IMG/VR virus record: IMGVR_UViG_3300029286_000140
Location: 1 to 35,020 of that record
DNA length: 35,020 nucleotides
Strand: one strand, 5' to 3'
Source: a virus
In this document: piece after piece, positions 1-35,020 of the stretch
Numbering within the stretch: position 1 is the stretch's first letter
Layout of the letters: every line of letters begins with the position of its first letter
Position numbers and translations under genes: made by a program
Notes under the pieces: model-generated
The model's database searches: none
Seen by the model: the letters and a program-made list of their open reading frames with translations, nothing else
Told to the model about the DNA's origin: nothing

Positions 1-916
1 TTTCCGCCAATATCTTCTGTTGCCTGCCGAAGAAAACGTCCGCCGGGGTGACGTTTTCAAGCGATTCGTGGTATCTGCTATGATTATAGTAATCGACGAA
101 CCGCCCGACTTCGGCTTCCAACTCCTGAGGCAGATAGAAATGCCGCAATAGGATCACATTCTTCATCGTCCGGTGATAGCGTTCGATCTTGCCTTGCGTC
201 TGGGGATGATAAGGCGCGCCGCGAGTGTGATCCATCCCTTTGTCTTCAAGATATTTCCGCAGTTCATCCGAAACATAGCATGAACCGTTATCAGACAGGA
301 GCCTTGGACGATGGCGCACTTTCACTTGACCGACGCCGGTTTCAGCGAGGGCAAGATCCAAGATCGTCTTCACATCTTCGGCTGACATCGTAGTGAAGAG
401 CATGCAGGCGATGATGTAGCGGGAGAAATCATCCAGCACGGTCGCAAGATAGTACCAGCCCCAGCCGACAATCTTGAAGTAGGTGAAATCGGTCTGCCAC
501 ATTTCATTAACCCGTTTGGTCGGGTTCTGAAACTTATCTGATGCCGAGATTACAACATAGTTCGGACTGGCGATCAGATCGAACGACTTCAGGATACGAT
601 AGACGCTCGACTCAGAAATGAAGTACTTCTCGCTGTCGGTGATATGCCAGGCGAGTTCCCTTGGCGTCAGTTCGGGACGTTCCAGCGCTATCTGCCTGAT
701 CCGATCACGTTCTGAGTCCGGAATGCGACTCCAAATACGTTTGGGCCGAGGCTTTACGTCAGCCAAACCATCGTAACCGTTGTCCAGAAACTTGCTGTAC
801 CAGTTGTAGAATGTGCTGCGCGGGATGTCAAGCTCCGCCAGGGTCCGCCTGGTCGAAAGGTTAGACTCTTCAACCAGATGGATGATTTCAACCTTTTCAG
901 ACTGGTTGTAGCGCAT
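1..916 (-). CDS. IS3-family transposase OrfB (integrase core), partial
   Basis: This is the catalytic DDE transposase subunit, which cuts and rejoins the IS DNA. The 305 visible residues start with a helix-turn-helix (about 5-45), followed by an rve integrase core. The acidic triad is visible as D143 (in WQTDFTYFK), D209 (in LLSDNGSCY) and E245 (in GKIERYHRT). Thirty-five residues separate the second and third acids, the classic DD35E spacing. The ATG at 916 overlaps the orfA stop (TGATG), but in this family OrfB is mostly made as an OrfAB fusion by -1 frameshifting. The frame is open at the window edge, so the C-terminus is missing only because the window ends. It looks intact otherwise. Confidence 0.93.
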   Translation of the reverse strand, partial: MRYNQSEKVEIIHLVEESNLSTRRTLAELDIPRSTFYNWYSKFLDNGYDGLADVKPRPKRIWSRIPDSERDRIRQIALERPELTPRELAWHITDSEKYFISESSVYRILKSFDLIASPNYVVISASDKFQNPTKRVNEMWQTDFTYFKIVGWGWYYLATVLDDFSRYIIACMLFTTMSAEDVKTILDLALAETGVGQVKVRHRPRLLSDNGSCYVSDELRKYLEDKGMDHTRGAPYHPQTQGKIERYHRTMKNVILLRHFYLPQELEAEVGRFVDYYNHSRYHESLENVTPADVFFGRQQKILAE

Positions 917-1302
917 CAATCGTCCAAGTCGCTGTCCAGTCCACGCAGACTTTTTTTTAGAATCTGGTTCTTGAGCGACAGGTCGGCTACCAGCTCTTTG
1001 AGCTGACCATTTTCACGGCGGAGATCGTTGACGTCGCTAGAATTGGCTTCACGGACGATATCGCCCTGTAAACGCCTTTTCCCTGCTTCGAGGAAGTCTT
1101 TGGACCAGTGGTAGTAGAGGTTTGGGGAGATACCTTCGCGGCGGCAGATCTCTGCGATGGCAGTTTCACCTCGAAGGCCTTCGAGGATGATGCGGATCTT
1201 GTCTTCGGCCGAGTACTTCTTGCGAGTGACGCGCTTGATGTCGCGGACAACGGCTTCAGGCTTCGAGATAGCCTGTGGTTTCGACTTGGTTCCGGGCTTC
1301 AT
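916..1302 (-). CDS. IS3-family transposase OrfA (DNA-binding subunit)
   Basis: This 128-residue protein has a basic N-terminus, a helix-turn-helix of the HTH_Tnp_1 type at about 28-75 (KYSAEDKIRIILEGLRGE, then EICRREGISPNLYYHW), and a leucine-zipper-like helix at about 92-120. OrfA proteins bind the IS ends and regulate transposition. The last codons contain the A-rich slip site that links it to OrfB. The length is typical of the family and I see no disruption. The element is therefore probably functional or recently so. Confidence 0.92.
   Translation of the reverse strand: MKPGTKSKPQAISKPEAVVRDIKRVTRKKYSAEDKIRIILEGLRGETAIAEICRREGISPNLYYHWSKDFLEAGKRRLQGDIVREANSSDVNDLRRENGQLKELVADLSLKNQILKKSLRGLDSDLDD
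951..958 (-). other. Programmed -1 frameshift slip site of the IS (A8G)
   Basis: On the minus strand a run of eight A residues followed by G lies in the last codons of orfA. Zero-frame reading is CTA AAA AAA AGT. After a -1 slip the new frame reads without a stop through the remaining orfA bases and enters the orfB frame. This is the usual way IS3-family elements make the OrfAB transposase. The run is long enough to slip without much help; I did not establish a downstream pseudoknot. Confidence 0.8.
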
Positions 1303-1380
1303 GGAGCCTCCTGGGACTGGGTGTTTGGAATAAGGTAAAATCGTCGCCGATCATACCAAAACCATCCCTTAGCTTTTTGC

Positions 1381-1599
1381 CTAAAATTGTCCAAGAGGTT
1401 CTGACGTTATACAGTTGGCTTCGATACTGTCCTTGACCCCGAGGTAGCGGCTGTAGGCGTGCCGGAGGAATACGAGTCCCATTACCGGTAAGAAGTATTC
1501 GTTGCTGGCGTAGGTTGAGTTCGCTCGCAAAGTATCTGCTGCGGACCAGAGACGCTTTTCGATTGCCTCAATATGTTCAAGCTGTGACAAATCAATCAT
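1381..1599 (-). pseudogene. hsdM: Type I restriction-modification methyltransferase subunit HsdM, truncated by IS
   Basis: The first 60 or so residues match the HsdM N-terminal helical domain (IEKRLWSAADTLRAN, then LPVMGLVFLRHAYSRYL). In a complete HsdM (about 500 residues) this domain precedes the S-adenosylmethionine-binding N6-adenine methylase domain. Here the frame leaves the family near residue 64 and stops at 1381 inside the IS. The methylase domain, HsdS and HsdR are not in the window and could lie on the far side of the insertion. The ATG at 1599 is two bases after the XRE gene stop, so the two genes were one operon. The fragment cannot make a working methyltransferase. Confidence 0.8.
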
Positions 1600-1601
1600 T
1601 C

Positions 1602-1826
1602 CTATTGAAAGAACTCTTCAAGCAGATCGCGTCCCTTATCATCAAGAGTTCGGAGCAATCCCTCGATCTGCTTAAGTGCCAATGGTGACGGCGTAGTTTT
1701 CCCGTTTTCCCACCGATTAACAGTTGGGAAAGTTGCGCCGACTTTTGCCGCGAACTTCTCTTGGGTAAGTCCTATCCGTTCTCGTAAAGTTCTGATCAGG
1801 CGAGGGAAATCTTTCCCGGACTTCAA
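1602..1826 (-). CDS. XRE-family helix-turn-helix regulator next to hsdM
   Basis: This small protein of 74 residues is almost entirely one Cro/C1-type helix-turn-helix (about 8-62). The LTQEKFAAKVG and TFPTVNRWENGKTTPS segments are the two characteristic helices. Small XRE proteins of this type commonly precede type I restriction-modification genes. There it probably controls the operon, although this one could act on other promoters. The start is a TTG at 1826; no ATG lies upstream before a stop codon (15 codons away). A strong promoter lies upstream. Confidence 0.82.
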   Translation of the reverse strand: MKSGKDFPRLIRTLRERIGLTQEKFAAKVGATFPTVNRWENGKTTPSPLALKQIEGLLRTLDDKGRDLLEEFFQ

Positions 1827-1890
1827 ATTTTCGATTCTCCAGATAGAGTACCATTCTTCTGCACATCAACAATGATATAGCAGATTACAT

Positions 1891-1919
1891 AGTATAATGA
1901 GCGTAATGCGTCAAGTCAA
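1891..1919 (-). promoter_or_regulatory. Sigma70-type promoter for the xre-hsdM operon
   Basis: Minus-strand reading gives a -35 box TTGACT (1919-1914), a 17-base spacer and a -10 box TATACT (1896-1891). Both are near consensus and the spacing is ideal. Transcription would start near 1884, about 58 bases before the TTG start of the XRE gene. Confidence 0.7.
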
Positions 1920-1956
1920 GTCCCACCTTGATGCAGATCTGCCATTTATTGAGCAA

Positions 1957-1981
1957 ACGAAAAGCAGCCATCTCTGGCTGC
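1957..1981 (-). terminator. Intrinsic terminator closing the phage late operon
   Basis: A perfect 7-bp stem (GCAGCCA/TGGCTGC, 1964-1970 with 1975-1981) closes a 4-base loop. On the minus strand it is followed by TTTTCGTTT. It lies 25 bases after the stop of the KOW gene at 2006, the last gene of the phage-like series. It also separates that series from the xre-hsdM promoter. Confidence 0.75.
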
Positions 1982-2005
1982 CTTCCATTGCCGCGTGAAG
2001 AGTGC

Positions 2006-2695
2006 TTAGGCGCTCAGAAGTCTCGCCATCTCTTGCTTCGACCGCAGGCGTGAGATGTGAAGTTCGCTGATCCTGTCGAAGAGCGCCTTGCCCTTCAGGA
2101 TGGTCATGTCCTCGTCAGGATTCATCGCCTTGATGATCCTGAAGAAGTCAGACTTCGTGCGGGCGACGCTCACGCCATGCTGCTTTGCCAGATCCCAGAG
2201 TTGCCTGACGGTCATCTTGGCGATCTCCGGCAAGATGGCAGTGGAGGTGGTTTCGTCGGTTGAGGCATCCTCGTCGGATGCCGATTCTTCTGGATCCGGC
2301 GATTCGGCTTCGGGTGCGGTGACATTATCGGCAGCCTCCTCAATCCAAGACTCGGCTGGACTTTCAGTCTCAGCCTCCTCGCCTGCGGCGTCGGGAGTGG
2401 CTTGTTCTGCCGGTGCTTCATTGGCAGCATCATCGTTGGCGGGTTCCGCGGCTGCATCTGTCGAGATCGTTTCGCTGCCTTCTTCGTGTGGTTGGACCGA
2501 TTCTTCTACCTCGGTGACCTCGAGCAATACTATCATCGGGAAGCCGACAGTGACTTGGGCGCCGTCTTCGAGTTCGATCGTCCACGCCCGTTGCTGTTTG
2601 GCGACGAGGGTGCCGGTCTGTCCTTTGCTCTGGCCGCCGGTGATTTTCACGCGGTCGCCGATTTGCTTCTGCTGGGTGGTTGTTGCTGCGTTCAT
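2006..2695 (-). CDS. KOW/SH3-like protein with C-terminal SAP-like module
   Basis: The 229-residue protein has three parts. Residues 10-55 form a KOW-like SH3 barrel (IGDRVKITGGQSKGQTGTL), a fold often seen in nucleic-acid-binding or ribosome/RNA-polymerase-associated proteins. Residues about 62-155 are a low-complexity Glu/Ala/Pro/Ser/Thr linker. Residues about 158-229 hold two SAP-like helix-extended-helix units (MTVRQLWDLAKQHGVSVART, then LRSKQEMARLL). The same two-unit module occurs in the 1158-residue head-module protein of this window. It has its own promoter-like element and is last before the operon terminator. A nucleic-acid-binding role is inferred; the exact function is unknown. 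Confidence 0.7.
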   Translation of the reverse strand: MNAATTTQQKQIGDRVKITGGQSKGQTGTLVAKQQRAWTIELEDGAQVTVGFPMIVLLEVTEVEESVQPHEEGSETISTDAAAEPANDDAANEAPAEQATPDAAGEEAETESPAESWIEEAADNVTAPEAESPDPEESASDEDASTDETTSTAILPEIAKMTVRQLWDLAKQHGVSVARTKSDFFRIIKAMNPDEDMTILKGKALFDRISELHISRLRSKQEMARLLSA

Positions 2696-2760
2696 GGTTC
2701 GTTCCTTTTGGGTTTGTTTGGTTTAAGTCGTTGCTGCGACTTTAGTTAATTGATATTGGC

Positions 2761-2788
2761 AATCTAATCGGGTGGGGTCGCAAGTCAA
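2761..2788 (-). promoter_or_regulatory. Promoter-like element upstream of the KOW gene
   Basis: On the minus strand, TTGACT (2788-2783) and TAGATT (2766-2761) are separated by 16 bases. The element lies 66 bases before the ATG at 2695. It closely resembles the element before the DUF5049-like gene in both hexamers and spacer (CTTGACTT, CGACCCC, TTGC in the same order). Confidence 0.5.
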
Positions 2789-2826
2789 GGAACCCTGCTC
2801 TCGATTCGTATTTCGTTATAAATACT

Positions 2827-3087
2827 TCACTTCCTTTGTTTTTCAGCCTCGCCGTCTTCCTTGATGTCGAATCCGCGGAAGACGGCCTCGGCGTACTCCC
2901 GCGGATTCTCCTCGACCCATCGGGCGGCATCCGGATAACCGAAGGCTCTGGCGAGCTGGGCGACGACGGGACGATCAAGCATGTTGGTTTGACCCGATCT
3001 ACGGACTGCGTCAAGACCTTGCCAGACCTCGCGTGAGACGATTGGTCGGGATTGGGTTGGTTGAGATTCACGAGCGTGTTTAGGCAT
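2827..3087 (-). CDS. DUF5049-like small phage protein
   Basis: An 86-residue protein whose central part (about 20-75) fits the DUF5049 pattern of small phage proteins: VRRSGQTNMLDRPVVAQLA followed by ARWVEENPREYAEAVFRG. The family signature is a TG/SG-x-TNM segment, a helix, and an Exx-REY helix. No biochemical function is known for the family. The N- and C-termini are charged and low complexity. It has its own promoter-like element and is separated from the upstream gene by a strong hairpin, so it may be expressed independently of the late operon. Confidence 0.6.
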   Translation of the reverse strand: MPKHARESQPTQSRPIVSREVWQGLDAVRRSGQTNMLDRPVVAQLARAFGYPDAARWVEENPREYAEAVFRGFDIKEDGEAEKQRK

Positions 3088-3132
3088 TTTCTTCGATCCG
3101 ATCTTGTTGGATTGAATTGATTTGATGCTTGC

Positions 3133-3160
3133 AAGCTAAATGGAAGGGGGTCGAAGTCAA
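3133..3160 (-). promoter_or_regulatory. Promoter-like element upstream of the DUF5049-like gene
   Basis: On the minus strand, TTGACT (3160-3155) is followed after 16 bases by a poor -10 candidate TAGCTT (3138-3133), 46 bases before the ATG at 3087. The support is its resemblance to the element at 2761-2788, not the weak -10 box alone. Confidence 0.4.
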
Positions 3161-3210
3161 GTCACCTTTGCGGATCTTCGCGGACCAAGCGAACCATTCA
3201 AGGCAGTGAG

Positions 3211-3244
3211 CAAACACGGGGAGCCTCGTCTGAGACTCCCCGTG
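3211..3244 (-). terminator. Strong hairpin after the tail operon, probable terminator
   Basis: CACGGGGAG (3215-3223) pairs perfectly with CTCCCCGTG (3236-3244), and the stem extends further through CTC/GAG. It starts 24 bases after the stop of the gene at 3268. On the minus strand only three T residues follow, so termination may be partial. Confidence 0.6.
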
Positions 3245-3267
3245 CTTTTGATCGAATTTACTTCTGA

Positions 3268-3687
3268 TCAGGTTGCCGCTGTGACCGGTTCCAACCCGGG
3301 CGACGTAGTTTCCTCGGGCACAACGATCGGTTCCTTCCAGATCGTCATCTTGAAGATGCTGACCGCCTGGCCGATCATGAAGTCGATGGCGCGCCTGAGG
3401 AATGGCCCGTCGAACGGCTCGAGGAAAATCGGCAGGGTCACCAGATCGTCGATCCGGTCGACAATCTGATACTTGCGGTCAAAATAGTCGAAGGCGTCGC
3501 GGACAAGCTGATGCTTCTCTGAACCGGAATTCGGCGCGGTAATCAGAGACTCAGCAGCTCGCACCAGCGATCCGACCAGATCGAAGACTTCCTGCAACCG
3601 GAATGAACCGCTGAACAGTTCCTTCCAGTCGACCCCGACCGCTTCGACTTCGGCCAGGATGCGTTCCAAGTAGGGATTTTGATTCAT
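3268..3687 (-). CDS. Uncharacterised phage protein at end of tail module
   Basis: A 139-residue, mostly helical protein. I do not recognise a characterised family. The middle (about 60-115) has a compact conserved-looking block, with LVRDAFDYFDRKYQIVDRID followed by LPIFLEPFDGPFLRRAI and a mildly hydrophobic helix (IDFMIGQAVSIFKM). The start was placed at the ATG at 3687 rather than an upstream start, which would overlap the previous gene and read Cys/Lys-rich junk. It lies 10 bases after the holin-like gene, a position where lysis or tail-associated genes often sit. No catalytic motif of an endolysin is visible. Confidence 0.6.
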   Translation of the reverse strand: MNQNPYLERILAEVEAVGVDWKELFSGSFRLQEVFDLVGSLVRAAESLITAPNSGSEKHQLVRDAFDYFDRKYQIVDRIDDLVTLPIFLEPFDGPFLRRAIDFMIGQAVSIFKMTIWKEPIVVPEETTSPGLEPVTAAT

Positions 3688-3697
3688 GGGGATGTTC

Positions 3698-4009
3698 TCA
3701 CTTTTCCAGTAATGTTTTGAGCAGCAGCACAATCAGACCGCCGTAGAGCGGCGTAAAGAGCGCCCACAGCCACTTCACGACATTCTTGCGGAAATTGGTG
3801 TTGCGGTCGACTTGTGTTGAAAGCCCGATCTTTCCGTTCCCGACGATTGACTCTCTCAAGCCGTCGAGGGCTTTCCACAAGGTCTTCTGCTCGCCCGACA
3901 GGTCCTTCTTCAGGTCACGCATGTCGGTGCGGAGTTCCTTGATTTCCGATAGAAGCGCTTCGAAGAGGCGGTCGTCGCTCTGATTTGTGGTCTGTTCGTG
4001 CTGCTGCAT
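3698..4009 (-). CDS. Coiled-coil plus C-terminal membrane helix protein, XhlA/holin-like
   Basis: A protein of 103 residues with a charged helix or coiled coil (about 12-55), the phage-typical GNGKIGLSTQVDRN segment (57-70), and one strong membrane-spanning segment near the end (about 76-99, WLWALFTPLYGGLIVLLL). This layout is shared by XhlA-like haemolysin/holin-associated proteins and other small phage membrane proteins. It is placed directly after the tail fibre gene, where lysis accessory genes are common. A role in membrane association or lysis is inferred. No holin family is certain from the sequence alone. Confidence 0.6.
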   Translation of the reverse strand: MQQHEQTTNQSDDRLFEALLSEIKELRTDMRDLKKDLSGEQKTLWKALDGLRESIVGNGKIGLSTQVDRNTNFRKNVVKWLWALFTPLYGGLIVLLLKTLLEK

Positions 4010-4027
4010 AGAATTGGATTCCCGTTT

Positions 4028-5377
4028 TTACGCCGGGATATAGTCGATGATGATTTTCTGTCCGGTCAAGGGAGCCGAGAGGAACGTGATCGTCTTCCCG
4101 GAAACTGTATAGTCATCGGTCGGAGTCTGGCGGAGCCCGGATTGGAAGACCGCCAAGTAGTTACCGATGTTGTTGACCACAGTGAAACCGGTCTGCGCAC
4201 CGTTACCGGTAAAGGTTTCTGCCTGCATGTATTTCTGCACGCCAGCCTGTGAAGCGCCAGCTGCCGGAACGTCAACCACCCCCGCATTGATGGCGAGTGA
4301 CGAACCGATCTTGATGCCACCGAGTGTCGAACCCGTAGCCGTGGGCAACGAGTAGTTGTTCGCGTTGGCAGCGACGCCGTCGAGCTTGGAGGCATAAGCC
4401 GCCGACATCAGTCCGTTCTGCGCCGCAGTGGCATCCCTCGTGGCAGCGGTTTTCTGGCCGGCAGTCAGGAAGCGGGAATCGTCTTCCTTGGCGATGTCAT
4501 GGAAGGTCGTCCCGTCTTCCGTAACTTCCCACTTATCAGTCAATTCATTGAACTGCAGATTGACGTTAGGCGAAGTCCCACGCTCCACCTCAATGCCTGA
4601 GCGCAACGTCGTGGGCGGGGTCCCAGCCTGATTCTTGTTGAGCAATACGACATTGTCCTCAATCTCCATGTTGACGGTGTCGATTGCGGTCGTCGTCCCA
4701 TTGATCGTCAAGTTTCCGGAGACAGTCAGGTCACCACTGATGGTTCCGCCCGCGGCGGCGAGCTTGGCGTTCCAAGCCGACTTCTCAGCGTCGGTCGCAA
4801 AGCGATGCGTCGCATCTTCGGTGATTACCGTCGCGGGGTGATTGGCTGGATGCGTATAGTTGTTGGCGTTGGCAGCAACGCCGTCGAGCTTCGACTTATC
4901 CGCCATCGCCATCAAACCGTCTGCCAGACCCGTTGCGACCGCTGTTGAAGCCTTGGCGTTCCACGTCGATTTCTCCGCATCGGTAGCAAAGCGATGCGTT
5001 GTATCCTCCGTGATAACCGTTGCCGCGTGATTGGCCGGATGGGTGTAGTTGTTGGCATTTGCCTCAACCCCCGTCAGCTTCGTCCGCTCGGCGTCGGTCA
5101 TGATTTTCTTCGTCGCCGTCTCGGTGATCACGTCGAGCGAATGGGTCGCCGGATGCGAGTAGTTATTGGCGTTAGCTTCGACGCCATTTAATTTCGCTTT
5201 GTCGGCCGCCGACATCAGACCGTCAACCCCGGTCGTTGCGACCGCTGTTCCAGCTTTGCCGCTCCATGTTGACTTCTCAGTGTCAGTCGTGAAGCGGTTA
5301 CTGGCGTCCTGCGCAATATTTGCTGGCAGCAGCTGATCTTCAACTTGCGTCGCCAGACTGATTTTCGTCCTTGCCAT
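4028..5377 (-). CDS. Repeat-containing tail fibre protein
   Basis: A 449-residue fibre, probably the receptor-binding or collagen-like distal fibre of the tail. The N-terminal half is built from repeated units containing KLxGVxANANNYxHP, found at about residues 63-75, 101-113, 164-176 and 332-344. They alternate with HRFATDAEKSxWNAK units. A middle segment (about 205-300) resembles the fibre domain that holds GDLTVSGNLTINGTT and NVNLQFNELTDKWEV. The C-terminal 65 residues look like a small beta domain ending in IIIDYIPA. The start ATG at 5377 has an AAGGAG site nine bases upstream. DNA-level repeats could allow recombination that changes fibre length. Confidence 0.85.
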   Translation of the reverse strand: MARTKISLATQVEDQLLPANIAQDASNRFTTDTEKSTWSGKAGTAVATTGVDGLMSAADKAKLNGVEANANNYSHPATHSLDVITETATKKIMTDAERTKLTGVEANANNYTHPANHAATVITEDTTHRFATDAEKSTWNAKASTAVATGLADGLMAMADKSKLDGVAANANNYTHPANHPATVITEDATHRFATDAEKSAWNAKLAAAGGTISGDLTVSGNLTINGTTTAIDTVNMEIEDNVVLLNKNQAGTPPTTLRSGIEVERGTSPNVNLQFNELTDKWEVTEDGTTFHDIAKEDDSRFLTAGQKTAATRDATAAQNGLMSAAYASKLDGVAANANNYSLPTATGSTLGGIKIGSSLAINAGVVDVPAAGASQAGVQKYMQAETFTGNGAQTGFTVVNNIGNYLAVFQSGLRQTPTDDYTVSGKTITFLSAPLTGQKIIIDYIPA

Positions 5378-5389
5378 TTAGAAAACTCC

Positions 5390-5626
5390 TTACAGTTTCT
5401 TAAGTCCGATTATTTCGTTGTAGAAGCGGAGCAGCGCACTGTTGACGTATTCGAGCTTCAGCGTCTGCATCGCTTCCGTGGGCGCTTCGAAGATGAAGCA
5501 CCGCTTGGAATCGGTTCTGTTCGGTTGGAGTTTTTCGACCCGGATAAGGAGATAACCCTTCACTCGCAAGAATGCAGCGAAGGCCAGGTCTTCAGTTTTG
5601 TGTTCAGTTGTGTTAGGCAAGGACAT
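5390..5626 (-). CDS. DUF5659-like small phage protein
   Basis: This protein of 78 residues fits the DUF5659 pattern seen in phage genomes: a TEDLAFAAFLRVKGYLLIRV opening, a short strand with CFIFEA, and a final helix. The family has no known function. Two ATG starts are possible (5626 and 5647). I chose 5626 because it gives the family-typical start and a shorter overlap with the gene upstream. It sits inside the fibre cluster, so it may be a small fibre-associated or regulatory factor. Confidence 0.55.
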   Translation of the reverse strand: MSLPNTTEHKTEDLAFAAFLRVKGYLLIRVEKLQPNRTDSKRCFIFEAPTEAMQTLKLEYVNSALLRFYNEIIGLKKL

Positions 5627-5972
5627 AGTCGGTCCGTAAAGTCTCATTTTGGTTTAAGGGGCGGTAGAACCGTATGTGGGTCGAATCGATCACCACATAA
5701 TCGGCGTCCGCCCCCTCGCTCTGTTCCAGGCCGTTTAGAACGACCCGTATGCCTGAAAAAGCTTGTGATACTTCAAAAGTATCTTTGAGCCCATCGATCT
5801 GCGGCGTCAAGACTTCGGCCTGCCGCATCGACAGGCTGTGAATCAATCCGTCGAGGATCAGCAACGCTTCCTTCACATCGGTCACGCCACTTAAGTAATG
5901 GCTGCTGCTGAAGTCGCCTAAGATCTTGCCGGCGACATTCAGATCGGCGTTGACTTTCCTTTTGGCGTTCAA
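5613..5972 (-). CDS. Small tail fibre-associated protein
   Basis: A protein of 119 residues lying between two fibre genes. The C-terminal part (about 70-119, VVLNGLEQSEGADADYVVID then HIRFYRPLNQNETLRTDYV) is a small beta domain resembling in layout the C-terminal domain of the 449-residue fibre. The N-terminal half is helical. It is probably a fibre or baseplate-periphery subunit. The family is not identified. Confidence 0.55.
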   Translation of the reverse strand: MNAKRKVNADLNVAGKILGDFSSSHYLSGVTDVKEALLILDGLIHSLSMRQAEVLTPQIDGLKDTFEVSQAFSGIRVVLNGLEQSEGADADYVVIDSTHIRFYRPLNQNETLRTDYVLA

Positions 5973-5981
5973 GATCGAAGA

Positions 5982-8063
5982 TCAATAAAAGAGGATAACC
6001 GAGCCCGTCATCGACTCGGCGAGACGAACGACGACGCGGTTCAATTCCAAAGTCACATCGGCCGTCACCAGATTACCTTCTTCATCACGCACCTGAACGA
6101 CGTAGTTGGTGTGCCCCAGATCGTGGGTGAAGGCCTGCTCCAACGGCGTCGGATTCAGTATGAATGTCATCTTACCGGCGCTCCCGCCTTGCGCCCCCGC
6201 CAGCAGCGGGATCTCGGCCATTCCCTGGAAAGGAAGATTGACGTTTGCCAACAAGTTGAACCGGCTATATTGCTGGCCTTCGACGAGCTGGCTGTTCAAA
6301 GTGACCAGCTGGTCTTCGATCATGCCTGCCTGCGCCTGACGTACCGCGTCCAAGTTTCGGACCTGCTTATTCAAAGCGTCGATGTGCCGCGCCATTGTCC
6401 CAATCGCCGAGGCGACCGCGGTCTGCCCCCAGTCGGGTTCAATCGTTATGGTAATCCGGGCAGAGACCACAGCCCCGACCACCTGCCCCGACATCAGCGG
6501 ACGCACTGCGAAGAGATAGCTTTTGCTGACCGGCTGCGGTGGTTGGATTACCCCGCCCTGTCCTAAATTCAGCATCCAGGAGGAATAGGAAGGTCTGGCG
6601 ACAATTTCGATGTAGTCTTCCAGTAGGGCGACGGTAATTGTCCGCCCGGTGGACATGCCAATTCGGTGAGCTGGATTATTGAAATCAATGGATTCACCTT
6701 CCGCGCCTTGAGACCTGATCCAACCATATTCGAGGGCATCTGCTTCGTCCCAGCCGACGATCGTCGCGGTAAATCCCTTGCCCTCTGGCAACTGTGAAAG
6801 ATTGAGGGTCGCATTTCCGATGTTCGGAAGACCAATCAAAAAGGGATAAGAATAGACGACTGGCTGCCCGTTCTTCAGGTAGCTTCCCGCTGCCATCAGT
6901 CGCGGCGCGGAGACCATTCCGCCTCGAACCGATTGCAGCTGCAGCGCCCAGAACGTCCCCAGTGGCAACAGTAGAGAGAAATCATTTCCTGCAATCACTC
7001 CCTCAATCCGGTCAGTCGAAGCGACGGGAAGCAACGCGAGCGGCGTCGGATTAGCCGAAGGATCTGTGATGCGCGGCGTCTGGGGTCCGACTTGAACTGG
7101 CCATGCGGTGAAGCGGTATTCCGAAACGCCCGGATAGATCGACGCCGGTTGCTCCCGCGCCGACCGCCCGAGGATATCGCCAATCGCCGTCACGATTGTC
7201 GTTCCGCCCGACGTCGGTTGGTTGCCTTCGATCAAGAATTCCGAGTTGTCCGCGAATTTCAGAAAGTATCCTTCGAGCGCGTCCGCCGCGAATTGATATG
7301 GATTCTCAATCCGAAATGTATTGGTACCGACCGCCTCACCGACGACGTCCAGATAGTTCCAGCCGAACGCAACACGCGCCAGACCACTCGAACGATAGGT
7401 TAGGTTTGAAAGCGCCGGTATCCCATCGAGGGAAGGAAGAGTGCTTCTCTCCGGCTTGATGGATGTAATCCGTAAGTTCAATGGCGGCTTTGGGACTGGG
7501 CTTTCGGTCAAAACGCGAAGGCCTTCCGGATGCTGCGGGTCACCGATTCGGATGCGAAATTCCGAGTTGGTGGTGCCAATATCGGTATTAGGAACATGCA
7601 TCCGTTCGTCGACCGCTAACCTAACGAAGGTCCGCCGGTCGATGACTCCTTCGCCGGTGATCTCTGCCAGCAGCAATTCTCCTTCGGCTGCCTGTGGGGT
7701 TGACTTCAGAACTGTGGAATATCCGTCAGCCTGATAGATCTGGTGCTCTTCGCCGGTTATGAAATGTTGTGTCGGATGTGACTCGACCAGATCGTGTTTC
7801 AGGAATAGGAATAGCGGCAATTGACTGCTATTGACCGGGATGTCAATTCCCACCTGAACCGCCACTCGTTCGCCATCGATATAGGCGACGCCCGGCAGCA
7901 GAGTATAGGCTCCGCCGGTGTCAACCAGCTCGAAACCTGACACCACGCCATCCGAGAACATTTCGCGTTGCCGGTCGAGAATCGCGTTCTCCTTACCTGC
8001 CTGATCAAATTCCAAATCTTCCAGGGTCGGCTTGATGCCGGAAAAGTATTTCAGACGCTGCAT
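5982..8063 (-). CDS. Large tail fibre / baseplate-distal protein
   Basis: A 693-residue protein directly after gpI, the usual position of the proximal tail fibre. The N-terminal region (about 1-175) resembles DUF4815-type fibre attachment regions: YFSGIKPTLEDLEFDQ, then a LLPGVAYIDGERVAV beta segment. The middle contains beta-rich, fibronectin-like segments separated by Pro-rich links (about 185-530). A helical segment (about 555-620) may trimerise. The C-terminal 75 residues form a beta domain ending in SMTGSVILFY. No enzymatic motif is seen. Confidence 0.72.
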   Translation of the reverse strand: MQRLKYFSGIKPTLEDLEFDQAGKENAILDRQREMFSDGVVSGFELVDTGGAYTLLPGVAYIDGERVAVQVGIDIPVNSSQLPLFLFLKHDLVESHPTQHFITGEEHQIYQADGYSTVLKSTPQAAEGELLLAEITGEGVIDRRTFVRLAVDERMHVPNTDIGTTNSEFRIRIGDPQHPEGLRVLTESPVPKPPLNLRITSIKPERSTLPSLDGIPALSNLTYRSSGLARVAFGWNYLDVVGEAVGTNTFRIENPYQFAADALEGYFLKFADNSEFLIEGNQPTSGGTTIVTAIGDILGRSAREQPASIYPGVSEYRFTAWPVQVGPQTPRITDPSANPTPLALLPVASTDRIEGVIAGNDFSLLLPLGTFWALQLQSVRGGMVSAPRLMAAGSYLKNGQPVVYSYPFLIGLPNIGNATLNLSQLPEGKGFTATIVGWDEADALEYGWIRSQGAEGESIDFNNPAHRIGMSTGRTITVALLEDYIEIVARPSYSSWMLNLGQGGVIQPPQPVSKSYLFAVRPLMSGQVVGAVVSARITITIEPDWGQTAVASAIGTMARHIDALNKQVRNLDAVRQAQAGMIEDQLVTLNSQLVEGQQYSRFNLLANVNLPFQGMAEIPLLAGAQGGSAGKMTFILNPTPLEQAFTHDLGHTNYVVQVRDEEGNLVTADVTLELNRVVVRLAESMTGSVILFY

Positions 8064-8068
8064 ATCGC

Positions 8069-8755
8069 TTATACCGCCGGTAGAGGATTGGCTGCAAAAT
8101 AGACGACACCCCGAGTGTGGGCAGGTTTGGCGGCGTTAATCGCTTCGATCACTACCTCTGGATCATAACCGATGCCGTTCAGATTGGAAACCGCGATCCA
8201 GAAATGGAAGCTTTGAGTCAAGTCCGATTCGGAATAGATCCTCGTCCCGCGATAGGAAGCAAATTCACTTTGATCGATGCCGTCAAAGAGACGCGAGAGA
8301 TTGGGTTCAACTTCCGTCTTTTGATCTGATTCCGATAGAACAATCCAAGCCTGATCGTCGGCATAGTATTCGACGATCTGGTCACAACGGAGGCGATGGA
8401 TATCTTCGATCAGGTAGCGCATGCCGGCCTTGGTGCCGAGAAACCTATTCCGAAAGGTGAGGGTCAATATTCTTTCCAGAAGCGCAGCATCGCTTTCGCC
8501 CGGCAACCGCCGCAGCCCCCGGTCACCAGCATGAAAGTCGAGATCGCCCGAGCGCTCGGCACTTGTGTAATAGGGATTGGAAGCGTCCTGAATTGAAGCA
8601 TACCGCCTCAGCCGGGCGGTGAGAATTGCCGATTTCAATTCGTCAAGAACTGCGCCGATGGCGTCGAGCAGCCCGAACAATTTCGACTCTGAGGGCGACT
8701 TCTGCTTCCGAACAGTAGGGAGCAGATACCACATATAGTGAGCGCTACTGCTCAA
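8069..8755 (-). CDS. Baseplate/tail protein gpI-like (P2 I family)
   Basis: A 228-residue protein overlapping the end of the gpJ gene by 11 bases, which is the conserved J-I order of contractile phages. The N-terminus has LLPTVRKQKSPSESKLFGLL, and the middle has a LPGESDAALLERILTLTFRN segment followed by GTKAGMRYLIEDI. These fit the Tail_P2_I / baseplate wedge pattern. It links the baseplate wedge to tail fibres. The assignment rests on both sequence and position. Confidence 0.75.
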   Translation of the reverse strand: MSSSAHYMWYLLPTVRKQKSPSESKLFGLLDAIGAVLDELKSAILTARLRRYASIQDASNPYYTSAERSGDLDFHAGDRGLRRLPGESDAALLERILTLTFRNRFLGTKAGMRYLIEDIHRLRCDQIVEYYADDQAWIVLSESDQKTEVEPNLSRLFDGIDQSEFASYRGTRIYSESDLTQSFHFWIAVSNLNGIGYDPEVVIEAINAAKPAHTRGVVYFAANPLPAV

Positions 8756-9950
8756 GACCGAATCCTTCCTTATTAACGGTCGCGATCTGCGCCTGACTGG
8801 TTACCGTATTGCCTTGGGTTCCGCCGATATCACTGTCCTGATAGACCCGACCCTTGATGCGGTGGGTAATCGTCACCATCCCGATCACAAGAAACGAATT
8901 GACGGTGAGGTTTATGTCGTTGGGTGGCGACTGAACCCGAATGTTGTATATCCCGGCAATTCCCATCAGCGCATCGATCAGCCTGGCAAGAATTAATCCC
9001 TCACCCAACTGCAGGCGTCGGGAAAACTCGCTTATCGCCGACCGAAGTTCGGCCTCGACTTTTTCCTGATCGGCATTGGCGAAGCGGGTCACCTCAATCG
9101 AGATGTTCTGATTGATGATGCGAGGTCCCAGAACTCGAACATCTGCCGTCAGCGGTTTCCTCTCCTTTATATAGGAGAGCGCGTCGCTTAAGAGCTGCGG
9201 CGTCGGCGCGCCGTTCGCCCCCAGTATCACCACCCCGACCGTTCCGGGACCGAAGGGGAAATCATCCAGCACCGACGCCGCGGTTACTCCCGGAACCGAC
9301 AATGCCCAATTGCGGTAAGCCTCCCGCGTCCCGCCTAGACCAAGTCGCTCCCACGCTGTAACGGCACGCATTCGCAGCTGTTCATCTGATTCGGGATCGC
9401 TGCCTTCTCGCAGCAATGATCCGGATGCGTTGGTGATGGTCTCGATCCCGGCGATGCGGGTGACGATGCGACTGATCGTCCCGACGCCGACGTTCCAGGC
9501 AGCGCCCGGTGACTCCGCTTCTGCTTCCACATCGATACTCGATTCACCTTCGGCGAGGATGGCATCGGATAGGGTGATGAACCGGTAATCCTTGCCAGAA
9601 GAGTCTTTCAGCGATTTACAAATGGTGCCTGCCGGAATAGTGATGTTCCTGTCCGCAGGCGTCGATCTGCCGAACGTCAACCTAACTCGCGCCTTCACAG
9701 CCGCATGCCGCACAATCCCCATCTCCCGCACTTTCAGATCGAGCCAATTACCGGTCGCCGTCTGGACGAACGACTGCGACATCACAGATTGAACCAACGC
9801 GTAAAGGTCGGCAACCACCTTGGCGATCACTTCCAGCAATCCCCGGATCGCGGCCGATGGGTTCAGATTGGTGAAGGGCGTCTTCTCAATCAGCCCACCG
9901 AAGAGATCGTCACAGAGATCAGAGAAAGTCTTAATCACACCACCATCCAA
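8745..9950 (-). CDS. Baseplate J-like protein (gpJ)
   Basis: A baseplate wedge component of 401 residues. Family-typical segments are visible: the N-terminal helical part, the GNWLDLKVREMGIVRH segment (about 67-82), PAGTICKSLKD, a SPGAAWNVGVGTISRI beta segment (about 147-162), and GSDPESDEQLRMRAVTAWER (about 186-205). These are the hallmark motifs of Baseplate_J proteins. It overlaps gp25/gpW upstream and gpI downstream, as expected for coupled translation. Confidence 0.93.
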   Translation of the reverse strand: MDGGVIKTFSDLCDDLFGGLIEKTPFTNLNPSAAIRGLLEVIAKVVADLYALVQSVMSQSFVQTATGNWLDLKVREMGIVRHAAVKARVRLTFGRSTPADRNITIPAGTICKSLKDSSGKDYRFITLSDAILAEGESSIDVEAEAESPGAAWNVGVGTISRIVTRIAGIETITNASGSLLREGSDPESDEQLRMRAVTAWERLGLGGTREAYRNWALSVPGVTAASVLDDFPFGPGTVGVVILGANGAPTPQLLSDALSYIKERKPLTADVRVLGPRIINQNISIEVTRFANADQEKVEAELRSAISEFSRRLQLGEGLILARLIDALMGIAGIYNIRVQSPPNDINLTVNSFLVIGMVTITHRIKGRVYQDSDIGGTQGNTVTSQAQIATVNKEGFGLEQ

Positions 9951-10327
9951 ACGAGTGATTCTTCAACACGGCCATTGACTGGTCTGAAATGAATCTCGAA
10001 GCGCTTCTCTTCCGAGGTGAAGGCCAACGGAATAATGCTGATCGACTCTGATTCGATTCGTGGTTCATCTTCCAAAGCTTCGCGTAAATAACGATTCGCC
10101 AAGGCTCTATTCAACGGTGTGTCCGAGGCTCCCAGTAACAAGCCGATCCGGCAACCCCAGTCTTTATGTCCGTAAATGTCACCTGGCAGAGTTCCGAGTC
10201 GGTCGCGGACGTCCTGCAATAGACAATCCCGACCGACAGCCATTTCCAAATCGCCGCTACGACCGACGACCAAATCGCCTTCGACATCGAACAGAATGTC
10301 GACGCCCAGATATGCCTCGACGCTCAT
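9935..10327 (-). CDS. gp25/gpW-like baseplate wedge protein
   Basis: A 130-residue protein of the GPW/gp25 family, a wedge and sheath-initiation component. Motifs are GDLEMAVGRDCLLQDVRDRL (about 25-44), GDIYGHKDWGCRIGLLLG (about 49-66), and a C-terminal LAFTSEEKRFEIHFRPVNG strand pair. The start ATG overlaps the previous gene by four bases. Size and position before gpJ match the family. Confidence 0.9.
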   Translation of the reverse strand: MSVEAYLGVDILFDVEGDLVVGRSGDLEMAVGRDCLLQDVRDRLGTLPGDIYGHKDWGCRIGLLLGASDTPLNRALANRYLREALEDEPRIESESISIIPLAFTSEEKRFEIHFRPVNGRVEESLVWMVV

Positions 10328-10518
10328 TTCACCTCACAGACAATCGGAGCTGGATTGGGAGTACCCACTGCCTGCCCAGTCACCTGAATAATCACCACAC
10401 CCGCAGGCAGTTTCACTTCAAGGTTTTCCACGATTGCCTTGGCGAGTCGCTCGCAGAAATCGGACGAGTTGTCGGTGTTATTGATTGCAGTCTTAATTAC
10501 CTCACCCGTAAGTGCCAT
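10324..10518 (-). CDS. Small phage protein between spike and gp25
   Basis: A 64-residue protein with a helical N-terminus and a short beta C-terminus. I do not recognise the family. Small genes at this position occur in P2/Mu-like baseplate clusters. The start ATG at 10518 has a perfect AGGAGG site five to six bases upstream, which makes translation almost certain. It is coupled (ATGA) to the gp25-like gene. Confidence 0.65.
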   Translation of the reverse strand: MALTGEVIKTAINNTDNSSDFCERLAKAIVENLEVKLPAGVVIIQVTGQAVGTPNPAPIVCEVK

Positions 10519-10525
10519 GTCACCT

Positions 10526-10551
10526 CCTAAAGCCCAAAGCCTAAAGCCTAC
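10526..10551 (-). repeat. Short TAGGCTT tandem array leading into an SD site
   Basis: On the minus strand, TAGGCTT, TAGGCTT and TGGGCTT follow each other immediately and then run into TAGGAGG, the SD site of the 64-residue gene. The first TAG is also the stop codon of the gpV-like gene. The array fills the whole gap between the two genes. Confidence 0.6.
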
Positions 10552-11102
10552 TTTTTCGCATTCACTGTTGCCGAGCAGGGGATCGGCGCGCCGGTTACGA
10601 AACAGACCGGCATCGTTCCTTGCGGACCTCCGGTCACCACCCCCGCGCCATTTTCGCCGAGGTCAATCTTGCCACTCGCCTTCACGCTGCATTTGACACA
10701 GGCGATCTCGACATCTGCCTTCGAATCGATGCGGATATTCCCGTCTTTGCCAATCTCAATTCGCGCCTTCTCAGCCTCGATGAGGAGCAGTCCAGAGGGT
10801 CCTGTCTCCGGGAAGAACCCTTCGATATAAGGTTTACTGTGGTCGCCGTTCTCAAATCCGACCATCACCTTATCTCCCACCGATGGCAGCGCTACGATGC
10901 GCATCGTCTTCGTCGCCCAGATCGAGAGGATGCGGCACTTCGGCAGCAGCGACATCTTCGGGTCGATAGGCTGCACGTCACAGCAATATTTCGCTGCATC
11001 GACCGCGGTAACTTCGCCCATAACCGGAAAGCGCATATAGCCTGAAAGGTTCGGACGTGCCAGCTCAACCAGCCGTTTTATCGATTCGAGCACGGCTCGC
11101 AC
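10548..11102 (-). CDS. Baseplate spike protein gpV-like
   Basis: A 184-residue protein of the Gp5/VgrG OB-fold type. Family-typical segments are GEVTAVDAAKYCCDVQPIDP (about 29-48, OB strand), PSVGDKVMVGFENGDHSKPY (about 73-92) and a repeated beta tail with RIEIGKDGNIRIDSKADVEI (about 112-131). The C-terminus (GAGVVTGGPQGTMPV) resembles the tip end that fits a PAAR-like cap. It forms the membrane-puncturing spike below the hub. Confidence 0.85.
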   Translation of the reverse strand: MRAVLESIKRLVELARPNLSGYMRFPVMGEVTAVDAAKYCCDVQPIDPKMSLLPKCRILSIWATKTMRIVALPSVGDKVMVGFENGDHSKPYIEGFFPETGPSGLLLIEAEKARIEIGKDGNIRIDSKADVEIACVKCSVKASGKIDLGENGAGVVTGGPQGTMPVCFVTGAPIPCSATVNAKK

Positions 11103-11863
11103 CAGAGTCGGGTCCGACCGCCGGAATCCCAGAGATAGTCGGCTTTGAGAACGTAGAAGCGGTCGCCGTCGATTGTCACCACCTCGCTGTGACGGACCTG
11201 CACGACCATCGTCTCGAGGAGCTTCAGGCCGTCGGGCGTCGGTTCAAGCGATATCACATCGACGCCGGAGTGAAATTCATGAACGGGCGATTGCGCCAAA
11301 TCCTTCCGTCCCCAGTGGAAAGTCCCCTCCCGGATGTAGTCGCCAAATCCTTCGCCTGTCTCCCGCAGCAGAAATTCCTTCACCGCTTCCAATGCATCCC
11401 GGATCGTGCGGTCGAAGATCGGCAGCCGCTCTATCACGACGCCGCACTCTTCCAACTTCAATCCCAATCCCGTTCCTGCCAGTAACGACTTCACGACCCC
11501 GGTCGCTGTTTCCTCTTCGAACGTCACCGTCACCCGTTTGGCATTGAGAATCGCTCCGTAATCGATACCCCGCACGACGACCTGCCCGTTTACACCAATC
11601 TCTCGGACGAACCCCCTGAAGATTTCCGTCAAGTCACTTCCGGCATATCCCCACCGGACCCGCAGCGAATCGCCCCGGGCGATTCCTTTGCCGTCCGCAC
11701 CGGCGAGGATCAAGACGCAGGTGTCGGCGGGACCCCTCCGGTCGCTGTTGACGGCCAGACGCGAAACGAACCGGTCTACCGGCTGCCCCTTTATCTCGAC
11801 CTCGAGTACCGGATTCAGGAAGGCCGTCGATGTCGTGCTATTCGATCTAAATGGTTGCTGCAT
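11078..11863 (-). CDS. Baseplate hub protein gpD-like (late control D family)
   Basis: A 261-residue hub protein. Segments include KGQPVDRFVSRLAVNSDRRG, RGDSLRVRWGYAGSDLTEIF (about 63-82) and a central domain with VVRGIDYGAILNAKRVTVTF and later REGTFHWGRKDL. This matches the gpD/VgrG-N-terminal hub family. It overlaps the gpV-like gene by 25 bases, typical of the D-V pair. Its ATG at 11863 faces the plus-strand amidoligase cassette across a 103-base gap. Confidence 0.85.
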   Translation of the reverse strand: MQQPFRSNSTTSTAFLNPVLEVEIKGQPVDRFVSRLAVNSDRRGPADTCVLILAGADGKGIARGDSLRVRWGYAGSDLTEIFRGFVREIGVNGQVVVRGIDYGAILNAKRVTVTFEEETATGVVKSLLAGTGLGLKLEECGVVIERLPIFDRTIRDALEAVKEFLLRETGEGFGDYIREGTFHWGRKDLAQSPVHEFHSGVDVISLEPTPDGLKLLETMVVQVRHSEVVTIDGDRFYVLKADYLWDSGGRTRLWCEPCSNR

Positions 11864-11966
11864 AATGCTTTAATCGACCTGATCTCCTTGACTTCGCATG
11901 GCACCCGACCGCACCTTCGAAGCGAAGATTAATTCGTTACAATCCAATAGGATAACCAAACAAACC
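11864..11966. promoter_or_regulatory. Divergent intergenic region between hub gene and amidoligase cassette
   Basis: This 103-base gap lies between two divergent starts and must carry at least the promoter of the plus-strand cassette. An AGGATAA segment about 14 bases before the ATG at 11967 could be its SD site. I see no convincing -35/-10 pair. Confidence 0.4.
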
Positions 11967-12887
11967 ATGCCAACCATCCAAAATCAAAACTTCGGCGTCG
12001 AGATTGAAGTCGCCGGAGCTGCCAGGCATCAAATCGCCCTGGCAGTCGCAGAAGCAACCGGCGGCAGCATTACCGCCGTCAATGCGCCAGGAGGTTACGA
12101 CGCCACGATCGTCACCGACCGACTCGAGCGAGAATGGAAAATCATGAACGACTCGTCAATCGCCGTCATCGGCGGTCATCGCGGATCGGAAGTGGTGACG
12201 CCGATCCTAACCTATGCCGATCTGCCAATCTTGCAGGAAGTCGTTCGCAAGGTCAAATTGGCCGGGGCGATGAGCCCCTCCTCGACCTCAGTCCATATTC
12301 ATGTCGACGCCAGACCGCACACACCACAGAGCCTTGCCAATCTGGCCAAAATGGTTTACAAGAATGAAGACTTGATATTCGACGCCCTGCAGGTGACAGC
12401 CGAACGCCGCTCCCGCTATACAAGGCCGATGGAATCAGACTTCATCGGAAAAGTGGCGAGGCATAAACCCCGGTCAGCAAGGCAGCTGAACGAATACTGG
12501 TACGGCAGTTACAATCCCAATCCGCAGCATTACGACATGAGCCGCTACCACGGTCTGAACCTGAACAACCTCTCCCGCGAGATTGGGACAATCGAGTTCC
12601 GGTACTTTAACGGAACCCTGCACGCCGGGAAGATCAAATCTTACGTCCAACTCTGCCTTGCGCTATCAGCCAAAGCCTTAAACTCCCGCGCCGCTAGTCA
12701 CAAGAAGATCCCGACCGACAATCCGAAGTTCAACTTCCGCGTGTGGCTGGTGGCGACCTTAGGGCTTAAGGGCGAAGAGTTCAAGACAGCCCGATATCAT
12801 TTAACCCACTATCTGCCTGGCAACAGCGCCTGGCGCTACGGCAGACCGACCAACCGCCACAACCAATTAGAAACAGAAGCACAATGA
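11967..12887 (+). CDS. Amidoligase (GS-like fold COOH-NH2 ligase family)
   Basis: A 306-residue protein of the Amidoligase_2 family, predicted ATP-dependent ligases that form amide bonds between carboxylates and amines on small molecules or peptides. Visible metal/ATP-site motifs are FGVEIEV (E12, E14), GSEVVTPIL (E75), TSVHIHVD (H110, H112), YHGLNLNNL (N198) and TIEFRYFNGT (E210, R212). All expected active-site positions appear intact. I chose the ATG at 11967, where family similarity begins, over an upstream start. It opens a plus-strand three-gene operon opposed to the surrounding phage genes. Its substrate is unknown. Confidence 0.85.
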   Translation: MPTIQNQNFGVEIEVAGAARHQIALAVAEATGGSITAVNAPGGYDATIVTDRLEREWKIMNDSSIAVIGGHRGSEVVTPILTYADLPILQEVVRKVKLAGAMSPSSTSVHIHVDARPHTPQSLANLAKMVYKNEDLIFDALQVTAERRSRYTRPMESDFIGKVARHKPRSARQLNEYWYGSYNPNPQHYDMSRYHGLNLNNLSREIGTIEFRYFNGTLHAGKIKSYVQLCLALSAKALNSRAASHKKIPTDNPKFNFRVWLVATLGLKGEEFKTARYHLTHYLPGNSAWRYGRPTNRHNQLETEAQ

Positions 12888-13333
12888 ATTCAGAACTCAT
12901 CACCTACTTCGCTTATGGCGCGAACCTCGATCTAAACGGGATGGGGAGACGCGCCAGTGGCTGCGACAGAATCAGTCGCGCCACGCTCCCGGATTACCGC
13001 CTCGTCTTTCGCGGGGTGGCCGACATCGAACCAATAGCAGGGGAGAAGGTCCGAGGCGCACTCTACCGGATCACGCCGCAGCATATGCGTGCCCTCGACT
13101 CCTTCGAAGGATACCCACGGCTCTATATCCGTAAAGAAGTGATAGTCGTTCCCGACGCGGGCGAACCAGTCATCGCGACGATCTATCAGATGGCGGGTCG
13201 GAAAGGTTACTCGCCGCCGCACGCCAGTTATCTGGACACCATACTCTCCGGTTGCCGCGATTGGGGCATCGAAGAGGAATACATACGGCAGCTGATCAAG
13301 GCTGCCGCAGAATCACATTTTGGAGAACGATAA
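12884..13333 (+). CDS. Gamma-glutamylcyclotransferase-like (AIG2/GGCT) protein
   Basis: A 149-residue GGCT/AIG2-fold protein. The substrate loop YFAYGANL is at 8-15, and the probable catalytic glutamate is E75 in ALDSFEGYP. These enzymes cyclise gamma-glutamyl groups to release pyroglutamate, reversing gamma-glutamyl amide bonds. It overlaps the amidoligase stop by four bases (ATGA), so the two are translationally coupled. Amidoligase-GGCT pairs recur in other genomes. This one may make and remove, or proofread, a gamma-glutamyl linkage; the substrate is not known. Confidence 0.85.
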   Translation: MNSELITYFAYGANLDLNGMGRRASGCDRISRATLPDYRLVFRGVADIEPIAGEKVRGALYRITPQHMRALDSFEGYPRLYIRKEVIVVPDAGEPVIATIYQMAGRKGYSPPHASYLDTILSGCRDWGIEEEYIRQLIKAAAESHFGER

Positions 13334-13334
13334 A

Positions 13335-13598
13335 ATGAATACCACCGAACCCATCAAACACGAACTGGTGAACGAGGATTCTGTCTTCGCCGGGACCGCC
13401 TTAGAGGTAGTCCGCCAGTTGCGAGACCAAGGTTATTTTGAACGAGGCGTCGATCTGGGCGTCTATCTTGGGCATCTCTCAGACCTCCTGCTTCAGGTCG
13501 CCGGAGTTGAAATCGCCCTGGAAGGCGAAACCCTTGAGGAACGCGCCGAGTCGTTCGTGAAGGGGCTGGTCGCGACCGGCTACTTCAAAGAGGCCTAA
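13335..13598 (+). CDS. Small acidic protein of the amidoligase cassette
   Basis: This 87-residue protein has an opening strand, then FAGTALEVVRQLRDQGYF (about 18-36), and ends in a helix ERAESFVKGLVATGYF. I know of no characterised family, but similar small proteins with a GTALEIVRQM-like motif are common next to amidoligases in phage-like regions. The start is the ATG at 13335, with a GGAGA site about eight bases upstream inside the end of the GGCT gene. A TTG start at 13320 was rejected. It could be a partner or acceptor of the ligase. Confidence 0.65.
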   Translation: MNTTEPIKHELVNEDSVFAGTALEVVRQLRDQGYFERGVDLGVYLGHLSDLLLQVAGVEIALEGETLEERAESFVKGLVATGYFKEA

Positions 13599-13608
13599 GT
13601 CCGATTTC

Positions 13609-13674
13609 ACCACGAAGGCGCGAAGAAGCGAAGGAATCTTTCGATATTTTTCGTCTCTTCGTGTCTTCGCGGTT
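13609..13674. terminator. Imperfect inverted repeat between convergent operons
   Basis: ACCACGAAGGCGCGAAGAAG (13609-13628) is an imperfect inverse of the segment at 13652-13674 (reverse complement AACCGCGAAGACACGAAGAG). It lies between the plus-strand cassette and the minus-strand gene ending at 13673, so it may stop transcription from both sides. The right arm covers the stop codon of the minus-strand gene. Similar CGAAG-rich palindromes are often dispersed intergenic repeats in bacterial genomes. Confidence 0.5.
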
Positions 13675-14326
13675 AATACTCCGGATCGTCACCGGGCTTT
13701 TCGCCGGAATACTCTTTGCCCATGGCGTCTGCCTTGCCCTGATCGTACTGCCGAATCAGATAATCGTCGTCCGGATTGCCTAGCGCCTCGTTAAGCTTGG
13801 CGTCTCCGGCGATGGTCTCTTCACCTTTGGCGACTGCATCACTCTTTGCTTCCGCTTCAGTTGCTTGATTCGTCAACTGATTCTCGACCGACTCAAACTC
13901 GGTCAAACGCAGTGTGGCTGAGATGAAATCGAGTTCGTTGTCGTGGACCTCCAGCTCCTTGATGAGCACCTTTCGGACTCCGCATGCCTCGGTCAGCGAT
14001 GAGACAATTTCCAATGGCTGCGGCAGCGCTTCCTTCGAGGATCGGAAGAGCTTCTGGATCGTCTCCAGTCTCTCGCGCGCTGTTTCGACAACGGCGTCGC
14101 CCTCTTCGCGGTCGCAGAGTTCAAGCTCGATACTTATCTCGGCGTCTTCGTATCCGACCGGCTGCTTCATCTTGCCGGAACGCCCCTTGATCGCAATCTC
14201 GTCGATCTTCAGCGATTGTTTCACGACCATCGAAGCGGGTGGCACCGGAAGCACAATGCCCCCCAAGAGACATTCCAAAGCCTCGCTATTGCGACTCTGG
14301 CGCTCTTCTACGAGCGGATCAGGCAT
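13673..14326 (-). CDS. Baseplate/tail adaptor protein between tape measure and hub
   Basis: A 217-residue protein with a beta-rich N-terminal domain (about 15-140: LLGGIVLPVPPASMVVKQSL, then PVGYEDAEISIELELCDREE) and a very acidic, hydrophilic C-terminal tail (about 150-217). It occupies the slot between tape measure and hub, where Mu-like and other contractile phages have an adaptor linking tube to hub. Fold and position suggest this role; the exact family is uncertain. It overlaps the tape-measure stop by eight bases. Confidence 0.65.
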   Translation of the reverse strand: MPDPLVEERQSRNSEALECLLGGIVLPVPPASMVVKQSLKIDEIAIKGRSGKMKQPVGYEDAEISIELELCDREEGDAVVETARERLETIQKLFRSSKEALPQPLEIVSSLTEACGVRKVLIKELEVHDNELDFISATLRLTEFESVENQLTNQATEAEAKSDAVAKGEETIAGDAKLNEALGNPDDDYLIRQYDQGKADAMGKEYSGEKPGDDPEY

Positions 14327-17228
14327 TGATCGTCACGCCTTCAAGCCCGTCACCTTGGGCCGCAAGCTCAGCGAATACCTCCAGCAGCTGATCTTTGATC
14401 GACTTCGAGTCCTGCCCGGCTGCATTAATCGTGATGTGGACATCTCGGATCGAGCGGTCGACATGAACCGTCTGATTGCTGCGACTGGTGGTGATGGCGT
14501 TGGTGACGACGCTGCTGGAGGAAGTCGGCTTGAAAGTGTCTGCGTTAGTTGCTGCCTGATGCGTTATCGCCGGATTGATCAGCACCGGAGTTAAGACAGA
14601 TATCGGAGCGTTTATCGGTTCGGAAGTCGCCGTCATCAGCTCAGCGCCTGCAGCAATCTTCGGAATCAGCGGAATTTCTATCCCGACGAGGCCGGTTAAC
14701 GATCCCAGTCCGCCGAGCAATCCATTGATCTTCCCGATTATCCAGTCGAGCATCGCGGTAAATCCTGACTTGACACTGCTCCAGATTCCGCCAAACACTC
14801 CGGCCAGGCTCGCAGCCACGCTCTGGGTAACAGTCGACAGCCAGTCGAATCCAGTTCGGAAGAACACCACAACTGCTTCCCAACCCGATTTCAGACCCGC
14901 CCAAACCCAGTCAACCGCCGCCTTCATTCCTGCCCAGACGGTGTCCCAATGTTTGTAGAGAAGGACAATTCCGCCGATCAGTAATGCGACGGCGGCGATG
15001 ACAAGCCCGATCGGATTCATGCTCATGGCAATGTTCAATGCCCACTGCGCCGCGGTGACGACGCCCGTGGCGACCGCGCCTGCGACCATCGCGACCTTGG
15101 CGGCAATCATTCGGACGATGAAGAGACCCGTCTGCACAATTGCCTTCAAGAGCCCCAACGTAAAGTGTCCCAACTGCTTCGCGGCAAATCCGACCCCTTT
15201 GGCAAATCCGACTGTCCAGGAGGCCGTGGCTCGCGCCATTCCGGTTGCGAAATTCCGCGCCGATGTCAATCCGTTCACGAGAGTTGTCCGCATCGAAAGA
15301 ACCGAACCACGCACGGAAGTTGCCATTGAAACGAAAGCGGTTTTGATCCTCGACGCCGCTGCGGCTGGATTGAAGGCCGCCATTTTCATGGTCAGATACT
15401 TCAATTCTGCGCCGGCGACTCTCAAATAATAGGGGAGAACGCTGACGGCATTGACCAGACCGCCCGTCGCTTTTACGTATTTGAAGATGCCGAAGACTCC
15501 GCCGGCGAATACCAACCCCAATCCAGTGCCGAGCGCCTTATGCTCTCTGAACCAGCCGAAGAGCCGCGCCAATATCCCGATGCTGAATCCGACCGCGTAA
15601 GCGATCAGCCCAGCAAACTTCAGCAATGGAGACTTCGCGCCAGATAAACCATCATTCCAGGCGGTGAACCATTCAGACAGAGAGCTAAGCCAGCCGCCGA
15701 AAATAGGCGCGATCACATTCCAGACCGAAAGAATCGTATCCTTAAGCGATCCGAAAACCGCACTCAACGCTGTCCAGACTGCAACAGTCGTGTCCCGAAG
15801 TCCAAGGAAGTTCGTCCGCCAGGCGAGATAGAGAATTCCGGCTGCAGCTACAATTGGAAGTAGCGGAGATATCGTCGCCCATAATGCTCCCGCCAGCCCG
15901 CCCAACGCTGTCGCAAATGTCAGGCTGGCTGCCGTTCCGATTCCCAGCGACGCCGCCAAGCCGATCACTCCCGCCAGACCTAATTGCAGCATTCCACCGG
16001 CCAGGGCCAGACCTCCTAATACTGTCAAAACGGCGCCACCGATCAGTGCCACACCCATTCCGAGTTTTATTATTCCGGGATGTGCTTCGCCCCATTTCTG
16101 AAAGGCGAGGACGACGCGGGAGACGGACTCGATTATCGGGGCGACGACCGGTAATATGGCACTTCCCAACACTTCGAAAGTGTTGTGCATTCTCTGCTTC
16201 AGGATTGAGAATGAGGCTCCCAAGTCTTCATTCATTGCCTGCGCCATCTGCAGCGTCGTCGCCGTCCCGCCCTGCATCGCCTGCTTAAGCGTTGCCAAGT
16301 TCGTTCGGATATCGGCAATCTTTGGCATCAGCAGGTCGACCACCCCCAACGATTCGATGCGGCCGAACGCCTCCTGCAGTTCAATCTTCTCCATCGCGTC
16401 AACCGTCTCGCCGTATTTCCTTTTGATCCGCTCGAGGATGTCGGCGATGGGGAGCAGATTATTCCTTGCGTCGACGAAACCGATCTTCAACTTCTCGCCA
16501 GCTTCCGCAGCCGATTTCATGAACGCCTTATACATCGTCCCCGACTCTGGTCCCGACATCGTGGCGCTAAGGAGCCCCAAGACTGTCAACTGTTCTTCTA
16601 GTGGTCGCTTGGCCGAAGTGGCTGCCGCACCCAGATTCGAGATTGCTCCTGCCAGCTCGGGTCCCGTCGTCTTAAACGAGACCACCGCCTGCGCTATGCC
16701 ACCTGAGAGCATACCGGCAAAGTCGAAGTCGGAGAGATCGCGATAGAAATCCTTATAGATCCCGTATCCGGTGCCGAAGAGCGAAGTCATCTGTGCCACT
16801 GTCGCCTTGGTTGCCTTGGCGGTGAGAGCTGCGATCTTGGTGTATTCACCGATGGCGGCGTCGGACAAAGTGTAAATGGCAGATTTGATATCGTAAGCGG
16901 CGGCTATAAATTCCGGTTTTGTATAACCGGCAAATTGGTTCGAGAAATCGGCCGCCGCCCGTTCCAAGGACTTGATATCCTTAAACCCAATTGCTGCCAT
17001 CTCGCCCAGCGCCTTTGTCGTGTCGGTCGTCGCCATGACTGCCATCGTCGCAAAGCCAGCCAGTGCCGTTCCGACGCCCAAAGCCCAGCCGCCGATCTTC
17101 ATCAGATTCTTGGCGGATGCCTTGAAACGATCCATCTGCGAAACCGCCTCCGACATCGTGTCACCGAGATTGGAGGAGCCGATGATCTTGATGTTGATGC
17201 CTTGCGTGAATCCTTCGAGCATCGACAT
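14319..17228 (-). CDS. Phage tail tape measure protein (TP901 type)
   Basis: The 969-residue protein sets tail length and is probably ejected during infection. The TP901 core occupies about 95-370, with AYDIKSAIYTLSDAAIGEYT, KATKATVAQMTSLFGTGYGI and KTTGPELAGAISNLGAAATS. Several strongly hydrophobic segments follow (about 35-65, 390-470, 545-570, 720-770), as is usual for tape measures. The C-terminal 100 residues are soluble. Its ATG overlaps the stop of the frameshifted chaperone product (TGATG). Confidence 0.93.
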   Translation of the reverse strand: MSMLEGFTQGINIKIIGSSNLGDTMSEAVSQMDRFKASAKNLMKIGGWALGVGTALAGFATMAVMATTDTTKALGEMAAIGFKDIKSLERAAADFSNQFAGYTKPEFIAAAYDIKSAIYTLSDAAIGEYTKIAALTAKATKATVAQMTSLFGTGYGIYKDFYRDLSDFDFAGMLSGGIAQAVVSFKTTGPELAGAISNLGAAATSAKRPLEEQLTVLGLLSATMSGPESGTMYKAFMKSAAEAGEKLKIGFVDARNNLLPIADILERIKRKYGETVDAMEKIELQEAFGRIESLGVVDLLMPKIADIRTNLATLKQAMQGGTATTLQMAQAMNEDLGASFSILKQRMHNTFEVLGSAILPVVAPIIESVSRVVLAFQKWGEAHPGIIKLGMGVALIGGAVLTVLGGLALAGGMLQLGLAGVIGLAASLGIGTAASLTFATALGGLAGALWATISPLLPIVAAAGILYLAWRTNFLGLRDTTVAVWTALSAVFGSLKDTILSVWNVIAPIFGGWLSSLSEWFTAWNDGLSGAKSPLLKFAGLIAYAVGFSIGILARLFGWFREHKALGTGLGLVFAGGVFGIFKYVKATGGLVNAVSVLPYYLRVAGAELKYLTMKMAAFNPAAAASRIKTAFVSMATSVRGSVLSMRTTLVNGLTSARNFATGMARATASWTVGFAKGVGFAAKQLGHFTLGLLKAIVQTGLFIVRMIAAKVAMVAGAVATGVVTAAQWALNIAMSMNPIGLVIAAVALLIGGIVLLYKHWDTVWAGMKAAVDWVWAGLKSGWEAVVVFFRTGFDWLSTVTQSVAASLAGVFGGIWSSVKSGFTAMLDWIIGKINGLLGGLGSLTGLVGIEIPLIPKIAAGAELMTATSEPINAPISVLTPVLINPAITHQAATNADTFKPTSSSSVVTNAITTSRSNQTVHVDRSIRDVHITINAAGQDSKSIKDQLLEVFAELAAQGDGLEGVTINA

Positions 17229-17757
17229 CAGCGTCGCCTTCCCGGTTTGTCGATCAGCTTTTTCTCCTCCTCAGCCAACCATTCGGCGGAGGCGTAGATT
17301 TCGGTCACGCGCTCCATCGGAAGGCGGTCAACCACTTCGAACGTATAGCCGGGAAAGGTTTTGCAGATCAGAGCGCGCATTTGGAGATATCCATTTTGGG
17401 CGATTTCATCTTTGGCGGAACCTACAGCTTTTTTACGGCGAAAGCCTTGCTGTAGCCAAGCAGCTCCTGAATCTGTTCAGCGAGTGCCACGATCCGCCCC
17501 GGCTGCCAATTGCCTGACTCGTTGTATTCCAGATCGGTGGCGTCAACTTCAGGCCAGACGACATAAGCCTTCACCATGTTGAGCGGGACACGGTTTTCCC
17601 GTCCAGGCTTGACATTGCCGATTTGAGAGAACTCGTCCCAGTTGGAACCGCGGACGATGAAGGTTTCCTCTGTCGCCGGATCGGTCAATTGGAAAAGTGG
17701 ATAGCCCTTGAATTTCTCTTTCAGAGCTGCCAGGTCTTTTTCGGTCGGTTGGTTCAT
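17228..17757 (-). CDS. Tail assembly chaperone, frameshifted long form (gpGT-like)
   Basis: A -1 slip at 17434-17428 joins the short chaperone to a second open frame of 66 codons (ending at 17228), giving about 176 residues. The added part reads AVGSAKDEIAQNGYLQMRAL at its start and ends with EWLAEEEKKLIDKPGRRR. In lambda (G/GT) and P2 (E/E') the long form binds the tape measure while the short form coats it. The second frame ends exactly at the tape-measure start (TGATG), as expected. No other gene fits this interval. Confidence 0.82.
17422..17757 (-). CDS. Tail assembly chaperone, short form (gpG-like)
   Basis: A 111-residue protein with a FIVRGSNWDEF segment (about 35-46) and an acidic/helical C-terminus ending FAVKKL. 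Position between tube and tape measure, size, and the frameshift signal at its end together identify it. The ATG at 17757 has an AAGGAA site six bases upstream; a TTG farther upstream at 17790 was rejected. Confidence 0.8.
   Translation of the reverse strand: MNQPTEKDLAALKEKFKGYPLFQLTDPATEETFIVRGSNWDEFSQIGNVKPGRENRVPLNMVKAYVVWPEVDATDLEYNESGNWQPGRIVALAEQIQELLGYSKAFAVKKL
17428..17434 (-). other. Programmed -1 frameshift heptamer A AAA AAG
   Basis: On the minus strand the zero frame is GTA AAA AAG CTG TAG. The heptamer A AAA AAG is one of the strongest bacterial -1 slip sequences and lies only two codons before the stop. After slipping, the frame is open for 66 codons to 17228. Confidence 0.85.
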
Positions 17758-17778
17758 TGTTATTTCCTTGAAATAGTT

Positions 17779-17836
17779 GCAAGTGATCAAGTGTCAAGTG
17801 TTCAAGTCTGATGCACTAATGCACTATTGCACTCGC
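17779..17836 (-). repeat. Short tandem repeats between tube and chaperone genes
   Basis: The gap between the tube and chaperone genes is filled by two short arrays. On the minus strand AGTGCA-containing units repeat three times, followed by four units close to ACACTTG. I see no hairpin or promoter here. Confidence 0.6.
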
Positions 17837-17837
17837 T

Positions 17838-18308
17838 TTAGAAAACTCCGGTCACGCCAGTGGCAAATCCAGAGCACTTAATCCCGATCGGTTCGGCATC
17901 TTCACTATCTGAGAATCCACCCTCCTGATCGGTAATCTCTACTCCTGTGAAAGTCTTCGAGCGGACCGCTGCAGCACCCGGATACATGATGATGATCACC
18001 GCGTTGCGAATGTCGGTGAAGTCCTCAAACGTCGCGGCGAAGAGAGCGTTCTTAACGGTCTCGGCGGCATTGATCACAGAATTGGTGAGGATTTCCTTGA
18101 TCTCAAAGTCGATCTCATAAGTTTTATGAGCGCTGCGGGTAACGCCATGCGCCGCCTTAAAGCCCGCTCCATAGAGCGGTTTCTTCGCCTTCTTGATCTT
18201 CCAGTTGAAGTTCTGCAGCGCCAAGACCGGCACGCCGTCGATGAACATCTTCACCGAGTTGCCGGAGATGCCGTCGGCAAATCCCAAGTTTTCGATTAAA
18301 TCGGGCAT
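17838..18308 (-). CDS. Tail tube protein
   Basis: A 156-residue protein directly after the sheath gene, the invariant position of the contractile-tail inner tube. It is beta-rich with GNSVKMFIDGVPVLALQNFN (about 16-35) and a long internal loop, a YEIDFEIKEIL helix-strand, and a C-terminal strand pair (about 110-156). Tube monomers form hexamer rings inside the sheath. The exact Pfam family is not decided here. Confidence 0.8.
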   Translation of the reverse strand: MPDLIENLGFADGISGNSVKMFIDGVPVLALQNFNWKIKKAKKPLYGAGFKAAHGVTRSAHKTYEIDFEIKEILTNSVINAAETVKNALFAATFEDFTDIRNAVIIIMYPGAAAVRSKTFTGVEITDQEGGFSDSEDAEPIGIKCSGFATGVTGVF

Positions 18309-18321
18309 CGTCTAATATTCC

Positions 18322-19713
18322 TTAATCGAGATAGACTTTGGAGAGGATGATCTCGAACGCCTTCATCGAGTTGATCGAGAGTCGAACCAGCGCCTCTCCC
18401 AAGCTCCGCATTTCAGCAGTCGAGACCAACTCCAGCTTGTAGCTGTCGATCTGTCCATTTTGGCGCATCAGTTCGAGCGGTCGTTTGATATCCTCTTCTA
18501 ACAGTTTCAAGCCTTCACCGCCTTCGTCGTTGGGACGACCGATGTGGGGGAACGCCGCCAGACGCGCTTGTTTACCGGCAGAGTAAACCGACCGCAGCTT
18601 TTCAATCCGGTTGTAGGTTTCGCCCGCGGGAGGCGCATTGACCGAAAGGGCTATGATTTTGCCGATGCCTGCTTGAGTGCGGAGATAATTGATGTTGGCC
18701 TGAATTAACTGCACCTGCTGCCCGCGACTGAACTCTGGCGTGAGAGAAATGATCCCGGCCGGAGACTCGCCTAACAGACTCTTCTGCAAGTCAACCGCCG
18801 CCATTTTCCCGCTGCAGGCCGAAGTGACGCGGTTGAGATAAGGATTTCCGTCAGAATCCAGATATTCCGCCTCGCCGATGAAGAAGACAGCATTACGGTC
18901 ACTGAAGTCGGTTTTGGCTGTGATGCACTCGTCGACATAATCTTGGATTTCCTGCGGCGTCGGTTTGTCCGGAACCAACGGTGCGAAGCGCGGCATATCG
19001 AGCAGCGCGAAGCGTTCGCCGAGGACATTCTCAACCATGTTGCGACAGGATGTTACAATCGCTGTCCAGAGCGCCGGTGTTTCAGCGCCGACGAAATGAA
19101 CCCACGCCACATCGGGAAATTGTTCTGAGAATTCGATAGCGTCCAGGAAGTTGCCGTTGGTGAGGTTCTCGCCGTTGGTCCCGCCTGAAAGCAGTTTGCC
19201 CACCGCGGCATCGGGAAGAACGTCACCTAATTTCGTCGCCATCACCAACGATTGACCGGCATTGATTGCCGCGAGGAGAGCATCGACCGTCCCGCCGGTG
19301 AAGGCAAAACTCTGCTCGGTTTCCGGGTCGGTGATTTCGATGGTGCGGGTCGCCCCAACGCCGCTGACATCAACTTCCATCCCGTTGCACCAAGTTCCCG
19401 GTTCGACCGCTGTCAACCGGATCACCGGAATTTCGAGCGCTTTAAGCTCAAGCGTTGCCTTAAGGGCGTCGCCGATCCGAACGGCATAAATGATTGAACT
19501 CCCGGCGTCAAGACGTTCGAGAAGTGCCTTCAGCAGGTCGCCCCCGCGAAAGATCGCTCGCGCCGTTGCTTTATCGGAAATGGTGTAGCGAGTAAGTAGC
19601 TCACCGCCTTCTGACCAACCAGCGACAAATTCGATATTAGAGGGAGGCGGGGTGACAACGACCGTTCCGGAGAGATATTCGGTATAGACGTCCTTGATGA
19701 TCTTCGTCGCCAT
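18322..19713 (-). CDS. Contractile tail sheath protein
   Basis: A 463-residue sheath protein. The N-terminal part (about 1-110) holds the exchange strand and first sheath domain; the middle (about 110-240) has a variable beta insertion with TIEITDPETEQSFAFTGGTV; the C-terminal third carries conserved sheath-type segments such as QANINYLRTQAGIGKIIALS and a final AFEIILSKVYL. The start is the ATG at 19713 (TGATG overlap) with a GAGGGGG SD site; the longer upstream reading was rejected. Confidence 0.85.
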   Translation of the reverse strand: MATKIIKDVYTEYLSGTVVVTPPPSNIEFVAGWSEGGELLTRYTISDKATARAIFRGGDLLKALLERLDAGSSIIYAVRIGDALKATLELKALEIPVIRLTAVEPGTWCNGMEVDVSGVGATRTIEITDPETEQSFAFTGGTVDALLAAINAGQSLVMATKLGDVLPDAAVGKLLSGGTNGENLTNGNFLDAIEFSEQFPDVAWVHFVGAETPALWTAIVTSCRNMVENVLGERFALLDMPRFAPLVPDKPTPQEIQDYVDECITAKTDFSDRNAVFFIGEAEYLDSDGNPYLNRVTSACSGKMAAVDLQKSLLGESPAGIISLTPEFSRGQQVQLIQANINYLRTQAGIGKIIALSVNAPPAGETYNRIEKLRSVYSAGKQARLAAFPHIGRPNDEGGEGLKLLEEDIKRPLELMRQNGQIDSYKLELVSTAEMRSLGEALVRLSINSMKAFEIILSKVYLD

Positions 19714-19916
19714 CAGTTCCCCCTCACGGGCGACCGACGCCAATCTTCAACCATCCCAAGGAAGCGCTCGGGCTCCATACGGTCTGAAAGCTTCAAACCG
19801 TTCGCCCGCATCACCGCCGCAGCTTCCATTTCTCCGACCCCGTTCTGCTGGATGATAGTGCTGAGGCGAAGCGGCGAACCGCTTTCCGCCTCTGTCAATT
19901 TCTTTGCTTTCGGCAT
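19713..19916 (-). CDS. Small phage protein before the sheath
   Basis: A 67-residue, mainly helical protein. No family recognised. It begins with a basic segment (MPKAKKLTEAESG), contains two helices (IIQQNGVGEMEAAAVMRANG) and ends basic. Both ends overlap neighbours by one base (TGATG), so it is translationally coupled to the terminator-like gene and to the sheath. This makes a real product likely. Confidence 0.6.
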   Translation of the reverse strand: MPKAKKLTEAESGSPLRLSTIIQQNGVGEMEAAAVMRANGLKLSDRMEPERFLGMVEDWRRSPVRGN

Positions 19917-20461
19917 CAATCTTCCGTTAAGGTTATTCCGATTCTTTGAAGCGTCGCCGCCACTTCCTGCTGCAGCAGCCGTTGTTCTACGAAGAGGAAC
20001 GTCAGCGCCTGCTGATAGACGAACGGCATTCCCTTTTCGATCGGCGTAATATCGTAGCGCCCCTGAAACACCACCCGTTCGAGATGAAGCAATTCGTCAG
20101 ACTCCGGCACCGGGATATTGGCAGCGCCCGTGCGGCAAATCTCGTCCAACAGCAATTCGATTCGGTCGCACACTTCGGCCACCACCGCGTTTCCGTTCTG
20201 GTACCGAGTGTTGGCCGCCCTGACGGTAAAGCGCAGCACCTGCTGCACCGAAACGGCCTTCGTTGCGAACGTGACGCCGTCCACGTCAACGGTCTGGTCC
20301 CAGACTCCCGTACCGACCGCTTTCTGCCGTGTCGAGATCAGATCGATCAGGAAATAGGGATAGGGATTGCCCGCGGCGACGAAGGCAATTTCGTCCTTGA
20401 AGGCATGAAGTCCGGGAATCCTGGCAGTCAGGTAAACCGCGATAGCACGCTGCAATTTCAC
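19916..20461 (-). CDS. Tail terminator/completion-like protein
   Basis: A 181-residue protein with an N-terminal helix (AIAVYLTARIPGLHAF) and a beta-sheet core with YPYFLIDLISTRQKAVGTGV, LRFTVRAANT and later FQGRYDITPIEKG. The fold pattern and the position between the HK97 gp10-like and sheath genes suit a tail terminator (gpU-like) that caps the tail for head attachment. Confidence 0.6.
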   Translation of the reverse strand: MKLQRAIAVYLTARIPGLHAFKDEIAFVAAGNPYPYFLIDLISTRQKAVGTGVWDQTVDVDGVTFATKAVSVQQVLRFTVRAANTRYQNGNAVVAEVCDRIELLLDEICRTGAANIPVPESDELLHLERVVFQGRYDITPIEKGMPFVYQQALTFLFVEQRLLQQEVAATLQRIGITLTED

Positions 20462-20934
20462 AGTCCCATCCCCTCCATCGCCTGTTCAACAGCGTCTCTG
20501 ATTTCCTTCGGGGCGACCTTAATGCCTTCCTGATAGGCTGGTTCCATGTAAGGCCTCGGCTTCGGATGAACGTAGAAGTATTTCATTGTCCCTTCGGGAT
20601 CTATCCCGTGACGCTTCAACCAACCGCGCAGTCCTTCTATCTTATCGATTGTCACCCAATGCCCCTTCGTCCCGAACTCCACCGCGGCGGCATATTCGAG
20701 GTTGGTGCCAACGATGATTTCAGTCGCCGATATCCGGTGAATGTTGATCGAATTCCACAACTGTCCAAGGTCGATTGCGCCGCCCTCTTTCAAACGTTCG
20801 ACTGCCGTCCGTTGGATTTCAAGAGCGATAGCGACCAGACCTTCCTGAAGCGCTGTCCTCAAGGCATTGGGATATTGACGACCAAATTTCTTCACATTCT
20901 CAATTGCCGCGAAATCGACTTCGATCTTGATCAT
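20458..20934 (-). CDS. HK97 gp10-like head-tail protein
   Basis: A 158-residue protein of the HK97-gp10-like family. Hallmarks are the N-terminal helical region and the EFGTKGHWVTIDKIEG loop (about 87-102), with a C-terminal PKPRPYMEPAYQEG motif (about 124-137) that is highly typical. It probably helps join head and tail. It overlaps both neighbours by four bases. Confidence 0.8.
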   Translation of the reverse strand: MIKIEVDFAAIENVKKFGRQYPNALRTALQEGLVAIALEIQRTAVERLKEGGAIDLGQLWNSINIHRISATEIIVGTNLEYAAAVEFGTKGHWVTIDKIEGLRGWLKRHGIDPEGTMKYFYVHPKPRPYMEPAYQEGIKVAPKEIRDAVEQAMEGMGL

Positions 20935-21299
20935 GTCTGCCGGTATTGACGTTCGAGCTTCACCGTCAAATGGGTCACCGCGCCGAAACAGTTCTCCGGC
21001 CGCACATCGGTCACCACGAAGCGAACATCGGCGAATATCACCAGATCACCCTCCTTGACATCGGCACCCGAAAGCATCGAACAGACCGCATCGGCGCCGA
21101 TCTGCTTCAGATCTTCGGGCGAAAGAGGCTGGAATTCAATCGGGACAACGGCAACAAGAGTTTCTTCTGCCTCCGTTGTTCCCTCGAAACTTCCTGCGCC
21201 GGTTGGTTCGCCCCGCCTGATCTCTGCCGTCTGTTCCGACATTCTGATCAGTTCAGAGACGTCCAATGCCATAGTGACCTTCTCACCAGAAGACAACAT
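20931..21299 (-). CDS. Head closure protein-like
   Basis: A 122-residue beta-barrel-like protein with VDVSEL-like N-terminal helix (ALDVSELIRM), a central LVAVVPIEFQPLSPEDLKQI, and a paired-strand C-terminus (DLVIFADVRFVVTDVRPE then HLTVKLERQY). This is the usual layout of head-closure/stopper proteins between adaptor and gp10-like proteins. The ATG at 21299 overlaps the previous stop (TGATG); an ATG at 21272 has a better SD site (AAGG) and is possible. Confidence 0.6.
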   Translation of the reverse strand: MLSSGEKVTMALDVSELIRMSEQTAEIRRGEPTGAGSFEGTTEAEETLVAVVPIEFQPLSPEDLKQIGADAVCSMLSGADVKEGDLVIFADVRFVVTDVRPENCFGAVTHLTVKLERQYRQT

Positions 21300-21727
21300 C
21301 AGACGTCCGATCCATATATCATCGGCGTTACCATCGGTACGCCAAGACCGTATTCGGGATTGCGCTCTGCCACCGCCAGGCGATATTGGTCGAGATAACC
21401 ACGACCAAGTTCAGCCCAGTACGATGGCTGCTTCGTCTTATCGATCTTTTTATCACCGGAGGAGAAGGAGAACCCCCGCGCCGTTGCGGCTTGCATCATC
21501 CGGCAGACGACCGCCAGCGCATAGAGGATGATCAGCTCCCGATCTTCAGGCTCCGGAGTGGGGGAAATGGCTTCAGCAACGATGGCATAAATCTGCTTGA
21601 CGTCTTTCTTCAGCGCTACGATTCCCTGCGACACAGCGCGCGTGAGCTGTTCGTCCTCCAACTGCGGCGGCGTCCCGGTGTCGTGATATTCGAGGCGCAA
21701 CGCTCGCAGCAGTTCACTCAGCAGCAT
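21299..21727 (-). CDS. Head-tail adaptor (connector) protein-like
   Basis: A 142-residue helical protein. The N-terminal LLRALRLEYHDTGTPPQL, central LIILYALAVVCRMMQAATA and C-terminal LGVPMVTPMIYGSDV fit head completion/adaptor proteins (gp6/gp15-like) that sit below the portal. The position before the head-closure gene agrees. ATG 21727 is chosen over the adjacent TTG. Confidence 0.6.
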   Translation of the reverse strand: MLLSELLRALRLEYHDTGTPPQLEDEQLTRAVSQGIVALKKDVKQIYAIVAEAISPTPEPEDRELIILYALAVVCRMMQAATARGFSFSSGDKKIDKTKQPSYWAELGRGYLDQYRLAVAERNPEYGLGVPMVTPMIYGSDV

Positions 21728-22235
21728 CAAACTGCTCTAACGCCAAGGCGGTCGGCCAAAACTGCTGAGATTTAACCGTGCCGAGATTCTTCAGCGTGAA
21801 ATGCTGTTCGCCCTTCTTCTCAGCGATCTCAGTGACGATAGACCTGCCGGTCGAACGGTCGGAAATGGTGATATTCCCATTTTTCACGTCGGCGTAATCG
21901 ATAAGCCAATCGTGGGTCGCTGGTCGGATTGAACCGGCATCAGTCAGGGGAGAGACAGGATTCTTGCTCGGAATACCTGCTGGAATCGAGTCGGCAACCG
22001 TCGATTCGGTCACAGGTGATTTACTGGTATCGCTTTCAGTACGCGCTGAATCACCGGCCTTTTCGTCTGACTGAAGTGAACTATCAGGCTCAACAATTCT
22101 CACCCACCCAGCTTTCACCGCCCGTTCGATCTCGGCGCTTGATTCGGGAAAGGAGACTCGTCCCTTCGGTTTCAGCGTCACTTTCGACAGCGGGAGCAGC
22201 AACAATACTGGCCGGCAGTTTTCAATGGTGATCAT
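21714..22235 (-). CDS. Uncharacterised phage head-module protein
   Basis: A 173-residue protein in two parts. The N-terminal 50 residues (PVLLLLPLSKVTLKPKGRVS) form a small beta domain; a Ser/Thr/Asp-rich linker (about 52-100) follows; the C-terminal 70 residues contain NITISDRSTGRSIVTEIAEK. I do not recognise a family. Between capsid and adaptor genes, it could be a capsid-vertex or adaptor-associated protein. Confidence 0.55.
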   Translation of the reverse strand: MITIENCRPVLLLLPLSKVTLKPKGRVSFPESSAEIERAVKAGWVRIVEPDSSLQSDEKAGDSARTESDTSKSPVTESTVADSIPAGIPSKNPVSPLTDAGSIRPATHDWLIDYADVKNGNITISDRSTGRSIVTEIAEKKGEQHFTLKNLGTVKSQQFWPTALALEQFDAAE

Positions 22236-22241
22236 TGAGTA

Positions 22242-23102
22242 TCAGCTCCCGAGGATTTTGACTTTTGCCAGAAGGTCGGGGCGAAGGACGCCGTGCGCTA
22301 CTTCCATCCAGACCACCCAGCCGACCTTGAACTCGCTCGGGCGATTGTCGGCCTCGACCGCGATCTGTGCCCGAACTGCGAACTTGCCGACCTCCTCGTC
22401 CGGAATCAGCAGCACTTCAGAGGCTTTCGATGCTGCGGTGAGCAGCACTTGCGCGCCGGAGTAGTACTTGACGATTCCCTTCTCGCGCAGCTCCCGCTCG
22501 GTAACGGGGTCCAAGTCCCACGCACGGATGTCATTGAAGCGACCGCCGCGCATCACGATGTACTTCAGCGTCAAATCCTTATCTTCAAGGATCGAAATCG
22601 CCTGATGGAGCGCTGCCTCGGTCAAGGCGTTTCCCGCCACTTCGACTATGTTTGACTCCGGTACAGCAGCCGAAATCACCGAGACCGTCCGCTCATTCAG
22701 CTTCTTGCGGATCGCCGATCCCGCCCACTTCTCCATGTCGGTCAGGCGATAGACATCGCCATTGCGAAGGACAGAAACATCGACAGCGGGATTGGAGGCG
22801 ACGCGGTCGATTGGGAACTCGATTTCCGCCTCGTCCATGTTCGACTGATGCACCTGGCCGCCCGCACCGATCCAGTAGGCCTTGACTTCGCGCACCTTGT
22901 TATAGCGCGCCGGTTCGCCTTTCGGGAGCTTATGCTCAGCAAGAAGGAGCGTCGCGATCTCTTTCTGCTTGATCTCGTCGTAGATCGGCGGTGCGATCAC
23001 CGCGGCGATGGTACGCAGACCTTCGGGTCCCATCGCATAGGCTTCCCTAAGGTCGGCGGCGATGGCTTCGAATCGTTCTTGCGAAATTGCTTTACTTTTC
23101 AT
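22242..23102 (-). CDS. Major capsid protein (HK97-fold type)
   Basis: A 286-residue protein in the capsid slot, directly after the decoration protein. The first 35 residues are helical. Fold-typical segments are a beta-hinge/E-loop-like region (about 70-110), LTEAALHQAISILEDKDLTL (about 165-184), KYIVMRGGRFNDIRAW and KYYSGAQVLLTAASKASEVL, followed by a final P-domain/A-domain strand WVVWMEVAHGVLRPDLLAKV. The protease-scaffold upstream suggests HK97-like maturation. No delta-domain cleavage site is obvious. Confidence 0.75.
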   Translation of the reverse strand: MKSKAISQERFEAIAADLREAYAMGPEGLRTIAAVIAPPIYDEIKQKEIATLLLAEHKLPKGEPARYNKVREVKAYWIGAGGQVHQSNMDEAEIEFPIDRVASNPAVDVSVLRNGDVYRLTDMEKWAGSAIRKKLNERTVSVISAAVPESNIVEVAGNALTEAALHQAISILEDKDLTLKYIVMRGGRFNDIRAWDLDPVTERELREKGIVKYYSGAQVLLTAASKASEVLLIPDEEVGKFAVRAQIAVEADNRPSEFKVGWVVWMEVAHGVLRPDLLAKVKILGS

Positions 23103-23114
23103 TGGTAGAGTGCC

Positions 23115-23510
23115 TTACAGCAGTAATTCGAATTTGAGAGTATTGCCGCCAACTGCCAATGCCTTGGCGACCACCGTTTCGCCCTGTCCCGCTGTTTTCA
23201 GCTGACCGGTCGCGGGATTGAAACTGAGCGAATCGCCGAAGGCGATCTGCCCGCTGATGTTGTCGGTCTCGTAGATCCCACCGCGCATGAAGATCGTCAC
23301 CTTGTTGCGGTCTGTTGCCGCCGGAGTCACATACTTCGGTTTGTCGAGGCGACAGAGCAGCCCGATCGGTTTGTCGGCGGCATCGGCGACGACCTGGAAC
23401 AGATCGCTCTCGACCAACTTCACCAACTGGCCCGGAGTGCCCGGACCTAACAGTTCCCCATCGCCGTAGGCGATTCCGGGATGGGAAGCATTGAAGAATA
23501 CATCACTCAT
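23115..23510 (-). CDS. Head decoration protein-like
   Basis: A 131-residue beta-rich protein with GELLGPGTPGQLVKLVE at the N-terminus, GGIYETDNISGQIAFGDSL in the middle and VVAKALAVGGNTLKFELLL at the end. This matches the pattern of small capsid decoration/stabilisation proteins. The place between scaffold and capsid genes fits. Lambda gpD-like function is inferred. Confidence 0.65.
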   Translation of the reverse strand: MSDVFFNASHPGIAYGDGELLGPGTPGQLVKLVESDLFQVVADAADKPIGLLCRLDKPKYVTPAATDRNKVTIFMRGGIYETDNISGQIAFGDSLSFNPATGQLKTAGQGETVVAKALAVGGNTLKFELLL

Positions 23511-23579
23511 CGTAGTATCCTGATTCTGATTGTTTCACTGAATTGCTATTTCACTTGGGGAGAGAAATGGCTACGTCTG

Positions 23580-24158
23580 TCAGGCAGCGTCCTGAGCGTC
23601 GCGGACTTCCCTTAAGCCCTTCGACAGCCGGTCGACCAGACCGCCAGGTTTATCGTCAACCAGCGCCGGATCGACCCCGGCGTCGCTCCGCATCACCTTC
23701 TTTTTCGCCGGATCATCTGGCTCCTTCTTGGCAGCCACTTCCGGCATGGTATCGACCATCGACTTGGCAGCGGTGAACGAGGCATCATCGAGTGAGGCCA
23801 GCCGTTCGATCTCTTTCGTCCGGTCTACGTCGCCGGCGAATGTCCGCCCGCGTTTCTCCCAGAGGGTGACCAATTCCGAGGCGCGGGTTCTGCGAGCAGC
23901 CTGCTGGCGCTCTTCTTCGTGAGCCTTCGCCTTACCCATCAGCTCGTCGACTTGTTTTTTCAGCGACTCATTCTCTTTGGTGAGCCGCTCGATCTCTTCG
24001 TCCTTCTTCGACTTGACGGCGGCCTCGGCGCGTTGCTTTTCGGCCGCTGCTGTCTCTTCGGCATTGGTCTTCGTCTCGAGCTTCTTTTTCAGCTCCTCGA
24101 CTTCGCCTTTCAGCCGTTCATTTTCAGTTTGCAGTTTTTTGATATCCTCGTCGGACAT
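23580..24158 (-). CDS. Nested scaffold protein, internal start (Nu3-like)
   Basis: Inside the protease-scaffold gene an ATG at 24158 is preceded by a perfect GGAGG (24168-24164) five bases away. In-frame translation would give a 192-residue protein: MSDEDIKKLQTENERLKG, a long coiled coil (about residues 4-120), then a Lys/Asp-rich C-terminus. This mirrors lambda, where Nu3 starts inside gene C. The separate scaffold would be the main assembly core, and the longer product would carry the protease. Strongly suggested by the SD, not proven. Confidence 0.65.
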   Translation of the reverse strand: MSDEDIKKLQTENERLKGEVEELKKKLETKTNAEETAAAEKQRAEAAVKSKKDEEIERLTKENESLKKQVDELMGKAKAHEEERQQAARRTRASELVTLWEKRGRTFAGDVDRTKEIERLASLDDASFTAAKSMVDTMPEVAAKKEPDDPAKKKVMRSDAGVDPALVDDKPGGLVDRLSKGLREVRDAQDAA

Positions 24159-27062
24159 CGCATCCTCCATTGATTTATCTTCTTGACTTGCTACCTTGGT
24201 GATTACCGCCCGTTCATCAGCTCCCTTCCGGTCGAGTAGTCCCATGCCGGTGAAGGTGATGTTGTGCAGGATTTCGTAAACCGGTTTGCCCTGATACTCA
24301 CGGCCTTTGTAATTCTTCAGGTGGGAGCAGTAATCGACTTTCGACTTGAACCTCCGGTGACAGACCGTGCACTCGCCTTCCTCGTAGTCGCACTCCATCG
24401 AGACCTGCCGGACGATCCCCTTCGTCATCAGCTTATAGGCGAGCTGAGAGTTGGGATTGACAGAAGTGTAGAGTTCGCCGTCACACTCGATATAGCCGTC
24501 GTCACTCTCGAAGAACCGCGAATCAACCACGCCGCCAACAATGTCGGTCAAGTCCTGCGAATGCTTCAGATCGACCTTGGTACCGACGGCGCTACGGTAA
24601 TTAGAACGCAACTCTTCCACTGTGAAGAAGTCGCCGTTACGGTTGGCTCCCCCATGCACCAGAATGAAGGTGAAGCGCTTATCTCCGGTCGGTAATACCT
24701 CTTCCGCTACAGCCAATGCCTCGAGTCTGATCTCGCCGGTGATGCTGGTGTGGCAGGCGCGTTCGGCTGCGGTCGGTAAGTTCTTCGAAGTCGATTTGTC
24801 ATCAGCCGCGCTCTTCATCGCCTTCGGCTTGCTGGCGATCAGCAGATATTCTTGAGCGTTCCTTCCCGGTCCCTCCGGCGCATAGCGCGCGATCCCGTAC
24901 GAGACCGCCCGACGACGAAATTCCACATTAGCGAATTTGTCGCCCAACAGTTCTTTCAATTCTGCGGCGGTGGGATAGGCTTTATCCCTGTAGCTCATCA
25001 TCAGACGAGCGCCAATAACCGACGTTCCCTCGATGAATCCTGCAATCAGCTTCTGCATCTCATCGCGGTTGTATTTGGTGCGCGAAGGGAAGTTGCGCCT
25101 CGGGTTGTCCCTGATTTCCTTTCCCTCCCAGCAGGTCATCAGTCCTTCGACGAAGTGGATTTTGTCCTCATAGTCATTGGAACTGAACTGCGTGATGTAG
25201 GGCGGATCGGCATAGACCAGATCGACGGCCACCTTCGGCAGCAGGCTCAGCGCTTCCTGATTGAATACCTTGCACTCTTGCCCGTTGTCGAAGACCAGAT
25301 CGTTGGCATCATGAATGCAATTGACAAACAGTTCCTTGAACGAAACCAGCGATGGATTGCCGAGATGGGTGTCGGGATAACGGCCACGTTCATCGGTGAC
25401 AGGCGCAGTCAATGACTTCTTTGAGCGGGAGAACTCGCCGTAACAGGCGCGAATCAGGCAGACCCGACCGAGCGCGAAGAGGGCGATATCTTTCTTATAG
25501 CCCGACAGATTCTGAATATTGGCGTAAGTGTTGTCCAGAAACTCCAGGATCGGTTTGGTGTAGTAATAGCCGAAGAAGGTCTTGGTGATGAAGTCGCCTG
25601 CCTTGGAATTGGGCTGCAGGATAGCTTCGATCTCGGCGTCGGAAATCGTGACGGTCGAGTTCTCAATTACCGCCCGAGCGATGTGATAGGGATAGGCGAG
25701 CAGGTCGTTTGAGATGACTCGCATTCCCTTCAACTTGTAGTAGTAACCGACGTTTGCTCCGCCGCTGAAAAGGTCGAGAACCGACCTGACGCCATCGGGA
25801 GTATGCTCCCAAATCCAGGTCAGCATATCGTGCTTCGAACCCATGAAAGCCGTCACACGGGCGTCTTCGTCCTTCTCGACTTTCCGACGAAGATCGGCGA
25901 CGGTGGTAAATGGTTCGTAGCGTGCGATAGCATCAGCGGTTGTCTCCGGCGTACAGACGAAGAGATGTTCGCGGGCGTGGGACGCTTCGCCGTCCCGGTT
26001 ACGTCCCGCCATCGTGTAATCGTGGTCGCGGGAGAACATTCGGGAAGAGCGGTTATGCTCCCCGATCAGCCGCTTCATTTCCGGTTCGTTGGGATAGGCA
26101 TGATCGCGGTAAGAAATCACCCAGTACTTGATTCCTTCTGCCTTGGCGAAGACGCCTTCAAAGAACTCGGCGGCATTGACTCTGGTGACCGTTTTATGAT
26201 CGCTGATGAACTTCTTCACCCGGCTCGACTCGTCGATCTCCAGTCCCTTCCAGTGGGTCATCAGCCCTTCGATGAAGTGATATGAAGTCTCGTAATTGGT
26301 GGTCGAGAACTCAGTCGCGTAAGGCGGATCGAAATAGGCGGCGTCGACATTTAGCTCTGGCAGAACGTCGGTGATTTCTCGATTGAAGGCTTTGTTCTCC
26401 TGTCCATTGTCAAAGACCAGCTCGCTGATGCGTATCGCTGTCTTGTGGAAGCGTTCCAGGAATTCTGCAGGGGTATCCGCCGTCCTGCCGTTATTGCCGC
26501 GGGAACTGGATGCGAAATGGCCGTAGCTTCCCGCTGCCGAAATACAGCTCTTACCCAAAGCAAAAAGTGCAATGTCCTTCTTATAACCCTTCAGGTCATC
26601 AATGTTAGCGCGGATGGTGTCGATCAGCGGATGAACGCCGGACTGGAAGAACTTCCCCCGAAAGGTCGTCTGAACGAAATCGCCAGCCTTGGCGTTCGGT
26701 TGCAGGAGTGCCTCGATCTCCTCGGTATTAAGGTGAACATTATTGTTCTCGATGATGGCGCGCGCTATATTGAAACAGTAATGCAATCGGTCGTTGGCAA
26801 AGACCTTTAAGCCCTTGGTCTTATACATGTAAGCGACCACCGCACTGCCGGAGAAGGCGTCGAGTACCGAACCAACTCCGTCCGGGGTCTGTGCCCAGAT
26901 CCAATCGGCAAGTTTCTGCTTGGAGCCGATATAGTTGGTGATATAGGGCGGCAAGTCGCGCGCGGAGTCGATGGTGTCATCGTCCGACGTGAGAGCCTGC
27001 GCCCGATGCAACTCGGCTTCGGTTTCAAGCAGGAATCTGATGCGCTGTTGTTCTAAGGTCAA
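23580..27062 (-). CDS. Tandem D12-class DNA adenine methyltransferase fused to prohead protease and scaffold
   Basis: This 1160-residue polyprotein has four parts. Residues about 40-375 and 403-745 are two homologous D12-class N6-adenine methyltransferases, each with a GSK-type start (YIGSKQK; FMGSKHD), an SAM motif (LDAFSGSAVV; LDLFSGGANV) and DPPY (245-248; 619-622). Residues about 770-955 resemble a U35/S78-like prohead protease: H834 (DLKHSQD) and S888 (RQVSME) are catalytic candidates, with a Cys/His cluster (C898, C901, C912, H914). Residues 969-1090 are a scaffold-like coiled coil; the tail is Lys/Asp-rich. The start is an unusual TTG with no clear SD; the next ATG is at residue 79. 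An ATG at 24818 (residue 749) could yield a methylase-free protease-scaffold. Confidence 0.78.
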   Translation of the reverse strand: MTLEQQRIRFLLETEAELHRAQALTSDDDTIDSARDLPPYITNYIGSKQKLADWIWAQTPDGVGSVLDAFSGSAVVAYMYKTKGLKVFANDRLHYCFNIARAIIENNNVHLNTEEIEALLQPNAKAGDFVQTTFRGKFFQSGVHPLIDTIRANIDDLKGYKKDIALFALGKSCISAAGSYGHFASSSRGNNGRTADTPAEFLERFHKTAIRISELVFDNGQENKAFNREITDVLPELNVDAAYFDPPYATEFSTTNYETSYHFIEGLMTHWKGLEIDESSRVKKFISDHKTVTRVNAAEFFEGVFAKAEGIKYWVISYRDHAYPNEPEMKRLIGEHNRSSRMFSRDHDYTMAGRNRDGEASHAREHLFVCTPETTADAIARYEPFTTVADLRRKVEKDEDARVTAFMGSKHDMLTWIWEHTPDGVRSVLDLFSGGANVGYYYKLKGMRVISNDLLAYPYHIARAVIENSTVTISDAEIEAILQPNSKAGDFITKTFFGYYYTKPILEFLDNTYANIQNLSGYKKDIALFALGRVCLIRACYGEFSRSKKSLTAPVTDERGRYPDTHLGNPSLVSFKELFVNCIHDANDLVFDNGQECKVFNQEALSLLPKVAVDLVYADPPYITQFSSNDYEDKIHFVEGLMTCWEGKEIRDNPRRNFPSRTKYNRDEMQKLIAGFIEGTSVIGARLMMSYRDKAYPTAAELKELLGDKFANVEFRRRAVSYGIARYAPEGPGRNAQEYLLIASKPKAMKSAADDKSTSKNLPTAAERACHTSITGEIRLEALAVAEEVLPTGDKRFTFILVHGGANRNGDFFTVEELRSNYRSAVGTKVDLKHSQDLTDIVGGVVDSRFFESDDGYIECDGELYTSVNPNSQLAYKLMTKGIVRQVSMECDYEEGECTVCHRRFKSKVDYCSHLKNYKGREYQGKPVYEILHNITFTGMGLLDRKGADERAVITKVASQEDKSMEDAMSDEDIKKLQTENERLKGEVEELKKKLETKTNAEETAAAEKQRAEAAVKSKKDEEIERLTKENESLKKQVDELMGKAKAHEEERQQAARRTRASELVTLWEKRGRTFAGDVDRTKEIERLASLDDASFTAAKSMVDTMPEVAAKKEPDDPAKKKVMRSDAGVDPALVDDKPGGLVDRLSKGLREVRDAQDAA

Positions 27063-27187
27063 AATTTTGGTTGATTATGGCCGGGGCGTGTCACTACGAT
27101 GCCATAATAATGACAGGCTGGGGGACAATCCAGAAGTGATGCAATAATTGAAAAATATGAAAAACTACTTCAAGACGAGGAGTCACA
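27063..27187. promoter_or_regulatory. Intergenic region between nuclease-like gene and fusion gene
   Basis: This 125-base gap separates two divergent genes. It is AT-rich near the plus-strand gene, which has a GAGGAG SD site six bases before its ATG. I see no clear minus-strand SD for the TTG at 27062. A promoter for the plus-strand gene is expected, but no box pair is convincing. Confidence 0.35.
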
Positions 27188-28072
27188 ATGCCGGAGGAGA
27201 AGAAGGGGAAGGAGAGCCTCGAACACCTCGATGAGGCAATCGAGTCCTATGGAAAGTTGCGTGACAACGCCTACTCGGTTTCAAAAAACTTTCACAAGTT
27301 AGGAGAGTACGCTCAAGACACCATCGAGTATCTACAATTGCAGCGAGTAAGGGTTGTCTCGTTGGTTGACAAACCTTCCCCGATATACGAGGAATATGCG
27401 CGCAATATTGCGGCGACAGGATCAGCCGCTTCGATTCAGTGCGCAGAGTCCATGCAATCGTTAGATAGACCATACTCTGCCACGTTTGACCTTGTATGCT
27501 CTGGAATAACATCAAGTTACGTAGCTGCCCAGAGCTTGACACCGGCAATTGCCTCGGTAGGCAGGACACAGGTCATTGTCTTAGGGGGCGGGACACCGGT
27601 TACACCTGATAAGATTGAATATCGAGGTGCGCGATTGTCTCTGTCTGAGTTTAAAACAAAGATAGTAGAGATTGACCCCGAACTGGGAGTAAGTCTTGAT
27701 GGTGTGGTCGAGGCGATTGAAGGACAAAAGTCAGATTGGCGGCGTCACGCATTGAGCAGTTTCCGTGAGATTCTGGAACAAATCCTCAGGAAACTTGCAC
27801 CCGACGAAGTGGTGAAGAAGGCAGAGTGGTATGTCCGGAATCCTGATGCCGTGCGAGGCGTGACAAGGCACCAACGAATTAAGTTCATTGCTGAGAGCGC
27901 CAATGCAGAAGCGGGAATTCCCCCTTTGATTCAGAATTTGGCAGACAATCTGCTTGGCTTATTGGGAGACATGCTGGCTGGAGTTCATGCCACATCTCGC
28001 CAGACGGAGGACGAAATCACGTCCATGCTTGAGTCAGCTGCTTGGATGATCTCTAAGGTGGTTTGGAATTAG
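27188..28072 (+). CDS. pPIWI-associating nuclease-like protein (cargo gene)
   Basis: A 294-residue protein on the opposite strand to the phage genes. The C-terminal half (about 180-294) contains the pattern of predicted pPIWI-associating nucleases: WRRHALSSFREILEQILRKL, a variable loop with TRHQRIKFI, and a late VHATSRQTEDEI. The N-terminal half is helical, with a Gly/Pro-rich centre. These domains usually occur in prokaryotic Argonaute-like or other defence systems, but no Argonaute, CARF or ATPase gene is next to it here. Base composition is noticeably more AT-rich than the neighbours, suggesting separate acquisition. A defence or superinfection role is inferred only. Confidence 0.5.
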   Translation: MPEEKKGKESLEHLDEAIESYGKLRDNAYSVSKNFHKLGEYAQDTIEYLQLQRVRVVSLVDKPSPIYEEYARNIAATGSAASIQCAESMQSLDRPYSATFDLVCSGITSSYVAAQSLTPAIASVGRTQVIVLGGGTPVTPDKIEYRGARLSLSEFKTKIVEIDPELGVSLDGVVEAIEGQKSDWRRHALSSFREILEQILRKLAPDEVVKKAEWYVRNPDAVRGVTRHQRIKFIAESANAEAGIPPLIQNLADNLLGLLGDMLAGVHATSRQTEDEITSMLESAAWMISKVVWN

Positions 28073-28142
28073 GCATCCAACCATATTAACGCCGGTTCCA
28101 TAAGAGCGAGGCATTTCGGAGTCACCTTGTTTGGTAACAAGC

Positions 28143-28367
28143 TCACCCATCGGACTCGATCTTGGATACTAATCGCTCGATGAAGTTGACGAAGTCAATT
28201 CGATCATACAGGAGGCTCTTGCCGCTTTTCCCAACTGCGGTTGGGAATCCCGGCTCGCAAGTCCATCGATAGACGGTCGAATATGACACGAAAATGTTAT
28301 ACTCACGAGCGAGGGCGACCATTCTGCCCCGATCAACTAACGCTCTGCCCTTAGATGGTGTTGTCAC
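28143..28367 (-). CDS. Small helix-turn-helix (AlpA/excisionase-like) protein
   Basis: A short protein (74 residues) with a winged-helix/MerR-like pattern: RMVALAREYNIFVSYSTVYR then EPGFPTAVGKSGKSLLYDRI and a final helix. This suits AlpA/excisionase-type DNA-binding proteins, although the first helix is degenerate. The GTG start at 28367 has a GAGG site six bases upstream and overlaps the previous stop; the ATG at 28415 is a possible longer start. It may regulate late genes or the nearby cargo gene. Confidence 0.45.
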   Translation of the reverse strand: MTTPSKGRALVDRGRMVALAREYNIFVSYSTVYRWTCEPGFPTAVGKSGKSLLYDRIDFVNFIERLVSKIESDG

Positions 28368-28692
28368 GCAACGCCTCGGCAGGGGGTACATTGATTGCCT
28401 GAAGTGAAAAATCACCGTAACTTAGAGCCGTCTCCACCTCCAGTACCGACCCTCGCATTCCAAGATACCCCGCCCGCTGCTGATGGAATTCCAGAAAATC
28501 ATCCGGCGTCTTCAGTCCTGCTTCGACCAACCGATTGATCACCCAGTTTGCTTCCTCAGCTTCCGGGCACGATGCATCGAGGTAATACATATCCACGTCG
28601 CCGTCATCCGGATTGTGCATCCAAATGCCGATCGGTAGGAATTCTCCCGTCGCCTCGTCGAAGCGATAGTCTATGAAATAGCGTATTCGCAT
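28351..28692 (-). CDS. Uncharacterised phage protein
   Basis: A 113-residue protein with an aromatic, beta-rich N-terminus (RIRYFIDYRFDEATGEFLPI), an acidic middle and a helical C-terminus. No family recognised. Its start ATG overlaps the stop of the preceding gene (TAATG), so it is translated with the two genes before it. These three genes, between the large kinase-like protein and the helix-turn-helix, appear to be one unit. Confidence 0.6.
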   Translation of the reverse strand: MRIRYFIDYRFDEATGEFLPIGIWMHNPDDGDVDMYYLDASCPEAEEANWVINRLVEAGLKTPDDFLEFHQQRAGYLGMRGSVLEVETALSYGDFSLQAINVPPAEALRDNTI

Positions 28693-29168
28693 TATCCGAT
28701 TGCCCTCTTTGCCGTCTCAATGTACTCTGACCTAATATCCGCCGCGACCTCATCCAACCAAGGATTCTCGCGCCGAAATGCCTGCCACTCTTCCCATATG
28801 GCATTGCCTTCAGGATCGACCTCTTTCGGGTCTATTGCACTGATGGTGTGCGTGAAGTCGTCGGCGACCGCCAGAAGGTTCCGGTCGTCGATCCAGTCAA
28901 ACTTGGTCACGTGCATCAGATGCGACCGCTGCATCGCATCCTCAAAGTGAATTTCCCGCAGGCAGCACCACCAAGTGATGCTCTGCAACTCGCCCGTCTG
29001 GCGATTAAAGAACGGCTGCGGTAACAAAACTTCAAATCCATCGAGATAAAAGGACGTCACAATCGAGTCGCCGTCCTTGATCAGACAGGCAGCGCCATCC
29101 CTCAACAACGCATCCAAGCGCGACTTGATCGTTGCTCGCTCAGATTCCAAGCGTTCAGTCAGGTTCAT
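28692..29168 (-). CDS. Uncharacterised phage protein downstream of kinase-like protein
   Basis: A 158-residue protein with helical ends and a central beta part (SIVTSFYLDGFEVLLPQPFF, then ITWWCCLREIHFEDAM). No family recognised. The ATG overlaps the kinase-like gene stop by four bases (ATGA). Tight coupling suggests it may act with the large upstream protein, for example as a partner or chaperone. Confidence 0.6.
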   Translation of the reverse strand: MNLTERLESERATIKSRLDALLRDGAACLIKDGDSIVTSFYLDGFEVLLPQPFFNRQTGELQSITWWCCLREIHFEDAMQRSHLMHVTKFDWIDDRNLLAVADDFTHTISAIDPKEVDPEGNAIWEEWQAFRRENPWLDEVAADIRSEYIETAKRAIG

Positions 29169-32100
29169 CTTGCTCTCACTACGATGTTCTCTATTTTCCG
29201 ACCATCCGGCAGTTGAGATACGCCATGCCGGCGGAAGATATCCAATACCTTCGTCCGCTCGGTTTCACTCTGAACAGCGACCAAGTCGAGGTTGTCGAGA
29301 ATGGTGACGCTGTTTTTAAATATTGTCTCGTCAGAATGATGGCCGTTTCCAAGCTTCTTGTAATCGTCAATCGTCGAGCGCCTGAACTTACGAACGTGAT
29401 CGTCGGTGACCCGTCCGTATTTGTCACAGTCATAGGTGATGGCGTCCATTCTCCGCAGTAGCGTCGGCTTGAAGTAAAACCCGGTATTCGAATCACCACT
29501 CGACGTGGGCAACTTTCTGATGCGCGTGAAGAAGTAGGATGCGCCGCCCGATTCCATGTCGGCCGAGGGACTCATCCCGCTGACTGGCACGCCGATCCGC
29601 ACCTTCTCAACCGTCGAGACCATCGCGCCATTGTTGGCAAGTGCGGTTTCAAGCATCTCCGGAAGACTACCTTTCCCGGTCACTTGATGGTAAAGTCCAT
29701 AGCCCTTCAGCTCCCGATTGATCTGCTCATCGCTTATATCGAACCGGAGTTGACTGCGCCATCCGGCGTCCCGCTTCTCTTTCCAACCGCTCGTCATAAT
29801 CGAGTACTTCCCTTCGGGATCATATCCCGGTAATTTCGTCACATCGGCAACACCCAACCGATCCGACCAAAAGCTCCTCATTGCCTGAACGCGCTCCGAA
29901 GGCGTGGCGTGATCGCTCTCGAACCGCTGTATCATCTTTTTCCATGCAAGAGAGCTGTCTTCCTTCAGGATATAAGCCTGCTTGGAGAGATACATCATCT
30001 CCGCCTGTTCGGTCGAGGCAAAAGTGGCGTCGACGCCGAGACGTTCCAACTTGCCGAGGAGCCTGTCTGCCGCCTCCGGTGTGCAGTCGGCCATCACCCG
30101 GATTTCCAATTGCCCTTGATGCGAATAGTAATTTTCACTGATCCAGGGGCGATAGATCCCTTCGACGCCATCACCGAGATCGATCTTATACTCAAGACCC
30201 GATGAAGAGAAGCTCGAGTGAACCTGACCAAATGACACCTCCTCACTTTGGACGGTGATCTTCCCACCGACGATCTGTTTCTTATCGCCATGCACGGTTG
30301 TCTGCTTCACTGCAGGCAGCAATTCGCCGGTCGGTTTGACCTGTTTTTCTGATTTCAGATAGCGCTCAAATGTCGCGATTTTCGATTTATCGGTCGTGCC
30401 AATCACGCGCTGAAGTTCATCCAGAACATTGAGGTACTGTTCTGCCATCCCTTTCAGATCTGCGTCGCCTTCTTTAGCTAAGCGCTGCAACGATGTCCGA
30501 AAATTCAGCGCCTTGTTGATCTTCTGTTTGCTGAAACTGTAGTTCCCTTGATTGAGGTGATGGTTCACCGATTTTACTGCAGTCAGGATGTCATCGAAGA
30601 ATACATCGTCCGCCAGCACTCGCCCCGCTGCCTGTCCGATAGTGTCATTGGGACCTGTGCTGAGTAGTGATAGAAGTTTCTTCTCGGACTCCGGGCGGAT
30701 CTTCATGCGCATAATGGTGCGGGTCTTCTTCTTCACCTCCTCGGTGTAAAGCAGGACATTCTGGTCTTCGATATCGACCGTATCGATAGGGAGTGATTTA
30801 CCTTGCCAACCAGCAACCTTTGCCTCTTCGATCAATTTCTCCCGTCCCTCCGGAATTCGCTCCCACTTGCCTTGCTTGGTGCCAGCGACTGGTTTCATCC
30901 CTGTGTCGAAAGTAAACACCGCCGATTTATCGCCAGTGCGCACCCTCAGCAAATCGGTATAGAACGCCTCGAAGTCGCGCCGGATGTTGTTCTTGCGAGC
31001 GAGCGATGTCTCGTAGAACTGCTTCAACTTCAGCGGCTGGCCGGCAAAGCGACGATCGGCGTAAGGACGTAGAATCTCCCGATAGGCGTCGTTGGTAATC
31101 TTCTCAATTTCTCTAATGGTCTGATAGGTCGATTGCAAATTCATTTCGATTTTCTTGTCCCGCCATGCCCTCATAACCGTGTTGTAGTAGGGTTCACCAA
31201 ACCCGAATCCTTGATTCGGATGATATTCAAGTGACAAGCTGTCATCGCCCAGATGCTTGAACAGCTGTCCCTTGTCGATGCCGAGTACTCGACCATCCTT
31301 CAACCGCAGGAACTGCTTTCCGTGGGCGTCATGGTTTGAGATCAGCCAGTCGATTACATGCTCCCTCTGCAGCTGCTCAAGCTCATGTGGCATCAATTTC
31401 TCCGGCAGGATATCGCGGAAATCGAAATCCTTCATCAAATCGGTGCGCCACTTCTGAATCGAACCCGCCTTCCGTCCCTGTCCCGGAACCTCCAACTGAA
31501 TGAACCTCACGTCAATCGCATCGGGATCGATCCGCCGCCCAATCTTGTAGGCAACCTCGTCACCGTAACCGCGGAATTCTTCGGCAACCGGTTTGAATAG
31601 CCATTTTTCACCCTTGGAGTCGGTGAAGAAGTACTTGGTATGCGCACCGTCGATGTCGGCTTTCCCTTGGAATTTGAATGGATCGCCATCCGCAAACTTC
31701 TGCCAAGCATCATCGACATCGGTTACTACAGCGGGCGATACCGGCGCTGATAATGGCGACGGTGGTGGAGTGACCGCAGGTTTAGGCGTCGATGGTTTTG
31801 CCGGTTGAGGCGCTTTCGACTTGGCCGCTTTTCCACCGTGTTTCTCCGCCCACTTTGCCCATTTTGATTCGATGTTTGACTTCGCTGCCTGGATTGCCGC
31901 CGGATCGTCCGAGGTCATCAGTACGATCAGATTATCTTTATCCGCCCATTGGTAATGCTTGATACCGCCCTTTTGGGCAAGCTCTTTTATATCTTTACCG
32001 CCCAGATTCTTCACAGAATTAGTGAAAGAGCCTTGGGCGTAATCGACCTGATTCTTAAGGGCAGACCATTCGGATTCGGAAAGGAGGCTCTTGGCCTCGG

Positions 32101-32641
32101 TCAAGGCTTTGCTCAAGTCATCGAAGGCGGTCAGCGCCTTCGTGAAATCCTGTGGTTTCAATCCCTGCAATCCCTGCAGACCTTCAGCAATCTTAGTTTT
32201 CAGGAGAGTCGCCTGTTCGACGGCGACCTGAACCGCCGTCTCCTGTTGGGTCTTTTTTTCAAAAAGTTGCTTCAATAGCGAGACTAATTCATCTTTCGAG
32301 CGGAGTGCCCCGATCTTGTGCTTCTTGATCAGCGCCTCGAGCAGGGGGCCTTTGAGCTTATCTAACTCCGCTCCCGGTTCGAGCGGTTTCAATAGGTTAA
32401 TGAACTCCGATTTGGTGCGGGCAATAGAGATTCCGTTCGATTGCGCGAGCTTCTGCAACTGCTTTACGGTCAGTTTTTCCAATTCGCCATGCGCCACAGC
32501 CTGGCCGACTTTGACCGCCTCGCCATGTTTTTGCGATGCGAGCGCGGCAATTTCAGCAGGCTCGAGGATGCAGTCAACATCCGACTCCGCTGCCGCTGCG
32601 ACCGCGGCGAGCGCCCAAGCGCATAAATTCGAGGTCTGCAT
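29165..32641 (-). CDS. Large head-module protein: SAP-like module plus HipA/PI-kinase-like domain
   Basis: This 1158-residue protein starts at the ATG at 32641 (TAATG overlap), not at the upstream reading inside the minor head gene. Residues 54-127 hold a double SAP-like module (LTVKQLQKLAQSNGISIART, then LRSKDELVSLL) shared with the KOW protein. A helical/coiled part and a Pro/Ala/Lys linker (about 265-305) follow. Residues about 310-560 resemble a HipA/PI-kinase-like fold: K350 (WLFKP), NHDAHGKQF (436-444) and GIDKG (454-458) match lysine, catalytic-loop and metal positions. The last 600 residues are unrecognised; the final 170 form a separate domain. Placed after portal and minor head genes, it may be a capsid-internal, ejected protein. 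Confidence 0.6.
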   Translation of the reverse strand: MQTSNLCAWALAAVAAAAESDVDCILEPAEIAALASQKHGEAVKVGQAVAHGELEKLTVKQLQKLAQSNGISIARTKSEFINLLKPLEPGAELDKLKGPLLEALIKKHKIGALRSKDELVSLLKQLFEKKTQQETAVQVAVEQATLLKTKIAEGLQGLQGLKPQDFTKALTAFDDLSKALTEAKSLLSESEWSALKNQVDYAQGSFTNSVKNLGGKDIKELAQKGGIKHYQWADKDNLIVLMTSDDPAAIQAAKSNIESKWAKWAEKHGGKAAKSKAPQPAKPSTPKPAVTPPPSPLSAPVSPAVVTDVDDAWQKFADGDPFKFQGKADIDGAHTKYFFTDSKGEKWLFKPVAEEFRGYGDEVAYKIGRRIDPDAIDVRFIQLEVPGQGRKAGSIQKWRTDLMKDFDFRDILPEKLMPHELEQLQREHVIDWLISNHDAHGKQFLRLKDGRVLGIDKGQLFKHLGDDSLSLEYHPNQGFGFGEPYYNTVMRAWRDKKIEMNLQSTYQTIREIEKITNDAYREILRPYADRRFAGQPLKLKQFYETSLARKNNIRRDFEAFYTDLLRVRTGDKSAVFTFDTGMKPVAGTKQGKWERIPEGREKLIEEAKVAGWQGKSLPIDTVDIEDQNVLLYTEEVKKKTRTIMRMKIRPESEKKLLSLLSTGPNDTIGQAAGRVLADDVFFDDILTAVKSVNHHLNQGNYSFSKQKINKALNFRTSLQRLAKEGDADLKGMAEQYLNVLDELQRVIGTTDKSKIATFERYLKSEKQVKPTGELLPAVKQTTVHGDKKQIVGGKITVQSEEVSFGQVHSSFSSSGLEYKIDLGDGVEGIYRPWISENYYSHQGQLEIRVMADCTPEAADRLLGKLERLGVDATFASTEQAEMMYLSKQAYILKEDSSLAWKKMIQRFESDHATPSERVQAMRSFWSDRLGVADVTKLPGYDPEGKYSIMTSGWKEKRDAGWRSQLRFDISDEQINRELKGYGLYHQVTGKGSLPEMLETALANNGAMVSTVEKVRIGVPVSGMSPSADMESGGASYFFTRIRKLPTSSGDSNTGFYFKPTLLRRMDAITYDCDKYGRVTDDHVRKFRRSTIDDYKKLGNGHHSDETIFKNSVTILDNLDLVAVQSETERTKVLDIFRRHGVSQLPDGRKIENIVVRAR

Positions 32642-33510
32642 TAAACCGCCGCCAACGGGAGACCCGACTGGCAGACGCGAGCACGGGCAGCATAGGTAGC
32701 ACACCGGCACTGCGGGTGGGGCATCGAAGGAACCTTGTCGATCCAGAACTCCTGTCCATCGAGGGGACCGCATTGGGGGCAGGTCCGCTCGTCGGCCGCT
32801 GTCACCCATACCACGCGAGTCACGCCAATCACGCCATAGAATTTCTGCCGCCCCTGTCCAAAAGCGCGAAGCGTCTCTGTCCGGGTGATGACTTCGATGC
32901 GATTCTGCGCCGACTTGAATACTGTTTTCCCGGCCAGACGGAAATCTTCTGGATCGGCGATAACACCGCCGATTTTCTCCCCAATTTTGGCAATGGAATC
33001 GCCGGTGACGATTCCAACCCCAATTTGTTGCTTGATGCTGTCTGCCAACTCGCGGGTCACATTTCCCAGCAGATTCAAATCGTAATTAACGAGGAAATCG
33101 AGCGCCGATCGGTCGACAAGACTCATTACCTGCCCGGCGAGCTTGACCTGATCCGCGCCCGAAAGGACGTCGTAATAGGGCAACCCAATCTGTCCGAACT
33201 CCCCGATACCGCGCTCAATCCCGCTCTGGAACGAAGTCTTCACCGCATCCTTCATCAGCAACGTTTGATTGGCTTTCAAGTCTCGAACAATCTCGTCAAT
33301 GCGCTGCTGGATGCCCTTCATCTGCTCGCGCCGAACCTCTAGTCCTTTCTTCAACAGCGTTCCATCGCCGATCCGAACCAGCTCCGCCTTCACACGAGTC
33401 TCTGCTTCGGAGAGCGCCTTCAGCATCGCATTCACCTGCTGCTCGCTGTAGAGGTCGCGAGAAAGAAGGCTCTTCAACACCGCCGCCTGTATTTTCTCGC
33501 CTTGCGTCAT
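32641..33510 (-). CDS. Minor head protein, Mu gpF/SPP1 gp7-like
   Basis: A 289-residue head morphogenesis protein. The diagnostic C-terminal region is clear: VITRTETLRAFGQGRQKFYG (about 208-227), then VWVTAADERTCPQCGPLDGQ (about 234-253) with CxxC and MPHPQCRC near 266-273. The N-terminal 170 residues are helical. These proteins bind portal and DNA inside the head and are often needed for head-tail maturation. It overlaps the portal gene by four bases. Confidence 0.92.
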   Translation of the reverse strand: MTQGEKIQAAVLKSLLSRDLYSEQQVNAMLKALSEAETRVKAELVRIGDGTLLKKGLEVRREQMKGIQQRIDEIVRDLKANQTLLMKDAVKTSFQSGIERGIGEFGQIGLPYYDVLSGADQVKLAGQVMSLVDRSALDFLVNYDLNLLGNVTRELADSIKQQIGVGIVTGDSIAKIGEKIGGVIADPEDFRLAGKTVFKSAQNRIEVITRTETLRAFGQGRQKFYGVIGVTRVVWVTAADERTCPQCGPLDGQEFWIDKVPSMPHPQCRCATYAARARVCQSGLPLAAV

Positions 33511-35000
33511 GCCGCCTCGTCTGCCTTTCGAAATTGCCGACAGGCGTTCTGATCGAAACGGCGCTCTTCGCCCGTCACTTGGCAGAGGTTATTCTCAGCG
33601 TCGAAGAAGGCGCAGCCGTCACATTTCGTCTCAGATGAGGCATTTGCGTACATTGCTTCAGTTTCCTTCTTCTCATCGATCTTCACCCGTCCCGTTTCCT
33701 TCGCGCCGTCAAGTCCCAACATCTCCTGCGCGGTACCCACCGACATCACGCCCATCTGAACCAACGAGACAATATCCTTGATGTCCCACGACATGTCGAC
33801 AAGCGTCCCCTCCTTCTTCCGGTTTGATTTCTCGACATCGGGATTGAGATCCATCTTCGTCTGAATAGTATTCTTCGAAATCAGGTTGCGGTCGTAAAGC
33901 TCGATCAGCAGCTTCTTCACTTCGACTTCGTTGGTCAAATCGATGTCGCTGAAGATGTATTGCAGGTTCTTATCACCGTAACCCTTCAGCTCCTTCCAGT
34001 CATCGAATATCCAGTCGAGCATCTCACGAGCAACCTGTTTGATCTCCTTCAGCATGATCACCATTTTCTGGAAGGCGATAGAAGCGGTGGCGAAGTTGGG
34101 ACCATCGCCAGTAACAAGCGATTTGGCGACGCCAAGCGCAACGATGATATCTTCCTTCACCTCCTTGACTTTGTCCTCTGTGTTCAAGACCTGGCCTTCA
34201 GTCCCGTAAGTTTCGGCGCGGACATAGAACGGCACGACCAGCCCCGACTTCAAATCCATCTTGTTGACTTGGTCTCGGATCGTCGTGATCATCTTTTGCG
34301 TCGGCATGATCACCTTATCGCCATACTTACCGCCGACGAGGATGAACCGCAATGGCGTCGTCCAGCGCTTGGCGATAGCCCGCTGCGCCCGACGGTAATC
34401 CCTTGACAGCTCAATCGACTCAAATGCTGGCGTCACCATCGAATTGCCTCGGGCAGAAAACTGCGGTGCATTCCATTTGCGGTGGATCAACTGTGTCACA
34501 GGCAACTCAATCTCTTCCTCGGAACCACCGTCGGGATCGGGTTTCTGAGTCGCCTTTGACATGTCACCCGCGGTGAATTCGAAATCGACCGAGGTGGGAT
34601 TGAGGCAGACAACCTTGACGATGTCGTTATGCTCGCCCTTCGACGCTTTGCCGTCAGTCCCGTAGCGCTTGAATCCGACACACTCGCCCTTAACCAGAAG
34701 CTGCAGAGTCATGTCTTTCAGGAAGCGATTGATATCGAGCAGCGAGAATAGGTCTGAGGCCTCGTTCCTGACGGTCTCATCATCGGCCGTAATCTTCACC
34801 TGATCGCCAATGGCAAAGGTCCGCCACGTATTGATAGTATTGGAGACGATCGGTTCCTCGACGTAGTATTCCCAAGCCTTACGGGCGCGCTCTTTCCAGT
34901 CGGTCGGAATCCCCTTAACGTCATACTCCGAGCTGAATACCCCGGAGGCGATGTCGGCTGCTGTTCCCATTAGTTCGGGATCGGCCTCAATCGTGGTCAT
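33507..35000 (-). CDS. Phage portal protein, possibly extended beyond window
   Basis: A 497-residue portal protein: the N-terminal part holds KAWEYYVEEPIVSNTINTWR (about 41-60), and a central LVTGDGPNFATASIAFQKM stretch (about 280-300) is highly typical of portals, with LGLDGAKETGR near 430. Twelve copies form the DNA gate at one head vertex. The C-terminal 40 residues add a four-cysteine cluster (C460, C463, C473, C487), unusual for portals. The frame stays open upstream of the ATG at 35000 to the window edge, so the real start may lie outside. Confidence 0.88.
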   Translation of the reverse strand: MTTIEADPELMGTAADIASGVFSSEYDVKGIPTDWKERARKAWEYYVEEPIVSNTINTWRTFAIGDQVKITADDETVRNEASDLFSLLDINRFLKDMTLQLLVKGECVGFKRYGTDGKASKGEHNDIVKVVCLNPTSVDFEFTAGDMSKATQKPDPDGGSEEEIELPVTQLIHRKWNAPQFSARGNSMVTPAFESIELSRDYRRAQRAIAKRWTTPLRFILVGGKYGDKVIMPTQKMITTIRDQVNKMDLKSGLVVPFYVRAETYGTEGQVLNTEDKVKEVKEDIIVALGVAKSLVTGDGPNFATASIAFQKMVIMLKEIKQVAREMLDWIFDDWKELKGYGDKNLQYIFSDIDLTNEVEVKKLLIELYDRNLISKNTIQTKMDLNPDVEKSNRKKEGTLVDMSWDIKDIVSLVQMGVMSVGTAQEMLGLDGAKETGRVKIDEKKETEAMYANASSETKCDGCAFFDAENNLCQVTGEERRFDQNACRQFRKADEAA

Positions 35001-35020
35001 GGGACGCGAGTCATCGGCCT

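What the first reader, a model, noticed from the sequence alone, without database searches (positions are those of the whole stretch)
23580..27062. Two DNA adenine methyltransferases fused to a prohead protease and scaffold
One continuous frame encodes two homologous D12-class methyltransferases (both with intact DPPY), then a U35-like protease-type domain and a coiled-coil scaffold. Protease-scaffold fusions are known; I know of no characterised case with tandem methyltransferases in front. It may place a methylase inside the prohead, tie DNA methylation to packaging, or have arisen by fusion of neighbouring genes. The highly similar copies point to an internal duplication.
Basis: partly seen in the sequence, partly recalled or inferred. 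Interest (0 to 1): 0.8.

Follow-up and report, generated by a model that had tools for sequence, protein, structure and literature searches.

The report
Methylases fused to phage head protease
A phage gene joins one or two DNA-methylating enzymes to the protease and scaffold that build the virus head; the joined form is conserved across a large, undescribed phage group, which suggests these phages build a DNA methylase into their forming heads.

Summary
Window 23580-27062 (minus strand) is one open frame of 1160 codons: a conserved N-terminal peptide, two D12 N6-adenine methyltransferases (DPPY in both, E. coli Dam-like fold), a serine protease of the T4 gp21/herpes-assemblin fold with a zinc knuckle, and a coiled-coil scaffold. 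It is not a misassembly. Of 83 non-redundant relatives with intact 5' ends, 47 have two methyltransferases and 33 have one, fused in frame; the 3 exceptions look broken or rearranged. Finished Desulfosarcina chromosomes carry it. Two claims need correcting. The copies are only 42% identical, and the duplication predates the family: all MT2s form one clade, and single-methylase forms have probably lost MT2. The frame also hides a nested gene: a start codon with a strong Shine-Dalgarno at the protease/scaffold boundary is present in 89 of 91 relatives, as in lambda C/Nu3, whereas no conserved start precedes the protease. So, as far as sequence tells, scaffold is made alone in excess and every protease molecule carries a methylase. 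Best reading: the scaffold part carries protease and methylase into the prohead, proteolysis frees the methylase, and it acts on packaged or injected DNA, like P1 DarB. Prohead location and timing are inferred, not shown.

The parts
23580..27062 (-). Complete fusion ORF, 1160 aa: N-peptide, MT1, MT2, protease, scaffold; TTG start without a clear Shine-Dalgarno
   Evidence: the conserved N-terminal peptide starts at this TTG also in the 85%-identical relative L002
27009..27062 (-). Conserved N-terminal peptide (residues 1-18, MTLEQQRIRFLLETEAEL; family consensus FATDxxRLAFLLExDAxL), followed by a poorly conserved acidic linker
   Evidence: F[LI][LI]E before MT1 in 74 of 80 fused ORFs, 0.94 expected after shuffling; low model confidence there
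25938..26951 (-). MT1, D12-class N6-adenine methyltransferase (residues 38-375), DPPY at residues 245-248
   Evidence: dN/dS 0.024 against L002
24822..25865 (-). MT2, second D12-class methyltransferase (residues 400-747), DPPY at residues 619-622
   Evidence: dN/dS 0.031 against L002
24756..24821 (-). Fast-evolving, predicted disordered linker MT2-protease (residues 748-769), just ahead of a conserved HT[ST] motif; hotspot for ~100-aa insertions in relatives
24177..24755 (-). Prohead protease domain (residues 770-962), T4 gp21/assemblin fold; predicted catalytic His834 and Ser888; zinc knuckle C898/C901/C912/H914
24164..24168 (-). Internal Shine-Dalgarno GGAGG ahead of the scaffold start
   Evidence: conserved in the family
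23583..24158 (-). Nested scaffold ORF (residues 969-1160, 192 aa) from an in-frame ATG at 24158; coiled coil and C-terminal helix
23115..23510 (-). Capsid cement/decoration protein directly downstream (synteny)
   Evidence: weak PF22758 and phrog_673 matches; neighbour of the fusion in relatives
22242..23102 (-). Major capsid protein, likely partner of the scaffold domain
   Evidence: phrog_2522 E 7.8e-54; 135 of the 152 loci with any hit to these neighbour genes
32641..33510 (-). MuF-like minor head protein (context)
   Evidence: PF04233 E 1.9e-10
33507..35000 (-). Portal protein (context)
   Evidence: phrog_2739 E 7.6e-49

Best explanation
The gene encodes a prohead-core polyprotein. Two translation products come from one frame: the full-length MTase-MTase-protease-scaffold protein from a weak TTG start, and an excess of scaffold alone from the internal GGAGG/ATG site. 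The shared scaffold domain puts a minority of full-length molecules inside the forming prohead, as lambda gpC is brought in through its Nu3 part. The gp21-type protease then cleaves scaffold and linkers and frees the methylase domain(s) inside the head. The methylase is retained and acts on phage DNA during packaging, or more likely after ejection with it, protecting the entering genome from host restriction in cis as P1 DarB does. The tandem form probably methylates the two strands of a non-palindromic site, as other two-domain D12 methylases do; the single form a palindromic one. Shown by sequence: the fusion, its fixation in the family, intact catalytic motifs under strong purifying selection, the protease fold (predicted model), the internal start signal, the head-gene context. 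Inferred: location in the prohead, cleavage, retention, ejection, target site.
For: Fusion fixed: 80 of 83 non-redundant 5'-complete relatives; all 80 viral loci found with protease-only patterns carry at least part of an MTase in the same frame; in 434 sampled genomes every intact copy is fused. Both MTases keep DPPY in 48/48 tandem proteins and the single one in 34/34; dN/dS mostly 0.01-0.12, as low as or lower than protease and scaffold, so catalysis of both matters. Protease fold with invariant Ser and a conserved His. Internal start codon with Shine-Dalgarno at the protease/scaffold boundary in 89 of 91, against 7.4% of background windows; in the window's clade the SD comes from different codons than elsewhere, so the nucleotides, not the amino acids, are kept. 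No conserved start lies before the protease (ATG plus any SD in 10 of 80), so the protease appears always made with the methylase. N-terminal peptide ends in L-x-E, the cleavage motif of T4 gp21, which removes 10-19-residue capsid-targeting propeptides (PMC9026906). P1 DarB is a head-packaged methylase that protects phage DNA in cis and is co-ejected (PMC5512222, PMC12810830).
Against: No proteomic, methylome or virion data. The methylase could act before assembly. A conserved HT[ST] motif and many L-x-x-E-[AG] sites lie in the linker, but no cleavage site is established, and cleavage could release the MTase in the cytoplasm. The scaffold's excess is inferred from start-signal strength alone. 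The target-site inference is indirect: nearest free relatives are the C-terminal halves of AlwI-type methylases and a methylase beside a DpnII-family enzyme, only about 32% identical. GATC is not avoided in the window (271 sites, obs/exp 0.85), which is uninformative.
Confidence: 0.5

Rival explanations
1. The fusion is only an expression device: the methylase works in the cytoplasm late in infection, methylating replicated phage DNA before packaging, and the linked protease releases it during or before assembly. Nothing needs to be packaged.
For: The MT2-protease linker is disordered, variable in length and fast-evolving, fit for release; relatives of the MTase belong to ordinary restriction-modification systems; many phages carry free methylases that act this way (own knowledge).
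Against: A separate methylase gene would do; yet intact relatives never carry protease and MTase as separate genes. The scaffold is apparently produced on its own but the protease is not, so MTase is bound to a head-directed domain.
Confidence: 0.3
2. The methylase licenses packaging: tethering it at the prohead couples methylation of the packaging site to genome entry, as Dam methylation of pac controls P1 packaging (own knowledge).
For: Protease, portal and scaffold act at the same place and time; the MTase is fixed to the prohead-building protein in all intact members.
Against: No pac site or methylation-dependent terminase identified; two MTases of distinct lineage are not needed to mark one site; not tested.
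Confidence: 0.1
3. The MTase domains serve as a non-catalytic DNA-binding or spacer part of the prohead core.
For: One lineage has lost a whole MTase copy without visible harm.
Against: DPPY intact in all 48 tandem and 34 single proteins and dN/dS mostly well under 0.1 over both MTases; a spacer would not keep these.
Confidence: 0.05
4. Misassembly, or a lost stop codon in this one phage.
For: The window is a metagenomic virus record of 35 kb with one probable frameshift elsewhere (MuF region).
Against: Same fusion in L002 at 85% identity, in finished chromosomes of two Desulfosarcina isolates and in about 80 other non-redundant loci.
Confidence: 0.01

Closest known systems
Lambda gpC/Nu3 (protease-scaffold with a nested scaffold gene)
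   Same: Protease followed in frame by scaffold; internal start with Shine-Dalgarno gives scaffold alone; lies just upstream of decoration and major capsid genes.
   Different: Lambda has no methyltransferase; the protease here models as T4 gp21/assemblin, not shown to be of gpC's own family.
T4 gp21 / herpesvirus assemblin proteases (clan SH)
   Same: Best solved fold matches (Z 10.9 and 10.8), invariant Ser and conserved His; N-terminal peptide ends in L-x-E, the gp21 cleavage motif.
   Different: Zinc-knuckle insert, N-terminal methyltransferases, C-terminal scaffold in the same chain.
phrog_27806 (798-residue profile, 'DNA methyltransferase')
   Same: Covers MT2-protease-scaffold of this protein at E 4.5e-285: the single-MTase form of the same fusion.
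   Different: Annotated only as a methyltransferase; the protease, scaffold, nested start and tandem form are not noted there.
P1 DarB / polyvalent head proteins
   Same: A phage adenine methylase that travels in the head and protects DNA in cis.
   Different: DarB is a methylase-helicase in a separate protein whose packaging depends on DarA and Hdf; no helicase here, and the methylase is joined to protease and scaffold.
M.AlwI / M.FokI-type two-domain D12 methylases
   Same: Two D12 domains in one chain; the C-terminal half of AlwI-type enzymes is among the nearest free relatives of MT1/MT2 found.
   Different: MT1 and MT2 arose by their own duplication inside this family and have no restriction endonuclease in the head-gene neighbourhood examined.
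Prohead proteases of Gordonia phage Pupper, Rhodococcus phage E3, Bacillus phage G
   Same: About 30% identical protease domain, two genes ahead of the major capsid protein in Pupper and E3.
   Different: Protease at or near the N-terminus, no methyltransferase.

Membership tests
D12-class N6-adenine DNA methyltransferase (PF02086) | Profile match above the curated cut-off, motif I and DPPY | tested here: met
   143.4 bits against cut-off 22, two stretches; LDAFSGSA/LDLFSGGA and DPPY in both copies
D12-class N6-adenine DNA methyltransferase (PF02086) | Dam-type fold | tested here: met
   Foldseek: E. coli Dam and Mcbe1 among best hits, E 4e-6 to 5e-4; MT2 against T4 Dam Z 14.1 over 221 residues
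D12-class N6-adenine DNA methyltransferase (PF02086) | Adenine methylation activity | not testable with these tools
   needs enzyme assay or methylome
Clan SH prohead protease (T4 gp21 / assemblin) | Fold | tested here: met
   5jbl Z 10.9, VZV protease Z 10.8
Clan SH prohead protease (T4 gp21 / assemblin) | Conserved Ser and His | tested here: met
   H78 and S132 of alignment A1 invariant in 20 sequences; strict motifs for both in 89 of 93; superposition on the solved active site was not done
Clan SH prohead protease (T4 gp21 / assemblin) | Proteolysis of head proteins | not testable with these tools
   needs assay
   no U35 profile named in the Pfam, PHROGs or NCBIfam hits; no HK97-type comparison was made
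Lambda C/Nu3-type nested protease-scaffold | In-frame internal start with Shine-Dalgarno at the scaffold boundary | tested here: met
   89 of 91 non-redundant members
Lambda C/Nu3-type nested protease-scaffold | Two protein products seen | not testable with these tools
   needs proteomics
P1 DarB-like methylase-helicase | SF2 helicase joined to the methylase | tested here: not met
   no helicase among the Pfam hits of P0001
Type IIS two-domain methylase (FokI/AlwI type) | Two D12 domains in one chain | tested here: met
Type IIS two-domain methylase (FokI/AlwI type) | Cognate type IIS endonuclease next door | tested here: inconclusive
   neighbours examined are head genes and a pPIWI-associating nuclease; not every window ORF was scanned
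T4-type capsid-targeting propeptide | Short conserved N-terminal peptide ending in L/I-x-E | tested here: met
   F[LI][LI]E, usually with Glu 13-18 residues from the start Met, in 74 of 80
T4-type capsid-targeting propeptide | Targets cargo and is cleaved off | not testable with these tools
   needs experiment

The most novel reading that the evidence does not exclude
A self-delivering anti-restriction device built into the head assembly machine: in a widespread phage group the methylase is made as part of the protease-scaffold, enters every prohead, is cut free by its own protease, stays with the DNA and is ejected with it to methylate the entering genome, each tandem domain modifying one strand of an asymmetric site.
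Probability: 0.33. Interest if true: 0.82.

Novelty: new variant of a known kind. Interest (0 to 1): 0.63.

Why it matters
Phage methylases are usually free enzymes thought to act in the cytoplasm; P1 DarB is the known head-packaged case and needs separate carrier proteins. Here the methylase is part of the protease-scaffold in a phage group found with Desulfobacterota, Calditrichota, Kiritimatiellota, Acidobacteriota and other bacteria, including cultured Desulfosarcina and Desulfatitalea strains. It makes a clear question testable: is DNA methylation coupled to head assembly and genome entry? It would also give a natural system for loading enzymes into capsids, and it corrects database entries that call the head protease-scaffold simply 'DNA methyltransferase'.

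Tried and rejected
Misassembly or lost stop: rejected. Recent internal duplication: rejected; 42% identity and MT1/MT2 clades older than the family. MTase-less relatives as a natural ancestor: L078 is rearranged, L074 has N bases at the junction and L044 is broken, L175 is a decayed copy; none is a clean unfused form. Separate translation of protease plus scaffold without MTase: no conserved start. The N-terminal motif on other proteins of the same loci, as a shared targeting signal: none found. PDB sequence search with the whole protein: no hits. GATC avoidance as a hint to target site: uninformative. Pfam for the linker inserts of relatives: no families. Literature searches for a methyltransferase fused to a prohead protease: nothing relevant; only open-licence papers are held, so this does not prove absence. 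PHROGs and Pfam give only weak support for the protease by sequence; structure prediction was needed.
Full report
What is there. The finding lies on the minus strand: 27062 down to 23580, 1160 codons from a TTG without a clear Shine-Dalgarno. The TTG is credible because the N-terminal peptide that is conserved in the whole family begins exactly there, and does so in the 85%-identical relative L002. The chain holds a conserved N-terminal peptide, MT1 (38-375), MT2 (400-747), a linker, a protease (770-962) and a coiled-coil scaffold (969-1160). Pfam finds D12 methyltransferase in two stretches at 1.3e-41. The MT1-MT2 model matches E. coli Dam, T4 Dam and Mcbe1. The protease-scaffold model (core pLDDT above 90) matches T4 gp21 (Z 10.9) and varicella-zoster protease (Z 10.8) first, with other herpes assemblins behind. 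His834 and Ser888 are the predicted catalytic residues, and C898/C901/C912/H914 form a probable zinc knuckle; these are conserved.

It is a family feature. A search with the whole protein gave 50 viral and 35 genome loci; a second search with protease-only patterns gave 80 viral loci, and every one carries at least part of an MTase in the same frame. After removal of identical copies, 83 ORFs with complete 5' ends remain: 47 tandem, 33 single, 3 without MTase, and those three are broken, masked by N or rearranged. Sampling without regard to the MTase, 10 of 395 genomes of the Desulfosarcina phylum and 5 of 39 of the Calditrichota MAG's phylum have the protease; all intact copies are fused, and the one unfused copy, L175, has lost its catalytic residues. 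D. alkanivorans carries one tandem and one single version in one finished chromosome. The order portal, MuF, fusion, cement, major capsid protein is kept.

Where the two methylases come from. MT1 and MT2 share 42% identity. In a tree of 80 domains all 31 MT2s form one clade (100/100) and MT1s with all single forms make up the other side (94/88), so the duplication came before the family spread and the single forms, which nest among MT1s, most simply lost MT2. Both copies are kept active: DPPY in all 48 tandem and 34 single proteins, dN/dS mostly 0.01-0.12 in both, while the linkers evolve faster. The nearest free relatives are the C-terminal halves of two-domain methylases beside AlwI-type endonucleases (phage phi1605, plasmid pGS18) and a methylase beside a DpnII-family endonuclease. 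This points to an origin in restriction-modification systems and, by analogy, to an asymmetric target for the tandem form; that is inference.

A hidden nested gene. At the protease/scaffold boundary the window has GGAGG, 5 nt, ATG (24168-24156). In the family, 81 of 91 have an ATG with a Shine-Dalgarno there and 8 more have GTG or TTG behind a perfect AGGAGG; background windows have one in 7.4%. In the window's clade the SD is written in other codons than elsewhere, so it is the nucleotide signal that is kept. No such site precedes the protease (ATG plus any SD in 10 of 80). The expected products are therefore much scaffold alone and a little full-length protein, as in lambda C/Nu3, with every protease molecule bound to a methylase. 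That the scaffold is in excess is inferred from signal strength, not measured.

The N-terminus. Seventy-four of 80 fused ORFs have F[LI][LI]E between start and MT1, usually with the Glu 13-18 residues from the start Met, 0.94 expected by shuffling, followed by a variable acidic linker. T4 gp21 cleaves after L/I-x-E and removes N-terminal capsid-targeting propeptides of 10-19 residues (PMC9026906). The likeness is suggestive; no other protein of these loci carries the motif.

How it probably works. Shown: the fusion is fixed, both enzymes look active and selected, the protease fold (predicted) and the internal start are supported, and it sits in the head operon. Inferred: the scaffold part brings protease and methylase into the prohead, the protease cuts linkers and scaffold, and the methylase stays with the DNA and acts on it, most likely after ejection, as P1 DarB does (PMC5512222, PMC12810830). 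The chief rival is cytoplasmic methylation with the fusion as a mere co-expression device. The absence of any intact unfused relative and the absence of a protease start speak for the first; no proteomic data decide it.

Known or new. The single-MTase form is in PHROGs as phrog_27806 under 'DNA methyltransferase'. No paper describing the fusion was found, in a library limited to open-licence papers. It is best called a new variant of the protease-scaffold kind, with a real chance of being a new way to load a DNA-modifying enzyme into a phage head.

Noticed in passing
window 29165-33510, minus strand: The MuF domain (32641-33510) and the 1214-aa ORF after it lie in different frames here but match in one frame in relatives such as L003, L057 and L060: a frameshift or sequencing error in a giant MuF-type minor head protein (phrog_6577).
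   Followed up: partly
window 27188-28072, plus strand: A pPIWI-associating nuclease-like gene (PF18165, E 4.9e-17) lies on the opposite strand just upstream of the fusion and gave no hit in the related loci: a cargo or defence gene.
   Followed up: partly
window 11898-13333, plus strand: An amidoligase (PF12224) and a gamma-glutamyl cyclotransferase-like (GGACT) gene form a pair on the opposite strand within the tail genes.
   Followed up: no
window 2-1302, minus strand: IS3-type transposase genes (by eye from the translation) at the left edge of the record.
   Followed up: no
L012, L018, L149, L155, L161; L011, L054, L055, L056, L066; L046, L165, L078 (linker before the protease): The MT-protease linker carries one of at least three unrelated insertions of about 100 aa (ALNGARGGV-type, HRWFAAGW-type, WTLDKAKxW-type) without Pfam match; an insertion hotspot.
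   Followed up: partly
G002 (Desulfosarcina alkanivorans chromosome) 301544 and 389727: Two prophage loci in one chromosome, one with a 1288-aa tandem form and one with an 802-aa single form.
   Followed up: no
L144 3250-7284; L018/L095: In-frame stop (L144) and frameshift (L018) inside the tandem MTase region: possible loss of MT2 under way, or sequencing errors.
   Followed up: no
window 1-35020: CTAG (0.22) and GGCC (0.44) are strongly under-represented against a Markov expectation.
   Followed up: no
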